From positions 1 through 60,741 of IMG/VR virus record IMGVR_UViG_3300031576_000045: a DNA stretch of 60,741 nt, one strand, 5' to 3'. Position 1 is the stretch's first letter; every line of letters begins with the position of its first letter. The position numbers and the translations under genes were made by a program. Origin of the DNA: a virus. Under the pieces are notes generated by a model. The model was not told the DNA's origin, ran no database searches, and worked only from the letters and a program-made list of their open reading frames with translations. This document shows, piece by piece, positions 1 through 60,741 of the stretch.

Positions 1-207
1 TGGGCGCTCGGCGCGAAGATGGGCGACCGGAAGGCCATCACGATCGGCGACGTCATCGACGTGCTCGGGCAGTTCGCCGGCACGCTGGATCGCCGGGTCG
101 ACGCGCGTCCGGTCGAGGTCATGCTGGGGCGCCTGCTCGTCGACGGCTGGAAGGAGTTCAAGTCGGTCGGGATCGACGGCGAGACGGAAGACGGGGAGGA
201 GGCGTAG
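1..207 (+). CDS. DUF932-like protein, C-terminal fragment
   Basis: The frame is open from base 1, so the gene enters from the left edge. The 68 residues match the last residues of the complete protein at 55347-56723, with divergence only in the acidic tail after the WKEF motif. The function is not established. The full-length copy has the general layout of DUF932 phage/plasmid-like proteins. It is followed at 3 bp by a GTG-started gene that is absent from the other copy. Confidence 0.8.
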   Translation, partial: WALGAKMGDRKAITIGDVIDVLGQFAGTLDRRVDARPVEVMLGRLLVDGWKEFKSVGIDGETEDGEEA

Positions 208-209
208 TC

Positions 210-530
210 GTGGCGACCGTCACGATCACGCTGAAGTTCGTCGGCGCGGATCACTCCCGCGCCGTCGACGTCGTCGGGCACATGCTCGACGTCGGCACTC
301 TGCAGGACGCGATCTCCGAGGCGGCGCGCGATCTCGGGTACGCGACATCGATCGAGTCGACGACCGCCGATGCCGCCGACGTCGCTGGCCTGGCGATCTC
401 CGCAGTTCTCGATGCCGCGCTGTTCCTCGCCGAGATGAGTCACGCGCCGCACATGCGCCGCGAGCACGGCGCCCGGATCGAACGGTATAGCGAGCAGCTG
501 CTGAAGTTCCTGAAGGAGATCGGGCGATGA
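210..530 (+). CDS. Hypothetical protein, 106 aa
   Basis: GTG start 3 bp after the previous stop; the stop overlaps the next start in ATGA. The N-terminal 30 residues are beta-rich (TVTITLKFVG). The remainder is helical with an Ala-rich stretch and an amphipathic C-terminal helix. I recognise no family. It exists only in the left-hand version of the duplicated locus, so it is part of an accessory insertion. Confidence 0.65.
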   Translation: MATVTITLKFVGADHSRAVDVVGHMLDVGTLQDAISEAARDLGYATSIESTTADAADVAGLAISAVLDAALFLAEMSHAPHMRREHGARIERYSEQLLKFLKEIGR

Positions 531-1486
531 CGTTCCCGCGAACCTACTGGGGCACGCGCACGCCGGCCGGGTGCGAAGTACGCGTGACCGGCGACGGTCC
601 CGAGTACTTGCTGCCGACGTACTCGAACGTGCGCGACCACTCGCACGACTTCGAGTGGGGCTACAACGGATCGGGCCCGGCGCAGCTCGCGCTCGCGCTA
701 CTCTCCGATGCGTTCGGCGACGAGTCGGAGATCCCCGCGCGGTACTACCAGCGGTTCAAGGCCGACGTCGTCGCTGGCCTCGACCGCGCGTCGTGGGTCC
801 TGCAGCAGCGCACCGTGCTCGACCACGGGAACAGCTACCACCTAGAGCAGATCGAGCAGATCGACTCGACCGCGACCAAGCGCGCCGACTCTCTTCGGAA
901 GGCGCGCGCCGCACGCCGCGACCGGGCCGAACGCCGGAAGAAGCTCCGCGAGGAGCTCGTCTACTGCATCGCACCGCACGGCGAGCCACTCGACGGCACG
1001 TACTACACGCTCCACGCGCTGCACGGCGGGACGAAGAAGTATTCGCACCTCGTGACGACCGCGGGCGCGGTGAACCCGAAGCTGAAGAAGAAGATCTGCG
1101 ACGACTGCCGCGCGGTGCTGCTTGCGTGGAAGACGTTCGGACCCAACAAGCCGCTGACGTATCGCCGGCTGAACACGTGGCACACGGAGGAGTCGATCAT
1201 GGAAGCGGAGACGAAGACGCGGCGCGAGGTGGTGCTGGAGAAGGCGATCGGCGTCCTGAACAAGCCCACGACCCGATGCGAGAAGAAGTCGATCGCCATG
1301 GACTTCCTGATCGGCCTGCTGGCCGACGAGACCGCGCGGCGGAAGGGGCGGGCCGACGTCGTCTCGACGGTGATCGACGGCGCACGGTACGTCACCGACC
1401 ACGTCAAGGCGCGGAAGGCACTGCACCTGGAGCTGGTGAAGCTAGGACTCCCGCCCGAGGTGATCGCGGTCTTGACTGGCGCGTGA
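527..1486 (+). CDS. DUF6166-like domain fused to a phage C-terminal domain
   Basis: A 319-aa protein. Residues about 10-85 carry the DUF6166 pattern: an FEWGYNGSGPAQLALALL core followed by a YQRFK segment. Residues 95-150 form a charged helix, followed by a region with CIAPHG and CDDCRAVLLAWK. Residues 225-319 are homologous to the free-standing 82-aa protein at 56723-56971. An in-frame ATG at 1199 has a GGAGGA sequence 7 bp upstream (1186-1191), so the C-terminal domain could also be made alone. DUF6166 has no known function. The fusion looks like an in-frame insertion upstream of a once separate gene. Confidence 0.75.
   Translation: MTFPRTYWGTRTPAGCEVRVTGDGPEYLLPTYSNVRDHSHDFEWGYNGSGPAQLALALLSDAFGDESEIPARYYQRFKADVVAGLDRASWVLQQRTVLDHGNSYHLEQIEQIDSTATKRADSLRKARAARRDRAERRKKLREELVYCIAPHGEPLDGTYYTLHALHGGTKKYSHLVTTAGAVNPKLKKKICDDCRAVLLAWKTFGPNKPLTYRRLNTWHTEESIMEAETKTRREVVLEKAIGVLNKPTTRCEKKSIAMDFLIGLLADETARRKGRADVVSTVIDGARYVTDHVKARKALHLELVKLGLPPEVIAVLTGA
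1186..1201 (+). promoter_or_regulatory. Internal ribosome binding site and ATG inside the DUF6166 fusion gene
   Basis: GGAGGA at 1186-1191, then 7 bp, then an in-frame ATG at 1199. Translation from here would give a 95-aa protein equivalent to the separate gene at 56723-56971 in the other copy, which also begins with an M-x-x-ETKTRREV segment. Confidence 0.5.
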
Positions 1487-1552
1487 GTGCGCCGGGTCGG
1501 GACGCGGATCCGTACCGCGTCCTGCGCCCGCTTCACTCACTCGAAGCACAAC

Positions 1553-1564
1553 GGGAGAACGACG
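1553..1564 (+). promoter_or_regulatory. GGGAGAACGACG translation-start cassette (first of nine exact copies)
   Basis: The 12-mer sits directly against the ATG of recA. Exact copies directly precede the starts at 6311, 45308, 48688 and 60631 on the plus strand and at 36176, 37955, 38446 and 41393 on the minus strand. Two 14-base variants precede 17085 and 23319. GGGAG is a plausible Shine-Dalgarno core 7 bases from ATG; conservation of the spacer ACGACG is not needed for that role. Confidence 0.8.
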
Positions 1565-2524
1565 ATGACGAACGAGAAGACGAAGGCAGTCGCCGCGGTC
1601 GTGGCGCACCTCGAGAAGCAGTACGGCAAGGGCATCATCCAGCAGCTGGGCACGCCGTCTGAGCAGCAGGTGGCGGTGATCCCGACCGGCAGCGTCGGAC
1701 TCGACCGCGCGCTCGGGTGCGGCGGGTGGCCGCGCGGCCGGGTCGTGGAGATCTTCGGGCCGCAGGCGGGCGGGAAGACGACGCTCGCGCTCCACGCGGT
1801 CGCGCAGTGCCAGGCGCTCGGCGGCGTCGCCTCGTTCATCGACGCTGACCATGAGCTAGACATGGCGTACGCGCGCCGCGTCGGCGTGCGCGTCGAAGAC
1901 CTGCTCGTCTCGCAACCCGACACGGGCGATCAGTCGCTCGACGTCTGCGAGAGCCTCGTGCGGTCTGGCGCGATCGACCTGATCGTCGTCGACTCCGTGC
2001 AGTCGCTCGTGCCGCGATCGGAACTCGAAGGTGACGAGACGGTCGAAGGCATTCACGCACGTCTCATGTCGCAGGCACTGCGGAAGCTGACCGCCGCGAC
2101 GTCGCGGTCTGGCACGGTGATCATCTTCCTGAACGCGCGCACGCCCGGAGAGCAGATGACGGGGGGCAACTCGCTGAAGTTCTACTCGTCGGTGCGCGTG
2201 GAGCTCGGCCGCGTCGGCAACCTGAAGGACGGCGACGCGGTTGTCGGGTCGCGCGTCGGCCTCAAGGTCGTGAAGAACAAATGCGCGCCGCCGTTCGCGG
2301 TCGCCACGTTCGATCTCACGTATGACCGCGGCGTGCACCGCGAGGCCGAAGTGATCGATCTCGGCGTCGACTGCGGCCTGATCGAGAAGACCGGGTCGCA
2401 CTACGTGCTCGCCGGTGAGCGCATCGGGCAGGGGCGGGAGCGCGCGATCGAGTGGCTACGCGAGCGGCCGGCAGTGACCGAGGAGCTGGCGCAGAAGATT
2501 CTCGCGACCCCGGTGAAGCCGTGA
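1565..2524 (+). CDS. recA: RecA-like recombinase with shortened L2 loop
   Basis: 319 aa from the ATG preceded by the GGGAGAACGACG cassette; an upstream in-frame GTG at 1487 would add a non-conserved leader. RecA core motifs are clear: Walker A GPQAGGKTT (65-73), FIDADHELD (91-99), LLVSQPDTG, AIDLIVVDSV and LMSQALRKLT. Two features are odd. The catalytic Glu of the FIDAEHALD motif is Asp95 here. The L2 DNA-binding loop between FLN190 and TGGN is only about 8 residues, and the conserved Gln of FINQIR is absent. The C-terminal domain is short. It probably promotes strand pairing during phage recombination, but activity and ATP turnover may differ. It is present only in the left version of the duplicated locus. 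GTGA overlap with the next gene. Confidence 0.92.
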   Translation: MTNEKTKAVAAVVAHLEKQYGKGIIQQLGTPSEQQVAVIPTGSVGLDRALGCGGWPRGRVVEIFGPQAGGKTTLALHAVAQCQALGGVASFIDADHELDMAYARRVGVRVEDLLVSQPDTGDQSLDVCESLVRSGAIDLIVVDSVQSLVPRSELEGDETVEGIHARLMSQALRKLTAATSRSGTVIIFLNARTPGEQMTGGNSLKFYSSVRVELGRVGNLKDGDAVVGSRVGLKVVKNKCAPPFAVATFDLTYDRGVHREAEVIDLGVDCGLIEKTGSHYVLAGERIGQGRERAIEWLRERPAVTEELAQKILATPVKP

Positions 2525-2913
2525 CCTACGCCGACTGGATCGCCGCGTTCGTCGCGCGGCACCGCGGGTTCGTCCGCGGCAAGTGCGACGCCGCGACGAC
2601 GGAGATGGTCGCCGCGTTCCCCGAGCTGCGCCGCGCCGCTGGGTTTGCTCACGTCTCGTGGGGTCGCGATCAACACTGGTGGTGCGTCGCGCCCGACGGC
2701 CTGATCGTCGACCCGACCGCGGCGCAGTTCGGCCCGGCCGGCACGCCGATCTGGTACGAAGAACTCGACTTGAACGACCCGGCGACGCGGGCCCGCGTGC
2801 CGACGGGGAAGTGCATGGACTGCGGCGGCGAGGTCTACGGCAGCGCGACGTTCTGCAGCGACGCCTGCGAGAAGGCGACGCGCGAGTACCACGCGGGGGT
2901 TTCGCTCCGATGA
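2521..2913 (+). CDS. Putative transglutaminase/cysteine-protease-like fold protein with zinc knuckle
   Basis: 130 aa starting at the GTG that overlaps the recA stop. The N-terminal part has a C-H-D type arrangement: Cys in RGKCDAAT, His in DQHWWCV, Asp in LIVDPTAAQF. This resembles papain-like/transglutaminase-like phage proteins and suggests a catalytic triad. The C-terminal part has CMDCGG and CSDAC, a four-Cys zinc site. The substrate is unknown; assignment rests on motif spacing only. Confidence 0.6.
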   Translation: MTYADWIAAFVARHRGFVRGKCDAATTEMVAAFPELRRAAGFAHVSWGRDQHWWCVAPDGLIVDPTAAQFGPAGTPIWYEELDLNDPATRARVPTGKCMDCGGEVYGSATFCSDACEKATREYHAGVSLR

Positions 2914-3185
2914 AGAACTACGACGCGATTATCGTGCGGAAGCACGGCGTGCGCATCAAGGCGGGCACGGCGCGAGAGAACCGCGACGGGTCGGTCGAGA
3001 TCCACCTCGACGTGCTGCCGGTCGAGGGCGTGCTGAAGCTAGAGGTTCGCGACGCGACCCCGCCGAAGACATGGCACGTCGGCGACGATGTGTGCCCGTA
3101 CTGCGGCGCGATCGGCTGCAAGCTGCGCGCGGCCGAGACTCCGCACGGCACGGCGCTGCACGAGAAGCAGAAGGGAGGCAGGTAG
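2910..3185 (+). CDS. Small protein with CPYC zinc-ribbon-like motif
   Basis: 91 aa from the ATG in an ATGA overlap. The N-terminal 55 residues are predicted beta-strand (DAIIVRKHGVRI, GSVEIHLDVL, GVLKLEVRD). CPYCGAIGC lies at about residues 65-73, followed by two His. No family recognised. It may bind zinc through the Cys/His cluster. Confidence 0.6.
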   Translation: MKNYDAIIVRKHGVRIKAGTARENRDGSVEIHLDVLPVEGVLKLEVRDATPPKTWHVGDDVCPYCGAIGCKLRAAETPHGTALHEKQKGGR

Positions 3186-3187
3186 TC

Positions 3188-3721
3188 ATGGGCTACGTCA
3201 TCGCGTACGTGAAGCCGAAGAACGGCGACCTGTCGGTCGCTCCGATCGGCTGGGCGACCCGGCGCGCGGCGCTCGGCGACTCGTCGATCGTCGGCCGCGG
3301 GTGGCCGGACTTCGAGGCGATGCTCGCGAAGATCGGCTTCGAGGTGAAACTCGGTGCCGTGCTGCCGAACGCGAAGGACTGGCCGTACACGTGCGTCGCG
3401 TACACGTCGCGCCGCAAAGATGGGCAGGCCGCAGTGGTTCGTCGATCTACCGTTTCCCGTGCCGTCGAAAAGGAGAACACACATGAGCAGGTCGCTGAAG
3501 CCGTTGTCGGTCGAACAGATGCACGATCAGCGGACGCGGACGACGGTCGAGATCATGTTCGACAGGAACGACAAGGTCTTCTTCGGCGTCGTCGAGCACG
3601 CTCGGATCTCGGCGCCGGCGATCGGCGAGCTGCGCGACGCGGTGAAGGCCGCACTCGCGAAGTTGCAGAAGGTCGCATGGTCGCGCGTGATCGAGCTCAG
3701 CGTCTCGAAGTCGGACCATAA
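3188..3721 (+). CDS. Hypothetical protein with uncertain 3' end
   Basis: ATG 3 bp after the previous stop. The first about 80 residues look coding (MGYVIAYVKPKNGDL, WPDFEAMLAKIGFEVKLG, WPYTCVAYTSRRK). The frame then runs 239 bp into the well-supported gene at 3483, and its composition becomes Arg-rich and shadow-like. A small indel near 3415-3430 would instead end it at the TGA overlapping the next ATG (3484-3486). The real protein is probably about 95-100 residues. Confidence 0.5.
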   Translation: MGYVIAYVKPKNGDLSVAPIGWATRRAALGDSSIVGRGWPDFEAMLAKIGFEVKLGAVLPNAKDWPYTCVAYTSRRKDGQAAVVRRSTVSRAVEKENTHEQVAEAVVGRTDARSADADDGRDHVRQERQGLLRRRRARSDLGAGDRRAARRGEGRTREVAEGRMVARDRAQRLEVGP

Positions 3722-4139
3722 CAAGTGGGGGCAATCGGGGCACATCGCACGCCTGCAGGTTGAGCTCGACGTCTCGTTCTCGCGGTTCGAGGTCGGGAAG
3801 ACGTCGGCCGGCCTGTACCTCAAGCGCCCGTTCACCGAAGACCTTCACGACTCGTGGCGCGACTCCGTCGAGAACGACCCGCTGCGGTACTCGAGCACCG
3901 ACTTCGACGGCAACCCAAAGAAGGGCGACAAGGTGAACCGCATCCCGTACTCCGAGGCGACGTGGGTCGCGCTGAACGGCGTGAAAACCGCGATCGAGGC
4001 GGCGTATGAGAAGCTCGAACCGCTGTTCGACGCCAAGGACGGCGGGAAGAAGCTGCTCGCGTTGACCGACGTCCGGCTGCTGCCGGCGTCGACCGACGTC
4101 GTCGACGCGGTGCCGGCGAAGAAGGGAGCGCGCCGATGA
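3483..4139 (+). CDS. Hypothetical protein, 218 aa
   Basis: Strong ribosome binding site AAGGAG ahead of the ATG. The sequence alternates beta-strand and helix and has no Cys cluster. Segments TTVEIMFDRNDKVFFGV and VELDVSFSRFEVG suggest a beta-sheet core. The C-terminal tail is Lys/Arg-rich. No family recognised. The stop overlaps the next start (ATGA). Confidence 0.65.
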   Translation: MSRSLKPLSVEQMHDQRTRTTVEIMFDRNDKVFFGVVEHARISAPAIGELRDAVKAALAKLQKVAWSRVIELSVSKSDHNKWGQSGHIARLQVELDVSFSRFEVGKTSAGLYLKRPFTEDLHDSWRDSVENDPLRYSSTDFDGNPKKGDKVNRIPYSEATWVALNGVKTAIEAAYEKLEPLFDAKDGGKKLLALTDVRLLPASTDVVDAVPAKKGARR

Positions 4140-4843
4140 CGAAGACGAACGTCGACGAGATCCTGAAGGTCAAGGTCATGTCGCCTCCGTTCCGGTGCCC
4201 GTGCGGCTTCGAGCGCGCGGCGACGTCGCCGCTCGGGGCGATGACTCCGCACGAGCCGATCAGCTCGGACACCCGTGAGCAGTGTCCGAAGTGCGGCCGG
4301 TACCTCACCCGAGAGGAGTCACGGGCTAAGACCGGCACGTGCTCGTGCGAGAAGTGCCGGCAGCTCTGCAACGGGCGCCCCGGTCTCTTCGCGCCGACAG
4401 AGGTCGAGCCGGCCGCGGCCGAGTTCGGGCTGACGTTGGAGGAGTTCTTCGAGCGGCACCTGACGATCAACTGGTGGACGGACGATCCCGACGCCGGAGA
4501 CCTGGACGGGTGGGATCACGTCTGCCCGGGCTGGAACCCGAACGTGATCATGGAGCCGTTCCTGCCGCCGAGACCGCGGCCGTACTCCGGACCGTCGACC
4601 GTCGGCCGGCGCTGCACGAACGATGAGGGCCGCACGAAGGGGCCGTGCTCTCTGCTCGGGCCCGACGGGTGCCGGTTGTCGTTCGACCGACGCCCCGAGG
4701 AGTGCCGGCGCGCGTACGGGTGCAACCCCGACCCGGCATCGCGCGGCCTGGCGCTGCACGGCGACGTCGCGAAGAAGTGGAAGACGCCCGAGGGTCTCGC
4801 GTTGCTGGCTCGACTCGCGAAGTACAACGTGCAGGAGGACTGA
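4136..4843 (+). CDS. Cys-rich protein, YkgJ-like zinc/iron cluster
   Basis: 235 aa with at least a dozen Cys in CxxC and Cx4C spacing: CPCGF, CPKCGR, CSCEKCRQLC, then C-terminal GPCSLLGPDGCRLSFDRRP and CRRAYGC. The last block matches the general pattern of YkgJ-type CxxCxxCC proteins (C-x-L-x-n-GC-x-L-x-n-RP-x2-CR), which chelate metal. The role in the phage is unknown. Confidence 0.6.
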   Translation: MTKTNVDEILKVKVMSPPFRCPCGFERAATSPLGAMTPHEPISSDTREQCPKCGRYLTREESRAKTGTCSCEKCRQLCNGRPGLFAPTEVEPAAAEFGLTLEEFFERHLTINWWTDDPDAGDLDGWDHVCPGWNPNVIMEPFLPPRPRPYSGPSTVGRRCTNDEGRTKGPCSLLGPDGCRLSFDRRPEECRRAYGCNPDPASRGLALHGDVAKKWKTPEGLALLARLAKYNVQED

Positions 4844-4845
4844 CC

Positions 4846-5427
4846 ATGGCGAAGAACAAGCGGAAGAAGCGCGGCTCGTCGTGGCGGGCGTCGAACGACC
4901 ACCACACGAAGCACCGGAAGAAGCTCGACGAGACCCCGGTGAAGCCAGGGGATCACGCCTTCATCGTCGCGCCGTCGTCCGCGGCGCGGCCGATGATCGA
5001 GCCTCTCAAGCGCGTCGTCGCAGTCGATCCTGCTTGGCCGGGTGGCGACGAGTCGGTGACCGCCATCATCGAAGACGGGAAGATCGTCGAGCTGTCCGCG
5101 TCCGACGCGCTGCGCGCGATGCCGCCGACGTCGCCGCCGTGGAACACGCGATACCTCGAGTACGCACGAGCGCACGGGACGTCGTCGCCGACGGCGATGC
5201 TGGCGCGGGATGAGCAGAAGTACCCAGGCGGCCGCATGGCCGGGTTCATCCTGTGGATCGGCCGGCGCTGGGAAGACTGGCGATGGAAGAACGGGCGCAA
5301 CGCGAACGACCCGCTGACGCAGGCCGATCAGGACTCGTTCGACGCGTGGCTGAAGGACTTCGTCGACGCCGTCGACCCGAACAAGATCGTCGCTCCGCCG
5401 CCGCCGAAGATCGCGGGGCCGTCATGA
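4846..5427 (+). CDS. RYLEYA-domain phage protein, left copy
   Basis: 193 aa; a GGAGG site precedes the ATG. The basic N-terminus (KNKRKKR) is followed by a middle region and then a conserved C-terminal domain: RYLEYARAHG, then PGGRMAGFILWIGRRWEDW. That domain is shared with the 156-aa protein at 59242-59712, while the N-terminal part differs. Function unknown. The recurrence in both variant loci indicates a core gene. Confidence 0.7.
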   Translation: MAKNKRKKRGSSWRASNDHHTKHRKKLDETPVKPGDHAFIVAPSSAARPMIEPLKRVVAVDPAWPGGDESVTAIIEDGKIVELSASDALRAMPPTSPPWNTRYLEYARAHGTSSPTAMLARDEQKYPGGRMAGFILWIGRRWEDWRWKNGRNANDPLTQADQDSFDAWLKDFVDAVDPNKIVAPPPPKIAGPS

Positions 5428-5654
5428 ACGTCTGGGTCAGCAGGTACCGGAACCGCAGCACCCGAACGACCATCCTTCACGCGTTCGGAGAGGTCGACGC
5501 CGGCCCGGCGCAGGAGTTCAGCTTCTGCGGTCGGGTCGCCGTCGTGAAAACCGAGCGCACCAAGGGCGAGACGTACCCGGCCGCGAAGTTCGGCTCCAGC
5601 GTCGACCACTGCATCAGCTGCGAGCGCACGGTGCGCCGTCGGGGGCTGCGGTGA
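5424..5654 (+). CDS. 76-aa protein with C-terminal Cys pair, intact copy
   Basis: ATGA overlap with the upstream gene and GTGA overlap with the next. It begins MNVWVSRY and ends with CISCERTVRRRGLR. The homologue near the right end (59960-60225) carries a frameshift, so this is the intact version. Probably a small metal-binding protein; function unknown. Confidence 0.65.
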   Translation: MNVWVSRYRNRSTRTTILHAFGEVDAGPAQEFSFCGRVAVVKTERTKGETYPAAKFGSSVDHCISCERTVRRRGLR

Positions 5655-6037
5655 AGCCCGGCGAGCTGCACAAGGTGCACGCGGCGCACGACCGCAAGGC
5701 GAAGTCCCTGCGCGTCGACGTCGGCGACGTCGCGTGGCGCGGCGAGTCCGGCGCGCACGCCGTCAAGGCCGCCATGGCGCTACGTCTCGCGGTCTGCTGG
5801 AACGTCTGCGAGGGCATCCAGACCGACAAGCTCGAGGCCGGCGTGCTGCTGGACTACTACGTCGCGGTCGACCGACTGATCGCCGCCGTCGACGAGCCGC
5901 AAGGTCGACTCTTCCACAGCGCGGAGAAGGTGCTTGAGCTGATGCGCCTCGCGGCGCGGGTGAAGGAAGCGCAGCGACGGATCGGCGTCGAGCACTTCGA
6001 GTGCCTCGCGTGCGACGCGAAGAAGGAGACCGCGTGA
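5651..6037 (+). CDS. 128-aa helical protein with CLAC motif, left copy
   Basis: GTG start in GTGA. Largely alpha-helical, with a C-terminal ECLACDAKKE motif. The other copy at 60222-60608 differs at only a few residues. Unknown function. Confidence 0.7.
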   Translation: MKPGELHKVHAAHDRKAKSLRVDVGDVAWRGESGAHAVKAAMALRLAVCWNVCEGIQTDKLEAGVLLDYYVAVDRLIAAVDEPQGRLFHSAEKVLELMRLAARVKEAQRRIGVEHFECLACDAKKETA

Positions 6038-6288
6038 AACCCGTCGGGGTCCGAACCGAGGTCGACGGGAAGATCGTCGTCGAGTGGCACGCGCCGCCGA
6101 TCGGCGGGCCCGATTACCACACACTGTGTTGCGTCGACGCCGACGACCCGGTGACCGGGACGCACGGGACCGTCGATCCGAGGAAGGCCCAGAAGATCAC
6201 CTGCGCTCAGTGCCATCGCGTGTGGTCGGGCGTGCTGGGGCTGCACCTGAAGCCGGAGGACTTCGACCACAAGGTCGTGTTGCGGTAG
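6034..6288 (+). CDS. 84-aa protein with CxxC motif, left copy
   Basis: GTG start overlapping the upstream stop. Contains YHTLCCVD and ITCAQCHRVW, giving a possible four-Cys zinc site. The homologue at 59709-59963 lies before, not after, the 76- and 128-aa genes, so gene order differs between copies. Function unknown. Confidence 0.7.
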   Translation: MKPVGVRTEVDGKIVVEWHAPPIGGPDYHTLCCVDADDPVTGTHGTVDPRKAQKITCAQCHRVWSGVLGLHLKPEDFDHKVVLR

Positions 6289-6310
6289 GACTGGAGACGG
6301 GAGAACGACG

Positions 6311-6517
6311 ATGAAGAGAGACGACCTGACCGCGCTGCGCAACGGGCTGCTGCGCATGCACTACGAGCCGCCGACCAGCGGGTTGACGAAGTGGACGCTG
6401 CAGCTCATCCGCGACCTGGAGGGAGAAGTCAGAATCCACTGGGAGAAGTCGAAGGGCGCCTACGACCGCGGGTTCACCGAGGGCCGCGCCTTCGCGAGAA
6501 AGCCGGCCCGTCGATGA
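6311..6517 (+). CDS. 68-aa protein
   Basis: The ATG lies directly after the GGGAGAACGACG cassette (6299-6310). A basic helical protein (MKRDDLTALRNGLL, then HWEKSKGAYDRGFTEGRAFARK). The 5' portion recurs, identical as far as it goes, at 60631-60741. Stop overlaps the next ATG. Confidence 0.7.
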   Translation: MKRDDLTALRNGLLRMHYEPPTSGLTKWTLQLIRDLEGEVRIHWEKSKGAYDRGFTEGRAFARKPARR

Positions 6518-7149
6518 GCCTGCAGCCGAAGCCGATCATCATGTCGACGCCGATGGTGCTGTCGCTGAACGACGACGCGAAGACGCAGACCCGGCGCACG
6601 TCTGGCCTGGAAGGGTTCTCGCGCGCGGCCGTCGTCGCCGGGTATGAGACTAAGGGCCGCGACTTCTTCGCGCGGATCACGCAGCCAGACCGACGCGGGG
6701 ACCCGTGGGAGGCGATGGTCAAGTGCCGTTACGGCGGACCGGGCGGGCAGCTCTACGTACGCGAGGGCGTGCGGCGGAAGCCGGCCGACCCGAATGATCG
6801 CGGCTGCTGCGCCGAGTACATCGCCGACCGGGCGCCCGCGCCGTGCGACACGTGGGGCTGGAAGAACCCGGCGCTGCCAGCGATCCACATGCCCTCGGGC
6901 ATGTGCCGGCACCGGTTGGAGCTGATCGAGATCAGAATCGAGCGCGTGCAGTCGATCTCCGAGTCCGACGCGCGCGCCGAGGGAATCCGCTCCAGCGGGC
7001 CGGGCGTGTTCTTCTGGCCTGGCGCAGACCGGAACTACGCGACGGCGGTCGCCGCGTACATGCACGGGTGGGTCTGGCTCAACGGTCAAGGCTCGTGGGA
7101 CCTGAACCCGCTCGTCTGGGTCCTCTCGTTCAAGCAGGTGTTGCGGTGA
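6514..7149 (+). CDS. ASCH-like phage protein
   Basis: 211 aa. It matches a widespread phage family of ASCH-type fold: an N-terminal segment of the form PIIMSTPMVLSLNDDAKTQTRR, a central YVREGVRR, PAIHMPSGMCRHRLELIEIRIERVQ, SESDARAEGI, and a C-terminal WDLNPLVWVLSFKQV. ASCH domains have a PUA-like fold associated with RNA binding or modified-base chemistry; some act on N4-acetylcytidine. The substrate here is unknown. Confidence 0.75.
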   Translation: MSLQPKPIIMSTPMVLSLNDDAKTQTRRTSGLEGFSRAAVVAGYETKGRDFFARITQPDRRGDPWEAMVKCRYGGPGGQLYVREGVRRKPADPNDRGCCAEYIADRAPAPCDTWGWKNPALPAIHMPSGMCRHRLELIEIRIERVQSISESDARAEGIRSSGPGVFFWPGADRNYATAVAAYMHGWVWLNGQGSWDLNPLVWVLSFKQVLR

Positions 7150-7680
7150 CGGAGACCGAGGTCATTCGCATGCTGCGCGAGGCGCTGATCGAGGTCTCGC
7201 GCGTCGAGCAGCGAGACGTACGGAACGACAAGCCGTGGACGATCCACGACGGCGACAGCTACGCCGACCTGGTGCGCTCAGAGGAATCGCGCAAGGCACT
7301 GGAACGCGGCCGTCGACGCGATCGCGGAGTCGGCCAAACCGGCGACGTCCGAGCTGGCCGACAAGCTCCACCTGACGAACGTGGTCCTCGATGAGCTCAT
7401 GCGCACCGGCGCCGTCGAGGTCAGCAAGCTCGCGCGCACGATCGCGGCGAAGATCCGTCACCCGAACGTCGACCTCTACGCGTTCTTCCGGTCCGGAGAG
7501 CCGATCCCGATCGTGCTGCAGTCGCCGAACGTCGTCTCGCTCGCCCACGTGGTGAGCATGGAGACTCAGCTAAACGTCAGCGGCATGATGGTGCGAATCG
7601 AGCTCCGTGTCTTCGATCGAGACCTGCGCGAGGCGACCTCGGGCTTGATCGGCCCGCCAGAGACCGGGGATCAGAGATGA
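7146..7680 (+). CDS. Hypothetical protein with +1 frameshift
   Basis: A GTG start at 7146 opens a coding-like frame (MTETEVIRMLREALIEVSRV, DGDSYADLVRSEE). Near 7300 the good coding signal moves by one base into the frame that contains VDAIAESAKPATSELADK, HLTNVVLDELM and then VNVSG-like beta strands to the stop at 7680. The first frame runs on to 7394 with Arg-rich, shadow-like sequence. I see no slippery heptamer, so an indel or a sequencing error is more likely than programmed shifting. Function unknown. Confidence 0.5.
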
Positions 7681-7911
7681 GCCCGCTGACCCGAATCACC
7701 CAAGCCGCGGTCGAGGTCGACGTTCGGGACGGCGACTTCATGGCGCTTCAGGAACACATGCGCATGTGCCGCCACTGCCGGGCGCTGCTCGACCGCGGCT
7801 CGACTCGTGGAGCAGTTCATGCGCAAGGGAGACTCGTATGCCGATGTTCGGAACGACGCTGTACGACGAGACCGGAAGGCCGATGGGGATCGCCTGCCAC
7901 CGGGGGCGTAG
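7677..7911 (+). CDS. Small protein with CxxC, probably frameshifted
   Basis: Starts at the ATGA overlapping the previous stop. The first about 38 residues include MRMCRHCRALL. Near 7790-7795 the coding signal moves by one base into LVEQFMRKGDSYADVRND and stops at TAG 7909-7911. Staying in the first frame would run to 8168 across the next gene with low-complexity composition. The GDSYAD segment recalls the upstream gene. Confidence 0.4.
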
Positions 7912-8365
7912 GAGCGCCGGCCGCTGCAGCGTCTGCGCGGTGCCGCGCTCGGAGCTGGAGTGCGACGGCTGCGACAAGGCGCTATGCAAGACGTGCGCTG
8001 TATCGCCGCGCGCCGGTCTCGACTTCTGCCAGACGTGCTTCGACCCGGCGTGGAAGCGCTGGCTCGGGATGCAGCCGAGCTCGGCCGCGGCCATGTCGCG
8101 CGAGAGGCGGCGCGCCGAGTTCCGCGCGTGGGCCCGGAAGGCGTGCGACGTCTTCCTCTCGCTGGTGAAGCTCAGCCCGACGTCGGAGGCGGACGCGCGG
8201 TCGAAACGGGCGATGGGGTTGGGCCTGTCTCCGCACGCGCTGTGGAAGCAGGCGGGCGGCGTCATCGTCGACGGCGTCGTCACGGTCGAGGCCGACCGAC
8301 AGAAGTACACCGCGCTGCTGGTCGAGCATGGGTTCCTCGTACCGAAGAAGGAGACCACGCCGTGA
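7838..8365 (+). CDS. Cys-rich zinc-binding protein, 175 aa
   Basis: The ATG is preceded by AAGGGAGA. An N-terminal CSVCAVPRSELECDGC, CKTC and CQTC series gives eight or more Cys in the spacing of a double zinc finger (B-box/FYVE-like arrangement). The rest is a helical region with DVFLSLVKLSPTSEADAR. Function unknown; a protein- or nucleic-acid-binding role is plausible. Confidence 0.6.
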   Translation: MPMFGTTLYDETGRPMGIACHRGRRSAGRCSVCAVPRSELECDGCDKALCKTCAVSPRAGLDFCQTCFDPAWKRWLGMQPSSAAAMSRERRRAEFRAWARKACDVFLSLVKLSPTSEADARSKRAMGLGLSPHALWKQAGGVIVDGVVTVEADRQKYTALLVEHGFLVPKKETTP

Positions 8366-8661
8366 TTCTCACTCTGGACATGGACGACTTGTCGATCCCG
8401 CTCCCGTGCGGCTGCCGCGTAACCGACCTCAAGGTCTTCATCGACGGCCGAGAGACGCCCCGCGTCTTTCGTATAGAGGCACACCGCCGCTCGACGCTCG
8501 AGAAGGCGCACCAGTCGGCAAGACGCTGGACCATCTACCGGTACGCCGAGAACGAGAAGCACGGGATCATCGTGCACAACGGCGAGCCGCTGCTGTTCGT
8601 CACCGTGACCTGCAAGCCGGTGGAGCTGCGGTGCAAGCACCACCCGGAGCGCACGCCGTGA
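8362..8661 (+). CDS. Hypothetical protein, 99 aa
   Basis: GTG start in GTGA. Beta-rich with CGCRV, CKPVEL and CKHH, suggesting a metal site. No family recognised. The stop overlaps the next start. Confidence 0.6.
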   Translation: MILTLDMDDLSIPLPCGCRVTDLKVFIDGRETPRVFRIEAHRRSTLEKAHQSARRWTIYRYAENEKHGIIVHNGEPLLFVTVTCKPVELRCKHHPERTP

Positions 8662-8885
8662 CACCCATCGACCTGCGCAAGCTGGTGAACTCTGCCGAGC
8701 GCGCCTCGTGGGCGCTCCACCGTCTCGCCGCGGCTGCCGAGGCCATCGTTCTTCGCGGTTACGGCTCAGTCGGGACGCCTGAGAAACCGTGCGCGCGGTG
8801 CGGCTCCATGCTGCAGAGGTACGGCTCTACGCCCGGCGTCTGTCTCGCATGCGGCCTGGTCGAGAACGCTGCGCCGGTCGAGTGA
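8658..8885 (+). CDS. Zinc-ribbon protein, 75 aa
   Basis: GTG start in GTGA. The N-terminal helix (LVNSAERASWALHRLAAAAEAI) is followed by CARCGS and CLACGL, a standard four-Cys zinc ribbon. Last gene of the plus-strand block; it converges on the minus-strand lysis genes 4 bp away with no evident terminator. Confidence 0.65.
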   Translation: MTPIDLRKLVNSAERASWALHRLAAAAEAIVLRGYGSVGTPEKPCARCGSMLQRYGSTPGVCLACGLVENAAPVE

Positions 8886-8888
8886 CCA

Positions 8889-9329
8889 TCACCGCGGCAG
8901 CCAACGCGCCGCGGTCCAGCCGACGTACCCGCCGAGCGCAAGGCCGACCACCAGCGCGATCGCCGAGAAGAGTAGCGACGTCGTTCCGAGCGGCGGGGGC
9001 GCGACCTCGAGCTGCTTGCGCCGCTCGTCGCAGGTGACCAGCAGACACGCCTGACGCGCGGCCCGCTGCGGCGGGAGACGCCACGAACCGTCGGCGTCCT
9101 GCGTCGCCGGCTGCGTCGGGTCGTTCGCCGGGCACTGCGCGTAGAGCGCGTCCCCGTAACGCCCGGCGTCGGGCGCGCCGCCGTCGAACTCGAGGGCCCC
9201 GGCGTCAGGAGCCTCGCTCAACCGCTCGAAAGTATGAGCCGACCCGCGGGCCGCCTGCGGCAGGAGCGCGGCGAGCACCACGGCGGCGATCGCTCGCCCT
9301 GCGCCCGTTTTGGCGACCTGGCTGGGCAT
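8889..9329 (-). CDS. Secreted/membrane protein of the lysis cassette
   Basis: 146 aa with an N-terminal signal-like segment (AIAAVVLAALLPQAARGSA), a Pro/Asp-rich external region with three Cys, and a C-terminal transmembrane helix (SLLFSAIALVVGLALGGYVG). It is the last gene of the late operon, next to holin- and endolysin-like genes. A spanin-type or envelope role fits its place, but no lipobox is seen. Confidence 0.55.
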   Translation of the reverse strand: MPSQVAKTGAGRAIAAVVLAALLPQAARGSAHTFERLSEAPDAGALEFDGGAPDAGRYGDALYAQCPANDPTQPATQDADGSWRLPPQRAARQACLLVTCDERRKQLEVAPPPLGTTSLLFSAIALVVGLALGGYVGWTAARWLPR

Positions 9330-9339
9330 TACGGGGCGT

Positions 9340-10014
9340 TCAGCCGTTCAGCGTCGGGCCTGGGTCCTTCGCCGCTGCCACCCCTGCAGCCTGAGCCGGC
9401 GCCGGGTCGGGCTTGCGCGCCTTCCACCACTCGTAAACGTCCTTGCCCCAGCCGTAGAGGGCGCCGGCCAGGCCGACCACCCCGCCCGAGCCGATCGCGG
9501 TGAGACCGACGACCTCGGGCGTCAGCGCGGTCCCCGTCGCGGCGATCGCGCCGATGGACAGCGCCGAGCTCGCGAGGCCGTTCAACAGCACGCCGCCCGG
9601 CTTCGTGTCGAACAGGAAGCGCAGGCAGCTCTCGACCCAACCCACGAAGCCTTTCGCGTCGTCTGGGATCGCGTCGTGCAGCTTCTTCCCGAAGACGCGG
9701 AGCGCCAGCACCAGCAGCACCACCCCGAGGACGACCGCTGCGAACGCCTCGCCCGCCCTCACAGCGCCGCCGAACGCCTTCGCGATGACCACCAGCGCAT
9801 CGAGCATGGGGTCTCGGCCGCTTGCCTGGGGTCCCGAAACCGCGAGCGGGGCGCGTGGCGCAGAGAGGGCTGGCTCCGTGGCGTCTAGCGTCTCGTCCTG
9901 AGCGAAAGCACCCTGGGCGAGCAGCGCCGACCCGATCGCGGCGAGCAGCGCGCCCCAGGCAAACGCGCGGCGAGCTCGGCGGCGGTACATCTGGGCTTGT
10001 GCAAGCGCTTGCAT
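9340..10014 (-). CDS. Putative holin-like membrane protein
   Basis: 224 aa. N-terminal signal/transmembrane segment (FAWGALLAAIGSALLAQGAFAQ), a second strong helix (FAAVVLGVVLLVLALRVFG) and a hydrophobic Gly/Ala-rich region around residues 140-190, then a Pro/Ala tail. Position beside the endolysin candidate suggests a lysis role. It is larger than most holins, so a structural membrane protein cannot be excluded. Confidence 0.5.
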   Translation of the reverse strand: MQALAQAQMYRRRARRAFAWGALLAAIGSALLAQGAFAQDETLDATEPALSAPRAPLAVSGPQASGRDPMLDALVVIAKAFGGAVRAGEAFAAVVLGVVLLVLALRVFGKKLHDAIPDDAKGFVGWVESCLRFLFDTKPGGVLLNGLASSALSIGAIAATGTALTPEVVGLTAIGSGGVVGLAGALYGWGKDVYEWWKARKPDPAPAQAAGVAAAKDPGPTLNG

Positions 10015-10023
10015 GGGCGGCTC

Positions 10024-10551
10024 CTACGGGTGAGCGAAGAACGTCACCGGCAGGTTACCGAACCCCTGCGCCAGAGTCCCGTGCGCGAAGTTGGTCGAGC
10101 CCGCCTGGGCGATCCAGATACGGAGGCCCCGCTCCGTCTCTGCCTTCGGCGGCATCACGAGCGCCACGTGCCCCGGCCTACCCGGCGTGTTCTTCCAGCC
10201 GGCGACGACCGGGCATCCTGCGTCGGCGAGAGCTCGGGCGATCCACGGCTGCACCTGCGCCCATCCCGCGGCCTGCCCGCGGTGGTCGGCAAGCCAGTCG
10301 ACCATGTCGTTCGCTCGCATGCGCGGCAGCTCGACCGAGAGCATGCGCAGCCCCTCGCGCACGAAGAAGTTGCAGAACGTCTCGTCCACGTCATCGCCGG
10401 TCACGTCGCGCCTCGCGTAGCGTCGCTGCACCGCGAGGAAGTCGGCCGCGGCATGGAGCGCACCTGGGCTCCGCGTCTCAGGCTTGCTGAGTACCGGCAC
10501 CTGGACTTCGGTCGCCAGGTCCACGTCGAGCTGCATCACGCCTTCGTTCAC
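10024..10551 (-). CDS. Putative endolysin, CHAP/NlpC-like cysteine peptidase
   Basis: 175 aa. A candidate catalytic Cys lies in DETFCNFFVREGLRML, with downstream GWAQVQPWIARALADAG, then GRPGHVALVMP with the candidate His, and WIAQAGSTNFAHG toward the C-terminus. This order of Cys, His and polar residue matches amidase/endopeptidase folds that cut peptidoglycan. Neighbouring membrane proteins support a lysis cassette. No separate cell-wall-binding domain is visible. Confidence 0.65.
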   Translation of the reverse strand: MNEGVMQLDVDLATEVQVPVLSKPETRSPGALHAAADFLAVQRRYARRDVTGDDVDETFCNFFVREGLRMLSVELPRMRANDMVDWLADHRGQAAGWAQVQPWIARALADAGCPVVAGWKNTPGRPGHVALVMPPKAETERGLRIWIAQAGSTNFAHGTLAQGFGNLPVTFFAHP

Positions 10552-11024
10552 GGCTGGCCTCCGTCACGAGATGGCGGTGTCGGCGGCGGCGGCAGCGGTT
10601 TCTGCAGCCTGGGACTCGGCCGGTTCGTGAGGATGACCTCCTGCAACGCGCGGGCGTACTCGCGCTGGTCGACGCGCGCGTCGTAGACCTCGGTGCGGAG
10701 CTGCCCGGTCTGCTGCTCGTTGGAGGTGACCCTAGCCTCGAGACCCTTGAGCCCAGCGTCGATCACCGCGACGGCCTTCAGCTGGTCGCGCACCTCCTCG
10801 CGCGCCTGAGCTCGCGCCTCGGTTCGCACCAGGGACGCGGCGGCGACGATGCCGGCGAAGCCGCCGCCGCCCAGGAACAAGCCCACGGCGGCGACGATGG
10901 CGCGGGTGACGTTCGTCGAGTGACGCATCTCTCCGATGGTGACGGCCTGGCCGGGGTCGGTCTTCTCCTCGGGAATACCGGGGACCTCGAGCTTCGCTTC
11001 CTTGGGCGGGTCGACGTCCGGCAC
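10548..11024 (-). CDS. Membrane protein with coiled coil, spanin- or holin-like
   Basis: 158 aa. Acidic N-terminus, one transmembrane helix at about residues 40-65 (AIVAAVGLFLGGGGFAGIVAA), then a charged coiled-coil region with heptad-like spacing and a Pro-rich end. This layout resembles an inner-membrane spanin with the coil outside. GTGA overlap with the endolysin candidate. Confidence 0.5.
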   Translation of the reverse strand: MPDVDPPKEAKLEVPGIPEEKTDPGQAVTIGEMRHSTNVTRAIVAAVGLFLGGGGFAGIVAAASLVRTEARAQAREEVRDQLKAVAVIDAGLKGLEARVTSNEQQTGQLRTEVYDARVDQREYARALQEVILTNRPSPRLQKPLPPPPTPPSRDGGQP

Positions 11025-11057
11025 GCGCGCAAGGGTAGCCGTCCGCCGACGGACTCG

Positions 11058-12758
11058 CTAGCCCCCGGCGCGGAGCCGCTTGAGTGCTAGCACCGTGTCC
11101 GTGCCGCCCACGACCTGGTTCACGCCCGCGCCCGCGGAGTGGTTGACGACGACGGTCAGTAGGTCGCCGACGACGAGCTGCTGGTTCGTGTGCTTGAGGT
11201 GCAGCCAGGCGTTGCCGGCTGCCGGTACGGCCTGCACCTCGCCCACGGCGATTTGCGCCCCGTTGCGGTAGAGGAACAGGCTTACGGTGACGTTTGGGAG
11301 CCCGGTCTGGAACTGCAGGTCGGCGGAGACCTCGTAGACGCCAGCCGCGTTCACGGTGAAGACGCCCGTCGCCGGGTTGTACTGCGCCCCCGAGTCGAGC
11401 TGCTCGTTGTCGAAGACGATCACCGTCGGGACGTTGGGGCCCGGGATGACCTGGACGACGCTTCGAGTGGCGCGCACGAGGAAGGTGTCGAGCGTCGTGT
11501 CCTGCTTCGGCCCGATGCCCGGCCTGACCTCCGACTCCATCCATCGATCTCGGTAACCGCCGCCCGACTGGCGCCCGGTCCACTCCGTCGAGTGCTGCTT
11601 GCCCGAGACCCGGTGCTTGATGCCGTAGGCCACGATCTTGATCGCCTGATCGAACGTCACGCCGTCCTTCTCGATCTCGATCGTGTCGCCCAGCATCGCC
11701 GGGTAAAACATCGGCGTTACGAGCGAGACGTACGAACGCGGCTGCGACAGGTCGTCCCGGATCGCGTCGGCCATGCGCTGCGCCTCGACCGCCGTATCGA
11801 TCCCCGACGTCGCTGCTTCCCCCACCTCCATGAACCGCACGCCATACAGGTTCTGCGACGTCACGTCCTGCGCTAGCACGGTGAGCCGGCGACGCAGCCC
11901 GGTCTTCTCCGTGAAGGCGACCTGGATTCTGTTCCGAAGGTCCTCGAGCGAGTAGCGCTGCTGCGAGACGGAGAAGTAGGCGTCGCGCCGCCAGACCTTG
12001 TTCGGCGTCACCGCGGGCGTGCGCGGCGGCAACCACAAAGCGAGGCCGATGACCCCGAAGCCCTCGCTCCAGCGGTACCGCACGTCGAAGCCGATCTGAG
12101 CGGCGAGGCGACGGATCGCCTCGAGCGTCGACATGCGGTCCTGCACGAACTGCCGGATGACCCACCCTGGGACCGCCTCGTCGAAGAAGAACGGCACGAC
12201 GTCGGGCGCCGTCATGTTGTCGATCAGGATCTGAAGCATGACCAGGTCGACCTGGATACCGGCCGCCGTGCTGTAGATGCGCTTGTCGACCTCGATGAAC
12301 CGGTCAAGGACCTTCCCGCCCAGGTCGCGCGCGGTGACCTTCACCTCGTTGTCGTCGGCGGCCCCCCAATCCACCTCAAGAACGTGGCCCTCGAAGATGG
12401 TCACCCAGCGCGCAGGCCCGCCGTCGGAAGCGCTCACCGCGGCGTCGAGGAAGATGCGCCGGCCGATATCCAGGATCCGCCCGAACGCTCCAGCGGCGGT
12501 GCGGTTGAGCCGGCTGTCCTGCAGCGGGGCGATCGACAGGTTCCAGTGCGCGCGCGTGAGCACCACCTCCGCGACGGCGGTCGGCTGGTCCATGTGCTCG
12601 CTCCACTCGACCGAGACCACCCAGTTCAGGTTCGAGCCCACCGGCAGGTTCGCGTAGTCGCGCAGCACGTCGTCGGCGTCGGCGATGCGCACGCGGACGT
12701 GCGCGTTGTAGCCGAGCTTCTCGAAGACCGTCTGCTCGATGCTGTTGAGCGCGCGCAC
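11058..12758 (-). CDS. Tail-tip/baseplate hub protein with C-terminal C1q-like domain
   Basis: 566 aa. Residues 1-400 resemble tail hub proteins (gpD/gp27 superfamily type): VEWSEHMDQPTAVAEVVLTR, an IFEGHVLEVDWG strand, LRNRIQVAFTEK, and a PAMLGDTIEIEKDGV segment. Residues about 430-566 look like a C1q/TNF-type jelly roll: VIVFDNEQLDSG, YNPATGVFTVNAAGVYEVS, LFLYRNGAQI, LVVGDLLTVVV. Such a domain often mediates receptor binding. Placed at the tail end of the operon. Confidence 0.7.
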   Translation of the reverse strand: MRALNSIEQTVFEKLGYNAHVRVRIADADDVLRDYANLPVGSNLNWVVSVEWSEHMDQPTAVAEVVLTRAHWNLSIAPLQDSRLNRTAAGAFGRILDIGRRIFLDAAVSASDGGPARWVTIFEGHVLEVDWGAADDNEVKVTARDLGGKVLDRFIEVDKRIYSTAAGIQVDLVMLQILIDNMTAPDVVPFFFDEAVPGWVIRQFVQDRMSTLEAIRRLAAQIGFDVRYRWSEGFGVIGLALWLPPRTPAVTPNKVWRRDAYFSVSQQRYSLEDLRNRIQVAFTEKTGLRRRLTVLAQDVTSQNLYGVRFMEVGEAATSGIDTAVEAQRMADAIRDDLSQPRSYVSLVTPMFYPAMLGDTIEIEKDGVTFDQAIKIVAYGIKHRVSGKQHSTEWTGRQSGGGYRDRWMESEVRPGIGPKQDTTLDTFLVRATRSVVQVIPGPNVPTVIVFDNEQLDSGAQYNPATGVFTVNAAGVYEVSADLQFQTGLPNVTVSLFLYRNGAQIAVGEVQAVPAAGNAWLHLKHTNQQLVVGDLLTVVVNHSAGAGVNQVVGGTDTVLALKRLRAGG

Positions 12759-12762
12759 GTAC

Positions 12763-14427
12763 TCAGACCTCGGTCAGAAGGATCTCGACGCTGCGGTTGT
12801 TCTGCGTGAACGTCGCGTCCATCACCGCCTGGACGAACTCGCCGCTCGGGAGCTCGCCCAGCACAATCGCCCGAGGCGGACCGCTCACGATGCCGGCGCC
12901 CTCGGCGTCGAGCCGCGGGAGGTCGGAGAAGGCGCGGCCCGAGCCGAAGACGGCGCTCACGCCCGCCGCGGTCATCGCGTACGGAACGACGACGAAATCG
13001 TCGATCAGCCCGCCGTTGAACCGGCGAAAGCTCACGTTGTGGTCGTTCCCGACGTAGATCGCGTTCGTCTTCGAGAAGTTCGGCAGCACGCCCGCGCCGC
13101 TCGCCAGCGCCTGGTTGTGCAGCACGCCGTCGACGTAGAGCTTCAGCTGGTTCAGGTCGGTGCCGAAGACCGAGTTCCTTCGGATGACCACAGCGAAGTG
13201 CTTCCACCCGTCGAACGGCCACACGAGAGCGACAGGCAGCATGGGCACCGAGCCGATTCCGCCCACGTCGTTCCCGCCAACCTCGACGATGATCTGCGAG
13301 GCGCCAATGTCGAAGGTCACCTGCACGAAGTGCCCGCGCGCCAGCATGGTCCCCGAGCCGCCGAAGTCCTGCGTGATGGTGTAGAGCGGCGCGACGAGGT
13401 CGGGGAACAAGCTCTGCCCGCGGTTCGCCCAGAACATCACCGTGAGGTCGACGGCGGTGCGAACGTCCTCGGAGATGGTGCGCCCGCTCGACAGGAAGCT
13501 CTGCACGTCCATCCGGAGGAAGCCGGTCGCGCGCGCGCCGTCGACCCACGACGTCGGTCCCTGCTGCTGCTCGACCTGCAGGGCGTCGATCAGCACCTGG
13601 ACGCCGCTGTCGGCGGTGTCCTCCAAGATCTCGAAGACCAGCGTGGGCGCTACCGCTCCGGCAAACACTGTGGAGGTCATGCGCGTCCACTTCGTCGAGC
13701 CGAACGGTTCGGGCACGAGCACGGTCTGGATCGTCCCGTTGACGCCGTTGGTGACGTCCTTCAGTTGGCACCGCACCGCGCCGCTCGCCTGCACGTAGAC
13801 CTGCGCCGAGTAGCCGACAGCGCCGGGGCCGCCGCCCGTCGTGCAGCTCGTGCCGCCGCGGACGCCGTTGACGACGGCCGACGTCGTGAAGCGCAGCACC
13901 TTCGTCCCCTGGAACGCGACCCATCGGGAGTCGAGCGTCGACGGGTCTCTCGACTCGAAGGTCGGGCAGGCGTCGATGTTGGTGAAGCCGGCCGTCGTGC
14001 CGAGCGTGTCGGTGCCGGTCCTCACGTTCTGCGCCAGCATGTTCGTGGTGCCGTTCTCGACCGCCAGCGCGCCCCCGTACTTGAGCCCCGCCTCGCCGGG
14101 CTGGGGGATGAGGTCGGTGACGCCCTTGCGGATGCTGTAGACGTTCGCAGCAGCGGGATTGAGGGGACCGAACCCCTTCAGGTCGAAGGCGTCGACGTCG
14201 AACGGGAAGTGGTGCCCGTTGCCCGCGACCAGGCCGGCGATCATCAGCGTCTGCTCGGGGTTGAGCACCGGCGTCTTGAAGGTCCACACCCGCTTGACGC
14301 TGGTGCGCGTGGTGCGGAGCGAGCCGTCCATCGTGCGCTGCCGAGAGCCGTGCTCCTCGAACCCGTATGCGGCGGAGCCGTCCTCGACGGGGATCGCGAT
14401 GTTGTTGAGCTTCAGGAAGTCGGCCAC
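12763..14427 (-). CDS. Distal tail protein with LamG/concanavalin-like domain
   Basis: 554 aa. The N-terminus (MADFLKLNNIAIPV, RVWTFKTPVLNPEQTLMIAGL) is of the distal-tail type. The central region is beta-rich. The C-terminal half carries a LamG/ConA-like fold: FDGWKHFAVVIRR, QLKLYVDGVLHNQ, NAIYVGNDHN, GGLIDDFVVVPYAM. This fold commonly binds glycans, so the protein is a candidate receptor-binding subunit. Gene position between the tape measure gene and the hub gene fits. Confidence 0.7.
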   Translation of the reverse strand: MADFLKLNNIAIPVEDGSAAYGFEEHGSRQRTMDGSLRTTRTSVKRVWTFKTPVLNPEQTLMIAGLVAGNGHHFPFDVDAFDLKGFGPLNPAAANVYSIRKGVTDLIPQPGEAGLKYGGALAVENGTTNMLAQNVRTGTDTLGTTAGFTNIDACPTFESRDPSTLDSRWVAFQGTKVLRFTTSAVVNGVRGGTSCTTGGGPGAVGYSAQVYVQASGAVRCQLKDVTNGVNGTIQTVLVPEPFGSTKWTRMTSTVFAGAVAPTLVFEILEDTADSGVQVLIDALQVEQQQGPTSWVDGARATGFLRMDVQSFLSSGRTISEDVRTAVDLTVMFWANRGQSLFPDLVAPLYTITQDFGGSGTMLARGHFVQVTFDIGASQIIVEVGGNDVGGIGSVPMLPVALVWPFDGWKHFAVVIRRNSVFGTDLNQLKLYVDGVLHNQALASGAGVLPNFSKTNAIYVGNDHNVSFRRFNGGLIDDFVVVPYAMTAAGVSAVFGSGRAFSDLPRLDAEGAGIVSGPPRAIVLGELPSGEFVQAVMDATFTQNNRSVEILLTEV

Positions 14428-14431
14428 GAGC

Positions 14432-16468
14432 TCAGCCCCCGACCCACTGCGGCGCTGCGGCCACCGACGCGCCGGTGCGGAGGAAGCTCTCGCGCTGCAC
14501 GGTGCGGCGGAGCTCCGCCCAGAAAGCCTTCGGGTCGCTCGCGACGATCGTCACGTGCTCGATCGTGACGCCGCCGCCGCCCATCGCGCCGAGAGGGACG
14601 ATCGCCTCGGGCCCGCCTTCGCCGACCATCGCGAGCGTGGGCTTCGTGACGATGCCGCCGTGCTGGAATCCCGGGATGCCGAGCTCGCGCTTGAGCTCGA
14701 ACTTGCTCATCTCGGGGTCCATCGCCGCGAACCGAGACGCCATGACCTTGAACCCGGTCGGGACGTTCGTCAGGGACTCCGTCGCCGCTTGCGCTGCCTT
14801 CGTCAGGTCCTCGTGGGCCTTAGTGTTCTCGTCGATCGCGTCGGTGTTCGGCGGCAGCTCGGAGATGAGCCCCTCGTTCTTCACCGTCTCAGCGCGGTTC
14901 GCCGCAGCGCCCGCGACCTCGGCGTTCGATCGGAAACCCTGGCCCTTGATTGCATTCTCGATGCGCTCGCCGAGCGTGCCCACGAAAGCGCCGAACTCGT
15001 CGAACCGGCTCGTGAGCCAGCCGATCGCCTTGTCCAGCTCCTTGAACATCTCATCGAAGCTCGCGGTGACGGCCTCGATGAGCGCGCCGAACAGCTGGAG
15101 CGGCACGAGGAGGAGCTGAAGAATCGGGATGATGATCTTCAGCGGAAAGGTGAGCAGCTTCATGAAGCCGCCGAGAGACCTGACGAGCCAGGAGACGGTC
15201 GAGAGCGGCTCAGCGAGAGACTTCAGGAGCGGAGCGAAGCCCTTGAGGATCTCTCCGATCATTTCCAGCGGTCCCGCCAAGGTGGAGAAGAGCGCGTCGA
15301 ACGCCGGCTTGGACGACTCGAAGAGGCTTGCGAGCCCGCCCACGAGAGGCTCGAGCACGCCGAGCAGGCCATCGAGGACGCCGTTGATGAACGCGATGAT
15401 CTCCCCGAAGCCTTCCGTCTCCGAGATGAGCTGTACGATGACGGCGATCAGCGCGCCCCAAACGCCGCCGACCTCGGCGCCCTGCTGCGCGGCCTGCACG
15501 AGCTGGTTGAGTCTGGGGACTGCTTGAAGCACCGAGCCACCGAACGCGGCCATCGCGCCGCTAGCCGCCCTGATGCTCTCGACCATCTCCAGCGCGCCCT
15601 CGGCCATGATCAGCGGCGGCTCGGAGAGAGACTCTTTGTACTGCACGATGAACTGCTCCCAGTCCGAGGTGGGGTCCCAGTCCTCCGCCTCGTCCGAGAG
15701 CCGGGCGACGGAGTTCGCGGCGTCGTCCGCCGCCTTCTCCAGCCGGCGCATCTCCGCCTCGGCCGCGCCGCCGCCGCCCTTCGCCTTCATCGACCCGGTG
15801 AAGTTCTCTCCCTTCGTGGTCATCAACGTCTCGACCTGGCCGAGCGTGCGTTTGACGATCTTCTCGACGTCGAGGAAGTTCTCCTTCATCGCGTCGGCCG
15901 CCCCGGCGAAGTCGCCGGAGAGCACGGAGACGATCGCGGACGCCACGGCGCCGATCGACTTCCCGACCGCGTCGAACACTCCGATGATGACCGCGCCGAC
16001 CGAGCCGAGCACGCGGAACACGCCGGCGATGAAGTTCCCGGCGTCCTTGAACGCGTTGGCCGCGTCCTTCGAGTTCAGGAATTCCTTCGTCAGCTTGTCG
16101 AGGATCGGCGCCAGCTGACTCGCCGCCTGCGCGCCGACGCGGGCGAACGCCTCGTGGAGCGCCTCGACGTTCCCGACGAACTTCTTCATCGGTCCGCTGC
16201 CCGCCGCGGCCGCCTGCTTGGCGCTGTCGAAGATGAACCCGCCGAGCTCCTGGATCGCGTGGGCGAACATCTTCACGGCCTTCACCGCGAAGGCGGCGTT
16301 CGCCTTCTGGCCGATATCCCCCAGGCTCTTGCCCGCCTCCTCCGCGGCCTCCGCGGTTCCGCCGAGAGTCTCCTCGAGAGCCTCGATGCGGTCGCTCAGT
16401 TCCTGCAACGAGTCCGCGGCGCCGGAGTCGTCCGCGTCGATCTCGAAGCTCAGAGTCCCGAGTGCCAT
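14432..16468 (-). CDS. Tape measure protein
   Basis: 678 aa, encoded directly after the frameshifted chaperone pair, as expected. N-terminal coiled coil (SLQELSDRIEALEETLGG), long hydrophobic helices in the middle (VLGSVGAVIIGVFDAVG, PLKIIIPILQLLLVPLQLFGALI) and a C-terminal GGIVTKPTLAMVGEGGPEAIVPLG motif typical of siphovirus tape measure proteins. The product would set tail length. Confidence 0.9.
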   Translation of the reverse strand: MALGTLSFEIDADDSGAADSLQELSDRIEALEETLGGTAEAAEEAGKSLGDIGQKANAAFAVKAVKMFAHAIQELGGFIFDSAKQAAAAGSGPMKKFVGNVEALHEAFARVGAQAASQLAPILDKLTKEFLNSKDAANAFKDAGNFIAGVFRVLGSVGAVIIGVFDAVGKSIGAVASAIVSVLSGDFAGAADAMKENFLDVEKIVKRTLGQVETLMTTKGENFTGSMKAKGGGGAAEAEMRRLEKAADDAANSVARLSDEAEDWDPTSDWEQFIVQYKESLSEPPLIMAEGALEMVESIRAASGAMAAFGGSVLQAVPRLNQLVQAAQQGAEVGGVWGALIAVIVQLISETEGFGEIIAFINGVLDGLLGVLEPLVGGLASLFESSKPAFDALFSTLAGPLEMIGEILKGFAPLLKSLAEPLSTVSWLVRSLGGFMKLLTFPLKIIIPILQLLLVPLQLFGALIEAVTASFDEMFKELDKAIGWLTSRFDEFGAFVGTLGERIENAIKGQGFRSNAEVAGAAANRAETVKNEGLISELPPNTDAIDENTKAHEDLTKAAQAATESLTNVPTGFKVMASRFAAMDPEMSKFELKRELGIPGFQHGGIVTKPTLAMVGEGGPEAIVPLGAMGGGGVTIEHVTIVASDPKAFWAELRRTVQRESFLRTGASVAAAPQWVGG

Positions 16469-16471
16469 CGG

Positions 16472-17085
16472 TCAGCGTCGTCCCTTCTTCACCCGCGCGT
16501 CTGCTACCGCCTTGTCGTGGGTTTTCTTCTTCAGCTCGTAGTCTAGCCTGAAGTATTCGGCCCACTCCGCGAACTCGTCGACCGAGAGCCCTTCCTCGAG
16601 CTCGTGCACCGTGCGCTTGAGCTTCAGGGCGAGGAAGTGGAGGAACTGCCGCTCTGGGTCGAGTCGGATTTTTTTTCGACGTCCACCTGCTTGACGTTGA
16701 TGAGCTCCATCGCGGCCGAGACGAGCTTGTCGATGCCGCCGCCCGCGAGCTGATCGGAGAGCGTCTGGTAGTCGACGTCGTTGAAGACGCGAACGTCGGT
16801 CTCGGGGAAGTACGTGCACGCGATCACCGAGACGATCTGCATCTTGCCCAGGTCGAAGTTCACCTGGACCTTCTTCGTGGGCTTGCCGTTGCGGTGCCCG
16901 CCCTCGGTCTCGTCGGTCTCGGCCGCGGTGATCTGTGCCGATCGGTAGATGGCGTTCCGAGTCCCGAGCGTCGGCTGCCGCACCTCGAGCTCGAAGCCGT
17001 TGTGGGCGACGCGAACCGCTCGAGCCTTAGGGCTCGTCAGAAACGCGGTGCGCGCCTGAATCTGTTCTGGGGTCATCTGCACCAT
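16472..17085 (-). CDS. Tail assembly chaperone GT fusion made by -1 frameshifting
   Basis: Translation starts at 17085, reads 139 codons to the A8 run (16676-16669), slips back one base and continues ATC CGA CTC to the TGA at 16472, adding 65 residues (IRLDPERQFLHFLALKLKR and so on). The predicted product is about 204 aa. Lambda gpG/gpGT-type chaperones bind the tape measure protein and are almost always made this way. The tape measure start follows 3 bp after this stop. Confidence 0.85.
16624..17085 (-). CDS. Tail assembly chaperone G protein
   Basis: 153 aa in the zero frame, ending ...VEKKSDSTQSG... and stop at 16624. The ATG at 17085 follows a 14-base variant of the start cassette (GGGAGAACGACCGC, 17086-17099), which decides against the longer upstream frame. 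It contains ELEVRQPTLGTRN and VIACTYFPETDVRVFND, typical of tail chaperone/tail-completion families. Confidence 0.85.
   Translation of the reverse strand: MVQMTPEQIQARTAFLTSPKARAVRVAHNGFELEVRQPTLGTRNAIYRSAQITAAETDETEGGHRNGKPTKKVQVNFDLGKMQIVSVIACTYFPETDVRVFNDVDYQTLSDQLAGGGIDKLVSAAMELINVKQVDVEKKSDSTQSGSSSTSSP
16669..16676 (-). other. Slippery site for -1 programmed frameshift
   Basis: Eight consecutive A on the minus strand. In the zero frame it reads GAA AAA AAA TCC, that is A AAA AAA. The reading frame change fuses the chaperone G frame to the downstream T frame. Confidence 0.85.
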
Positions 17086-17310
17086 GCGGTCGTTCTCCCG
17101 TGCTGCGAGGTCGGACGAATAGAGCAGGCGCGCGCGCGGGCGTCTACCACGCACACTTCAGGCGAGCTCGAGCCAGCCCACCTCGGTCAGCTCGCGCGCG
17201 GGCACGATCGAAGGGTGCTTGAGCCTCAGCCCTCGCCAGGTGCGCGCAGTTCAGTGCGCGCGCGAAGCGCTGGGCGAAGCACGTCAAACGCTCAAGAATG
17301 CGCGGCGCCT

Positions 17311-17326
17311 GAAATCGATCGGTTTC
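17311..17326. promoter_or_regulatory. Candidate operator, near-palindrome upstream of the HTH gene
   Basis: GAAATCGATCGGTTTC matches its reverse complement at 14 of 16 positions. It lies 50 bp before the XRE-family gene, in a stretch less GC-rich than its surroundings (17280-17340). Size and symmetry suit a Cro/C1-type dimer. The link to this regulator is inferred from position only. Confidence 0.4.
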
Positions 17327-17375
17327 GCATTTCGAGGGGGAGCGGGCAGTCAGGCGGGCAGCGTAAAAGCGCACC

Positions 17376-17657
17376 ATGCCATGTACCGCCGATCCTCCCG
17401 ACCTCACCCTCGCCGCGGTGCTCCGTGGCGCTCGACACCACGCACAGCTCTCGCAGACGGTCGCCTCAGTCCGCGCCGGGCTTTCACTCGCCACGCTCCG
17501 GCGCGCCGAGCTGTACGGCGCCGCCCGCGCCCGCACGCTTGCGGCGCTCGCGCGTGTCTATGGCGTGAGCGTCGACGACCTGCGAGGCCGGCGTGCGCCC
17601 GACCGCGGCGTTCAGGTGCCGCTGATGGGCAGCACCGAGAGCGAGCCGACGCGATGA
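17376..17657 (+). CDS. XRE (Cro/C1-type) helix-turn-helix regulator
   Basis: 93 aa. Residues about 12-70 give a classic HTH_3 pattern: LAAVLRGARHHAQLSQTVAS, AGLSLATLRRAELYG, TLAALARVYGVSVDDLRG. It is transcribed against the surrounding tail operon, between the chaperone genes and a tail gene, as expected for a moron-type insertion with its own promoter. A near-palindromic candidate operator lies upstream. Targets are unknown. Confidence 0.8.
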   Translation: MPCTADPPDLTLAAVLRGARHHAQLSQTVASVRAGLSLATLRRAELYGAARARTLAALARVYGVSVDDLRGRRAPDRGVQVPLMGSTESEPTR

Positions 17658-17844
17658 GCGCCGCGTGGTCGGTGAGCCAGTCGGTCGGATGCCCGCGGTT
17701 CGCACGGTGAGCCTCGCAGACGCCTATGCCGGCGATGTCGATCTCCGACACCCGGCCGCCGCGCTCGGCGTACAGCCGCAGCACCGGTTGCCAGCGCGCT
17801 TCCTCGTCGCACTGCATGCCCGTGTCGACACAGCCGCACTTCAT
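17404..17844 (-). CDS. Possible small protein, 3' part antisense to the HTH gene
   Basis: From the ATG at 17844 the first about 60 residues look coding (MKCGCVDTGMQC, WQPVLRLYAERGGRVSEIDI, GVCEAHRANRG). The rest overlaps the HTH gene on the other strand for about 250 bp and is Arg-rich. Either the gene is real and has decayed or been interrupted by insertion of the regulator, or the true stop is lost by an indel. No family recognised. Confidence 0.35.
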   Translation of the reverse strand: MKCGCVDTGMQCDEEARWQPVLRLYAERGGRVSEIDIAGIGVCEAHRANRGHPTDWLTDHAALIASARSRCCPSAAPERRGRAHAGLAGRRRSRHRHARAPQACGRGRRRTARRAGAWRVKARRGLRRPSARAVRGVERHGAPRRG

Positions 17845-17878
17845 GGAGCCTCGAGCTGCTCGGGTGCAAGCGCTGACA

Positions 17879-18007
17879 CTACCGCGCCGACAAGTACGCC
17901 GCCCACTCGACGACCTCGAGATCGGCGAGCGCCTCGACTGTGGCCCACTCGAGGTTGAGCCGAAGAACCAGGAAAGCACGCACCAGCCGCAGGCGCTCGG
18001 GACTCAT
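17879..18007 (-). CDS. 42-aa helical protein
   Basis: The ATG at 18007 overlaps the stop of the upstream tail gene (ATGA). The sequence (MSPERLRLVRAFLVLRLNLE, then ATVEALADLEVVEWAAYL) forms one long amphipathic helix. Its position before the chaperone genes suggests a tail-assembly accessory protein; function unknown. Confidence 0.5.
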   Translation of the reverse strand: MSPERLRLVRAFLVLRLNLEWATVEALADLEVVEWAAYLSAR

Positions 18008-18669
18008 GGCGGGCCCAATCGGAACGACGCGAAGCCGGGCAGGCTCTGCCGCGGCGGCGTGCACTGCCAGTTGAGCGTCGCGTTGACGAGGTCGGCCACG
18101 GCGGTCGCCACCTCCTGGGAATCGAAGGTGACCCAGCCGCGCCAGAAGTCGGTCTGCCCGCCTGGGTTGACCTCCAGCACCTTGCGCGTCGCCGACGAGA
18201 ACAGGTCGTAGAGGCGCAGCACGCCGCCGCCCGGGTCGAGGTCGTCGAGCAGCGCCTTGAGGTGGGAGATCGAACCGTTCGCGTCCTTCAGGAGCGCGAG
18301 GCGCGTGCGGTTGGGGTTTGCCTTGAAGACCGTCGTGTCGGCGAGGTCGCGCATCATGCTGACGGTGAAGTCGCGCGATTCGATCACATCGACCGTCGGG
18401 AGGAAGTTGCCCGAGATCGTCACCACGGCCAACGGCACCAAGGGCGCGTCGAAGGTGACCTTGCCGAAGAGGAAGTCGAAGCTCCACGTGCCGACGACCG
18501 GGACGGCGTTCACCTTCACGATGATCGGCGCGTCCGGGTCGACGATGCGGCGCGCGGCGTTGGTGATCTGGTACACGAGATCTGGCACGAGGTTCGTCGT
18601 CGCCTCGTCGACCATCGCGGTCGGCGTGCCGGTGATCTTGACTGTGCTGTTGTAGCCCGCGCTGGGCAT
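18004..18669 (-). CDS. Tail-associated structural protein, 221 aa
   Basis: Beta-rich protein encoded immediately downstream of the tail tube gene. Segments such as DAPIIVKVNAVPVV, WSFDFLFGKVTFD and WRGWVTFDSQEVATAVADLV alternate strand and turn. The closing part resembles tail tube-like proteins. It may be a second tube-type or tail-completion subunit; family not certain. Confidence 0.5.
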   Translation of the reverse strand: MPSAGYNSTVKITGTPTAMVDEATTNLVPDLVYQITNAARRIVDPDAPIIVKVNAVPVVGTWSFDFLFGKVTFDAPLVPLAVVTISGNFLPTVDVIESRDFTVSMMRDLADTTVFKANPNRTRLALLKDANGSISHLKALLDDLDPGGGVLRLYDLFSSATRKVLEVNPGGQTDFWRGWVTFDSQEVATAVADLVNATLNWQCTPPRQSLPGFASFRLGPP

Positions 18670-18688
18670 GCCTCACCTCGAGAGAGGG

Positions 18689-19105
18689 TCAGACCGCGAC
18701 CGGGAGCCCGTTGCCCTGCATGGTGGCCGACCATTCGATCTTGCCGTCGACGGCGGTCGAGATCTCGCTGCTCTCGACCTTCGTCGCCACCTTGAAGCCC
18801 TGCAGACCGACCGCCGCGGTCGGGTCGAACTTGATGCGCACGAAGAGGTTCGCGCCGTCGTCGAAGCGGTCGCGGATGCGCTTCTGGCCGTTCGCGTCGG
18901 CCGACTCGTAGTCCCCGCTCACGGAGACCGTCACGTCGCGCAGCGCGGCGAGCTTACGCTTGGCGTCGTCCGCGTCGTTGAACGCCGTCACGTCGAGCAG
19001 GTCGCGGTTCGGCCCGAAGCTGACGTTGTTCAGCCCGTCGACCTCGCTGTAGGCGATGTCGTCGTTGCTCACCTCGACGACGATGGGATGGCCGGCTAGT
19101 GGCAT
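18689..19105 (-). CDS. Major tail (tube) protein, TP901-1-like
   Basis: 138 aa. The pattern VDGLNNVSFGPNRDLLDVT, RKLAALRDVTVSVSGDYE, GANLFVRIKFD and a C-terminal DGKIEWSATMQGNG matches the TP901-1-type tail tube family in length and order. Such subunits stack into the tail tube. It precedes the chaperone genes in transcription order. Confidence 0.75.
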   Translation of the reverse strand: MPLAGHPIVVEVSNDDIAYSEVDGLNNVSFGPNRDLLDVTAFNDADDAKRKLAALRDVTVSVSGDYESADANGQKRIRDRFDDGANLFVRIKFDPTAAVGLQGFKVATKVESSEISTAVDGKIEWSATMQGNGLPVAV

Positions 19106-19144
19106 AGGCGTGCTTCCTCCTGGCCTGTCACCGTAGCACCAGAG

Positions 19145-19573
19145 CTACTGCTTGAACCACAGCGTAGCGTTCACGCTCCACTCGTCGTGCTCAGTGTCGT
19201 CTTTGCCAAGGTAGAGCGGTTCGCTGTTCAGAACCTTGCAGGCGACGTAGCCGGCGATCGTGGCCAGGTGCAGCTTGTCTCGGACCTGCAGCGCCTTCGT
19301 CTGGCCAGCGCCGAACTTCTCTGGCTCGGACCGAACGCGGACCTGCACGTTGACCTGGTAGAAGCTCGCGCTGCCGGCGCCGACCCGGAAGTATGGCTGC
19401 GGCGGGGGGCCGCCCGTGGCGAGCACGAAGACAGCGGCGTGCGGCACGACGTTCGACGCCGGGCGCACGGGCCCGCGGAAGATGGTCGCGCCGGCCGCGT
19501 TGAAGACGCCCAGCGAAGGCGCCGGCGCGGCGGCGGCGAGAAGCGTCGCGACGTCGAGGTCGGATTCTGGCAT
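19145..19573 (-). CDS. Tail terminator/minor capsid-type protein
   Basis: 142 aa with AAVFVLATGG, FYQVNVQVRVRSEPEKF, ALQVRDKLHLATIAG and WSVNATLWFKQ, the usual strand-helix-strand layout of phage tail terminator proteins that cap the tube and join it to the head. Lies between the gp10-like gene and the tube gene, as usual. Confidence 0.65.
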   Translation of the reverse strand: MPESDLDVATLLAAAAPAPSLGVFNAAGATIFRGPVRPASNVVPHAAVFVLATGGPPPQPYFRVGAGSASFYQVNVQVRVRSEPEKFGAGQTKALQVRDKLHLATIAGYVACKVLNSEPLYLGKDDTEHDEWSVNATLWFKQ

Positions 19574-19575
19574 GG

Positions 19576-19992
19576 CTACTCCGGCTCCTGGTTGTGCGGC
19601 CCGGCCTGTGGCTCGCTCGGATCCTCGAAGCCGGAGGCGAGCTCTTCTTCGACGATGCCGCGCACGTCGACGGAGTTGATCGCGTTCTCGAGGAACTTCG
19701 CCTCGCCGACCTCGTGCCGGAACTCCGTGCGCTCGTGCTGGATGAGCGCGTACTGAGCCGCCGCGCCTCCGAAGCCGACCTCGACCCGCGGGCTCTGTGG
19801 GTCGGGCAGGGTGACGTAGCCACTGGCGCGCAGCACGCCGGTGTCGATCGGCGCGCGCTGCTTCGCGTCGGTCATGACCGCGTTCCCCGCGGCGTATAGT
19901 GCGCGCGCGGTCGCCTGCCCGATGGTGGCGCGCGCCTCCTTGAGTGCGGCGCGGAGCTGCTTCGCGCCCTTCAGTCGTACCCGGGCCGGCAT
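19576..19992 (-). CDS. HK97 gp10-like neck/tail completion protein
   Basis: 138 aa. N-terminal helical region (LKGAKQLRAALKEARATIGQ), then APIDTGVLRASGYV, VEVGFGGAAAQYALIQHE and a C-terminal acidic tail. The D-T-G-x-L-R-x-S and Y-A-x-I-Q-H-E motifs are typical of HK97 gp10-type proteins. Confidence 0.75.
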   Translation of the reverse strand: MPARVRLKGAKQLRAALKEARATIGQATARALYAAGNAVMTDAKQRAPIDTGVLRASGYVTLPDPQSPRVEVGFGGAAAQYALIQHERTEFRHEVGEAKFLENAINSVDVRGIVEEELASGFEDPSEPQAGPHNQEPE

Positions 19993-20002
19993 AACCAGCA
20001 GG

Positions 20003-20329
20003 CTAGACGATCGTCTCGTAGTGGTCGATCACGCCCCGCTCGTCGGGCAGCTCCTGAACGCTGCGCGGCGTGCGCGCCAGCGTCGCCTCGGTCGGGGAGT
20101 CGCCCGGCAGCCACACGCGGTCGGTGATCCGGATCTGCTCCTCGGTCACGATGCGCTTGCGCGAGAGTCGCTCCTCACCCTCGGGCCGGTCCTCCGTCTC
20201 CTGGTCGTCCTCGACGCGGGCCATGAACGGCTGCGGCGAGCCGAACGACGGGTCACCGAACGAGTCGACCGCCGAGAGCTGCGCGACCCAGATCCGTTGA
20301 CGGCAGGTCTTCCTAAGCTGCGGGTCCAC
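20003..20329 (-). CDS. Head-tail joining (head closure) protein
   Basis: 108 aa with GTG start directly after the connector gene. PFMARVEDDQE, TEEQIRITDRVWLPGD and a C-terminal Y-E-T-I-V strand suit the small beta-barrel stopper proteins of siphoviruses. Assigned by size, strand pattern and position. Confidence 0.55.
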   Translation of the reverse strand: MDPQLRKTCRQRIWVAQLSAVDSFGDPSFGSPQPFMARVEDDQETEDRPEGEERLSRKRIVTEEQIRITDRVWLPGDSPTEATLARTPRSVQELPDERGVIDHYETIV

Positions 20330-21295
20330 TCACTCCTCCCACCACGGGCGCACGGCTTGGTCGTCGTTGCCCGGCAGGTCATCTTGCCCGCGGTTGAACG
20401 ACGGCTGGACCGCGTTCGTGTCGTTCGCCAGCTCCTGCTTGCCGCTCTTGGTGATCCCACCGACGAACATCTCTGCGCCGACGAGGGAGGCCGACTTCGC
20501 CTCGAGCTCGGTCGCCATCTCGAGGTACGCCTTCGCGCGCTGCGACGCGCTGACCGACAGAGACAGGTTCGTGAAGTCGGCCTGGCGCGAGAACTTCGCG
20601 GCGATCGCCCGGCAGCACGCAGCCGCCGCGAGGTAGATGTTGTCCGACTGCTCGGAGAGGAAGAAGGCGATCTCGTCGTCGAGCAGCAGCCGGTCGTTCG
20701 GGTCCGTGTCGCCGATCAGCAGGCGGACCTTGCTGATCGCGTCCGCCAGGTCGGCGTCGTAGTTCCACTCCGTCTCCGCGCTGAAGCTCCCGTCGAACGA
20801 CGACGGTTCGGCTCCCGCCGCCGCGGTCAGCACGTAGACCGCTCCGCCCGCGTCGAGGTCGGCCTGCGACGGGCTCACCGCGAAAAGGTGGTTCGCTAGC
20901 AGCGGCACCACGGCGGGCGGTGCCCTGGGCACGCCGGCGTTGCTGACGTACGCGCCGGCGCCGACGAAGCTCGGCAGCCCCGCCCCGTTGAAGAGCGTGG
21001 TGTCAGGGTTGAGGAAGTTGAACGACGCGAACGGCACGACACCCTGTGCGTTCACCGTGCCGTTCACGTAACGCGGCGACGCGGCGGCGCCGTTGTCGAC
21101 GAGGTAGGCGACGCCCAGCCCGGCGTGCGCGGCCGACGGCGCGAAGCCGAACAGCCCGTTCCCGAGGTTCACGATCCCCGGCTGCGGAGTCAGGTCGAGA
21201 CCGGTGCGGTCGCAGAACTTCAGGAACGCGGGCACCGCACCCGGCAGCGGGTCGCCGAGACCGTCGAAGACGCGCCAGGTGGTGAACTCGGCCAT
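20330..21295 (-). CDS. Head-tail connector with extra N-terminal domain
   Basis: 321 aa. Residues from about 175 on match the helical gp6/gp15-type connector fold: LADAISKVRLLIGDTDP, LLDDEIAFFLSEQSDNIYLAAAACC, ASQRAKAYLEMATELE. The first 170 residues are an added beta-rich domain (TTWRVFDGLGDPLPGAVPAF, YLVDNGAAASPRYVNG) not expected in this family. That part might project from the neck. Confidence 0.65.
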   Translation of the reverse strand: MAEFTTWRVFDGLGDPLPGAVPAFLKFCDRTGLDLTPQPGIVNLGNGLFGFAPSAAHAGLGVAYLVDNGAAASPRYVNGTVNAQGVVPFASFNFLNPDTTLFNGAGLPSFVGAGAYVSNAGVPRAPPAVVPLLANHLFAVSPSQADLDAGGAVYVLTAAAGAEPSSFDGSFSAETEWNYDADLADAISKVRLLIGDTDPNDRLLLDDEIAFFLSEQSDNIYLAAAACCRAIAAKFSRQADFTNLSLSVSASQRAKAYLEMATELEAKSASLVGAEMFVGGITKSGKQELANDTNAVQPSFNRGQDDLPGNDDQAVRPWWEE

Positions 21296-21304
21296 GCGGC
21301 GAGA

Positions 21305-22837
21305 CTACCTTGCGCAGGCCTTCGAGTAGTATCCGGCCGCCGCGGTCGCGACGCACGAATTGGTGGTCACCCCGGCGAAGGTCGACGTGACGGGGACGAT
21401 GGACGCCGGGTCGAGGCTGATCTCCGTCGGGGCGGTGAGCGTCACGCTGGCCTTCGTGTAGCCGAGCATCGCTCCGAATGATGCCTCGACCCCGGTCGTG
21501 AGCGCAGAGCCACTCAAGGCGCCGGTGAAGTTCAGCACCCCGAGCCCACGAATCTGGATCGCGGTCGAGCAGCCCGAGATATCGATGCCACCCGAGGACG
21601 CGAGCGTACCGAACGCAGGCATATCGGTGGAGGCCGACAGGCCCAGGCGAAGCCCCGCGCCGCCCGCCGCGGCACAGGACAACCGACTATTTGTGAAGAC
21701 GTGAAACGGAGAAGCGTTCGAGCTGATCAGCAAGGCGGTCTGGCTGCCCCGGAACTCGCTCGCCGTGATGCTGAAGACGAAGGCGCTGCCGCCTGAGCCG
21801 TTGTTGAGCGAGAGGACCGGGTTGGTGCCAGCGCCTTGTCGGAAGAGACTGTTCGCAGACGAGACTTTGCCCTGGAAGAAAGAAACTGCCGAGTTCGTGG
21901 AGGTGGGCTGATTGATGTGACACTTGGTGAAGGCAACGTCCCCGCCGACCCCGCCTAGGCCCCCGACCGCCACTGCGCCGCCGCCCGACGCGATCGACTG
22001 GACGACCTGAACGTTGGTGAAGACGACGCCGCTCGAGTCGTCGATGCTGATGCCGAACCCAGCGTCGATCTCCAAGCGCAGGTTGCGGAAGAGGATCTGC
22101 TGACGTCTCGAGTCGAGGCTGTTGCCGTACGAGAGGATCGTTCCTCGGGTTGATGCCAAAGAGATCGGCGTTCCTGGCGGCACCATCACCGAGTTGAAGA
22201 CGGTCGCCGGGTCCTGGATCGTGAACGTCGTCGACGCCGTGGGCGCCCCCCAGGGTCCTACGACCGTGATCGTGTCGACCGTGTTTGAGCTCACCACGAA
22301 CTGCGCGTTGGTCGGAGAGGCCGTCGTGATGAATCGACCGGTGAGGTCGTTCGCCGTCCAGCCAGCGCCGGTGAGGACTAACGTTCCGAACGTCGAACCT
22401 GATCCGGCGGTGCCGCTCGTAGCGGTGCCGGTCGCCGGTCCGCTGGCGAGCGTGCTCGTGGTCAGCACGCCGTCGATCAGGATCCCGCCTGGTCCCGAGA
22501 CGTCGCCCAAGAACCCGGTCACCAAGATGCCGTTGTACACGCCAGCGTCGATGCTCAGGGTCGCCGGTTGCTTCAGCATCTTGGGCACCTTGTTGATCGC
22601 CGCCTGGGGCTGTCGGCACGGCCCGTCGCTGCCGCCGTCGGTGAACGGGGCCGTGCACGCGTTCGTGTCGAGCCCGCGCACGTCGACGTACCAAATGGGC
22701 GAGCCGCCGTCGGCCAACGCGACGGTGGTGCGCACCACGTTCTGAGGCGGCGCCGGCGTCGGGCCCGAGCCGGCGAGGCTGGGCAGCGCCAGGTAGACCG
22801 ACAGCAGAGCGAGGAGCAGCGGCAGCGACTTCTTCAT
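21305..22837 (-). CDS. Secreted beta-helix protein in the capsid operon
   Basis: 510 aa with a strong Sec signal peptide (MKKSLPLLLALLSVYLALPSLAG) and a right-handed beta-helix-like body: short repeating strands such as ILFRNLRLEIDAGFGISID, VVFTNVQVVQ and GGIDISGCSTAIQI, plus a late Cys pair. Beta-helices occur in tailspikes and polysaccharide lyases. A signal peptide is unusual for a virion part, so this may be exported from the infected cell or be a cell-surface modifier. No catalytic residues can be assigned. Confidence 0.65.
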   Translation of the reverse strand: MKKSLPLLLALLSVYLALPSLAGSGPTPAPPQNVVRTTVALADGGSPIWYVDVRGLDTNACTAPFTDGGSDGPCRQPQAAINKVPKMLKQPATLSIDAGVYNGILVTGFLGDVSGPGGILIDGVLTTSTLASGPATGTATSGTAGSGSTFGTLVLTGAGWTANDLTGRFITTASPTNAQFVVSSNTVDTITVVGPWGAPTASTTFTIQDPATVFNSVMVPPGTPISLASTRGTILSYGNSLDSRRQQILFRNLRLEIDAGFGISIDDSSGVVFTNVQVVQSIASGGGAVAVGGLGGVGGDVAFTKCHINQPTSTNSAVSFFQGKVSSANSLFRQGAGTNPVLSLNNGSGGSAFVFSITASEFRGSQTALLISSNASPFHVFTNSRLSCAAAGGAGLRLGLSASTDMPAFGTLASSGGIDISGCSTAIQIRGLGVLNFTGALSGSALTTGVEASFGAMLGYTKASVTLTAPTEISLDPASIVPVTSTFAGVTTNSCVATAAAGYYSKACAR

Positions 22838-23097
22838 GGGCGGTCTCCGATCATTCGGGCGTGGGGGAAGGCCGGTCGTCCGCCTGCTCCCCAGTTCCAG
22901 CCCGCGCGGGCGTCGTGTCCGTTTCCGCGCCTACCGTCACCGACGCCGTGCACTGCGTCGGACTGCCGTCGTGTTGCCCCGCTCTCGCGACCCGTTCACC
23001 CGGAGAGCACTTCAGGGCGCGTGGGAGTTCGTATCGGCTGCGAGCATTCGACCCGCTTCGCTGAACTAGCCAGGCCCGCCGACGGGCCGTCTCGAGC
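22838..23097. other. Gap between the beta-helix gene and the 73-aa gene
   Basis: I see no convincing gene. A plus-strand frame at 22861-23064 is open but weak. The region ends with a hairpin just behind the 73-aa gene. The minus-strand start of the beta-helix gene has no strong ribosome site beyond a short GGAGA-like run. Confidence 0.4.
23073..23088 (-). terminator. Small GC hairpin after the 73-aa gene
   Basis: GGCCCG, loop CCGA, CGGGCC, starting 9 bp beyond the stop at 23098. A run of T is lacking, so it may be an attenuator rather than a full terminator. Confidence 0.4.
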
Positions 23098-23319
23098 TCA
23101 CTTCTGCTTCGCGGGCTTCGGCGGGTGACCGGCCGCGGCGGCGACCACCTCGGCCGGCACCGGCTCGGAGTCGCCGAGCTTGAGCACGGTCTTGTCTTCG
23201 AGCAGCGCCTTCAAGTTCGACCACTTCTCGGCCAGCTCAGAGGGGATCGCATCGCCGGGGTTCCAGTAGTGCGTGGAGCCCGGGATCGTGACGACCTTTC
23301 CAGCGACGTAGCGAGACAT
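23098..23319 (-). CDS. Small head-region protein, 73 aa
   Basis: The ATG at 23319 follows a 14-base variant of the start cassette (GGGAGAACGAACGC, 23320-23333), which chooses it over the longer frame from 23370. MSRYVAGKVVTIPGSTHYWNPG then ELAEKWSNLKALLED; C-terminal Lys/Pro tail. Encoded downstream of the major capsid terminator. Probably a minor structural protein; family unknown. Confidence 0.6.
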   Translation of the reverse strand: MSRYVAGKVVTIPGSTHYWNPGDAIPSELAEKWSNLKALLEDKTVLKLGDSEPVPAEVVAAAAGHPPKPAKQK

Positions 23320-23368
23320 GCGTTCGTTCTCCCGTTGGGGTGACGCCGGGGACCGTAGCACGAACGAC

Positions 23369-23406
23369 AAGGCCCCCGTCGACCAGCATCGATCGACGGG
23401 GGCCTT
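23369..23406. terminator. Strong hairpin downstream of the major capsid gene
   Basis: A perfect 14-bp stem, AAGGCCCCCGTCGA at 23369-23382 and its complement at 23393-23406, around a 10-base loop. On the plus strand it is followed by TTGCTCTTT; on the minus strand the trailing sequence is less T-rich. Placed 40 bp after the capsid stop, it probably reduces transcription past the capsid gene. Confidence 0.75.
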
Positions 23407-23448
23407 GCTCTTTGCGTGCTATGAGCGAATTTTATCCTGTGACTGCCG

Positions 23449-24429
23449 TTACGCAACGGCCGACGCGAAGAACGTTCCGCAGTCGTTCGCGACGAGCTTC
23501 TGGTCCCACGCCATCTCGCCCTCGATGCGGTCCGACTCGAGGTGCTCCATGCGGAACCTCTTGATGCGGACGCCCGCGGCGCCGGCGCCCAGCATGCCGG
23601 TCCACGCGAACGTGTACCCGCCCGACGGCTGCATCAGCGACGGCGTCGGGTTCGAGTAGACGAGCAGCGCCGCCTTCGAGTTCACCGCGTACGCCATCAC
23701 CGCCGCCGCGCCTTCGGCAGCCGTGTTGTTCGTCGAGCGTGCGACGAGGACGCGATCGACGTCGAAGACCGACGCCAGGATCTCGGGGTTCACGTTGCCC
23801 CGCTGCGTGAACTTGATCCGGTCGAGGATGTCCGGGTTGTCGCACAGCGACGCGTAGGTGCGCGCCCCGAGCACCATCACGTTCGGCTTCTTGCCGGTGG
23901 CCTCGGTGATGCGCGTGACCTCTCCGCGGACCACGCTGGCCGGCTTCGACACCGCGTCGTTCCACTGCAGGAACTGGTTCGCGCCCGGCGCCGCCGCGAC
24001 GCCCGTGAGGTCCAGGCCCCAGATCCCCGTCGTGAAGTACGACGTCGCCCACGCCTTGTCCTTCCGGATGAGCAGGATCTGCGTGACGTACTCCGTCGCG
24101 TCTCGGTCGGGGTTCAGCGCCGCGTCCGAGTTCGATCGCACCTGGTCGTCGACGTCCTTGTGGAACGCGGTGACCGGCGCGAAGTAGTTCGGCGTGTTGT
24201 CGAGCGCGAACCCGCCGCCCGCCGACTCCGTGCTCGGGGCGCGGATCTTCGCGTCGTCGCGGAAGAAGTCGGCCTTCGAGTAGACGAAGTACCGGTCGCT
24301 CTGCTTCTGGACCGGAACCATCGGGAAGACCTTGTCCGCGATGTAGTTCTCTGCGGCCTGGATGTAGGCGACCGACACGTTCGTCAACGGCGCGTTGACG
24401 TGGACGTCGCTGGCAGTGGGCTTCGACAT
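23449..24429 (-). CDS. Major capsid protein
   Basis: 326 aa, between the decoration and connector genes. The N-terminal segment (NVSVAYIQAAENYIADKVFP, VPVQKQSDRYFVYSKADF) and C-terminal RIKRFRMEHLESDRIEGE with WDQKLV are typical of HK97-fold capsid proteins in this phage group. Its own terminator follows. Confidence 0.88.
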   Translation of the reverse strand: MSKPTASDVHVNAPLTNVSVAYIQAAENYIADKVFPMVPVQKQSDRYFVYSKADFFRDDAKIRAPSTESAGGGFALDNTPNYFAPVTAFHKDVDDQVRSNSDAALNPDRDATEYVTQILLIRKDKAWATSYFTTGIWGLDLTGVAAAPGANQFLQWNDAVSKPASVVRGEVTRITEATGKKPNVMVLGARTYASLCDNPDILDRIKFTQRGNVNPEILASVFDVDRVLVARSTNNTAAEGAAAVMAYAVNSKAALLVYSNPTPSLMQPSGGYTFAWTGMLGAGAAGVRIKRFRMEHLESDRIEGEMAWDQKLVANDCGTFFASAVA

Positions 24430-24515
24430 GTTCGGTGCTCCTCGAGAGGTGCTGCGTGACGTGGGCCCGCGCGGCTGTCTCTACTCCGCGCGGGGAGAAG
24501 GTTGGGTGGAGGCGG

Positions 24516-24890
24516 TTAGCTCGCGGCCAGGTGGCTGATCTGCACCAGCATCGAGCCGATCTGCGTGTCGGCGCCCGGGTTCTCCAGGATCACGCCGAGG
24601 GTGTTCGACAGCGCGGCCGGCGCCTTGGCCTTGCCGTTCGCGTCCGACGACACGACCGTCCCGGGCGCGAGCGCCGCCGACCCGACGATCTTCGACCGCC
24701 CGTCGACCATGATCTCGGCCGCCTTGCCCAGCGCGTCGGGCTTGTTCTGCAGCACGCCGATGGCGCGCTCGTCGGCGCCGCACAGCGCGGCCCGACCGTT
24801 CGCGTCGACCTTGATGGCCTTGTACTGGTGCGTCGACAGGTCGGCCGCCGCCTCCAGGGTGATCTGCTTGCCAGGATCGTCAGACGCCAT
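24516..24890 (-). CDS. Capsid decoration/stabilising protein (DUF2190-like)
   Basis: 124 aa, Ala/Gly-rich, beta-strand pattern: QYKAIKVDANGRAAL, ERAIGVLQNKPDA, AEIMVDGRSKIVGSAALAPG, LGVILENPGADTQIGSMLVQ. This order and its place just before the capsid gene match small capsid-stabilising proteins. Confidence 0.75.
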   Translation of the reverse strand: MASDDPGKQITLEAAADLSTHQYKAIKVDANGRAALCGADERAIGVLQNKPDALGKAAEIMVDGRSKIVGSAALAPGTVVSSDANGKAKAPAALSNTLGVILENPGADTQIGSMLVQISHLAAS

Positions 24891-24997
24891 GGGCGCTACC
24901 TCCGTACTGCGTCAAAGGGTGGGTGCTGCGGTGCTGCGTGGACTTCGAGTGGGTGGCCGCGCTCGCACTCCGCGCGGCCCGTTCGTGGTGAGTCGGC

Positions 24998-25978
24998 CTA
25001 CGACCGCGCGGTCTTCTGCTCGGCCTCGTAGGCGTCGTACAGCTTCGGGTTGAGCTCCATCGCCTTCGCGATCGCCGCGGGCTCGGTGAGCTTGGGGTCG
25101 GCCTTGCGCAGCTCGGCCGCGGCCTTCTGGATCTCCCCCCACGCCGTCGTCTCCGTGCCGCCGACGTTCGCGTGCCCTCGCTCCTTCAGCAGCGAGTCGA
25201 CGGTCTTCAGCTTCTCGTTCGCCGACTCGAGCATCTTCTCGACCTTCGCGGCCAGCTCGGGGTTCGCGTCGTGGAGCGCCTTGAGCACCGGGCCGATCTC
25301 GGCCGCCTTCGTCGGCAGCGACGAGAGCTTCTCCGCCTTGGAGAGGAACTCCTTCTCGAGCCGCGCGTCGCGCTCGGCCTTGACCTGCTTCTCCAGCTCG
25401 ACGCGCGCCTTCGAGTCGACCTCCGCCTGCTTCTTCAGCGAGGCGAGCTCGGCGTTCGCTTCCGCCGCCGCCTTCTCCGCCTTCGCGATCTGCGCCTTCG
25501 TGGCGTCGTCGAACTTCGCGACGGGGGTCTCGTTCTTCTGCGGTTCGGTCGGCATGGGCTCCTCGGGGTAGGGCGCCGGCGAGTCTGCCTGAACAGCGGG
25601 CTCGTTGTCAGCACCCATGGGCGCGGCCGGCGAGATCAGGTCGATCAGGTCGTCCGGCGACTCGACGCCGCACGCCTCCATCACCGCCTGCAGCATGCCC
25701 TCGGGCAGGTCGGCGCGGGCCGCGGCCAGGATCCCGAGAGACGAGAGCACCGCCTGGCGCGCCGGCTCGGAGAGCTCCTCGAGCGCCTTCGCGAGACGCT
25801 CCGGCGTCTGGCCGGGCTTGATGCGGGCGAGCAGCTTCGAGAGCGAGTCCTTCTGCGCCTTCGTCATCTTCGTCTTCATCTTCTTCTCCTGTTTGCGAAG
25901 CGCGAAGCGCTTCCGGTTGGCACCGCGGTCTACGAGGCTCACTTCGACCGTGTCGATCTCGCTGAGCTTGCTGGTCAC
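24998..25978 (-). CDS. Scaffold-like protein with protease-type N-terminal motif
   Basis: 326 aa. It begins VEVSLVDRGANRKRFAL, a motif common at the protease/scaffold junction of phage head operons. It continues with a long Lys/Glu/Ala coiled coil (KAEKAAAEANAELASLKKQ and onward). A Pro/Glu-rich linker lies at 120-150. A typical prohead core protein, encoded between protease and decoration genes. GTGA overlap with the protease. Confidence 0.75.
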   Translation of the reverse strand: MTSKLSEIDTVEVSLVDRGANRKRFALRKQEKKMKTKMTKAQKDSLSKLLARIKPGQTPERLAKALEELSEPARQAVLSSLGILAAARADLPEGMLQAVMEACGVESPDDLIDLISPAAPMGADNEPAVQADSPAPYPEEPMPTEPQKNETPVAKFDDATKAQIAKAEKAAAEANAELASLKKQAEVDSKARVELEKQVKAERDARLEKEFLSKAEKLSSLPTKAAEIGPVLKALHDANPELAAKVEKMLESANEKLKTVDSLLKERGHANVGGTETTAWGEIQKAAAELRKADPKLTEPAAIAKAMELNPKLYDAYEAEQKTARS

Positions 25979-26715
25979 GACGTCGGCGCCTCGATGGTCA
26001 GAACTTCCACCTCGGGCATTGGCACCCTCTCAATCTCCGTCCGAACCCCGAACCCGCCGATGCTGTAGGCCCCAAGCTCACCGGACAGTACCTTCGCCCA
26101 AGCCGTAGGATCAAGAACGCGAACGCCCAGCACCCACGCGCCCGAGTGGATCAGGTCGTTCCCGAACTGCATCTTCCAGATCCGGTGCGGCCGCCCGTCG
26201 ACCGCCGCGGCGTAGTCGTCCGGCGTCGGGTACCAGAACACGAAGGACTCGACGACGACCGCGGAGAGGTCGACCTGGTGCTGGAGCCGGACCCGCCGCG
26301 CACGCTCCATGTAGCCGTGCGCGGTCAGCTCCACCTCGCGCGGCGAGATCCAGTCGTCGTGCGCGTCGACGATGTACGGATCAAGGACGACGCCGTAGAC
26401 GATCTGCCTCTCGCGATCGAGCTTCGCGATCGACGTCTCACGCTTACCGCCCCGGCCCGGGAAGCGTCGCGTTTTCGTCAACGAATCCGATCTCTTCGTC
26501 GCAGGTCGCTCGGCGCCGTAGACCATCTTCGTCTTCCCGCCGTGGCCGTGCACCTCGAGCATGGCCTCGACGCTGGCGAAGACCGTCGTCCCAGGTGTCG
26601 CCGTGAGCCACCGGAGCACGCACGTCCCGTCGTCGAAGACGACGCCCTGCGCGACGTTGCCGGTCCCGCTGACGCCCGTCTCGTCGACGACGCGGTTGAG
26701 CGTGAACGTCTTCAC
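25975..26715 (-). CDS. Prohead protease, XkdF-like (peptidase S78_2 type)
   Basis: 246 aa. The N-terminal 65 residues include GVVFDDGTCVLRWLT and TTVFASVEAMLEVHGHGG, a domain frequently fused here. The protease region has QIVYGVVLDPYIVDAHDDWIS, RVRLQHQ, VVESFVFWY, GAWVLGVRV and LGAYSIGGFG. These match XkdF-family proteases, with candidate catalytic His in the RLQHQ strand and Ser in the YSIGG strand. Confidence 0.8.
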   Translation of the reverse strand: MKTFTLNRVVDETGVSGTGNVAQGVVFDDGTCVLRWLTATPGTTVFASVEAMLEVHGHGGKTKMVYGAERPATKRSDSLTKTRRFPGRGGKRETSIAKLDRERQIVYGVVLDPYIVDAHDDWISPREVELTAHGYMERARRVRLQHQVDLSAVVVESFVFWYPTPDDYAAAVDGRPHRIWKMQFGNDLIHSGAWVLGVRVLDPTAWAKVLSGELGAYSIGGFGVRTEIERVPMPEVEVLTIEAPTS

Positions 26716-26718
26716 GCC

Positions 26719-26952
26719 TCAGTCCTCGGGGTCGTCTGGGAGCGCGGCGCGCACCGCGCAGTCCTTCGCTTCCAGCAGCTTCCGCATCGCCGCGGTGCGT
26801 TCGGCGCTGGCCGGGGTCGACTCGAGGATGTGTTCGGCGAGGTCTCGGAACGGCCTCGACCGCGACTGCAGGTGCTCGGGCAGGTGCCGGTACCTGAAGT
26901 ACGAGAACAGCTTCCGCGACGCGGGGTCGAGAGATTTGACGTCGATCGGCAT
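26719..26952 (-). CDS. Small conserved head-operon protein, 77 aa
   Basis: KLFSYFRYRHLPEHLQSRSR, FRDLAEHILE and RTAAMRKLLEAKDCAVRAAL form a helical protein of a type common in actinophage and proteophage genomes near head genes. Function unknown. Confidence 0.7.
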   Translation of the reverse strand: MPIDVKSLDPASRKLFSYFRYRHLPEHLQSRSRPFRDLAEHILESTPASAERTAAMRKLLEAKDCAVRAALPDDPED

Positions 26953-27005
26953 GGCGTCGACCGTAGCACGGGCGAAACGATGCGTCGTTGAGCTAGCGTC
27001 GTCGC

Positions 27006-27476
27006 GTGCCGCCTCCGACCTGGCCGTTCTCCCCGCGCGTTCTCGACCGCACCAACCTCGGGGCTCAGAACACGAACAGCACGACGGGCGTCGACCTGTG
27101 GGGCGGCGGGGCGACCAAGAGCCTCGGGCACGGCGAGGGGATGGTGCTCATCTACGGGCACCTGCTGTGCCTGCACACCCTCGTCACTGGGCGCGCTGAC
27201 TTCCAGCTCCAGGTCTCGGAGGACGGAGTCGTCTGGACGCCGGGCGATCCGACGGTGCCGGCCCGATGGTTCACCAAGAGCCTCGCAGTCACCAACGCCC
27301 TGCTGTTGCTCGTGCACCCCGTCGATCTGCTGTTCGTCTACGACAAGAACCAGCACCGCGAGGGGTTCGCGCGCATCCGATGGAAGACCAACGGCGGCGT
27401 GCTCAGCCTGGCCGCCGACACGGCCGACGGGTTCGCCAGCACGATCCGAGCGCTGAAGTTCCCGACCTGGGAGTAG
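27006..27476 (+). CDS. Orphan plus-strand gene inside the head operon
   Basis: 156 aa with GTG start, running against all neighbours. The sequence is protein-like: LIYGHLLCLHTLVTGRADFQLQ, SEDGVVWTPGDP, ALLLLVHPVDLLFVYDKN, GFARIRWKTNGGVLSLAAD. This reads as a beta-sandwich, perhaps a virion attachment or decoration domain. Convergent with the gp7-like gene 4 bp away. No family recognised; promoter not evident. Confidence 0.55.
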   Translation: MPPPTWPFSPRVLDRTNLGAQNTNSTTGVDLWGGGATKSLGHGEGMVLIYGHLLCLHTLVTGRADFQLQVSEDGVVWTPGDPTVPARWFTKSLAVTNALLLLVHPVDLLFVYDKNQHREGFARIRWKTNGGVLSLAADTADGFASTIRALKFPTWE

Positions 27477-27479
27477 CTG

Positions 27480-28421
27480 CTACGGCCGGACCAGGCCGAC
27501 CGTGCACCGGCAGTTTGGGTGCGCGGGTGGGCGCGCGAACGACTCGCCGAGCACGCCCGACCTGAAGTCCTCGTCGACGGGGACCGGGTCCGAGTCGCCG
27601 AGCTCGTTGCAGATCGGACACGTGCGCGAAGATCCGTCGGCGTGGATCCATCGTTTCTTCATCCCGCCCGGCAGCAGCCCTTCTCGTTCGGCCTGGCGCC
27701 ACGAGTCGAGCGTGCCCTGGTTCGACGCGGTCATGGTCTCCGTGCGAGCGATCGTCTCGGCCCGGTACGCGGTGAGCCGGTCGGCGTACGCGCGCGCCGC
27801 GGACTCGATCGCGTCGTCGTCGCTGCCGGCGTCGGCCATGGTGCGGATCTGCCGCTCGACCGCGCGCGACAACCGGTCGTCGAGGCCCAGCGTCTCGCGC
27901 AGCGCGCGGGCCGTCGTGCGCACGGGGACGCCTTCGACGAAGCCGCGCTCGATCGCGTCGCGGATGCGCTGCCGCGCGGCGCCGGTGATGCCGGACACGA
28001 GAGCAGCGCCGCGGCGACGCACGAAGTCCTCGCTGTACGGGTTTCGGAGGTCGAACCGGCCGGTGATGACCTTCACGACGATGGTCGGCTCGGTCGTGCG
28101 GACCAGCGTCGCATCGGGCTCGTTCGTGTGCGGCGACCGGTCCAACCGGCGAAGCTCTGCGTCACCAGCCTCTGCGAGCTTCGCCCGGATCGCTTCTTCG
28201 AGAGCCTCGGAGAGCTCGCCTTCGACGGTGCGCCACCTGGCGTCGGTCGCGTACGGCATCCAGTTCCGCAGCGCGATCGCGCGCTCGAGGTGCTCGACCG
28301 GGAACAGCTCGCGCATGCGCGCCGCGGCCAGCAGCGTCGCGGACTGGAACGCGCGGGTGAAGTCGTCCGTCGGCCGGGCCGCGGCGAGCTCGGCCTCCTT
28401 GTTCACCGCGCGGAACGTCAC
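27480..28421 (-). CDS. SPP1 gp7/Mu F-like minor head protein
   Basis: 313 aa. The C-terminal region carries ARTETMTASNQGTLDSWRQA, KKRWIHADGSSRTCPICNELG and PPAHPNCRCTVGLV, the hallmark of SPP1 gp7/Mu F minor head proteins with a zinc-like CxxC and HPNCRC. It is encoded right after the portal gene, and such proteins associate with the portal. Confidence 0.85.
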   Translation of the reverse strand: MTFRAVNKEAELAAARPTDDFTRAFQSATLLAAARMRELFPVEHLERAIALRNWMPYATDARWRTVEGELSEALEEAIRAKLAEAGDAELRRLDRSPHTNEPDATLVRTTEPTIVVKVITGRFDLRNPYSEDFVRRRGAALVSGITGAARQRIRDAIERGFVEGVPVRTTARALRETLGLDDRLSRAVERQIRTMADAGSDDDAIESAARAYADRLTAYRAETIARTETMTASNQGTLDSWRQAEREGLLPGGMKKRWIHADGSSRTCPICNELGDSDPVPVDEDFRSGVLGESFARPPAHPNCRCTVGLVRP

Positions 28422-28424
28422 GGC

Positions 28425-29942
28425 CTACTCCTCCGCGGCGGGCCCGACCGTCGGCGGCCTGTTCGGCTTGGGCGGCTCGGGTGGTGCGGCCGTCGACGTC
28501 GCCGGCCTCGGCTTCTCCGGGGGCGGCGCGTTCGGGACGGCGCGCGCCGGCTCGGGGACGTCGGACTTCTGCGGCAGCTTCAGCATCTCGCGCAGCTTCC
28601 GCTCGATGGCGTCGTCGGGCACAAGCACACCGGCGCCGACGAGGTTGTTGATCGCCGTGGCGACGGCGTCCAGGTCCGGCGTCTCGAGGTCGCCGTACAC
28701 GAGCGACGGGTACTCGTCCGCCGTGTACCCGTTCAGCCCCATCAGTCGAGGGATCAGGTACCGGTTCACCGTCGACGCGATGTTCTCCATGTGACCGCCC
28801 AGCGCGGTCGAGAAGAGCGTCGTCTTCGTCGATGCGAGCGAGTAGCTGCCGACCTGCTGCGTCCCGAGGAAGATGAACTCCGCCAGCATGGTCATGGCGA
28901 TGCGCTGCTCGTGCCGCGTGACCACGCCCGACGTGTCGATCGACCTCCGGCCGGGCGACGCGATCAGCGCGAGCTCGTACCCGGTGTGCTCGCCCTTCGG
29001 GGTCATCTTCGCAGGGAAGACGATCCCCTCTCTCTCGTCGCGTCGGATCTGCTGCACCAGCGTCTGGTACAGCTGCCGCAGCTGCTTCTGCTGCGGCGTC
29101 GCCGACGGAGACATGATCTCCGGTGGCACGTACGCGACGGGCAGGCCGGTCAGGTCGCGCTCGATGCCGATCGCCTCGATCTCTTCGATCCGCTTCGCGA
29201 AGTGCCACGGGCGGTACGCATTGCGGAGACACGACCGGCCTTCCGGGTTGTTCTTCCGCGACGTCGTGCGGAACAGCAGCGCGCGCTGCAGCGGGATCAG
29301 GACCGTCGTCTGGCCAGACCACGGGTCCTGCTGCCACATGCCCAGCACGGTCCCTTCGTTGTCGAACTCCCACCGGTCGAGCGTGTCCTGCGATCGGATC
29401 GACAGCTTGCGCAGGCCGACGCGCCCGTCGGTGAAGCGCGACCGGTAGCGCGCGTCGTCGCCGGGCCCGCGGCGCAGCTTGTAGACGATCTCGAAGAAGC
29501 TCCACCCGAACGGCAGCATGGACAGCACCTCGGCGACGAACTCGTCCCAGGTGTGGCTCATGTCCTCGATGCACTCCTCGAAGAACTTCGCCGCCTCCTT
29601 CTGCCGCGGCGTCTCGCCCTGCGGTTCGACGCGCCACTCGACCTGACGCAGCAGCATCTCGATCACGTACAGCACCGCGCCGACGATCGGGCTGTTGTCG
29701 CTCATCTCGCGGTACACGCGCGCGGCGCGGCGGCCGGAGAGCTTGACTAGCAGTTCCTCGTCGACGTACCCGCCCGTGCGCCGCAGGCCGGTCGTGCCGA
29801 TGGGGACGTCCATCGGGAGCTTGCTCGCGGCCTCGAGCTCGGACGGCGGCGCAGAGTCGGTCGCCGGCGTCGACTGCGGAAGCTGAGCGGCGGGTTCGGG
29901 TTCGGCCTTCTCGAACCACGACGTCGGGTCGTACCAAGCCAT
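28425..29942 (-). CDS. Portal protein (Mu gp29/DUF935-like)
   Basis: 505 aa. SDNSPIVGAVLYVIEMLLRQVEWRV at the N-terminal third, FVAEVLSMLPFGWSFFEIVYK, DRWEFDNEGTVLGMWQQ and a long C-terminal helical region followed by a Pro-rich tail. Matches Mu-type portals, the dodecameric DNA entry ring. Confidence 0.85.
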   Translation of the reverse strand: MAWYDPTSWFEKAEPEPAAQLPQSTPATDSAPPSELEAASKLPMDVPIGTTGLRRTGGYVDEELLVKLSGRRAARVYREMSDNSPIVGAVLYVIEMLLRQVEWRVEPQGETPRQKEAAKFFEECIEDMSHTWDEFVAEVLSMLPFGWSFFEIVYKLRRGPGDDARYRSRFTDGRVGLRKLSIRSQDTLDRWEFDNEGTVLGMWQQDPWSGQTTVLIPLQRALLFRTTSRKNNPEGRSCLRNAYRPWHFAKRIEEIEAIGIERDLTGLPVAYVPPEIMSPSATPQQKQLRQLYQTLVQQIRRDEREGIVFPAKMTPKGEHTGYELALIASPGRRSIDTSGVVTRHEQRIAMTMLAEFIFLGTQQVGSYSLASTKTTLFSTALGGHMENIASTVNRYLIPRLMGLNGYTADEYPSLVYGDLETPDLDAVATAINNLVGAGVLVPDDAIERKLREMLKLPQKSDVPEPARAVPNAPPPEKPRPATSTAAPPEPPKPNRPPTVGPAAEE

Positions 29943-29945
29943 CGG

Positions 29946-30179
29946 TCAGCCTCCGAAGAGAACCAGCAGGAACAGCGCGGTCACGAACGAGCCGAGGACG
30001 ACGCCGATGGTGAACGACGCCAGCGTCGACGGCCGCTCGAACGAGGTTGGGTGCAGCCAACCGCACTTGTTGCAGAACTGATCCGCCAGGTACTGGCACT
30101 CGCGCCCGTCGCGTGGGCGCAGGTGCCGGGTGCCGACGAGGACGGAGAAGCCGTGCATTCGCGCAACGTACCTCGTCAT
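29946..30179 (-). CDS. Small membrane protein with CxxC, 77 aa
   Basis: The ATG at 30179 overlaps the terminase stop in ATGA. The N-terminal part has CQYL and CNKCGW; the C-terminal part is a single transmembrane helix (TIGVVLGSFVTALFLLVLF). Role between terminase and portal is unknown. Confidence 0.55.
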   Translation of the reverse strand: MTRYVARMHGFSVLVGTRHLRPRDGRECQYLADQFCNKCGWLHPTSFERPSTLASFTIGVVLGSFVTALFLLVLFGG

Positions 30180-31720
30180 GAAGTCCACGGCGACTCGCGC
30201 GTGCCTTCGAGGTCTGGCTCTGCAGACGGCGCCGGCCCGTCGCCGTGCTCCTCGAGCAGCCACGCGTAGCCGCCCGACGCGGCGTCGGCCTGGTCCTTGT
30301 AGCCCTTGGGCAGCTGCACCAGCTCGTTCACGAAGTCGCGGTTCCATGCGCCGCGCACAAGGTACAGCGCGCCGAAGCGCGCGATGCCGGCGAGCGGGCG
30401 CCACATCTCTTCCTTGCTGCCGGTCTTGTGGTGCTCGTGCACGTCCCACCCGCGCAGGGTGCGCACCGCGTACCCGCGGACGACGGCCTTCCCCGAGCTG
30501 CCGGGCTCGCGCTCGATCGCCACCGGGACCTCCTTCCCGTCGGTCTCGGCCGTCGCGCGCACGAACAGCTCGACGTCGCCGGGCTCAAGTCGCGCGCGCA
30601 CGGCGTCGGCGATGATGACTCGCATCGCGCCGGCCTCGTCGAACCACAGCCCGACCTTCACGCCGGCAGACCACGCCGGGTCCTTACCCTCGTTCTCCTC
30701 GAGCTCGGGGTCCGTGCCGGCGAGGTCCCAGTAGCGCACCCACTGCACGTCGGCCGGCTCTTCTTCCAGGAACCGCGCGAACCACTCGCGCTTGAAGATC
30801 TTGCCCGACGGCTGCGCGTCCCAGTCGCCCTCGGCGTACCAGGCGTACTCGACCGGGTCGAGCTGCGCGAGGTTGAGCAGGTACCCGCGCCGGTCGAGCG
30901 ACGGGTTGTCGTCGGCGAACGCGGGCACGAAGTGCGCGCCCTGCGCGACGACGCCGAGCTTCCGGGCGATCTCCTTCACCTGCTCGGACGGCGGCGACTG
31001 GAAGACCGGGAGACCGACGCGGCTCCCCTTGCGCCATCCCTTGTACGGGTGCCCGGTCCCGAGCTGCGCGGCGTGCTCGACGAAGCGCGCCTTCACCCAC
31101 TCGTGGCCGACGCCGCCCGGGTTCGTGTTCGCGCGCATCCGCGTCGGGATCTTCGCGTCGGTGCTGCGCAGGCGGGAGAACAGGAAGACGTAGTCCCCCT
31201 CGTCCCACTCCGTCAGCTCCTCGACACCGATGAACTGGTAGGCCGGGCCCTTCCACTTGTCGCGGTCCTTCGTGAACTTCAGGTGGCCGAACGAGATCGT
31301 CGCGCCGGGATTCGAGTCGTACGTCGGGAACCTGAACCCCAGCAGCCCGGCGTCCCACTGCGCGGCCGTGCCGGCGAACCACTTCTTCGCGCGGTCGAGG
31401 ATCGCGTCGGCCTTGAACAGGTCGGTCTCGCTGCGCCGGAGGATCAGCGCCGAGTACGTCGGTCGGTCGACGTACTGCAGCCCGGCCAGCAGCAGTGCGT
31501 CCGACTTCCCGCCGCCCGCGGCTCCGCCGTACAGGCACTCCTGCGCGTCGAGCTCAAGGAACGTCCGCTGCTTTGGGTGCGGTGAGTGGGGGCTGTACGG
31601 CTTCACCGCCACCCGGAGCGTCTCGTCCGCCCGGTCGCGACGGATCTCCATCAGCTTCAGCGCCGCTCTTTCCGCCAGCGAGGGCATGTAGCGCGCGCTC
31701 GTAGCCTTGTATGTCGTCAC
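30176..31720 (-). CDS. terL: Terminase large subunit
   Basis: 514 aa. Walker A YGGAAGGGKSDALLL, Walker B YQFIGVEELTEW, and motif III-like TNPGG. The nuclease part has VRYWDLAGTD with catalytic Asp, a downstream E-x-E and DQADAASGGYAWL. ATPase-nuclease motor that packages DNA into proheads. Start GTG at 31720 with GGAGG nearby; it overlaps the 3' end of terS. Confidence 0.92.
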   Translation of the reverse strand: MTTYKATSARYMPSLAERAALKLMEIRRDRADETLRVAVKPYSPHSPHPKQRTFLELDAQECLYGGAAGGGKSDALLLAGLQYVDRPTYSALILRRSETDLFKADAILDRAKKWFAGTAAQWDAGLLGFRFPTYDSNPGATISFGHLKFTKDRDKWKGPAYQFIGVEELTEWDEGDYVFLFSRLRSTDAKIPTRMRANTNPGGVGHEWVKARFVEHAAQLGTGHPYKGWRKGSRVGLPVFQSPPSEQVKEIARKLGVVAQGAHFVPAFADDNPSLDRRGYLLNLAQLDPVEYAWYAEGDWDAQPSGKIFKREWFARFLEEEPADVQWVRYWDLAGTDPELEENEGKDPAWSAGVKVGLWFDEAGAMRVIIADAVRARLEPGDVELFVRATAETDGKEVPVAIEREPGSSGKAVVRGYAVRTLRGWDVHEHHKTGSKEEMWRPLAGIARFGALYLVRGAWNRDFVNELVQLPKGYKDQADAASGGYAWLLEEHGDGPAPSAEPDLEGTRESPWTS

Positions 31721-32234
31721 CGAACGCCTCCTTCAGCCGGTCCAGAGCGCCGTCGAACTCTCCGGCGATGTGCAGTCGGACCTGCGGCACGAACTCCTCG
31801 GGGTCCGTGATCGCCCCGAGCGCCTGAGCTGCGCGCCAGTCGCCCGGCTTCTTCGCGGTCCCCTGCGCCGCGCGTCTGATCTGCAGCTTCAGCAGCGTTC
31901 GACGTCGCGCGCCGGCCCCCTCTATCAGCCGGGCGAACAGGACATAGACGCCGGGGTCGTCGGCCTGGGCCAGCTTGCCCGCGCGGCCCTTCTCGAGCCA
32001 CTGCTGCCCGGTGTCGTACACGACGCCGGACGTGAGGCACGCGTCCTTGAACGACGCGGAGTTCGCCACGCGGTCGGCGATCTCCTGCGCGATGGCGGCG
32101 GTCAGGGCGGTACGCCGGCCCGGCATCGTCGGGGGCAGCGGCCCCTGAGCGGGAGCTGCCGCAGCCGGCGCCGGCCGGACTCGCCGGAGCTTCCGCCGCC
32201 GCGGGTGCTTCTTCTTCGTCGTTCTCCGCGCCAC
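31554..32234 (-). CDS. terS: Terminase small subunit
   Basis: 226 aa with GTG start. Basic N-terminus (RRTTKKKHPRRRKLRR), then an HTH-like ALTAAIAQEIADRVANSASFKDACL, GVVYDTGQQWLEKGRAG and FARLIEGAGARRRTLLKLQIRRAAQG. This fits TerS proteins that bind pac DNA. The long overlap (167 bp) with the large subunit is unusual; the last about 55 residues are Gly/Pro-rich and may be dispensable. Confidence 0.7.
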   Translation of the reverse strand: MARRTTKKKHPRRRKLRRVRPAPAAAAPAQGPLPPTMPGRRTALTAAIAQEIADRVANSASFKDACLTSGVVYDTGQQWLEKGRAGKLAQADDPGVYVLFARLIEGAGARRRTLLKLQIRRAAQGTAKKPGDWRAAQALGAITDPEEFVPQVRLHIAGEFDGALDRLKEAFGDDIQGYERALHALAGGKSGAEADGDPSRPGGRDAPGGGEAVQPPLTAPKAADVP

Positions 32235-32272
32235 GCGGTCAGACTACCTCGGCCGGAGTAGAGGGGAGAATC

Positions 32273-32476
32273 TCACGTCGACTTCGCGCCGGGATTCTCC
32301 CCGGCAGACGGGCGTGAGTAGACGAGCAGCGGAGCGTGCCACGCCTGGCGTTCCCATCCCCACCGACGGCGGGCCCAGAACCCGGCGCACCCGCCCTCGC
32401 GGTACGGGCTCATGCACCAGGCGCGGGCGTCGACCACGAGCATCGGGCCGCCGCAGGTCGGGCATGTCCGGATCAC
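32273..32476 (-). CDS. Zinc-ribbon protein, 67 aa
   Basis: GTG at 32476 overlaps the upstream stop (GTGA). CPTCGGPM, then WCMSPYREGGCAGFW gives a four-Cys zinc site, followed by a Trp/Arg-rich stretch. An upstream in-frame ATG (32584) would overlap another coding frame and is rejected. Confidence 0.6.
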   Translation of the reverse strand: MIRTCPTCGGPMLVVDARAWCMSPYREGGCAGFWARRRWGWERQAWHAPLLVYSRPSAGENPGAKST

Positions 32477-32649
32477 TGCCTGGCGCCCTTGTGCGACTCG
32501 TGGGGGCAGGTCGCGTGCTTTCGCTGCGGCCGAGACTTCGAGGTAATCCACAGGTCGTGTCCGCAGCTGAGTTCGAGGCACCATCGCAGCTCGTTGATCG
32601 GAGACTGACGCGCGTCTCGCACCTCGACTCGGAGACCCTCGTTCGTCAC
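32473..32649 (-). CDS. 58-aa Cys/His-rich protein
   Basis: GTG at 32649 overlaps the stop of the upstream gene; TGA at 32473 overlaps the next GTG. It reads MTNEGLRVEVRD, RWCLELSCGHDLWITSK and ATCPHESHKGARQ. The C-G-H-D and C-P-H-E pairs suggest a metal site. Both junctions are GTGA overlaps, which strongly supports this frame. Confidence 0.65.
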   Translation of the reverse strand: MTNEGLRVEVRDARQSPINELRWCLELSCGHDLWITSKSRPQRKHATCPHESHKGARQ

Positions 32650-32882
32650 CGCTGCACCGCGCAGTTCGCCCGGCCAGTGACGAACGCCTCGATCAGCTCG
32701 TCGTTGCGCCGCGTCGCGACCTGCATCGCCTGGAACCGCGCCACGTGGCGCTCGAGGATCACGACGCAGCGGTTAGCCGCGGCCTCCCACTCTTCGGCGT
32801 CGCGCGCCGCGTGCGCGTCGCCCACCAGGTACCCGACCAGCAGCGCAGCGGCTATCAGCATTACTGTCTTCATCGTCTTCAT
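32646..32882 (-). CDS. Small secreted or membrane-anchored protein, 78 aa
   Basis: N-terminal hydrophobic segment (VMLIAAALLVGYLVGDAHA) with an AHA-type signal peptidase site, then a helical, charged body with two Cys. Could be a spanin subunit or exported factor away from the main lysis cassette. Confidence 0.55.
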   Translation of the reverse strand: MKTMKTVMLIAAALLVGYLVGDAHAARDAEEWEAAANRCVVILERHVARFQAMQVATRRNDELIEAFVTGRANCAVQR

Positions 32883-33040
32883 CGGCGTCTCCTCCTACGT
32901 CGCTTGGTGGGTATGGGCGCAGGAGGTGGAGCCCAACGGCGCTTGATCTCGTCACGCGCGAGCTCGCCAATGGCGGCCCCGATTACAGCAGCGGTGGCTG
33001 CGAGCAGCGCCACGCCAACTTTCTTCAGCGCCTCTTTCAC
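32879..33040 (-). CDS. Small single-pass membrane protein, 53 aa
   Basis: GTG at 33040 overlaps the stop of the HNH gene. One hydrophobic helix (VGVALLAATAAVIGAAIGEL), then a basic tail that ends in eight Arg/Lys. Resembles small holins by layout; function unproven. Confidence 0.55.
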   Translation of the reverse strand: MKEALKKVGVALLAATAAVIGAAIGELARDEIKRRWAPPPAPIPTKRRRRRRR

Positions 33041-33399
33041 CGCCGTGTCCCCAAGGTCGAACCGAGTGCGCGGCGCGTGTCGACGAAGTCGAGTCGGGCG
33101 CGCGCGCGGTTCGCCGCGTCCTCGTACGCGCGCCTCGCCGGGTTGTTGAACTTCAGCTCGTCGGCGCGCGCGTCGCAGTGCGCAGCGAACCTGCGGAACC
33201 ACGTCGACGCGTCGGGGCTGTTTCGCGTCTTCGCGTAGTGGCACCGTACCGACAGCACCCAGCACGTCGCCTCAGATTCCTCCGCCTTGGCCCGGCCGAA
33301 GAAGTGATCGACCTCTCCGGGCGGGACTTTCGCGCCACAATGACATTCGCAGTGGCCGCGGCATCGAACGAGCAGCGCCTGGTGGAGAACGGCGTCCAT
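33037..33399 (-). CDS. HNH-like endonuclease, 120 aa
   Basis: ATG at 33399 in TGATG overlap. CRGHCECHCGAKV, then EVDHFFGRAKAEES, CHYAKTRNSPDASTWF. These give the metal-binding Cys pairs and the D-H then C-H-x2-K-T-x-N spacing of HNH nucleases. Phage HNH proteins next to terminase genes often help DNA packaging. Confidence 0.65.
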   Translation of the reverse strand: MDAVLHQALLVRCRGHCECHCGAKVPPGEVDHFFGRAKAEESEATCWVLSVRCHYAKTRNSPDASTWFRRFAAHCDARADELKFNNPARRAYEDAANRARARLDFVDTRRALGSTLGTRR

Positions 33400-33770
33400 C
33401 AGCGCTTCACCGCCGCGCAGAGCGGCGCATGGCCGGTCATCTCTTCGCTGTCCTCGTAGCTGCACGTGCATTGCCTTGACCTCCACGCGTCGACGGCAGC
33501 GAGCACCGCGCGCTGCCCGTCGGCCGGCGTCGGTCCGAGCTCGTCCTTGAGCGCGTCGAACTGCCGCAGCTTCTTCCCGCGCATGATGCAGACGATCTCG
33601 AACCATCCCATCCCGCCTCGCGACGCGAGCTTCTCGAGATCCTGGTCGTGGTTCTCGATCGCCTGCCGCTCGAACTGTTGGATCCACGCCCACGGCACGG
33701 AGTGCGGCGGCGGCGTCTTTCGACGGTCCTCAGACAGCACCGGGAACTGTCTCTCTTGCTCGTTGCTCAC
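33399..33770 (-). CDS. Conserved phage protein, 123 aa
   Basis: GTG start in GTGA. PPPHSVPWAWIQQFERQAIENHDQ then LEKLASRGGMGWFEI is a pattern that I recognise from many phage early regions, without a known role. The C-terminal CTC and C-A-A-V are possibly metal-related. Confidence 0.6.
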   Translation of the reverse strand: MSNEQERQFPVLSEDRRKTPPPHSVPWAWIQQFERQAIENHDQDLEKLASRGGMGWFEIVCIMRGKKLRQFDALKDELGPTPADGQRAVLAAVDAWRSRQCTCSYEDSEEMTGHAPLCAAVKR

Positions 33771-34261
33771 GCGGCGTCCCGACTGCGCCCGATCAGCTTC
33801 TCGAAGAACGCGCGGGCGCGTGCCGCGTTCTTCGGTTCGTTCCACCATCGATTCAGGCCCGACGGGTGCGGCACGATCGCGAACTCCGTCTGCCGGTCGT
33901 CTCTGAATTTGAACCACTCGAACCAATCCCACGATGTCAGCGCGCCGAACGCGTCGGCGACGTTGCGGCCGACGAGCAAGACGTGCGTCCGAGACCACAC
34001 CTGAGGCTGAGTAAGCGTCGGCGTGCCGAAGAGAAGATCGCGGCCGACGTCGCGGGCGCGCGCGGCCGGCCACCTCGGGCCAGGGTACTCGTCGATCAGG
34101 TTCACCGCGTCGACGTTGCCGACGCCGGACGCCGACGAGCGCGTGACGCGCAGGCCCATCTCCCACAGCCTCTTCGCGCTGCGCTGCCGGCCGTAGAACG
34201 GCGGCCACCCGGGCGGCGTCGTGCGCGCCGGCGCCTCGCCGATCAGCAGCGGGCGCGTCAC
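33767..34261 (-). CDS. Uracil-DNA glycosylase-superfamily protein
   Basis: 164 aa, GTG start in GTGA. LLIGEAPARTT at the N-terminus, VDAVNLIDEYPG, HVLLVGRNVADAFG and IVPHPSGLNRWWN near the C-terminus are the motif 1, core strand and motif 2 (HPSG-x-N) of the UDG superfamily. It may remove or sense modified bases. It sits next to the DNA modification genes. Confidence 0.7.
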   Translation of the reverse strand: MTRPLLIGEAPARTTPPGWPPFYGRQRSAKRLWEMGLRVTRSSASGVGNVDAVNLIDEYPGPRWPAARARDVGRDLLFGTPTLTQPQVWSRTHVLLVGRNVADAFGALTSWDWFEWFKFRDDRQTEFAIVPHPSGLNRWWNEPKNAARARAFFEKLIGRSRDAA

Positions 34262-35079
34262 GTCGTCACCCGTGGAAGCGGCGAGGTCGGGATTGAGCCG
34301 CCCTCCCCGGTGGTGGTGCCACCGGGCGAGCCTTTTTCGCCGCGCTTCGGGTACGGCTGCCGTCTCTTCTCTACCATCTCTGCGAGTCTCTCGTCCTTCG
34401 GGTCCAGCAGGAAGACGTAGCGGCCCTTCGGGTTCGCGGTCTGCCGCTTCCACCCGTCGGCGAGAAGGCGCGCCTCGACCTGCTTGTTCGTCATCCCGGT
34501 GCGGCGCGCGTAGTCCGTCTGCTGGTTGAGGCTCCACAGCCGGCCCTTCGGGCTGACCCACTGCGGCCACGCGTCGCCCTTGCCGACGAAGGTCCAGTTC
34601 GTCGCCTGGTACACGGTGCCGATCTCCCCGGCGTCGGAGTCGGAGAACGCGATCGCCAGCTTCGAGCCGCGCTTCGCCTCGAGCTTCAGCGAGTAGCCGA
34701 TGAGCTTGGAATTCGTCCCGACCGGCGCCCAGTGCACGCACGCGCCGCGCACGAGGTAGGCGAGCTCGTGGTTCTCGATGCCGAACGACTTCGCCAGCGC
34801 CGGGAGCGCCTTCCCCGCTGGCGTCCAGCACGTGACGCCGGCGACGTACGGGCCGAACGAGAGGCCGTAGCACCGGTTCGTCGCGGTGCCCATGGTGCCG
34901 AGCCACTCGTACTTGAAGATGATCTGCTTCGCGACGTCGTACGCGACCGGGCCGACGCGCGCGGTCTTCAGGCTCAGGTCGACGTCCGGCGCCGGCTCGT
35001 GCTGGTGACGGTCGCGCAGCTGCTTCTGCCACGCGACGCCGCCCGACTCCTGGATGCTACGAAACGTGTGTCTCGACAC
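34258..35079 (-). CDS. Mom-like DNA base modification protein (GNAT fold)
   Basis: 273 aa. The core matches Mu Mom-type acyltransferase-fold proteins: AKQIIFKYEWLGTMG, YGLSFGPYVAGVTCW, VRGACVHWAPVGTNSKLIGYSL, LAIAFSDSDAGEIGTVYQATNWTFVG. Mu Mom converts adenine to N6-carbamoylmethyladenine and protects phage DNA from restriction. The C-terminal 90 residues (WSLNQQTDYARRTGM and basic tail) are additional. The 3' end of the ParB-like gene overlaps its 5' end by 23 bp, suggesting a joint pathway. Confidence 0.75.
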   Translation of the reverse strand: MSRHTFRSIQESGGVAWQKQLRDRHQHEPAPDVDLSLKTARVGPVAYDVAKQIIFKYEWLGTMGTATNRCYGLSFGPYVAGVTCWTPAGKALPALAKSFGIENHELAYLVRGACVHWAPVGTNSKLIGYSLKLEAKRGSKLAIAFSDSDAGEIGTVYQATNWTFVGKGDAWPQWVSPKGRLWSLNQQTDYARRTGMTNKQVEARLLADGWKRQTANPKGRYVFLLDPKDERLAEMVEKRRQPYPKRGEKGSPGGTTTGEGGSIPTSPLPRVTT

Positions 35080-35656
35080 CTGGCACCTTCGCGATCGCCT
35101 CGACGTGGGCGCGGATCTTCTCGAACGCCGCGCGCGTGCACCTGACCTCGACGTAGACCTCGGACTCCAGAGACGGCTCGCCGGTCGGGTTCTGGTCCGG
35201 CAGCTCCAGCGAGGCGATCAGTTCGTCGACGTCGTCGCGCTCGAACCCGGTGCCGGCCAGCGCGTCGTCGCCCCACCCGGAGATCATGTCGACCAGCTCC
35301 GCGCGGTTCCAGTCGCCCTTCGCGACGAGGTTGTTGACCGCGACCAGGAACGCCTCGGCGTCGGCGTCGTTCTTCGACGACCACCCGCGCTGCACGGGGA
35401 TCAGCCACCGGTCGCCGTCGACCTCGACGCCGTCGGGCGGCGGCGCACCCTTCTTCTTCAGCGCCCCGAGCGCGTCGAGCCGACCGTGACCGCCGACGAT
35501 GCGTCCGGTTCGCTCGTCGTAGATCATCCCGTCGGCGTACCCGAACCGCGCCACCGACGCTTCGAGGTCTTCGTCGGCGTGCTTCTTCGGGTTACGCGCC
35601 GCCCGACGAATCTCGTCTAGCGGCATGTACTCCGTCCAGCGCTTCTGTTTCTTCAC
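35057..35656 (-). CDS. ParB-like nuclease-domain protein
   Basis: 199 aa. Residues about 10-60: MPLDEIRRAARNPKKH, LEASVARFGYADGMIYDERTG, RIVGGHGRLDAL, the ParB N-terminal/sulfiredoxin-like motif set (GGHGR). In phages such domains often accompany DNA methylases and Mom-like genes and may act as CTP- or nucleotide-binding specificity factors. The C-terminal half contains an NNLVAKGDWNRAELVDMIS segment. Confidence 0.8.
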   Translation of the reverse strand: MKKQKRWTEYMPLDEIRRAARNPKKHADEDLEASVARFGYADGMIYDERTGRIVGGHGRLDALGALKKKGAPPPDGVEVDGDRWLIPVQRGWSSKNDADAEAFLVAVNNLVAKGDWNRAELVDMISGWGDDALAGTGFERDDVDELIASLELPDQNPTGEPSLESEVYVEVRCTRAAFEKIRAHVEAIAKVPGVETHVS

Positions 35657-35886
35657 TGGACCACCTCGACGTTGCGCGCGTTGACGATCTCGATCTGCTC
35701 GTACTCGCGACGGCCGTCCTTCTCGAAGACCGTCGGGGCGAAGAATACCGCGCGGTGCGGCACACCCTGATCGCGGGGGTCGAACGCGCAGACGACCGAC
35801 GGAAAGTCGTCGTCGTCGTCGACGGGCAGCTCGGCGGTGAACCGCACACCGCCCGCCGCGTTCAGGGTGACGCGCCGACCGCTCAT
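35653..35886 (-). CDS. Hypothetical protein, 77 aa
   Basis: ATG at 35886 in ATGA overlap. RRVTLNAAGGVRFTAELPVDDDDDFPSVV and AVFFAPTVFEKDG, a small beta-strand protein. No family recognised. It belongs to the modification operon by overlap. Confidence 0.55.
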   Translation of the reverse strand: MSGRRVTLNAAGGVRFTAELPVDDDDDFPSVVCAFDPRDQGVPHRAVFFAPTVFEKDGRREYEQIEIVNARNVEVVQ

Positions 35887-36176
35887 GCCTCGGCCTTCGG
35901 CTTCTCTTCCTTCTCCGCCTTCTCCTTCCACGCCTTGATCGTGACCTTGTCCTCGGCGGTCAGCTTCACGTGGATCGGTGGGGCGGCCTCGGTGTCGACG
36001 TACTCCTTCACGCCGTGCTCGCGCATCGTCGCGATCAGCGACAGCTTCGTGTCGCGACGCTTAACCGCGGCGCGGGTGTGGCTGTTGATCGCGCTGCGGT
36101 GCTCGTCGGCCTTCTCGATCACCTTCTTGTGCACCTTCGCCCGCTCAGTACCAGGCACCTCGATCTGTCTCGTCAT
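35883..36176 (-). CDS. Hypothetical basic/acidic protein, 97 aa
   Basis: The GGGAGAACGACG cassette (36177-36188) precedes the ATG. Helical, Lys/Glu-rich, with HVKLTAEDKVTIKAWKEKAEK at the end. No family recognised. Confidence 0.6.
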   Translation of the reverse strand: MTRQIEVPGTERAKVHKKVIEKADEHRSAINSHTRAAVKRRDTKLSLIATMREHGVKEYVDTEAAPPIHVKLTAEDKVTIKAWKEKAEKEEKPKAEA

Positions 36177-36218
36177 CGTCGTTCTCCCACTGCGTTCGCG
36201 CTGCGTTGGACTGCCACG

Positions 36219-37955
36219 TCAGAAGGGAATTTCATCGTCCGGAACCGCCGTCGTCGACGCCGGCTCGACGGGAGGCGTGAACCCGATCGCCGGCTTCTCC
36301 ATCGGCCACCGTTGCTTCTCGTACGCCTCGACGGCCGCGGCGAGCTTCTTCAGTCGCTGCCCATCGGGCGTTCCGTCCTTCGGGTCGAGGGCGACGAGTC
36401 GAGTCACCTCGGCGAGCGCGGCCTCGTGCTGCGCGTCGTCGATGACCGGCATCGCTCCCATGGCGAACGCGTCGACGACCGTCACCAGCTCTCCGTTCAC
36501 GGCCGGCACGGGCTTGTCGAGCTTCCAGTCGACGGGCTTGTACTTGTAGAACTTCGCGCACGTGCCGCGGTGCTTCTTCAGCGCGTCGAGGTCGGGGAAC
36601 TCGGCGTGACACGTACCGCACTCATACGTCGGCCCAGACAGAACAGAACTCGACCCGCCGTGCTGGGAGAACGACGGGCCGCCAGGAGGTGAAGCCGGCG
36701 ACTCTTCGATTCTAGGCGTGGCGGGTCGAGCTGCTGCCGGCGCAGCGTCGCCGCTGTCGGTCGGCTTCGCAAGCTCGCTGCCGGTGCCCTCCCAACCGGG
36801 CCGCGTCTTCCGCGCGAACATCTCGAGCCGCGGGCCCATCGGGCAGAGCTTGATCAGGTCTTCGTAGAAGACGTCGGGCTTCGCGGAGTGCTCGCCCACC
36901 GGGGCGCGGAACGACGTGCGCTGGATCGGGTTCCCGTGCTCTGCGCCGGTCGGGTTGTACGCGACGTCGCCGCGCACGAAGTAGATCGCGTGCTCGGTGT
37001 CTCCGCGCAGCGGGTCGCCGATGCCGCAGAAGTCCGAGCCGTCGGCCTCGGTCTTCACCCACGTGCGGATCTGCCGGGCCCGGAACCCGCGCGCCTCGAT
37101 CGACGCCTGCACGACGGCCCACGTCTTCAGGTCCAGCAGGATCGGGTTCGTCACCCAACAGACGAGCAGGCAGTTCGCCGCGGCGGGGATCGGGAACGCG
37201 CAGATCTCCTCGACCGTCATCGGTGGGTACGGTAGCGCGCCGGCCTGCGACTCGTTGCCCTCGCGCTTGTCGCCGTACGTCCACGAGTAGTCGACGGAGA
37301 TCACCGCGAACTCGCCGGGCGGCGGCTTGTACTGCTTCGCGAGCGCGAGCTGCCCGCGCTTCCGGATGCGGCGCTCGGCCTGCTTCACCGTCAGCTCACC
37401 GGCGAAGACCTGCTTCGCCAGCGCGGGGTCCGTCTTGGTGACGAACTCGGCCCGCTCGACGGTGCGCGAGGAGACCTTGTAGCCCGAGGAGTCAGAAGCG
37501 ATCTGCGCGGCGGACTTCGACGGCGCCTTCTTCGCCGGGCGCTTGCCGCTCTTGCGCTGCGTGTTCGTGTCGCGCGCGGCTTGGCGCTGACGCTCCTTCG
37601 CCTCGGCGCGCAGCATCGGCAGCAGGCGTGCGGCGACCATCGCGCGCTGCGACTCGTTCAGGTGGCGGCGGTCGACGTTCGCGCCCTTCACGAACTCAGC
37701 GACCGACTTCCTCCCGTGCTTCGTCTCCGCGTACCACTCGACCACAAGAAGCTCGGTCGTCGGCGCGAGCTTCTTCTCGGAGACGAGCTGGCGGATCGCC
37801 TCTTGTCGGTTGCGGCCGTCGAGGAGCTTCCCGTCGAGGATGACCGCGGCGAACAGCTGGCCCTGCGAGACGATGCTCTGCTTGAGAGCGTCCATCTCCG
37901 ACTGCTTCATCGGCGGCAGCGTCAGCGCTGCCCCGTGCGGCTTATAGATCCTCAT
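36219..37955 (-). CDS. ParB-like/MT-A70-like/zinc-finger fusion protein
   Basis: 578 aa, ATG after the GGGAGAACGACG cassette (37956-37967). Residues about 10-60 are ParB-like (LFAAVILDGKLLDGRNRQEAI). About 100-205 hold a basic linker. About 215-385 are an MT-A70 adenine methyltransferase-like domain (MTVEEICAFPIPAAANC, LLVCWVTNPILLDLKTW, RTSFRAPVGEHSAKPD, RLEMFARKTRPGWEG). The DPPW catalytic motif is D-Y-S-W (222-225). A C-terminal CGTCHAEFPDLDALKKHRGTC is a C2H2/C3-like finger. Catalysis may be lost or altered; a DNA-recognition role in modification is plausible. Confidence 0.75.
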   Translation of the reverse strand: MRIYKPHGAALTLPPMKQSEMDALKQSIVSQGQLFAAVILDGKLLDGRNRQEAIRQLVSEKKLAPTTELLVVEWYAETKHGRKSVAEFVKGANVDRRHLNESQRAMVAARLLPMLRAEAKERQRQAARDTNTQRKSGKRPAKKAPSKSAAQIASDSSGYKVSSRTVERAEFVTKTDPALAKQVFAGELTVKQAERRIRKRGQLALAKQYKPPPGEFAVISVDYSWTYGDKREGNESQAGALPYPPMTVEEICAFPIPAAANCLLVCWVTNPILLDLKTWAVVQASIEARGFRARQIRTWVKTEADGSDFCGIGDPLRGDTEHAIYFVRGDVAYNPTGAEHGNPIQRTSFRAPVGEHSAKPDVFYEDLIKLCPMGPRLEMFARKTRPGWEGTGSELAKPTDSGDAAPAAARPATPRIEESPASPPGGPSFSQHGGSSSVLSGPTYECGTCHAEFPDLDALKKHRGTCAKFYKYKPVDWKLDKPVPAVNGELVTVVDAFAMGAMPVIDDAQHEAALAEVTRLVALDPKDGTPDGQRLKKLAAAVEAYEKQRWPMEKPAIGFTPPVEPASTTAVPDDEIPF

Positions 37956-38004
37956 CGTCGTTCTCCCGTCACAGGTGTCTCCCGTTCAGATCTCGTCGTC
38001 AAGG

Positions 38005-38148
38005 TCACGGCGAACCTATGACCCGCGTGTGCTTGCTGCACCTCTTGCAGATCGCGAGGGCCGGGATTACCGGGTCGCACCGCGTCTCCGCGACCCACCG
38101 GTGACCGAACAGCCAGCAGCGAAGCCTGATGTGCCATGGCGGCCTCAC
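38005..38148 (-). CDS. 47-aa Cys/His/Trp protein (DUF1660-like)
   Basis: GTG at 38148 overlaps the stop of the upstream gene (GTGA). LRCWLFGHRWVAETRC, then ICKRCSKHTRV: a C-W-L-F-G-H-R-W motif with a following C-x2-C resembles the small DUF1660 prophage family. Likely a zinc-binding mini-protein. Function unknown. Confidence 0.6.
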   Translation of the reverse strand: MRPPWHIRLRCWLFGHRWVAETRCDPVIPALAICKRCSKHTRVIGSP

Positions 38149-38417
38149 GGTAGCCGAGCCCTCACGCGACGGAGAGCGTCTCCGAGCTGCTGGCCGTCGT
38201 ACTTCGTCTGTGGGTGGTCGCTCACCTCGCCGTCGCGCTTGCGGTCGGCGGCGGCGATCTCCTCATCGACGATCGCCTTAGCGTCGACGTCGCGCGCCGA
38301 CTCGATCGCCTTCAAGAGCTTCACGATCGCTACGTCGGCCATCGACCACGCGCGACCGCCAGGCGGCGAGTAGACGCGCCGAACCTCGACGGCCAGAGAC
38401 TTGAGCATCGCAATCAC
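38145..38417 (-). CDS. Hypothetical protein, 90 aa
   Basis: GTG at 38417 overlaps the stop of a 10-codon minigene. Helical, with VAIVKLLKAIESARDVDAKA and DHPQTKYDGQQLGDALRRV. No family recognised. Confidence 0.6.
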   Translation of the reverse strand: MIAMLKSLAVEVRRVYSPPGGRAWSMADVAIVKLLKAIESARDVDAKAIVDEEIAAADRKRDGEVSDHPQTKYDGQQLGDALRRVRARLP

Positions 38418-38446
38418 TTGAGCTTGCCCTTCTGGAACTGCCCCAT
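38414..38446 (-). CDS. 10-residue minigene MGQFQKGKLK
   Basis: ATG at 38446 with a perfect GGGAGAACGACG cassette (38447-38458); TGA at 38414 overlaps the GTG of the next gene. The frame is very short but has the best ribosome site in the area, so it is probably a translated leader that loads ribosomes for the downstream gene or acts in its own right. Confidence 0.55.
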   Translation of the reverse strand: MGQFQKGKLK

Positions 38447-38466
38447 CGTCGTTCTCCCGTGGACGG

Positions 38467-39045
38467 CTAGTAGTCGAGCACGTCGAGATCGTCCTCGCTC
38501 GGCGGGCTGTACCTCACGACTCCGCTGCTGATCGTCACCCCGGACCCCCCGCGGTGCGCTCCGACGTGGGCGACCCCGAGCGCGTCGGTCGCGTCCGTGT
38601 CGGCGTCGAAGACCATCGGCATCGGGTACGCGCGCGCGAGCACCCGCGCGACCTGCTCCTTCGATGCGTCTTTCCTGCCGGTCACGGCCTGCTTCAGGAT
38701 CTCGGGACGCACCTCGGCGAGGGTGACGCCGCGCGCGAAGCAGATCCCCTCGACGAGGCCGCGCATGCGCCCGGCCGTGTGCACGGCGATCTTGCCGTCT
38801 CGCAGCCCGAGCACCGGCGACTCTATGTAGGCGTCCTGCACGCCGAACTCGGTGAACAGCTCGGCGATCCTCACGGCCAGCTCGCGGCACCGGCGCGCGC
38901 GGTCCTCGAGCTTGCCGGCGTCGGCGTCGATCTTCGTTCGCCATGTGCCGAGCGTCTGCAGGTACGGCTGACCGCCGACCTCGCGGCGCATGACCGCGTA
39001 GCCGAACGCCGCGATCGACGGGTCGAGCCCTGCCCAGACGGTCAC
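38467..39045 (-). CDS. ruvC: RuvC-like Holliday junction resolvase
   Basis: 192 aa; GTG start in GTGA overlap. Acidic motifs are in place: GLDPSIAAFGYAVM, DAYIESPVLG, EVRPEILKQAVTGRKDASKEQV and FDADTDATDALGVAHV, giving the D, E, D/D active-site set of RuvC. It likely resolves branched replicating DNA before packaging. Confidence 0.85.
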   Translation of the reverse strand: MTVWAGLDPSIAAFGYAVMRREVGGQPYLQTLGTWRTKIDADAGKLEDRARRCRELAVRIAELFTEFGVQDAYIESPVLGLRDGKIAVHTAGRMRGLVEGICFARGVTLAEVRPEILKQAVTGRKDASKEQVARVLARAYPMPMVFDADTDATDALGVAHVGAHRGGSGVTISSGVVRYSPPSEDDLDVLDY

Positions 39046-39230
39046 GAAGCCCTCTTCGCCGCGACTGCGTCGGGCCACGTGCTGTAGGGGAAGTCGTGCG
39101 GGCCGACGTGCCCGCGCTGGCGCACGAGACACCTGCAGCCCTCGCCGTCTACCTCGCGGCAGCGGCCGTCGTCGAACTGCGAGACCTTGAGGCGGATGAT
39201 GCGCACTTCGCCATCGGTGAGCCGGATCAT
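39042..39230 (-). CDS. Small protein with Cys/His site, 62 aa
   Basis: ATG in an ATGA overlap with the HNH gene. RIIRLKVSQFDDGRC, then CRCLVRQRGHVGPHDFPY. This gives a possible C-C-H-H metal site. No family recognised. Confidence 0.55.
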   Translation of the reverse strand: MIRLTDGEVRIIRLKVSQFDDGRCREVDGEGCRCLVRQRGHVGPHDFPYSTWPDAVAAKRAS

Positions 39231-39697
39231 TCGCTTTCCCTCTCCTGCGCTCTCGTTCGCAGGACGACGGGGCGACGAAGCTGGTCGATGGGCCTAGTCA
39301 GCGCATCCTCAACACTCCAGCCGGCGCGGAGCCGTGCGTTGACGGCTTCTCGACTGAAGCCAACACGCCTCGCCCACTCCGAGACGCTCAACGACAAACC
39401 GGCATGAGTGAGCAGCCGAACGGCTGAACTGTTCTCGACCTGCTGCTGAATTGTCGCCCACCGCACGTTGCCCGGCTCGTAGTTGCCGTCGTTGTCGATG
39501 CGATCGAGCGAATAGCCAGGACCCGGACGCGGCCCGATGTCTCGAAAGAAGGCCATGAAATCGTGTCGCCACTGTGGACACACGGAGATGCCTCGCCCTC
39601 CATAGCGACGGAACAGGTGATAGCTCCTTCGTTCGCAGCGGGCGATCATTGAGCCCCACGCCTGGTACTCGACCGATTTCCACATCCCATGTTTCAT
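39227..39697 (-). CDS. HNH homing-type endonuclease
   Basis: 156 aa. EYQAWGSMIARC, YGGRGISVCPQWRHDFMAFFRDIG, YSLDRIDNDGNYEPGNVRWAT: the D-R-I-D-N-x-G-x-Y-x2-G-N-x-R-W core is the phage HNH/AP2-type family. The C-terminal LSVSEWARRVGFSREAVNARL looks like a DNA-binding repeat. Codon use appears less GC-rich than the neighbours, hinting at a mobile homing gene. Confidence 0.8.
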   Translation of the reverse strand: MKHGMWKSVEYQAWGSMIARCERRSYHLFRRYGGRGISVCPQWRHDFMAFFRDIGPRPGPGYSLDRIDNDGNYEPGNVRWATIQQQVENSSAVRLLTHAGLSLSVSEWARRVGFSREAVNARLRAGWSVEDALTRPIDQLRRPVVLRTRAQERESE

Positions 39698-40056
39698 CGC
39701 GCAACCGTCCTTTGCTGCCGTACCAGATTGCCCTTGCGCCGATCGCGCGCGTGGGCGCGGTGATAGGCCGTCTCACACACAGGGTCTCCGCAGTGTTTGG
39801 GCGCCTTGCGTCCAGGTTTTTCTGGCGGCAGAGGATCGAGACAGAACGGACACCGGCCGTCCGGCGTCCGGTCTCGCATGCGCTCGAGGCCCGGCGCCGT
39901 CGTCTTCCGTCGACCCTTCTTCGTGCCGAACCCGAGCTTCGCCCGGCGCATGCGCTCGGCGCGCGCCTTCCACCACAGCCGGCACTTCCGCGCGCCGCAC
40001 GTGTTCCGACGTCGGTCCGCGATGGGGCCGCCGCAATGGAGGCAGCGGTCCGTCAC
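39694..40056 (-). CDS. Cys-rich zinc-finger protein, 120 aa
   Basis: GTG at 40056 in GTGA. CLHCGGPIADRRRNTCGARKC, then CPFCLDP and KHCGDPVCETAYHRAHARD. Two Cys4-type clusters separated by a Lys/Arg-rich linker, similar to HNH-associated treble-clef domains. Likely binds nucleic acid. Confidence 0.6.
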   Translation of the reverse strand: MTDRCLHCGGPIADRRRNTCGARKCRLWWKARAERMRRAKLGFGTKKGRRKTTAPGLERMRDRTPDGRCPFCLDPLPPEKPGRKAPKHCGDPVCETAYHRAHARDRRKGNLVRQQRTVAR

Positions 40057-40934
40057 GCTGCTCTCGCGATGGGGAATTCCTGGCGCTGCAGCTCGCGCGG
40101 CCAGAGCGTCGGCTCGTCGCCCTTCCCGAGGCACGAGATCGGCTTCGTGACGCCGGCGATCGTGTCGACGACGTTCGATCCCTTCTGCTTCATGAAGAAG
40201 GCGACATTCGCGTCTTCGCACTGGCGCTTGATGTTGCGCGCCCACTGCAGGTCGAACGGCCGCGCGTCCTCGGTCGCGCCCTCGTCGCTCTCGCCGCCGA
40301 CGATGACCCAGCCGACCTGCTCGAACGCCGGGTGCGACGCGAAGTCGACGTCGCTCAGCAGCGGTTCGGCGCTGATCCAGTAGAGCGCAGCGTCGACGCG
40401 CAGCAGGTGGTCGAGACGCGAGACGTACGCCTGCGACTCGACGGTCGTCCCGAGCCACACGTGCGGCCAGTCCTCGCCGGGCGGCGGGCAGTCGACGCGT
40501 TCCTTCTCGAACCCGGTCTTCAACGTCACGCCGGCCGGGATCGACGTCGGCCAGAGCCGTGCGATGTTCTCGGGGCGCTTGGTCAGCAGCTGCCAGGTGA
40601 GCGCGGGCGTCGCCCGAATGAGCGCGAACAGATCGGGCCGCACCTCGCTCCAGGTTGGGTGATCTTCGAAGACGTCGGAGAGGCTCGCGCAGAAGACGAG
40701 GTGGCGCTTCCTCAGCGCGATCGCCGCCCTGTTCCAGCGCAGGGCGTTGTTCCAGGTCGAGCGCGAGGTGCGGTAGCGCGGCGCGGTCGGGCCCCAGTGC
40801 GCCTCGCCGCCCCACCGCTTCCGCGCGTCCTGCACTTCGGCATAGCAGAGCTGGCAGCCAGGGCTGACGCGCTGGCACCCAATCACTGGATTCAGGGTGC
40901 TGTCTGTCCATGTAATGCCTGTGCTCTCTCCCAT
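40053..40934 (-). CDS. DUF5131 (phage Gp37/Gp68) radical-SAM-like protein
   Basis: 293 aa. TGITWTDSTLNPVIGCQRVSPGCQLCYAE at the start gives the Cys cluster of this family. HLVFCASLSDVFEDH, TWQLLTKRPENIARL, WLGTTVESQAYVSRL, YWISAEPLLSDVDF and GWVIVGGESDEGATEDARPFDLQWA follow. The family is common in phages and mobile elements near DNA modification or defence genes. The reaction is not established. Confidence 0.85.
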   Translation of the reverse strand: MGESTGITWTDSTLNPVIGCQRVSPGCQLCYAEVQDARKRWGGEAHWGPTAPRYRTSRSTWNNALRWNRAAIALRKRHLVFCASLSDVFEDHPTWSEVRPDLFALIRATPALTWQLLTKRPENIARLWPTSIPAGVTLKTGFEKERVDCPPPGEDWPHVWLGTTVESQAYVSRLDHLLRVDAALYWISAEPLLSDVDFASHPAFEQVGWVIVGGESDEGATEDARPFDLQWARNIKRQCEDANVAFFMKQKGSNVVDTIAGVTKPISCLGKGDEPTLWPRELQRQEFPIARAA

Positions 40935-40935
40935 T

Positions 40936-41352
40936 TTACGCAGCCCTCCGTTTCGCATTGATGCGTTTCCAGAATTCTGACCCGCGCGGAGTCCGCGCCC
41001 GGTCGTGCGCGCGGCGACACTCGCGACACAATCGATTTCCATTCGTCTTTTTGATTGTGTTCTCCGTGGTGAACTCATGTCCACGCGCGCAGTGCGTCCA
41101 CGTCGCTCTGCCATCGCGGCGGGCGTGGCACATCGTGCAGACCGACTGGACGTCATGGTGATGCTCTGCCGCGTAGCCGAGGTGGTGATCGTATTCGTGT
41201 CGGCGTTCGCCAGGACGCCACACGTGGCCGCAATCTGTACACGGCAATGTATTAGGATGCGGTCTACGCCCCGTCCTCACCTCGACGTTGACCCGTTGTC
41301 TGGCCTGGATCTTATCTCCATCGCGCGGCGGCTTCGGCTTGGGTCCGGACAT
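40936..41352 (-). CDS. HNH endonuclease-like protein, 138 aa
   Basis: ATG at 41352 overlaps the minigene stop in TGATG. LPCTDCGHVW, HEYDHHLGYAAEHHHDVQSVCTMCHARRDG, then a second module THCARGHEFTTENT and LCRECRRAHD. The first is an HNH core with zinc Cys; the second is a repeat often following phage HNH domains. Confidence 0.7.
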   Translation of the reverse strand: MSGPKPKPPRDGDKIQARQRVNVEVRTGRRPHPNTLPCTDCGHVWRPGERRHEYDHHLGYAAEHHHDVQSVCTMCHARRDGRATWTHCARGHEFTTENTIKKTNGNRLCRECRRAHDRARTPRGSEFWKRINAKRRAA

Positions 41353-41393
41353 CAGCGTCGCTCCAGCTCGCGCTCGATCGCACTGCTTCTCAT
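41352..41393 (-). CDS. 13-residue minigene MRSSAIERELERR
   Basis: ATG at 41393 directly after a GGGAGAACGACG cassette (41394-41405). The cassette lies within the last codons (GERR stop) of the upstream gene, whose TGA overlaps this ATG. The minigene stop overlaps the HNH start (TGATG). A very short translated leader or coupling device is likely. Confidence 0.55.
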   Translation of the reverse strand: MRSSAIERELERR

Positions 41394-41803
41394 CGTCGTT
41401 CTCCCGTCTTCTTTGCGCGCTGGATCGCGAGCGCGAACGCGTGCTGCACCTGCTCACTTCTGCGGTCGAAGACCATCAGCCACTCTTCAAGGGTCGGCTC
41501 CGAGAAGGCTACGCGGCAGAGGCGCTGCCACTGACGCGCGCGCTCGACCGTGGTTGGCTTCTGCTCGAGAACGAACCGCGCCTCGGCCGCGTGCGCCGGG
41601 GCGATCACCGACTCGAGCACGTACCAGCCTTCCGGGTACGCACCGCACGTCAGCAGCGCGCCGTGCACGGAGAATCGGGCCACGCCTTCCTCGGACTCCC
41701 AGCACTGGCGCCCCGACGAGTCGAGACAGAAGGGCTCGTTCTCGGCTCCCGACCAACCGCAGGTCTTCATCAGGTGCAGTGCGCGCTTCAGCTCGGAGAT
41801 CAC
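41390..41803 (-). CDS. DUF6197-like protein, 137 aa
   Basis: GTG in GTGA. ELKRALHLMKTCGW near the start, ARFSVHGALLTCGA in the middle, and EPTLEEWLMVFDRRSEQVQHAFALAIQRA at the end resemble DUF6197, a small phage/actinobacterial family of unknown function. The match is by pattern only. Confidence 0.5.
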   Translation of the reverse strand: MISELKRALHLMKTCGWSGAENEPFCLDSSGRQCWESEEGVARFSVHGALLTCGAYPEGWYVLESVIAPAHAAEARFVLEQKPTTVERARQWQRLCRVAFSEPTLEEWLMVFDRRSEQVQHAFALAIQRAKKTGERR

Positions 41804-42357
41804 TTCAGGACCTGGACCCACTTGTTCGACTGCCAGAAGTCCTCTACCGACCAGCGGTTCCCCCACGCCGGCACGAGCGAGGGCTGAGAAATCAGCCCTG
41901 GCGTGATGAAGGGCACGTTGCCGGGCCCGAACCGATGGCCGTTCGAGTCGACCCCGCGGATGACGAGCAGGGAGTCTGGCGGCCCGTCGAACTTTCGACC
42001 GAGCCGACGCAGCACGTTCCGCACCGCGATGTCTTGAATGTGCGTGCTGAACGCTTCCTGCTTGGTGTAGTCCAGACCGCTCTCGACGTTCGTCGGCGCG
42101 TTGTCGATGCACTCCCCGAACGAGCAGATGAAGTCGACCTCCAGCGGATGGGCGCTCAGCTGTCGGAGGTAGCTCTCCTCGTAGAAGACGGTGCACGCCT
42201 TCTCGAAGCTGAAGTCGAACGCGCCCGCGACCCACGCGAGACGCCACCGTCCCTCGCCGTGCTTCGCGTTGAGCTCGGCGGTCTTCGCGTCGCGGCGTCG
42301 TCCGAAGTACCCAGGCCGATGGTCGCTCCTCCAGATGCTCTCAGCCAATTCGCTCAT
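41800..42357 (-). CDS. Hypothetical phage protein, 185 aa
   Basis: ATG at 42357 overlapping the helicase stop. Blocks: GRWRLAWVAGAFDFSFEKA, YEESYLRQL, FICSFGECIDNAPTNVESGLDY, DSLLVIRGVDSNGHRFGPGNVPFI, WSVEDFWQSNKWVQV. I recall similar proteins beside phage replication genes but cannot name the family or role. Confidence 0.6.
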   Translation of the reverse strand: MSELAESIWRSDHRPGYFGRRRDAKTAELNAKHGEGRWRLAWVAGAFDFSFEKACTVFYEESYLRQLSAHPLEVDFICSFGECIDNAPTNVESGLDYTKQEAFSTHIQDIAVRNVLRRLGRKFDGPPDSLLVIRGVDSNGHRFGPGNVPFITPGLISQPSLVPAWGNRWSVEDFWQSNKWVQVLK

Positions 42358-43970
42358 GTGCCCTCCGGCTTGGTGGTCTGCATCGCGCCCAGGTCTAGCG
42401 CCGACTGCGGTTCCGTCTTCTTCTCGTCGCCGGCCGAGTTCGCCTTGCCGTCGACGGCCAAGTCGGAGCCCTTGCGCTTCTTCCGCATCGCGTCGCGCTC
42501 GAAGCCGTCGTCGACAGACTGCTCGAGTGCCTGGTGGCGCTTGTTCCGGCGCTCCTCGGCGCGCTCGGCGTCGACGTCGATTCGACGGCCGCCGTCGGGC
42601 GCGAAGGTCCCGGCCTCGAAGTTCCTCTGGAACTCCATCGTCGGGCCGTTCGGCCACTTGGCCTCGGCGAGGTCGTTCGCCTTCGTGATCGTCGCGCGCA
42701 CCGACGAGCCCTTGGACCACAGGCCGATCACGAGCCTGGCGCGGGCGCCGGCGTCGCGGCCACCCATCATCTTGTCGGGGTCGGGCGGCAGCTCGTGACC
42801 GGGCTTCGCCCGCTCCTCAGTGTCGTGCACGAGGATGCCGACGGGGATCTCGTACCGCTCTGCGAAGTCGCGCCACGCGCGAACCGTCTCCGCGACCGCC
42901 TGCCACCACTCCATGCGCTGCCGCGGGTCGTGGTGACGGATTTCCCTCAGGTTGTCGACGTAGATCCGCTGTACGCCCTTCGTGAAGACCCAGCGCATGG
43001 CACGCCGGATGAGCTCGGAGCGGTGCACGCCGTGTCCGGAGAAGATCTCGACCCGCTTCAGCAGCTCGAAGTGCTCCTGGTCGACGCGAGCCTTCCGGTC
43101 CAGCTGCTCGGGCGTGAGCTTCCGCGACCCGACCTCACGGATCGGGATACCGAGCGCCTCTGCCTGCATCCGGTTCGTCAGCCACTTCGTGCCAGACTCC
43201 AGCCCGATGAGCCCCGTTCTACTCCAGTGGTCCGGACCGAGGTGCGCATCGAGGCGGAGCTGAGCCGGGAGCACCGTCGAGACGTAGGCGTTCTTGCCGA
43301 CGCCGGGCGCGCCCTGGATCATGAACAGGTTCTTCGGGTGCCCGCCAATCATCTCGTCGAGCACGCGGATCCCGGTCTTGTCGTAGCTGGCGATCCCCTG
43401 CTCGACGTTTCGGTCCCACGACGCGTTCAGCGCGAGCAGGTCGGCCTCCGCCGTCTCGTCGCGGGCGAAGTCCAGCGCGAGACCCGAGACGATCGTGTTC
43501 AGCGCGTCTGTGCAGTGGCCGGGCGCGAACCGCCCGCGGTCGATGAGGTCGACCTGCTGCATGAGCGCGCCTCGGATCTCTCGTGCACGGGCCTGGATCC
43601 GCACATCCTCCGCGACCTGCAGCGCCTGGTCGCGGGTGAGGACGTTCGCCTCCTGCACGTCGGTCAGCCACCGAAGGTCGGAGTCGGCGAGAAGCTGAGC
43701 ACGCTTCCCTGCGCTGACCACGGTGACCGCATTCACGCCGAGCTTCCGCTCGGATAGCCGGCGCATGATCATCCACACGACGGCGCACCGCGGCTGACTG
43801 AAGCTCGCACGGGAGAGACCGCTCGCGTCCATCAGCTCCAGCTTGTCGGGCAGCTCAAGCACGGCGCCGATCAGCTTCTCCTCGATCTCGTGCGACGGCG
43901 CCGACCGGCGCAATGGGATGACCGCGGCGGGCTGCATCGGCGCGCCCGCGTAGCCCTGGAACTCGCTCAC
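42354..43970 (-). CDS. DnaB-like replicative helicase
   Basis: 538 aa from GTG at 43970 (GTGA). The N-terminal domain has EEKLIGAVLELPDKLE. The core has FMIQGAPGVGKNA (Walker A, 220-227), TGLIGLESGTKWLTNRMQAEALG, QRIYVDNLREI (Walker B-like), VGILVHDTEERA and DPDKMMGGRDAGARARLVI. The Walker A ends G-K-N rather than G-K-S/T. Lys-rich C-terminal tail. It likely unwinds phage DNA; no polymerase gene is found nearby. Confidence 0.8.
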   Translation of the reverse strand: MSEFQGYAGAPMQPAAVIPLRRSAPSHEIEEKLIGAVLELPDKLELMDASGLSRASFSQPRCAVVWMIMRRLSERKLGVNAVTVVSAGKRAQLLADSDLRWLTDVQEANVLTRDQALQVAEDVRIQARAREIRGALMQQVDLIDRGRFAPGHCTDALNTIVSGLALDFARDETAEADLLALNASWDRNVEQGIASYDKTGIRVLDEMIGGHPKNLFMIQGAPGVGKNAYVSTVLPAQLRLDAHLGPDHWSRTGLIGLESGTKWLTNRMQAEALGIPIREVGSRKLTPEQLDRKARVDQEHFELLKRVEIFSGHGVHRSELIRRAMRWVFTKGVQRIYVDNLREIRHHDPRQRMEWWQAVAETVRAWRDFAERYEIPVGILVHDTEERAKPGHELPPDPDKMMGGRDAGARARLVIGLWSKGSSVRATITKANDLAEAKWPNGPTMEFQRNFEAGTFAPDGGRRIDVDAERAEERRNKRHQALEQSVDDGFERDAMRKKRKGSDLAVDGKANSAGDEKKTEPQSALDLGAMQTTKPEGT

Positions 43971-44479
43971 GGTGACGCTCCTGATGCCTCGTACGACGGG
44001 ATGTACTTCGGCCACACGCGGTCAGACACGAACGCGTTGAAGGGCCACGGCGGCTCGAGACCCGCGGCCCACTTGTCGGTGAAGAACTTGTGGAAGAAGA
44101 AGAGACGCAGCACGTCGTCGACCGACTTCACCGCCTCGCGCACCTTCGCACTGCCGCAGCTCTGGCACTCGACCAGCAGCGCGTTCGCCGCGGCGATCAC
44201 CGGCTGCATCGCGGTGTTCACGAACGCCGGCGTCGATGGCCGGTCGGGCACGAACGGGATCCCGTGCAGCTCGAACTCCTCTTCGCGGGCCTCACGGAAG
44301 AGTCGGAAGACCCGCTCGGCCTCGCTCAGCGCGCGCGGCGGGCGCGGCGGCGCCGTCGGCACGGCGGGCAGGTCTCGCTGCGCCGGCCGACCTTCTAGCA
44401 CGGCGATCTCTCGTCGGACTTCGGCGAGCTGAAGAATCATCCGCGCTTCTTTCTTCTTCAGCCGGTCGATTGTCGCCAT
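43967..44479 (-). CDS. Hypothetical replication-region protein, 170 aa
   Basis: Encoded just before the helicase. N-terminal coiled coil (IDRLKKKEARMILQLAEVRREIAVLE), Pro linker, then a helical domain with FRLFREAREEEFELHGIPF, CQSCGSAKV and VLRLFFFHKFF. A helicase partner or loader is possible from position only. Confidence 0.55.
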   Translation of the reverse strand: MATIDRLKKKEARMILQLAEVRREIAVLEGRPAQRDLPAVPTAPPRPPRALSEAERVFRLFREAREEEFELHGIPFVPDRPSTPAFVNTAMQPVIAAANALLVECQSCGSAKVREAVKSVDDVLRLFFFHKFFTDKWAAGLEPPWPFNAFVSDRVWPKYIPSYEASGASP

Positions 44480-44601
44480 TGCCGATCCGCCTTTCTTGCC
44501 TTCCTGGCGGCGACGAAGACCGCGCGTCTGCGCTCGCGCGCGCGGAACCACGCCGATCGCTTGCGTATCGCGAAGTCGATCTCTGCTTCCGTCTTCGTCA
44601 T
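44458..44601 (-). CDS. 47-aa basic protein
   Basis: ATG at 44601 preceded by GGGAGGTGGTC, a good ribosome site. TEAEIDFAIRKRSAWFRARERRRAVFVAARKARKADRQ is one long basic helix. First gene of the minus operon after the divergent region. Possibly nucleic-acid binding. Confidence 0.55.
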   Translation of the reverse strand: MTKTEAEIDFAIRKRSAWFRARERRRAVFVAARKARKADRQWRQSTG

Positions 44602-45307
44602 GACCACCTCCCAGAGAACTGCACCCGCGGCGGCGCGTGACCGCCGCTCGCGGGTTCCGCCCGAAGGGCAGGATTCTGGAATCGAAGAACGACCGCGTCG
44701 GGTCACGCCGTTCGCGTCGGTCAACCTATGCCACGAATCAGTGACGCGTGCCGAGCGAGACTCGTGTCGAGCGAGTGATTACGCGCCGATCCGATCTACG
44801 GTTTTCTCCTAGTGCGTGTCTATTGATCAGGCGTGTCTCTTACGAGACACGCACTAATTGTCGAACGAATGTTTTGCGCGTCGGCGTGCTCTCTCTGGCC
44901 GCAGACCGATCTTGACACGACGTGTTTTCGGATCGATTGCTTCGCGCGCGCGGTGACGGCATGCGTCTCCTACGGGCGTCAGGGCGCAGCGACCGGGCAG
45001 CGAATTCGTTTCGAACACTCCCCGATGAGCAGTCCCCGTCGACGACCGCTTCGCGGCGCGCGGCTTCATCGCGCGACGCGCCCAAGGCCCCGGGGCAGGG
45101 GCCGCGGGAGTGGGCCGCCGCTGTCGCGCGATCAGCGCACGATCTTGAGGGCGAAGACCTTGCGCGACGCGATGCGGCCGTGAGACAAAGGGCATCGACC
45201 ACGCCGCGTTCGCGCGCGGCTCACTGCAGTCACAGCAGATCATCGCTGGCCTCCGGCCCCGCGTGCGCGAACACGCGGCGGGCCGGGGGTTGGCCGGGAG
45301 AACGACG
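44602..45307. promoter_or_regulatory. Divergent control region between minus and plus operons
   Basis: About 700 bases without a convincing gene, less GC-rich than the flanks. It holds paired GAGCGAG motifs (44750-44780), a strong inverted/direct repeat (44810-44856), and a TTGACA at 44912-44917 with a poor -10 (GATTGC) 17 bases later. A plus frame from 44961 to 45317 is open but its second half is unconvincing. Promoters for both operons, and possibly the origin, are expected here. Confidence 0.5.
44810..44856. repeat. Operator- or origin-like inverted and direct repeats
   Basis: TAGTGCGTGTCT (44810-44821) is perfectly complemented at 44845-44856. Inside, GCGTGTCTC (44831-44839) pairs with GAGACACGC (44844-44852) over a 4-base loop. 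The same right arm can therefore pair with either left copy, giving two mutually exclusive hairpins, or two repressor half-site arrangements. Confidence 0.75.
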
Positions 45308-45739
45308 ATGGGTCTGAAGAAGAACGAGCTACACGATCTCTTCGAGCAGGTGCCGTCCCCTCTTGAGGTCAAGAATTTCTGCGCCGTCGACGGCGCGGCG
45401 TGCGTAGCGGTCCCCATGGGGGCGCTGCAGCGGCTCAACGCGTGGCTCGTCGCCGTGCGCGCGGTGCGCGTCTCCGGCCCGGTCGAGTTCCAGCTCGGGT
45501 TCAAGTGGTCCGCGGTCACCGCCGACGGAGTGCTCGGCGTCATGGTCGAGATCGGCCGCGTGCCGAAGGACGGAAAAGAGCCGGTCGGCGACACGTGGAG
45601 CGGCGTCTACTGCGACCCGAAGCGCTTCATCGAGCTGATCGGCGCGGCGATCAAAGAGTCGGAGGTCGTCTGGCCGGGCACGTTCACCATGAAGAAGGCC
45701 CCGTCGGTGTCAGACCCCGATGGTAGCAAGGTGCACTGA
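45308..45739 (+). CDS. Hypothetical protein, 143 aa
   Basis: ATG after the GGGAGAACGACG cassette (45296-45307), which excludes an upstream start at 45263. A beta-rich domain with LGVMVEIGRVPKDG and DTWSGVYCDPKRFIELIGAAI. First gene of the recombination operon. No family recognised. Confidence 0.65.
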   Translation: MGLKKNELHDLFEQVPSPLEVKNFCAVDGAACVAVPMGALQRLNAWLVAVRAVRVSGPVEFQLGFKWSAVTADGVLGVMVEIGRVPKDGKEPVGDTWSGVYCDPKRFIELIGAAIKESEVVWPGTFTMKKAPSVSDPDGSKVH

Positions 45740-45945
45740 TGGGCAGCCGCGAACGCGACGCAGCGCGCGACACCGCGCGCCGGATCTTCGACGACATGGA
45801 GCCGTCGACCAGGGCGGCGTTCCTCGATGAGCTGGTGTGGGGCTCGTTCGACTGGCGCGACTTCTTCGACGACAAGCCGTCGCCCGGCGTCGTGTCCGCG
45901 CTCGGAGACCTGATCGAGAGCTGGGAGGCGGTGGGCGCATGCTGA
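45739..45945 (+). CDS. 68-aa helical protein
   Basis: ATG overlapping the upstream TGA (TGATG). RRIFDDMEPSTRAAFLDELVWGSFDWRDFF is acidic and helical. The position next to a nuclease gene suggests an accessory of recombination; function unknown. Confidence 0.6.
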   Translation: MGSRERDAARDTARRIFDDMEPSTRAAFLDELVWGSFDWRDFFDDKPSPGVVSALGDLIESWEAVGAC

Positions 45946-47096
45946 CCGACGAACAGAAGAAGCTCCGCACCACTGCGTTCGGTGCCTCAGAGGCGCCGAC
46001 CCTCGTGGGTGTCGGGCCGGGGAAGCTGGTCGAACTCTGGCAGGCCAAGATGGATCCGACGGCCGATCCGTTCGCCGACTGCGACCAGAACGACCTCGTG
46101 GAACTCGGCCAGGAGTACGAAGACCCCGTGTGCCACATCTACGCGAGGCGGACCGGCACCTTTCTCGCCCGTGTCGATACCCTTCGGCACCCGACTAAGC
46201 CGCTCGCGGTCGCCACGCCAGATCGCGCACGCTTCACGAGCGAGGAGGCGTTGCGCGCCGTCGCTGCGAATGGGCCGATCTCGTCCGTCGAAGCACTCGA
46301 GGCGGCGGATCGCCTGGTCGAAGCGAAGACGACGGGCAACCGCTACCGGCACGAGTACGGCCGGGCCGGTTCCGGCGTCGTACCCGAAGAGAAGTGCTTG
46401 CAGTGCGTGTGGCAGATGGGCGTAACGGGCCTGCGCGTCGTCGACTTGCCGGTGCTCTTCATGGGCGAGTGGGGGCGGCGCATCGAAGTGTTCACCGTGA
46501 TGTGGAACGAGGACCTGTTCAACTGGCTATACGAGGCCGCTGAGCGCTTCTGGACTGACCACGTCGTCACCAGGAAACCGCCACCTCCCGACGGCACCGA
46601 TCGGTACGACGAGGCGCTCGCGCGCATGTTCCCAGCCGACCGCAAGCCTCCAGCGGTGGCCGACGAAGTCGACGAGCAGCTGATGCTCGACTACGCGAAG
46701 TTCCGCGAGGTCGAGCGACGCGCGGAGCTGCTCAAGAAGAAGCTCGGCCAGCGGCTCAAGGCGCGCATCGGCGAGGCCGGCGGGCTGGTGAGCCCGACGC
46801 TCGGAAAGCTCAGCTGGACTCGGTCGAAGGACAGCACCGAGGTCGACTGGGAGAAAGCCGCGCAGGAGGCGCTGCTGCTGGCGGGCCAATGCCTCAACGC
46901 CTTCGATCACCTGCGCGACGTCGGAGAGCACCTGTCGTCAGAGAACCGCGCGCAGCTCGAGGCGCGGCTGAAGGCGATCGTCCCCGGCTCGACGAAGACG
47001 AGGTCCGGCTACCGCTCGCTCCGGCTCTACCCGAAGGGACCCGCCGCGCTGGAGCTGGCACGGCTCAACGTAGCGCTCGACGCACTGGGCGAGTGA
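45939..47096 (+). CDS. YqaJ-type (lambda exonuclease-like) recombinase nuclease
   Basis: 385 aa. FGASEAPTLVGVGPGKLVELWQAK, EYEDPVCHIYARRTG, LAVATPDRA and LVEAKTTGNRYRHEYG, then EEKCLQCVWQMGVTGLRVVDLPVLF: the D and E-x-K catalytic residues and the Q-C-x-W-Q helix of the YqaJ family. It resects 5' strands to feed the annealing protein encoded next. Confidence 0.88.
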   Translation: MLTDEQKKLRTTAFGASEAPTLVGVGPGKLVELWQAKMDPTADPFADCDQNDLVELGQEYEDPVCHIYARRTGTFLARVDTLRHPTKPLAVATPDRARFTSEEALRAVAANGPISSVEALEAADRLVEAKTTGNRYRHEYGRAGSGVVPEEKCLQCVWQMGVTGLRVVDLPVLFMGEWGRRIEVFTVMWNEDLFNWLYEAAERFWTDHVVTRKPPPPDGTDRYDEALARMFPADRKPPAVADEVDEQLMLDYAKFREVERRAELLKKKLGQRLKARIGEAGGLVSPTLGKLSWTRSKDSTEVDWEKAAQEALLLAGQCLNAFDHLRDVGEHLSSENRAQLEARLKAIVPGSTKTRSGYRSLRLYPKGPAALELARLNVALDALGE

Positions 47097-47125
47097 AGTT
47101 CAACCGCAGCACCAAGGAGAAGAAC

Positions 47126-48562
47126 ATGGGCAACGAGAAGACCGAAGAGAAGACCGAGCTGGGACCGGAGCTGACCGCGATCACCGGGACACGCACACCG
47201 CTAGCGAAGGTGGTGCCGATCGACGAGTCGCGCGTCGACCTGTTCAACCCGCGGAAGTGGGGGCGCGAAGACATCGAGGTGATCAAGAAGACCGTCTGCC
47301 CGGCCGGCATCCCCGACGCCGACTTCAAGCTCTTCATCATGAAGTGCCAGGCCAGCGGGATGAACCCGCTGCTCGGCGAGGCCTTCTGTATCAAGCGCAA
47401 CCAGAACATCGGCACCAAGGACAACCCGAAGTGGATCGAGGTCTTCCAGTTCACGCCCGGCGAGCAGGGCATGGAGGGCCGCGCCGACGACTTCCCCGAC
47501 TTCCGCGGGCTGCGCGCGGCTGCGGTCTACGAGAACGACAAGATCCTGATCGACAGCAGCGCGGGCGAGGTCAGCCACCAGTGGAACCCGGTCGACAAGA
47601 ACCGCGGCCGGCTGGTCGGCGCCTGGGCCCTCGCCTACCGCGAGGGCCGCAAGACGCCGGCCGAGTACGTGCGCCTGGAGGAGTACTTCGACATGCGCAA
47701 CCCGAAGTGGACCTCGTCGCCGGCAACGATGCTCGTCAAATGCGCCCGCGCCGCTGCGCTGCGCCGCGCCTACCCGAACACGTTCGACGGCGTCTTCGTG
47801 CGCGAGGAGATCCGCGACGACGTCGTCGACGGCGAGCTGACCGCGTCGCAGGCGGCAGACGTGAACCGGGACACGACCGACCGGCTGGCCGACCGCATGA
47901 AGCAGACGGCGAAGAAGCAGGACGAGCTCAAGACCGGCGACGCTTCCCGGGCGGGGGCGGTAAGCGTCCCGACGCAGGCATCGAAGGCGACGATCGACGT
48001 CGTCCCGACCGCGCCGCCGAAGGAGGAGAAGCCGCCGCAGCACATTCGAGTCGTCCGCGCGCGCTCCGAGCACGACCGTCTCGTCGAGGAGAAGGCGCTC
48101 GCCGCGAAGCTCGATGCGCTGGGCATCGGCTACGACGGCGAGCGACTCGCGAAGGACGACGCCTACTTCGCTGCGCTCACGGAGGAGGCAGACAAGCAGG
48201 CGAAGCGCGCGGCCGGGGCGGTGAGCGGCGGAACGATGGACCGCGCCGCCGCGGCCGGGCCGGCGCCGGTCGAGGAGAAGCTGCCGCACCAGGTCGCCGA
48301 CGAGAAGAAAGCGGCCGACGGACCGCTGATGGTCTTCGGGCCGGCCGACGTGAAGGGCAAGCCGATCAAGTCGCTCGACGGGCCGAAGCTGCTTGAGATG
48401 ATCGGCTACGGCGAGGAGAAGATCTCCCAGCTCGACGAGGCGAAGGCGAAGAAGGTCCGCGCGTGCATCGACCTCATGAAGAAGGAGATGGAGGCGCGTG
48501 ACAAGGCGCTGACCGAAGACGCGACCCCGCCCGAGCCGGGCAGCGACTTCGACGTCGACTGA
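47126..48562 (+). CDS. bet: Bet/RecT-type single-strand annealing protein
   Basis: 478 aa; AAGGAG precedes the ATG. Residues about 50-240 match Bet: IKKTVCPAGIPDADFKLFIMKCQASGMNPLLGEAF, RGLRAAAVYENDKILID, RGRLVGAWALAYREG and PATMLVKCARAAALRRAYP. The long C-terminal extension (about 230 aa, Lys/Ala/Glu-rich) is larger than in lambda Bet. Forms a two-gene recombination pair with the YqaJ nuclease. Confidence 0.88.
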   Translation: MGNEKTEEKTELGPELTAITGTRTPLAKVVPIDESRVDLFNPRKWGREDIEVIKKTVCPAGIPDADFKLFIMKCQASGMNPLLGEAFCIKRNQNIGTKDNPKWIEVFQFTPGEQGMEGRADDFPDFRGLRAAAVYENDKILIDSSAGEVSHQWNPVDKNRGRLVGAWALAYREGRKTPAEYVRLEEYFDMRNPKWTSSPATMLVKCARAAALRRAYPNTFDGVFVREEIRDDVVDGELTASQAADVNRDTTDRLADRMKQTAKKQDELKTGDASRAGAVSVPTQASKATIDVVPTAPPKEEKPPQHIRVVRARSEHDRLVEEKALAAKLDALGIGYDGERLAKDDAYFAALTEEADKQAKRAAGAVSGGTMDRAAAAGPAPVEEKLPHQVADEKKAADGPLMVFGPADVKGKPIKSLDGPKLLEMIGYGEEKISQLDEAKAKKVRACIDLMKKEMEARDKALTEDATPPEPGSDFDVD

Positions 48563-48595
48563 AGGACAACGCGCGGCCCACCTGGGAATCGGTGG

Positions 48596-48654
48596 GTGAT
48601 GACGGAGCAGGTGCGGCGCTGCAGCGCCCCGGGTTCGACACCCGGTTCGTCACT
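48596..48654 (+). other. tRNA-like element lacking one arm
   Basis: CCGGG TTCGACA CCCGG (48629-48645) is a textbook T-arm. GTGATGA (48596-48602) can pair with TCGTCAC (48647-48653) as an acceptor-like stem. Only about 26 bases separate the parts, too few for both D and anticodon arms, so it is not a normal tRNA. It follows a CCCACC/GGTGGG hairpin (48577-48596) just behind bet. Confidence 0.35.
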
Positions 48655-48687
48655 GGCAGTTCACAACGCAGCACCGGGAGAACGACG

Positions 48688-48939
48688 ATGACGAACGAGA
48701 AGATCAAACCCAGGCGACGGTTCCATGTGGCGATCGTCGTCGATGGCGACACGTGGGAGGACGTCGCGCAGTCGCTCCGAGAGCTGCTGCCGCACGTCGA
48801 GGAGCACGGCCCGAAGTGCGACTCGGTGAGCGGCGGGTACTCGCGAGGGCACTTCGTGCACGTCGTCGAGGATCCGGAGATGACCAATGAGAAGTACCAA
48901 GCCGCGCTCGACGCGTACCTGGCGGAGGTGCGGTCGTGA
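48688..48939 (+). CDS. Hypothetical protein, 83 aa
   Basis: GGGAGAACGACG cassette at 48676-48687. The first five codons (MTNEK) match the 5' end of recA at DNA level, beyond the cassette itself. RRRFHVAIVVDGDTWEDVAQSLRELL suggests an alpha/beta ferredoxin-like fold. No family recognised. Confidence 0.6.
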   Translation: MTNEKIKPRRRFHVAIVVDGDTWEDVAQSLRELLPHVEEHGPKCDSVSGGYSRGHFVHVVEDPEMTNEKYQAALDAYLAEVRS

Positions 48940-50228
48940 AGATCACCAAGCTCGTCGCAGAGAACGTGAAGCGCCTGCACCGTGTGGAGATCGAGCCGTC
49001 GGGCGAGCTGGTGATCGTCCGCGGCGAGAACGGGGCCGGGAAGTCGTCGATCCTCGACGCGATCAAGTACGCGATGGCGGGCAAGTCGTCGCACCCGCCG
49101 AAGGTGATCCGCGAGGGCGAGCGCCAGGCGGTGATCGAGCTGACGACCGAAGACTTCGTCGTCACGCGCCGGTGGGTCGCCGGCGCCGAGGCGACGACGA
49201 CCGAGGTCGAGGTCCGCGCCACCGACGGGACGAAGCTCCCGTCGCCGCAGAAGGTTCTCGACAAGCTGTTCGACGAGCTGGCGTTCGACGCGCTCGAGTT
49301 CGCGACGATGAAACCTGGCGAGCAGCTGGAGCTGCTGAAGAAGCTCGTCGGCGTCGACACGACGATCCTCGACCGGGAGCGAGACAAGACGTTCGCCGCG
49401 CGGACGATGGTGAAGCGAGACCTCGACGCGGTCGAAGCTCGGCTCAAGGCGATGCCGACCGACAAGCCGCCACCGGCCGTCGACGTCGGCGCGCTGCAGG
49501 TCGAGCAGCGCAAGGCGCGCGACCTGTTGTCCGAGGCGAAGGAGGCGCGCGAGAACGAGCTGGCCGCGACCGCGCGGCGCGTCGAGGACAGACGGGGCGA
49601 GGTCCGCACCGCTGAGCTGGCGCTTGAGCAGGCGAAGGCGCGGCTCCAGGAGTCGATCAAGGCCGCCGCCGCGGCCGACAACCGGGCGGACGACGCCGAA
49701 GAGAAGGCCCAGGGCGCGGTCGAGCGCGTGGCCGAGCTCGACAAGCAGATCGCCGCGGCGTCGGCGAGCGCCACGGCGAACGCGAAGTGGGCCGAGCGCA
49801 CCCGCCTCTCGGCAGAGGTCGAGATGCTGTCGAAGGATCACGCGTCGAAGACTAAGGCGATCGACGCGATCGACGAGCAGAAGACCGCGATGATCGCCGC
49901 CGCGAAGTTCCCGATCGACGGTCTCGGGTTCGGAGAGGACGGCGTCGTCTACCGGGGGCCGAACTCCCAGACCGCGCTGCCGTTCGAGCAGGCGTCCCAG
50001 GCCGAGCAGCTGCGCGTCTCCGTCGCGATCGGCGCCGCGCGGAAGCCGAAGTTCCGCGTGATGACCGTCCGAGAGGGCTCTCGACTCGACCGGAAGGGGC
50101 TCAAGCTGCTCGGAGAGCTGGCGAAGGAGCGCGACATTCAGGTCTGGCTCGAGGCGGTCGGAGAGGATGGGCCCGCGGCGGTCGTGATCGTCGACGGCGT
50201 CGTCGCGCGGCGCGAGGTGGCGGCATGA
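48936..50228 (+). CDS. SbcC/RecN-like ABC ATPase with coiled coil
   Basis: 430 aa. N-terminal ITKLVAENVKRL, Walker A RGENGAGKSSILDAI, signature-like QASQAEQLRVSVAIG and C-terminal RVMTVREGSRLDRKGLKLLGELAKERDIQVWLE replacing a classical Walker B D-E pair. In between is a long Ala/Glu/Arg coiled coil. Phage-type SMC-like repair ATPase, probably working with the annealing and nuclease proteins. The GTG start overlaps the previous stop. Confidence 0.82.
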   Translation: MKITKLVAENVKRLHRVEIEPSGELVIVRGENGAGKSSILDAIKYAMAGKSSHPPKVIREGERQAVIELTTEDFVVTRRWVAGAEATTTEVEVRATDGTKLPSPQKVLDKLFDELAFDALEFATMKPGEQLELLKKLVGVDTTILDRERDKTFAARTMVKRDLDAVEARLKAMPTDKPPPAVDVGALQVEQRKARDLLSEAKEARENELAATARRVEDRRGEVRTAELALEQAKARLQESIKAAAAADNRADDAEEKAQGAVERVAELDKQIAAASASATANAKWAERTRLSAEVEMLSKDHASKTKAIDAIDEQKTAMIAAAKFPIDGLGFGEDGVVYRGPNSQTALPFEQASQAEQLRVSVAIGAARKPKFRVMTVREGSRLDRKGLKLLGELAKERDIQVWLEAVGEDGPAAVVIVDGVVARREVAA

Positions 50229-50542
50229 ACCACACGATCGGCAGAGGCGATCCTCAGCTCGACGTCGCGCGCGCGTTCCTCGACGGCAAGCGGAAGCGCG
50301 CCAGTCGCATGAGCACCGACGGCGACTCGGTGTGGAGCTGGCACACGCTGGTCGCGGTTCGTCACCGCGGGCGCATCTACGCCGTGCTCCCGCCGTCGCT
50401 GGGCGGATGGACCTTCAGCGGGTCGACGAGCCGACACCTCGGGTCGCTGCACGCGGTGCTGAAGCGTCGTCGTGCCGTGGTCTGGAAGAAGCACCCGCGC
50501 GACCTGCCCGGCGCGCCGAACGACTGGAGGACGATCCGATGA
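50225..50542 (+). CDS. Hypothetical protein, 105 aa
   Basis: ATG in ATGA. Basic, with SVWSWHTLVAVRHRGRIYAVLP and RAVVWKKHPRDLP. Beta-hairpin-like. No family recognised. Confidence 0.6.
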   Translation: MNHTIGRGDPQLDVARAFLDGKRKRASRMSTDGDSVWSWHTLVAVRHRGRIYAVLPPSLGGWTFSGSTSRHLGSLHAVLKRRRAVVWKKHPRDLPGAPNDWRTIR

Positions 50543-50910
50543 GCCGACTCTACATGCCGCACCCTGGTCATTTCGTCGGCGCTAGAACCTGCGAGTTCCG
50601 GCTCTGTACGCACGTCATCGGCACCTCGAGCCCGATCGCGCCGCACGGCTTCATCGTCTCGACCGTCGGGGAGTGGCGGTCTCGACCGGACGTGAACGGA
50701 CTGGGACAGATCCAGGAGCTTGGCGTGGGCACCAAGGACAAGCCGGCGCTGTACGAGACCATGGTGTTCGTCGCGCGGCCGTCGAAGCGTCTCTGCTGCC
50801 CGTTCGAGGCCACCGGCGACGAGCTGGAGACCGTGCGCTACTCGACGGCCGAGGCCGCGGTCGCCGGCCATGAAGAGCTGTGCACGCGGTTCGAAAAGGA
50901 AGGAGCATGA
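50539..50910 (+). CDS. Hypothetical protein, 123 aa
   Basis: ATG in ATGA. GHFVGARTCEFRLCTHVIG at the start and a beta-strand central region; two spaced Cys pairs. No family recognised. Confidence 0.6.
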   Translation: MSRLYMPHPGHFVGARTCEFRLCTHVIGTSSPIAPHGFIVSTVGEWRSRPDVNGLGQIQELGVGTKDKPALYETMVFVARPSKRLCCPFEATGDELETVRYSTAEAAVAGHEELCTRFEKEGA

Positions 50911-52064
50911 GACCGGCCGACGTCCAGAAGTACCTCGAAGACCTTTCCGAGTCCGACATGAAGAACGAGATCGTCCGCCGCGGGTACGCCGTCGCGTGGC
51001 GTCGGTGCGACGGCTACGAGCTCGGGATGCTGCCGGGCGTCTTGTTCTGCCGGAAGGACGGGGCCCGCATCGTCCACGAGACGATCCGCGACCTGACCGC
51101 GGAGAGAACCGGCGCATGTGCCGAGGCGCAGAGAGAGCGCGACCTGGCGCGGGCAGAGGCGAAGGAGGCGAATACGCACGCGTCGATCGCCGAGAAGAAC
51201 CAGGCAGAAGCCCAACTGAAGCTGGAGAACCTGGCCGAACGCTTCCGCGCGCTGGAGACGGAGAACAACGAACGTCGCCGGCAGCTAGCCGCGGTGCGAA
51301 CCGATCGCGACAACGTTCACGTCTGGACGGCGGACGACAAGGGGGAAGACGCGAAGTCGCTGGTGTGTCCGGTCGTGATGACGGCCGACACGCTGCGGAA
51401 GCTCTTGGAGCCGTGCAACACGTGTGAGGGCGACGGATTCATCGAGGTCGGGATCGGCGCGACGAACGCCGACGGAGAACCGGAGGGCTACCGAGCCGAG
51501 CCGTGCCCGGAGTGCGACCTGGTGACGAAGCTGAGAAATCAGCTCGTGTTGTCCAAGGCTGAGGCGGTAGTCGGCGGATCTCTTCTTCTCGACGTGCAGC
51601 AAGACTGCATCAACGCAACGAAGGCCCTAAATGCGGTGACGGAGCAGCGAAACTCGCTGAACGCGCGCGTGATCGAGTTCGAAGAGAACTACGCGAGACA
51701 GGCCCCATTCATCCGCGGTGCGGTGCGCGACCGCGACAACGCGAACAAGGCACTCGCGGAAATGACGTCGGCCCGCGATGGGCTCCGCGCTGAGGTCGGA
51801 CGACTCGAAGAACGCTTGGACGATCTCGCGAAGGAGGTCGACGCGGCCTGCCGAGCGAACGACGCGCTGAAGCAAACGCTCGACGTTCTCGGGTGCAAGC
51901 AGCTGCCTGGCGGATCGTGGGTGAACGACCTAGCACTGGACAGAGAGGCCGACCTGCATGCGCTGCGCTGCGCCGTGCGGAAGGTCCACGCGTGGCGCGA
52001 GACCGGCGCGATGGTGGAGCTCGACGCGACCGAGCAGGCGGCATGGGACGCGGCCACCCACTAG
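50907..52064 (+). CDS. Coiled-coil protein with DnaJ-like zinc centre
   Basis: 385 aa; AAGGAAGGAG precedes the ATG. Residues about 70-140 and 210-330 are long coiled coils. Between them CNTCEGDGFIEVG and EPCPECD form a CxxCxGxG/CPxC zinc site as in DnaJ-type domains. Such proteins occur in actinophages and proteophages without a known role. Confidence 0.65.
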   Translation: MRPADVQKYLEDLSESDMKNEIVRRGYAVAWRRCDGYELGMLPGVLFCRKDGARIVHETIRDLTAERTGACAEAQRERDLARAEAKEANTHASIAEKNQAEAQLKLENLAERFRALETENNERRRQLAAVRTDRDNVHVWTADDKGEDAKSLVCPVVMTADTLRKLLEPCNTCEGDGFIEVGIGATNADGEPEGYRAEPCPECDLVTKLRNQLVLSKAEAVVGGSLLLDVQQDCINATKALNAVTEQRNSLNARVIEFEENYARQAPFIRGAVRDRDNANKALAEMTSARDGLRAEVGRLEERLDDLAKEVDAACRANDALKQTLDVLGCKQLPGGSWVNDLALDREADLHALRCAVRKVHAWRETGAMVELDATEQAAWDAATH

Positions 52065-52258
52065 TGAAGCTGCTGCAGTGGTGCCGCGAGAACGTGGCCG
52101 ACGGCCGCGTCTCGCTGTGCCGGGTCGAGGGGCAGCCGATCTGCCCTCGCCCGTGCGGCGAGTGCCTGGCCGTCGAACGCCGGGCACTCGCCGCGGAGAA
52201 AGCTCTCAAGCCTCGAGAGCGGCCTGACACGCCTGGCGCCACCACTCCGACGTCTTGA
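52064..52258 (+). CDS. 64-aa Cys-containing protein
   Basis: The GTG overlaps the preceding TAG; an in-frame ATG at 52043 would overlap the upstream gene. KLLQWCRENVADGRVSLCRV and CPRPCGECLAVERR show a Cys cluster. The 3' end overlaps the convergent regulator gene by about 50 bp. Confidence 0.5.
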   Translation: MKLLQWCRENVADGRVSLCRVEGQPICPRPCGECLAVERRALAAEKALKPRERPDTPGATTPTS

Positions 52259-52412
52259 CGCCGGCCTTCTTTGCCGCGCGCTCGACGTCGTCGCGCATGC
52301 GCTTCGACATTCGGAACGTGATCATCACGGCCGCGTCGTCTCCTCCGACCGGTGCGACGCCGCCGTCAGCGGCCGACGTCCGGCCGCGGGTCTCTTCCTT
52401 CTTCTTCGCCAT
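52206..52412 (-). CDS. Ribbon-helix-helix DNA-binding protein
   Basis: 68 aa. A disordered Lys-rich N-terminus, then VMITFRMSKRMRDDVERAAKKAGVKTSEWWRQAC: a beta-strand plus two helices typical of Arc/MetJ/CopG-type regulators. Encoded last in a short minus-strand operon, it may regulate the divergent promoters at 54.7-55.1 kb; this link is inferred. Confidence 0.65.
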   Translation of the reverse strand: MAKKKEETRGRTSAADGGVAPVGGDDAAVMITFRMSKRMRDDVERAAKKAGVKTSEWWRQACQAALEA

Positions 52413-52575
52413 GTTCTTCCTCCTTTCTCGGCCCGGCGCACCGCGCGACGTGCCGCTCGTACTGGACCGCGAACGCGTTCTGCAGCGACTTGAAGCTGAG
52501 GTTCCCGCGCATCCGGGTCTGCGCCCGGCCGCACTTCGGGCACGTCTTCGAGACGGCGATCGGCGCGGTGCTCAT
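52366..52575 (-). CDS. 69-aa protein with CxxC
   Basis: ATG at 52575 in ATGA overlap. SKTCPKCGRAQTRMRGN then FAVQYERHVARC gives a zinc-site pattern. The tail overlaps the regulator gene by 46 bp and is charged. No family recognised. Confidence 0.55.
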   Translation of the reverse strand: MSTAPIAVSKTCPKCGRAQTRMRGNLSFKSLQNAFAVQYERHVARCAGPRKEEEHGEEEGRDPRPDVGR

Positions 52576-52850
52576 CGCGCCCTCGCTCTCTTGATCGCCG
52601 CGCGCGCGGTAGCGACCGCGGTCGAGCTGCCTGAGTCGGCGTGCAGAACCTTCACGAGTGCTTCGCACGAGGTGAGCAGCGCGTCAGCCTCTTCAGCGAA
52701 CGCCAGCAGCGCGCACGACGTGCAGACGATGGTGCCAGACTCTCCCGGCGCGGGATCGTCGCAGTAGCAGTCCCCGGCATAGTCGCGCATCGCCTCGCCG
52801 AGAGACGTCCCGCGCGCACGGAATGGCTCGTTGAACTTTCTCGGCTTCAC
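52572..52850 (-). CDS. 92-aa protein with Cys cluster
   Basis: GTG start. YAGDCYCDDPAPGE, then IVCTSCALLAFAEEADALLTSCEALVK. A metal-binding N-terminal half and a helical C-terminal half. Function unknown. Confidence 0.55.
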   Translation of the reverse strand: MKPRKFNEPFRARGTSLGEAMRDYAGDCYCDDPAPGESGTIVCTSCALLAFAEEADALLTSCEALVKVLHADSGSSTAVATARAAIKRARAR

Positions 52851-52872
52851 CGCGGCGTCTCTCTCGGCATGG

Positions 52873-53148
52873 TCAGTCCTCCTTCTTCGGGTTCGCTTCG
52901 GGGTTTGAGTCGTCGTCGTCCGGCGCGGCGCACGGGCCCGGCGCAGCCTTCAGCACCAGGTGCGCGTTCGTCACGTGCAGCCGGCGCTCGCTCTGCGCGG
53001 GCGGCAGCTCGACGACGATCACCGTCTCGTACGTGCCGAACGCGGTCACGTTGCGGAGCGTGTCGACGACCTCGTAGAGCGTGCCGAGCTTGAGACCCTG
53101 CAGGTTGATGAGCGACTCCACCCGGTCGCCGGGGTTGAACGTGGGCAT
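52873..53148 (-). CDS. Small beta-barrel-like protein, 91 aa
   Basis: MPTFNPGDRVESLINLQGLKLGTLYEVVD, then ETVIVVELPPAQSERRLHV; SH3-like strand pattern and an acidic tail. Function unknown. Confidence 0.6.
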   Translation of the reverse strand: MPTFNPGDRVESLINLQGLKLGTLYEVVDTLRNVTAFGTYETVIVVELPPAQSERRLHVTNAHLVLKAAPGPCAAPDDDDSNPEANPKKED

Positions 53149-53150
53149 GG

Positions 53151-53498
53151 TCAGACCTCTCCCTTCACCGATGAGAACTGAAACCGGTCGCGCGAGAACC
53201 ACGCGACGATGCGAGACGCGACGATCGGCACGTCGGCCGGTTCGTCGACGACGACCTTCACGAACGCCCGGAACTCGCCACCGACCGCGCCCGGGTCGCA
53301 CCCGGCCACGGTCGTCTCGATCCGCTCTCCTTCGCGGCCGAGGGTGAACGCGATCCGCGCGAGCGCGTCGGCGACGATGCCCGACGAGTCGCCGCAGATC
53401 AGGACCTGCACCGCCTCGTCGCGCCAGTGGCGCACGAAGAGCCGCGCCTTGGGGTCCGGCGCCGTCTTGGCCAATTCCTTCTTCGAGATCTGCTTCAT
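53151..53498 (-). CDS. Hypothetical protein, 115 aa
   Basis: ATG at 53498 overlapping the upstream stop. Alpha/beta composition with VQVLICGDSSGIVADALARI and GEFRAFVKVVVDEPADVPIV. No family recognised. Confidence 0.6.
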   Translation of the reverse strand: MKQISKKELAKTAPDPKARLFVRHWRDEAVQVLICGDSSGIVADALARIAFTLGREGERIETTVAGCDPGAVGGEFRAFVKVVVDEPADVPIVASRIVAWFSRDRFQFSSVKGEV

Positions 53499-53989
53499 CG
53501 CGACCCCCACGCGTCGAGCATCACGCCGTTGTCGGACACCGAAGTGATCCACAATTCGGGATGAAGCGAGCGAACCTCGGCGACCGACTTAAAGCGTAGC
53601 GCCAATCCCCGTTCCTGCTTCGTCGGGTCCATCAACCACACCTCACCGGCCCAGTCACCGGCGACGGGCTTCATCAGCACTGGACCAAAGAAGCTGCGGC
53701 GCCCAGTCCGCGCGGCTTCGGAGATGGCGCGCTCCTCGGAGAGAAGGGCAGAGAGCGTCTTCAGACGGGCGGTCAGCGCGTCGATCTCGTTCTGCTTAGC
53801 GGCGAGAACGAACTCGTGTGTGGCGGTCTCCTGAGACTGGTCGGCGATACGGTTCGCGAGTTGCACGGCGGCATCGTTCTCGGCCGAACTAGCGGGGGTG
53901 ATCAACACCTCGATGCCCTCGACAGGGCGCAGACCGAGCGCGCGAGCTCCACTGGCGCGCGCACCGAACACCGTGATCTCGGGCTTCAT
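53495..53989 (-). CDS. Hypothetical protein, 164 aa
   Basis: GGAGGTGCGTC precedes the ATG. IEVLITPASSAENDAAVQLA, a coiled-coil centre (EIDALTARLKTLSALLSEERA) and a beta-rich C-terminal part. No family recognised. Confidence 0.6.
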   Translation of the reverse strand: MKPEITVFGARASGARALGLRPVEGIEVLITPASSAENDAAVQLANRIADQSQETATHEFVLAAKQNEIDALTARLKTLSALLSEERAISEAARTGRRSFFGPVLMKPVAGDWAGEVWLMDPTKQERGLALRFKSVAEVRSLHPELWITSVSDNGVMLDAWGSR

Positions 53990-54540
53990 GACGCACCTCC
54001 GACGGCGACCGCGACGAGCGCGGTGATCTGGAACAGCACGCCGTCGGGACCGCGCGCGACGCCGCCCGCGAAGTGCCGGCGCAGAACCGCCCACAGCGCG
54101 TTCTTCGCGTCGCGCGTCGCGGGGATCAGCCACTGCTTCTTCGCGGCGTCCCACCGACGGCCGGCGACGGAGTCCTTCAGGTCCGACACGAACGACATGT
54201 CGAACGGCGTCACGACCGACAGCAGGTCGCCGGCCGGGGCGATCTCCGCGACGACGAACCGGGACTCGAGCTTGTCGGCGGTGACGTCGGCGCCGAGCGC
54301 GCGGATCATCACCAGCTCCGCGGCGATCTCCGCGCCCGTCAGGGTCGCGGTCGCCAGCCGGTGCACGCGGGCGTTGACGTCGGCGCGCGCCTCCGGCGTC
54401 AGGGTCTCCGGCGCGCCGTACATGCCGCGGCAGTCGGGGCCCATGCCCGCCTCGATCGACTGCGCGTCGACGAGGGGACGGCCGCACGCGACGCAGTGGG
54501 TCGCGACGAGCTTGGTAGCGGGGGCGTTCTCGTAGCTCAT
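53986..54540 (-). CDS. Treble-clef zinc protein with HARP-like domain
   Basis: 184 aa. ATHCVACGRPLVDAQSIEAGMGPDCRGMYG is a DUF6011-like treble-clef motif. The C-terminal FVSDLKDSVAGRRWDAAKKQWLIPA resembles the HARP domain of SMARCAL1-type annealing helicases, which binds fork DNA. A DNA-structure sensor is possible; the motor domain is absent. Confidence 0.6.
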   Translation of the reverse strand: MSYENAPATKLVATHCVACGRPLVDAQSIEAGMGPDCRGMYGAPETLTPEARADVNARVHRLATATLTGAEIAAELVMIRALGADVTADKLESRFVVAEIAPAGDLLSVVTPFDMSFVSDLKDSVAGRRWDAAKKQWLIPATRDAKNALWAVLRRHFAGGVARGPDGVLFQITALVAVAVGGAS

Positions 54541-54701
54541 GATTTCACCTCGACGACTTCGGCGAGGCGGAACACGTTGGACGGGTAGACCTCGCGCATG
54601 GCGGCGATCGCCTTCTCCGCGGAGTCGGCCTTGCGCGTGACCGGGAAGTACCAACCGCCGTCACCGATGATCTCGTACAGCTTGATACGGAACGTCTTCA
54701 T
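54537..54701 (-). CDS. 54-aa protein
   Basis: GGAAGGAG ahead of the ATG. TFRIKLYEIIGDGGWYFPVTRKADSAEKAIAAMREVYP, a small alpha/beta unit. First gene after the GTATTACG region, so it is transcribed from there. Confidence 0.6.
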   Translation of the reverse strand: MKTFRIKLYEIIGDGGWYFPVTRKADSAEKAIAAMREVYPSNVFRLAEVVEVKS

Positions 54702-54785
54702 CGTCTCGCTCCTTCCGGGTTCGGCCCGGTACTGCCCGCGGGGTCCGTCCCCGCGTCGGTCCCGAAATGGGACTCTCATCTAGGT

Positions 54786-55004
54786 GTATTACGGGAATTG
54801 CGCGGGCATTTTTCCGGATTAAAACCACAGGCGCCGCCTGCACTTCGGCGCGTATTACGTAAATGCCGATACACTGGGCACATGTCGATTTTTCGTAATA
54901 CGCGCTGACGCGACGTCGTGCAGGCGCCCGGAGTCGCTGCGTTTGGAACGTCGTATTACGAGAAATCGACATTCGGTCTGTGCTGGCCCACTTAGCGTAT
55001 TACG
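54786..55004. repeat. Five-copy GTATTACG repeat cluster
   Basis: Forward copies at 54786-54793, 54852-54859, 54953-54960 and 54997-55004 and an inverted one at 54894-54901. The 54852 copy extends to GCGCGTATTACG and is mirrored as CGTAATACGCGC at 54894-54905. Spacing is irregular. Confidence 0.85.
54882..54972. repeat. 21-bp inverted repeat in the control region
   Basis: ATGTCGATTTTTCGTAATACG (54882-54902; 21 positions) pairs with 54952-54972 with one mismatch, separated by 49 bp. It includes two of the GTATTACG cores. Fits binding of a dimer or tetramer that loops DNA. Confidence 0.8.
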
Positions 55005-55131
55005 GAAATAATGGTCTGGAAATCGCCGCGAAAATGCGCGAAGCGCCCTAGATGAGTGGGTCGTTCGCGCGACCCCGCCGCTCGGGACGAACCCGACGGA
55101 AGACCGGGACGAACCCGGAAAGGCAGTGACC

Positions 55132-55350
55132 ATGAACGCAGCGACCGCAGCGGCCCTCGACTTCTCGACCAATATCCGCGCCCGTCTCAAGGCGAAGGGG
55201 ATCTCGGTCATCGGGGCGACGTTCGTCCCTGACGCGGACGGCTCTTTCGCGCACGGTGAGCGCGCGTACCAGCTCGACGACAACGGTACGCACAAGATCC
55301 GCAGCTTCACCGAGGTGCTCGCCATCGCCCGCGGGGAGGTGCAGTCATGA
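55132..55350 (+). CDS. 72-aa protein
   Basis: ATG at 55132; a GTG six bases earlier is also possible. IRARLKAKGISVIGATFVPDADGSF and YQLDDNGTHKIRSFTEVLAIA. A small alpha/beta protein. First gene of the plus operon. No family recognised. Confidence 0.65.
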   Translation: MNAATAAALDFSTNIRARLKAKGISVIGATFVPDADGSFAHGERAYQLDDNGTHKIRSFTEVLAIARGEVQS

Positions 55351-56723
55351 CGGCGCGAATGACGGGCACGGGGTTCAACCGCGCGATGTGGGACGAGACC
55401 AGCCACGTGCTGCGCACGGCCGAGACCCGCGACGAGGGCCCGACCCTCGCCGGCCTTGATGACGAACGGGCGGCGCAGCTCGGCCGGCTCCACGAGCTGC
55501 CTTCCCTCGGCGAGGTGCTCTCGGCGTGGGCGACGCAGCGCCAGAACGACGAGTGCGAGGACTACGCCGTCGACTTCAACGACCTGCTGATGGCGGGCGA
55601 CGGGACCTTCCGTCGCATGGCCGCTCGGTTCGACGAGGAGCGCGGCCTCACGAAGTCGATGCCCGGCAACCTGCCCATGACCTACCGCGTGTTCGGCAAC
55701 GTCATTCGTCACTACTGCGCGCCGCGCCGCAACGTCGCCGCGAACCTCATCCTGCTCCCGACGTCGGCGCGCGGCCCGGGTCACGCTGCGTCGACGTCGC
55801 GGGTCGAGTCGACCATGGGCGGCGTGTGGACGGACTCGCCGCTCGCGATCGCCTACAACGCGTTCCTCGACCGGAAGAAGGCAGTCGACGCGTCGGTGAC
55901 GACCATCGACGAGTCGGCCGTGACCGAGCTCATCCTCCGAACCCGCCTCCTCAACGGGCCGCGCGTCGACGGCGAGGCCCCGACCGCTCGCAGGGTCGTC
56001 ATCGGCGCCGTCACGCCGTCGCACTGCCTGCAGAACGGCGACGACGACAAGCTGATCGCCGCGCTGTCTCTCGCGTTCGCCGGCCACGGCGAGACCGGCC
56101 GGGCCATCGCCTTCCGCGGCGTGGAGGAGTCGGAGCTGCGCGCGGTCTTCCCGGCGCTGACCGTCGAGATCCCGAACGGCGGCGCTGAGAAGTGGGTCGG
56201 CTACATCACGGCCCGGAACAGCGAGTCGGGGAAGAAGTCGTGGGCGATCTCGGCCGGCCTGTACCGGGCCGGCGACTCCGCGTCGTTCGCGTGCGAGGCG
56301 GTCGTCCGCACGGGTCGCCACGTCGGGTCGAAGGTCGCCGAGCGCATGGTCGAGGTGGCGGAGGGCGCGGCCGAGATGCTGAAGAAGCTGCTCGAGACCG
56401 TCGCGGAGCTGGCGGGCCGCACGTGGGACCGCAGCACCGACGAGTTCCTGAAGCGGATGCGCGCCGCGCTCGACGGGACGCCGCTGCACGACCCCGACAC
56501 CGCGTGCCTCATCGCGTGGGCGCTCGGCGCGAAGATGGGCGACCGGAAGGCCATCACGATCGGCGACGTCATCGACGTGCTCGGGCAGTTCGCCGGCACG
56601 CTGGATCGCCGGGTCGACGCGCGGCCGGTCGAGGTCATGCTGGGTCGCCTGCTCGTCGACGGCTGGAAAGAGTTCCGCGCCGCGGGCACCGAGAAGCTCG
56701 AAGACGGGTCGGAGGAGGGCTGA
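55347..56723 (+). CDS. DUF932-like phage protein, complete
   Basis: 458 aa, ATGA overlap. The centre has TYRVFGNVIRHYCAP, and toward the C-terminal half VGYITARNSESGKKSWAISAGLYRAG, then FACEAVVRTGRHVGSKVAERM, similar to the N-S-E-x-G and L-Y-R-x2-C motifs of DUF932 proteins found on phages and plasmids. The role is unknown; often near single-strand annealing genes. The C-terminal 68 residues recur at 1-207. Confidence 0.65.
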   Translation: MTARMTGTGFNRAMWDETSHVLRTAETRDEGPTLAGLDDERAAQLGRLHELPSLGEVLSAWATQRQNDECEDYAVDFNDLLMAGDGTFRRMAARFDEERGLTKSMPGNLPMTYRVFGNVIRHYCAPRRNVAANLILLPTSARGPGHAASTSRVESTMGGVWTDSPLAIAYNAFLDRKKAVDASVTTIDESAVTELILRTRLLNGPRVDGEAPTARRVVIGAVTPSHCLQNGDDDKLIAALSLAFAGHGETGRAIAFRGVEESELRAVFPALTVEIPNGGAEKWVGYITARNSESGKKSWAISAGLYRAGDSASFACEAVVRTGRHVGSKVAERMVEVAEGAAEMLKKLLETVAELAGRTWDRSTDEFLKRMRAALDGTPLHDPDTACLIAWALGAKMGDRKAITIGDVIDVLGQFAGTLDRRVDARPVEVMLGRLLVDGWKEFRAAGTEKLEDGSEEG

Positions 56724-56971
56724 TGCCCGCCGAGACGAAGACCCGGCGCGAGGTCGCCCTGGAGCGGGCGCTCATCGCGCTGCATGCGGTGAAGCATCCG
56801 CTGAAGGACGTCGCCGCGAGCATGCTGATCGGACTCATCGGCGCGGAGAGCGCGAAGCGCCGCGGTGAGGTCGCGGTGCACGACGAGGCGACGGTGCGCA
56901 AGGCGCTGCACGTGGAGCTCGTGCGGATGGGCCTGCCGAACGAGGTGATCGCAGCGCTGAAGTGGGTGTGA
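56723..56971 (+). CDS. 82-aa protein, free-standing homologue of the DUF6166 fusion C-terminus
   Basis: TGATG overlap. ETKTRREVALERALIALH, MLIGLIGAESAKRRG, and RKALHVELVRMGLPNEVIAAL correspond to residues 225-319 of the 527-1486 protein. Helical; function unknown. Confidence 0.65.
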   Translation: MPAETKTRREVALERALIALHAVKHPLKDVAASMLIGLIGAESAKRRGEVAVHDEATVRKALHVELVRMGLPNEVIAALKWV

Positions 56972-56973
56972 CC

Positions 56974-57256
56974 ATGGGTCCCGACCTCAGCAGCTACGAC
57001 GTCGTGATCGTCGCGTTCAGCGGCGGCAAGGACTCGATCGCGTGCGCGCTGCACCTGATCGAGAGCGGCGTGTCCCGCGACCGGCTCGAGCTGTGGCACC
57101 AGGACGTCGACGGAGTGGCTCCGCCGCTCGCTCTCGGCCGTCGCCCGGCGCGTCCGTCACCCCGGCAACCACCGCTACGTGTGGGCGCTGAACCGCCGCG
57201 ACTGGCGGCACCTTCCGGAGTCGCAGCCCTACCCGAAGTTCACGAAGGAGAGCTGA
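56974..57256 (+). pseudogene. PAPS reductase/PP-loop ATPase remnant
   Basis: The first 47 residues give DVVIVAFSGGKDSIACALHLIESG and LELWHQDVDG, a good PP-loop ATPase start. At about 57112 the coding signal jumps one frame, directly to HPGNHRYVWALNRR and LPESQPYPKFTKES with TGA at 57256, typical of the C-terminal end of phage PAPS reductases. The central about 100 residues are missing. A decayed gene with deletion plus frameshift; a PAPS-linked DNA modification such as phosphorothioation can no longer be supported by it. Confidence 0.7.
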
Positions 57257-57257
57257 C

Positions 57258-57704
57258 GTGGCCGACCACTCTGCATGTCCGCACCCGTGCTCATCGTGCC
57301 CGTGGTTGATCGCGAACCACGGCAAGCCGCATCCGCACGGCTGGTACACGAAGGCGAACCGAGAGCGCCTCTGGGCGAAACTGCGCAGGGGTGACTCGAT
57401 GTCCTGCCACCCGACAGATCCGGACAACCCGGTGCCCGAGGGTCATCGGGCCGCACCAGAGGACTCGATCGTCAAGGAGTGCACCGGGGCGCTCGTTCTG
57501 CAGCAGCGCGAGGTGATGAACTTCCAGGCGGCCAAAGATCGCGGCGCCTACCGCAAGCAGCACCCGCGCGGCATGACGCTTCTGGGGCTCGCCGCAGTAA
57601 TCGAGCGCGTGATGTTCGGCGGTCTGATGGGTTCGTTGAAGATGACGAAGCCCGACCTTAACGAGCCTGTCGGCCACGACGGGCTGAACTGGGTCCAGCG
57701 ATGA
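57258..57704 (+). CDS. DUF6283-like Cys-rich protein
   Basis: 148 aa with GTG start. CPHPCSSCPWLIANHGKPHP, then LWAKLRRGDSMSCHPTD and KECTGALVLQQREVMNF. The C-x2-C-P-W and S-C-H pattern is that of DUF6283, found in actinobacterial phages. Function unknown. Confidence 0.6.
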   Translation: MADHSACPHPCSSCPWLIANHGKPHPHGWYTKANRERLWAKLRRGDSMSCHPTDPDNPVPEGHRAAPEDSIVKECTGALVLQQREVMNFQAAKDRGAYRKQHPRGMTLLGLAAVIERVMFGGLMGSLKMTKPDLNEPVGHDGLNWVQR

Positions 57705-59242
57705 GCGTCCTCCTCTCGAAGGAAGCGATCCGGCTCCTCCGCACCGTCTCGCACGACCTGGTGATCGACCTCTTCGCCGGCGGCGGCGGTACCTCGGCCG
57801 GCCTCGAAGACGCGATCAAGCGCCCCGTCGACGTCGCGCTGAACCACGACGCGGTCGCGATCGCCGTGCACGCGAAGAACCATCCGAACACGGTGCACAT
57901 TCAAGAGGACATCTGGAACGTGCGCCCGCGCGACGTCGTCGGCCGGCGGAAGGTGTGGATCCTGTGGGCCTCGCCCGACTGCAAGCACTTCAGCTCGGCG
58001 AAGGGAGCCGAGCCGCTCGACAACAAGATCCGGATGCTCGCGGAGGCGGTCGTCGACTGGGTGAGCGACCTCCTCCCCGAATTCGTGTTCCTCGAGAACG
58101 TCGTCGAGTTCCGAAAGTACGGCCCGCTCGGCGCCGACCGGCGACCGATCAAGGAGCGCGAGGGCGAGTATTTCGACCGCTTCATCGGCAAGCTGCAGCT
58201 GCTCGGCTACCGCGTCGAGTGGCGCATCCTCGACTCCAGCGAGTTCGGCGTGCCGACGAAGCGCCGCCGGTTCTACCTGGTGGCTCGCCGAGACCAGCGC
58301 CCGATCGAGTGGCCCCAGCCCACCCACGGCGCCGGGCTGCTGCCGCTCCGCGGTGCGGTCGAGTGCATCGACTGGTCGCTGCCGTGCCCGAGCATCTTCC
58401 TCACGAAGGAAGAAGCCCGCGCGCTCGCGAAGATCGACCCGCGGATCGGCAACATCAAGCGCCCGCTCGCCCCGAAGACTCTCTGGCGCGTCGCGCACGG
58501 CTTCAAGTACTTCGTGCAGGACCACCCGGACCCGTACATCAGGCCCGTCGACGGGAACCTCGAAGCGCCGTTCATGGTGCAGAGCGGCTACGGCGAGCGG
58601 CCGACGCAGCGCGCGCGGTGGCTCGACATGCACAAGCCGCTCGGCACCGTCGTGGGCTGCGGACCTCGGCACGCGCTCGTCACCGCCTTCCTCACGAAGC
58701 ACTTCGGCGACTACGGCGACCCGCGGAAGGTGAAGCACCTCAACAAGGACGTGCGCGACCCGCTCGGCACCGTCACCGCTCGCGACCACACGAGCATCAG
58801 CGCGGTGACGCTGCTCCGTCTGAACCACGACGACCACGGCGTCGACATCCGCAAACCGATGCCGACGGTGCTCGCCGGCGGCTTCCACGTCGCCCAGGTG
58901 CAGGCGTTCCTCACCGCGTACTTCGGGAGCGACGGCCAGAAGGGGAAGGGCCAGGACGTGCGCGACCCGATGCGCACGGTGACGACGAAGCCGCGCCTCG
59001 GGCTGGTCACGGTGTACGGCGACCAGTACGAGGTCGCGGACATCGGCTATCGCATGCTCAAGCCCGACCCCGAGCTGCTCCGCGCGCAGTTCGACGAGTA
59101 CGCGGAGGGCTACGACCTCTCGCCGGCTGAGACCGACGAGGAGAAGAACCGGATGGTGGGCAACTCGGTGGTGCCGAAGATGGCCAAGCTGATCGTCGAA
59201 GCGAACATCTCAACGTCGGACTCGTACAGGAGGGCAGCCTGA
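57701..59242 (+). CDS. DNA cytosine-5 methyltransferase
   Basis: 513 aa, ATGA overlap. Motif I VIDLFAGGGGTSAGL (21-35), motif IV ASPDCKHFS with catalytic Cys94, motif VI FLENVVEF, motif VIII TKRRRFYLVA and motif X NRMVGNSVVP near the end. The large target region has internal repeats of the form DPLGTVTARDH and DPMRTVTTKP. Typical orphan phage Dcm: methylates phage DNA to resist restriction. It lies only in the right-hand version of the duplicated locus. Confidence 0.9.
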   Translation: MSVLLSKEAIRLLRTVSHDLVIDLFAGGGGTSAGLEDAIKRPVDVALNHDAVAIAVHAKNHPNTVHIQEDIWNVRPRDVVGRRKVWILWASPDCKHFSSAKGAEPLDNKIRMLAEAVVDWVSDLLPEFVFLENVVEFRKYGPLGADRRPIKEREGEYFDRFIGKLQLLGYRVEWRILDSSEFGVPTKRRRFYLVARRDQRPIEWPQPTHGAGLLPLRGAVECIDWSLPCPSIFLTKEEARALAKIDPRIGNIKRPLAPKTLWRVAHGFKYFVQDHPDPYIRPVDGNLEAPFMVQSGYGERPTQRARWLDMHKPLGTVVGCGPRHALVTAFLTKHFGDYGDPRKVKHLNKDVRDPLGTVTARDHTSISAVTLLRLNHDDHGVDIRKPMPTVLAGGFHVAQVQAFLTAYFGSDGQKGKGQDVRDPMRTVTTKPRLGLVTVYGDQYEVADIGYRMLKPDPELLRAQFDEYAEGYDLSPAETDEEKNRMVGNSVVPKMAKLIVEANISTSDSYRRAA

Positions 59243-59712
59243 TGGGACGTGACTCACGGAAGAAGAAGGAACGGCGGCTGGGGCTTCGCGTCGGCCGACT
59301 CGGCGCGCAGCTGAAGGACGGCACGCTCGAGCTCAGGGGCCCGTTCGAGCCCGCCGAGCATCAGCAGAAGTCGACGGTGATGGTGCCGTCGGCGGCGATC
59401 AACGCCGACCGGCCGAACGCCGAGCCCTGGACCAGCCGGTACCTCGAGTACGCGAGGCACGAGGGCACGCCCGACCCGGCGGTGATGGTCCGCCGCGACG
59501 AGAACCGGTTCCCGGGCGGGAAGATGGTCGGCTTCATCCTCTGGATCGGCGCGCGCTGGGCGCAGTGGCGCGAGCTCCGCGGGCTGAAGCACGACGCGCC
59601 GCTGGCGGACACGCACCACGAGGACTTCGACGGGTGGCTCAAGACCTGGGTCGACGAGAAGACCCGGCGGATCATCATGCCGGCGCCGCAGCAGCTCGCG
59701 AGGCCGCGGTGA
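59242..59712 (+). CDS. RYLEYA-domain phage protein, right copy
   Basis: 156 aa, ATG directly after the methyltransferase stop. RYLEYARHEGTPDP and PGGKMVGFILWIGARWAQW correspond to the left copy (4846-5427); the N-terminal part is shorter and different. Function unknown. Confidence 0.7.
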   Translation: MGRDSRKKKERRLGLRVGRLGAQLKDGTLELRGPFEPAEHQQKSTVMVPSAAINADRPNAEPWTSRYLEYARHEGTPDPAVMVRRDENRFPGGKMVGFILWIGARWAQWRELRGLKHDAPLADTHHEDFDGWLKTWVDEKTRRIIMPAPQQLARPR

Positions 59713-59963
59713 AGCCGATCGGAGTCCGGACGGAGGTCGACGGGAAGATCGTCGTCGAGTGGCATGCGCCGCCGATCCCCGGCCCCGACTACCACACGAT
59801 GTGCTCCCTCGACGGGGACGACCCCGCGACCGGCACCCACGGGACCGTGGAGCCGAAGCCCGGTCAGAAGATCACCTGCAAGCACTGCTACCGCATGTGG
59901 CGCGGAGTCCTCGAGCTGCAGCTGAGGGCCGAGCACTTCGACCACAGGGTGGTGCTGCAATGA
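59709..59963 (+). CDS. 84-aa protein with CxxC motif, right copy
   Basis: GTG in GTGA. Differs from the left copy (6034-6288) at several residues, including ITCKHCYRMW. The gene now stands directly behind the RYLEYA gene. Confidence 0.7.
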   Translation: MKPIGVRTEVDGKIVVEWHAPPIPGPDYHTMCSLDGDDPATGTHGTVEPKPGQKITCKHCYRMWRGVLELQLRAEHFDHRVVLQ

Positions 59964-60225
59964 ACATCTGGGTCAGCCGGTACCTGACCGCGGCACGAGG
60001 CAGAAGATCCTCCACGCCTTCGGAGAGACCGAGGCGACTGTGACGGCGAACCTTCAAAAGGTGAAGTTGCCGATCGCCGCTCAACCGAGAAGCTTCTGCG
60101 GCCGCATCGCGCTCGCGAAGTGCGAGCAGCGCAAGGGTGAGCCGTTCTCGGCCGAGAAGTTCGGCTCGCGGGTGGACCACTGCATCAGCTGCGAGCGCAC
60201 GGTGCGCCGTCGGGGGCTGCGGTGA
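59960..60225 (+). pseudogene. 76-aa protein, frameshifted right copy
   Basis: It begins MNIWVSRY in the frame of 59960, then at about 60000 the homology continues one base later (QKILHAFGETEATVTAN, FCGRIALAK, CISCERTVRRRGLR to 60225). The left copy at 5424 is intact. Either a real loss or a base error. Confidence 0.65.
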
Positions 60226-60608
60226 AACCCGGCGAGCTGCACAAGGTGCACGCCGCGCACGACCGCAAGGCGAAGTCCCTGCGCGTCGACGTCGGCGACG
60301 TCGCGTGGCGCGGCGAGGCCGGCGCGCACGCGGTCAAGGCCGCCATGGCGCTGCGCCTCGCGGTCTGCTGGAACGTCTGCGAGGGCATCCCGACCGACAA
60401 GCTCGAGGCCGGCGTGCTGCTGGACTACTACGTCGCGGTCGACCGGCTGATCGCGGCCGTCGACGAGCCGCAAGGTCGACTCTTCCACAGCGCGGAGAAG
60501 GTGCTTGAGCTGATGCGACTCGCCGCGCGGGTGAAGGAGGCGCAGCGACGGATCGGCGTCGAGCACTTCGAGTGCTTGGCGTGCGACGCGAAGAAAGAAA
60601 CGCGGTAG
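60222..60608 (+). CDS. 128-aa protein with CLAC motif, right copy
   Basis: GTG in GTGA. Nearly the same as 5651-6037; a few substitutions (for example P for Q near CEGI). Function unknown. Confidence 0.7.
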   Translation: MKPGELHKVHAAHDRKAKSLRVDVGDVAWRGEAGAHAVKAAMALRLAVCWNVCEGIPTDKLEAGVLLDYYVAVDRLIAAVDEPQGRLFHSAEKVLELMRLAARVKEAQRRIGVEHFECLACDAKKETR

Positions 60609-60630
60609 GACTGAAGACGGGAGAACGACG

Positions 60631-60741
60631 ATGAAGAGAGACGACCTGACCGCGCTGCGCAACGGGCTGCTGCGCATGCACTACGAGCCGCCGACCAGCG
60701 GGTTGACGAAGTGGACGCTGCAGCTCATCCGCGACCTGGAG
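60631..60741 (+). CDS. 68-aa protein, right copy, cut by the window edge
   Basis: ATG after the GGGAGAACGACG cassette (60619-60630). The first 37 codons are identical to 6311-6421. The rest lies outside the window. Confidence 0.7.
   Translation, partial: MKRDDLTALRNGLLRMHYEPPTSGLTKWTLQLIRDLE

Follow-up and report, generated by a model that had tools for sequence, protein, structure and literature searches.

The window analyzed here, a 60,741-nt stretch of viral DNA taken as a whole, carries a set of genes on the minus strand, and the ORFs of the original prediction are at the coordinates given there. Among them is mom (34258-35079, GTG start), encoding a 273-aa GNAT-fold protein that is a putative DNA adenine modifier. 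Its start overlaps by 23 bp the gene of a 199-aa ParB-like protein (35057-35656), and the junction alignment shows that this dual-coding overlap (35057-35079) is kept in relatives. The 3' end of mom contains a nested tRNA-Gly-like RNA (34273-34343, also minus strand). Directly after mom, and overlapping its stop with a GTG start at about 34261, comes a gene for a UDG-superfamily-like protein (33767-34261). The position proposed earlier for this gene stands, while its family assignment is less secure, as the match to PF03167 (19.7 bits, E 9e-4) falls below the cut-off of 24.3; the protein also matches phrog_12275, and no UDG-like gene is seen next to mom in relatives. The small (31554-32234; phrog_4102, 1.3e-6) and large (30176-31720; phrog_979, 1.4e-88) terminase subunits are encoded further along. 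On the other side, two small genes separate the mom/ParB unit from a gene for a 578-aa ParB-MT-A70-zinc-finger fusion (36219-37955).

By sequence comparison, the 273-aa product is a true Mom. It scores 66.3 bits against PF25680 (curated cut-off 27.1), covering profile positions 3-202 of 202, and matches phrog_1384 at 4.5e-23. A profile of nine relatives finds the structure of Mu Mom (8bv8) at 2.2e-30, in agreement with the Mom-like GNAT assignment made at the outset. Residues R111, D147 and Y157 are invariant both among 9 and among 20 Mom proteins and align with 8bv8; we take them to be the equivalents of the Mu Mom active-site residues. Used as single-sequence queries, neither the Mom nor the fusion protein of the window recovered any relatives, and for both the relatives were collected with alignments as queries; the nine-sequence Mom alignment itself is too diverse as a scan query.

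The 199-aa protein matches phrog_620 (2.5e-22), phrog_498 and phrog_723, and its sequence contains a GGHGRL motif. Its predicted structure suggests a ParB-CTPase fold: Foldseek pairs it with ParB-CDP 7bnk at E 5e-4 and probability 1.00, with a low TM score of 0.34-0.37. The profile and fold matches thus bear out the ParB-like gene that mom had been said to overlap. Within the closest Mom clade, mom is immediately preceded and overlapped by ParB wherever the locus includes upstream sequence. The pair, complete with its dual-coding overlap, is found again shortly before unrelated terminases. This constant adjacency supports the earlier proposal that Mom, partnered by ParB, hypermodifies adenine; the ParB-like protein may load Mom onto DNA.

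The 578-aa protein is, as proposed, a ParB-MT-A70 fusion. Its MT-A70 domain matches PF05063 (8.5e-17) and structure comparison returns the METTL3/MTA1 fold, while the ParB-like nature of its N-terminus follows from alignment to ParB-MT-A70 relatives. The C-terminal part also matches phrog_10398, and the C2H2 finger at residues 444-463 is weak and below cut-off. The MT-A70 fold and the other conserved motifs are present; the DPPW motif IV of catalytic MT-A70 proteins, found in 107 of 118 aligned ORFs, is absent and replaced by DYSW (codons GAC TAC TCG TGG).

In the original prediction, Mom, ParB and this fusion share a single adenine pathway whose chemistry the fusion may direct but not perform. 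The genes are adjacent on one strand, and DYSW in place of DPPW suggests that methyl transfer has been lost, lending some support to the "not performing" half of that claim. Against it, two small genes lie between the fusion and the Mom unit, and any MT-A70 gene occurs in only 2 of 57 Mom-bearing records, never as this fusion. On this co-occurrence count we reject MT-A70 as the partner of Mom. The fusion gene lies nearby but is not conserved as a component of that system, and we regard the three-protein pathway as highly improbable.

The set of partners proposed earlier was probably also incomplete, as it left out the RNA that overlaps the end of mom. In the window copy, the acceptor stem (GCGGCGA/TCGCCGC) and the T-arm (GGCGG-CTCAATC-CCGACC, followed by TTCCA) enclose an anticodon-like loop of five nucleotides, CACCA, that reads ACC with A at position 34. 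The D-arm and the seven-nucleotide anticodon loop with U33 are absent from this copy, which has one extra U before CCA. The element scores 40.3 bits with covariance model R1 and 43.7 bits with R2, and its folding z-score is -3.36 (0 of 200 shuffles). ARAGORN makes no call for the element in the window, and an Rfam search of the interval 33900-35200 finds nothing at E values up to 5. The window copy is divergent, with a moderate score.

Inspection of the nearest Mom loci, carried out without any tRNA model, reveals a cloverleaf at the 3' end of mom in 11 of 11 cases. The anticodon is a glycine one in each (UCC or ACC), and G1-C72, C2-G71 and U73 do not vary. Together with C35 and C36, these positions form the identity set of bacterial glycyl-tRNA synthetase, which is thus present in 11 sequences defined by location. 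Covariation reaches 0.774 vs 0.192 after shuffling in alignment A10, with two-sided changes in 20 of 22 pairs (0 of 500 shuffles), and 0.675 vs 0.149 in alignment A11, which is 98.2% paired. Acceptor stem, anticodon arm and T-arm with covariation, along with the CCA end, mark the element as tRNA-Gly-like. A conserved C-terminal Mom peptide, GG(A/S)xPTxxL, was considered as a protein motif and dismissed: at locus L014 the mom stop precedes the T-arm and the DNA beyond the stop is kept, indicating that the RNA and not the peptide is conserved.

To follow the RNA independently of Mom, viral contigs in IMG/VR were scanned with a Mom-blind DNA pattern of T-arm and acceptor end, which required U73 and CCA and left out the anticodon. 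The scan returned at least 80 loci. Among the matches listed, Mom adjoins the RNA on the same strand in 75 of 80, and the remaining five lie within 350 bases of the end of their stretch. An NCC (Gly) anticodon appears in 79 of 79 readable loops among the matches listed, a count that includes close relatives. At control loci, which are MT-A70 loci and not a random phage sample, Mom is found at 0 of 103 (Fisher 6.5e-46), and none of the 50 phage records that the MT-A70 scan supplied carries the RNA. The cultured phages Shade (L009) and Pan3 (L208) both carry the RNA; in the Mom regions of nine further cultured phages R1 gave no match and R2 matched one, in Pan3. Terminase was considered as the partner of the RNA in place of Mom and set aside: in Shade and Pan3 the RNA lies at mom, and the stretch shown has no annotated terminase. 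On the tree, the RNA is spread over several deep Mom branches. No such RNA is seen near Mu mom, or nearby in 44 of 122 Mom loci of the tree set; at these loci, either host tRNA-Gly must serve or the RNA has another role.

An ordinary tRNA-Gly for codon supply, or the tRNA remnant of an integration event at a tRNA-Gly gene, brought near mom by chance or cassette mobility, would account for some of these observations. R2 also matches a genuine tRNA-Gly in a genome of Hafnia, an ordinary tRNA-Gly adjoins mom in Appa, and ARAGORN calls the copies at L067 and L236 tRNA-Gly. The tool makes no call in most loci tested, however, and the D-arm is lost in the window copy. The anticodon is ACC in 21 of 50 five-nucleotide loops, and position 33 is often not U; to our knowledge, ACC is practically absent from bacterial tRNA-Gly. 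Chance proximity also fits poorly with Mom adjoining 75 of 80 loci among the matches listed. We therefore find this origin quite improbable, and the RNA is probably a non-decoding glycyl-tRNA mimic. It defines a structured RNA class that mostly escapes our ARAGORN and Rfam searches, because it often overlaps a coding region.

Alternatively, the RNA could act in cis, as an RNase P/Z processing signal or an element of translational control that sets mom apart from the gene after it or regulates the two, by analogy with Com and its site in Mu. It overlaps gene ends between genes of one operon, and in Mu the zinc-finger protein Com controls mom translation on the mom mRNA (PMC6483171). Among the matches listed, RNA and mom share a strand without exception; the RNA follows mom (3') in 46 cases and precedes it (5') in 29, and lies more than 700 nt away in four. 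Such a variable position fits a trans-acting partner better than a cis element, and a cis role leaves the invariant glycine anticodon, U73, G1-C72, C2-G71 and CCA unexplained. A cis-acting role appears unlikely to us, and the likely essential partner of Mom is an RNA.

The known Mom product is adenine bearing a glycine-sized group, and on this basis we propose for Mom a mode of DNA modification that depends on aminoacyl-tRNA. The RNA would be excised from the transcript with RNase P acting at its 5' end, its CCA being encoded, and host glycyl-tRNA synthetase would charge it with glycine. Mom, with its acyltransferase (GNAT) fold, would then pass the glycyl group from the RNA to the N6 position of adenine in phage DNA. 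The resulting N6-glycyl-adenine and the known Mom product are isomers, and an intramolecular rearrangement could convert the former into the latter. The cassette lies just upstream of the packaging genes, and modification would probably take place shortly before packaging. An uncharged scaffold or targeting factor, recognized by Mom through its fold for example, would explain linkage and structure equally well; it leaves unexplained the conserved synthetase identity elements, the CCA and the match of glycine to the product chemistry, and strikes us as very unlikely. We consider it probable that the Mom cassette comprises a ParB-fold protein, Mom and a dedicated tRNA-Gly-like RNA working by a glycyl-donor mechanism upstream of packaging genes. 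With slightly more reserve, we favor the general statement that Mom transfers tRNA-carried glycine, often from a phage-encoded non-decoding mimic, to adenine N6.

The donor for the Mu Mom modification is not known to have been settled. One review suggests an acyl-CoA such as glycyl-CoA (PMC7824862). The association of Mom with its own glycine-tRNA-like RNA across many phages points instead to a charged tRNA, and no literature linking Mom to tRNA was found in open-access papers. If correct, the proposal would identify the source of the Mom group and connect the machinery of translation with DNA modification and with anti-restriction in phages; we know of no other base modification of DNA that draws on a charged tRNA.

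Several known systems share parts of this arrangement. Like Rfam RF00005 (tRNA), the RNA has acceptor, anticodon and T arms, an encoded CCA and the Gly identity set, but the window copy goes undetected, lacks the D-arm and has an ACC anticodon in a five-nucleotide loop. Fusions of ParB to N6/N4-methyltransferases or MT-A70 (phrog_498; PMC12704722) are phage or archaeal proteins in which a ParB-CTPase fold is attached to an enzyme that modifies adenine; in the window, ParB has its own gene, which overlaps that of its partner Mom, and the MT-A70 fusion has lost DPPW. Mu Mom belongs to the same enzyme family (PF25680, 8bv8 by profile) and is likewise overlapped by a short upstream gene; that gene encodes the zinc finger Com in Mu and a ParB-fold protein here, and the nested RNA has no counterpart at Mu mom. 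Leucyl/phenylalanyl-tRNA-protein transferase, with a GNAT-like fold, also takes its amino acid from aminoacyl-tRNA, but modifies protein and has no dedicated RNA. The staphylococcal FemX/A/B enzymes act on peptidoglycan and not DNA, and their tRNAs lie outside the enzyme gene; like the cassette proposed here, they combine GNAT-fold transferases that use glycyl-tRNA with dedicated tRNA-Gly(UCC) copies poorly used in translation.

The 60,741-base window record has a GC content of ~68%, and the four genes that the original prediction placed in it are present as ORFs at their assigned positions. The 273-aa protein is indeed Mom-like, matching the Mom family PF25680 with 66.3 bits over the whole profile, phrog_1384 and, by profile, the crystal structure of Mu Mom. 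The ParB-like assignment of the 199-aa protein also holds, as it matches phage ParB-like families and its predicted model resembles ParB-CDP structures upon structure comparison. The 578-aa fusion displays the proposed architecture of a ParB-like N-terminus, an MT-A70 domain and a C2H2 finger, the finger being weak, and its C-terminal stretch matches phrog_10398. The start of the UDG-like gene (33767-34261; GEAPART and HPSGLN motifs) overlaps the mom stop; a UDG-like gene adjoining mom was not seen in the Mom loci of relatives.

The proposal that the fusion is a component of the Mom pathway was not borne out. MT-A70 occurs in two of the 57 Mom-bearing records and the window's fusion protein in none of them, and hence we treat the fusion as a neighbour outside the Mom system. 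Its predicted structure adopts the MT-A70 fold and the remaining conserved MT-A70 positions are retained, with motif IV reading DYSW (codons GAC TAC TCG TGG). DPPW is present in 107 of the 118 ORFs found with the MT-A70 profile, a set that came in part from a pattern containing motif IV itself; the few others have DPAW, DPAF, DPPH or none of these. From its sequence, methyl transfer by the window fusion is probably impaired. The ParB-MT-A70 fusion at L084:5929-7188 also has an altered motif IV, DPPH for DPPW. In Mesorhizobium phage vB_MseS-P1 (L006:5339-7137), a ParB paralogue with a near-identical N-terminus lies directly upstream of a ParB-MT-A70 fusion, and a DUF5131 protein, encoded in the window at 40053-41156 (7e-62), also occurs near the ParB-MT-A70 gene of this phage. 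ParB-MT-A70 fusions have been reported in archaea (PMC12704722).

A profile scan of IMG/VR yielded 71 Mom loci. In the closest clade (39-50% identity), all loci that include upstream sequence have ParB on the mom strand, its start lying 445-742 bases upstream of mom. At the junction, the end of ParB and the beginning of mom share a short, conserved dual-coding overlap, TINIS in one frame and SRLTFR in the other. The large terminase, its identity backed by Pfam and PHROGs, starts ~1.0-1.7 kb downstream of mom. These terminases belong to different families, mostly not alignable with each other, which next to Moms 40-48% identical to that of the window indicates that the cassette either was transferred from one packaging module to another or persisted while these modules were replaced. 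A role of the ParB-fold protein in the cassette, perhaps loading Mom on DNA, is conjectural. Tandem overlapping mom genes occur at L023 (1656-2429 and 2392-3180), and at L073, L075, L076, L077 and L079 Mom is embedded in long ORFs of roughly 490-600 aa, probably as a fusion with further domains; those of L076 are in tandem (5950-7449 and 7431-9191). Upstream of ParB-mom at L011 (2575-2650) is a 76-base Rfam tmRNA match spanning model positions 1-374.

Mom proteins of the closest clade share a C-terminal tail, GG(A/S)xPTxxL. At L014 the mom stop precedes the tail region, yet the DNA beyond it is still conserved, because this stretch folds as a tRNA-like cloverleaf. In the window, folding places the tRNA-Gly-like RNA within mom, at minus-strand positions 34343-34273. 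It has an acceptor stem GCGGCGA/TCGCCGC, an anticodon-like stem of eight pairs capped by the loop CACCA, a T-arm and TTCCA (z -3.36; no shuffle equally stable). This copy is without a D-arm and is among the more divergent. Eleven element sequences located by position, without a tRNA model, all have an anticodon for glycine, either UCC or ACC, and are invariant at G1, C2, G71, C72 and U73. Bacterial glycyl-tRNA synthetase recognises its tRNA mainly through these nucleotides together with C35 and C36.

A 29-base pattern of T-arm and acceptor end, holding no Mom information and leaving out the anticodon, matches at least 80 loci in IMG/VR, with the full fold in all 80 listed. Among these listed matches, Mom adjoins the element in 75 of 80, and in the remaining five the stretch ends 33-347 bases upstream of the element. 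In the control, which consisted of MT-A70 loci rather than a random phage sample, Mom was found in 0 of 103 (Fisher 6.5e-46 versus the listed matches). Still among the matches listed, the element lies on the mom strand in 75 of 75, 3' of mom in 46 and 5' in 29; the loop is readable in 79 of 81 aligned sequences and reads NCC in all 79, the five-base loops (n = 50) comprising TCC (27), ACC (21) and CCC (2). Covariation in these aligned matches is strong (0.675 versus 0.149 shuffled), the T-stem being invariant because the pattern fixed it.

A first covariance model, built from five element sequences, detects the element in the remaining clade members and at the distant Mom loci L009 (phage Shade), L035, L062, L064 and L067. 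In its alignment 96.3% of cells pair and two-sided changes occur in 20 of 22 pairs. Covariation reaches 0.774 versus 0.192 shuffled and at most 0.115 with slid partners; fitting biases this alignment towards the model, but the slid controls are still far below. Where small records matched this model in whole-record searches, they did so once, at mom; in G047-G049, W04 and W08, which are larger, the matches lay away from mom. In the phage records from the MT-A70 scan, the model found the element in 0 of 50. With a second model, a copy that overlaps the end of the Mom gene is detected in the cultured Pseudanabaena phage Pan3. At many Mom loci the element was not detected. In the Mom tree it occupies several deep branches, 5' and 3' positions falling mostly in separate clades, and Mu is placed among element carriers with weak support. 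Microbacterium phage Appa has a tRNA-Gly(ccc) annotation at L002:8663-8737, immediately downstream of mom and encoded on the other strand.

The group that Mom attaches at adenine N6 is a carbamoylmethyl (glycinamide-like) one, and the product is named methyl-carbamoyladenine or ncm6A (PMC8281217). The enzyme has been assigned to the GNAT acyltransferase superfamily, and the donor suggested for it is an acyl-CoA, for example glycyl-CoA (PMC7824862). A dedicated RNA with a glycine-charging signature suggests glycyl-tRNA as the donor instead. The element would be transcribed, processed and charged with glycine, and Mom would pass the glycyl group to adenine N6. The resulting N6-glycyl-adenine, of the same composition as the known Mom product, could then be converted into that product by a rearrangement in which the glycine amine attacks C6. 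Mu Mom would draw on host tRNA-Gly. In favour of a non-decoding RNA are the ACC anticodons, the frequent absence of U33 from element copies and the missing D-arm of the window copy.

Judged against open-access papers, Rfam and the PDB, the new part would be the charged-tRNA donor that we infer for Mom, the enzyme itself being of a known family; in the PDB, 8bv8 was the sole Mom entry found and no complex of Mom with RNA turned up. The proposed use of glycyl-tRNA by Mom would have a parallel in the staphylococcal Fem system, which combines a GNAT fold with a non-proteinogenic tRNA-Gly.
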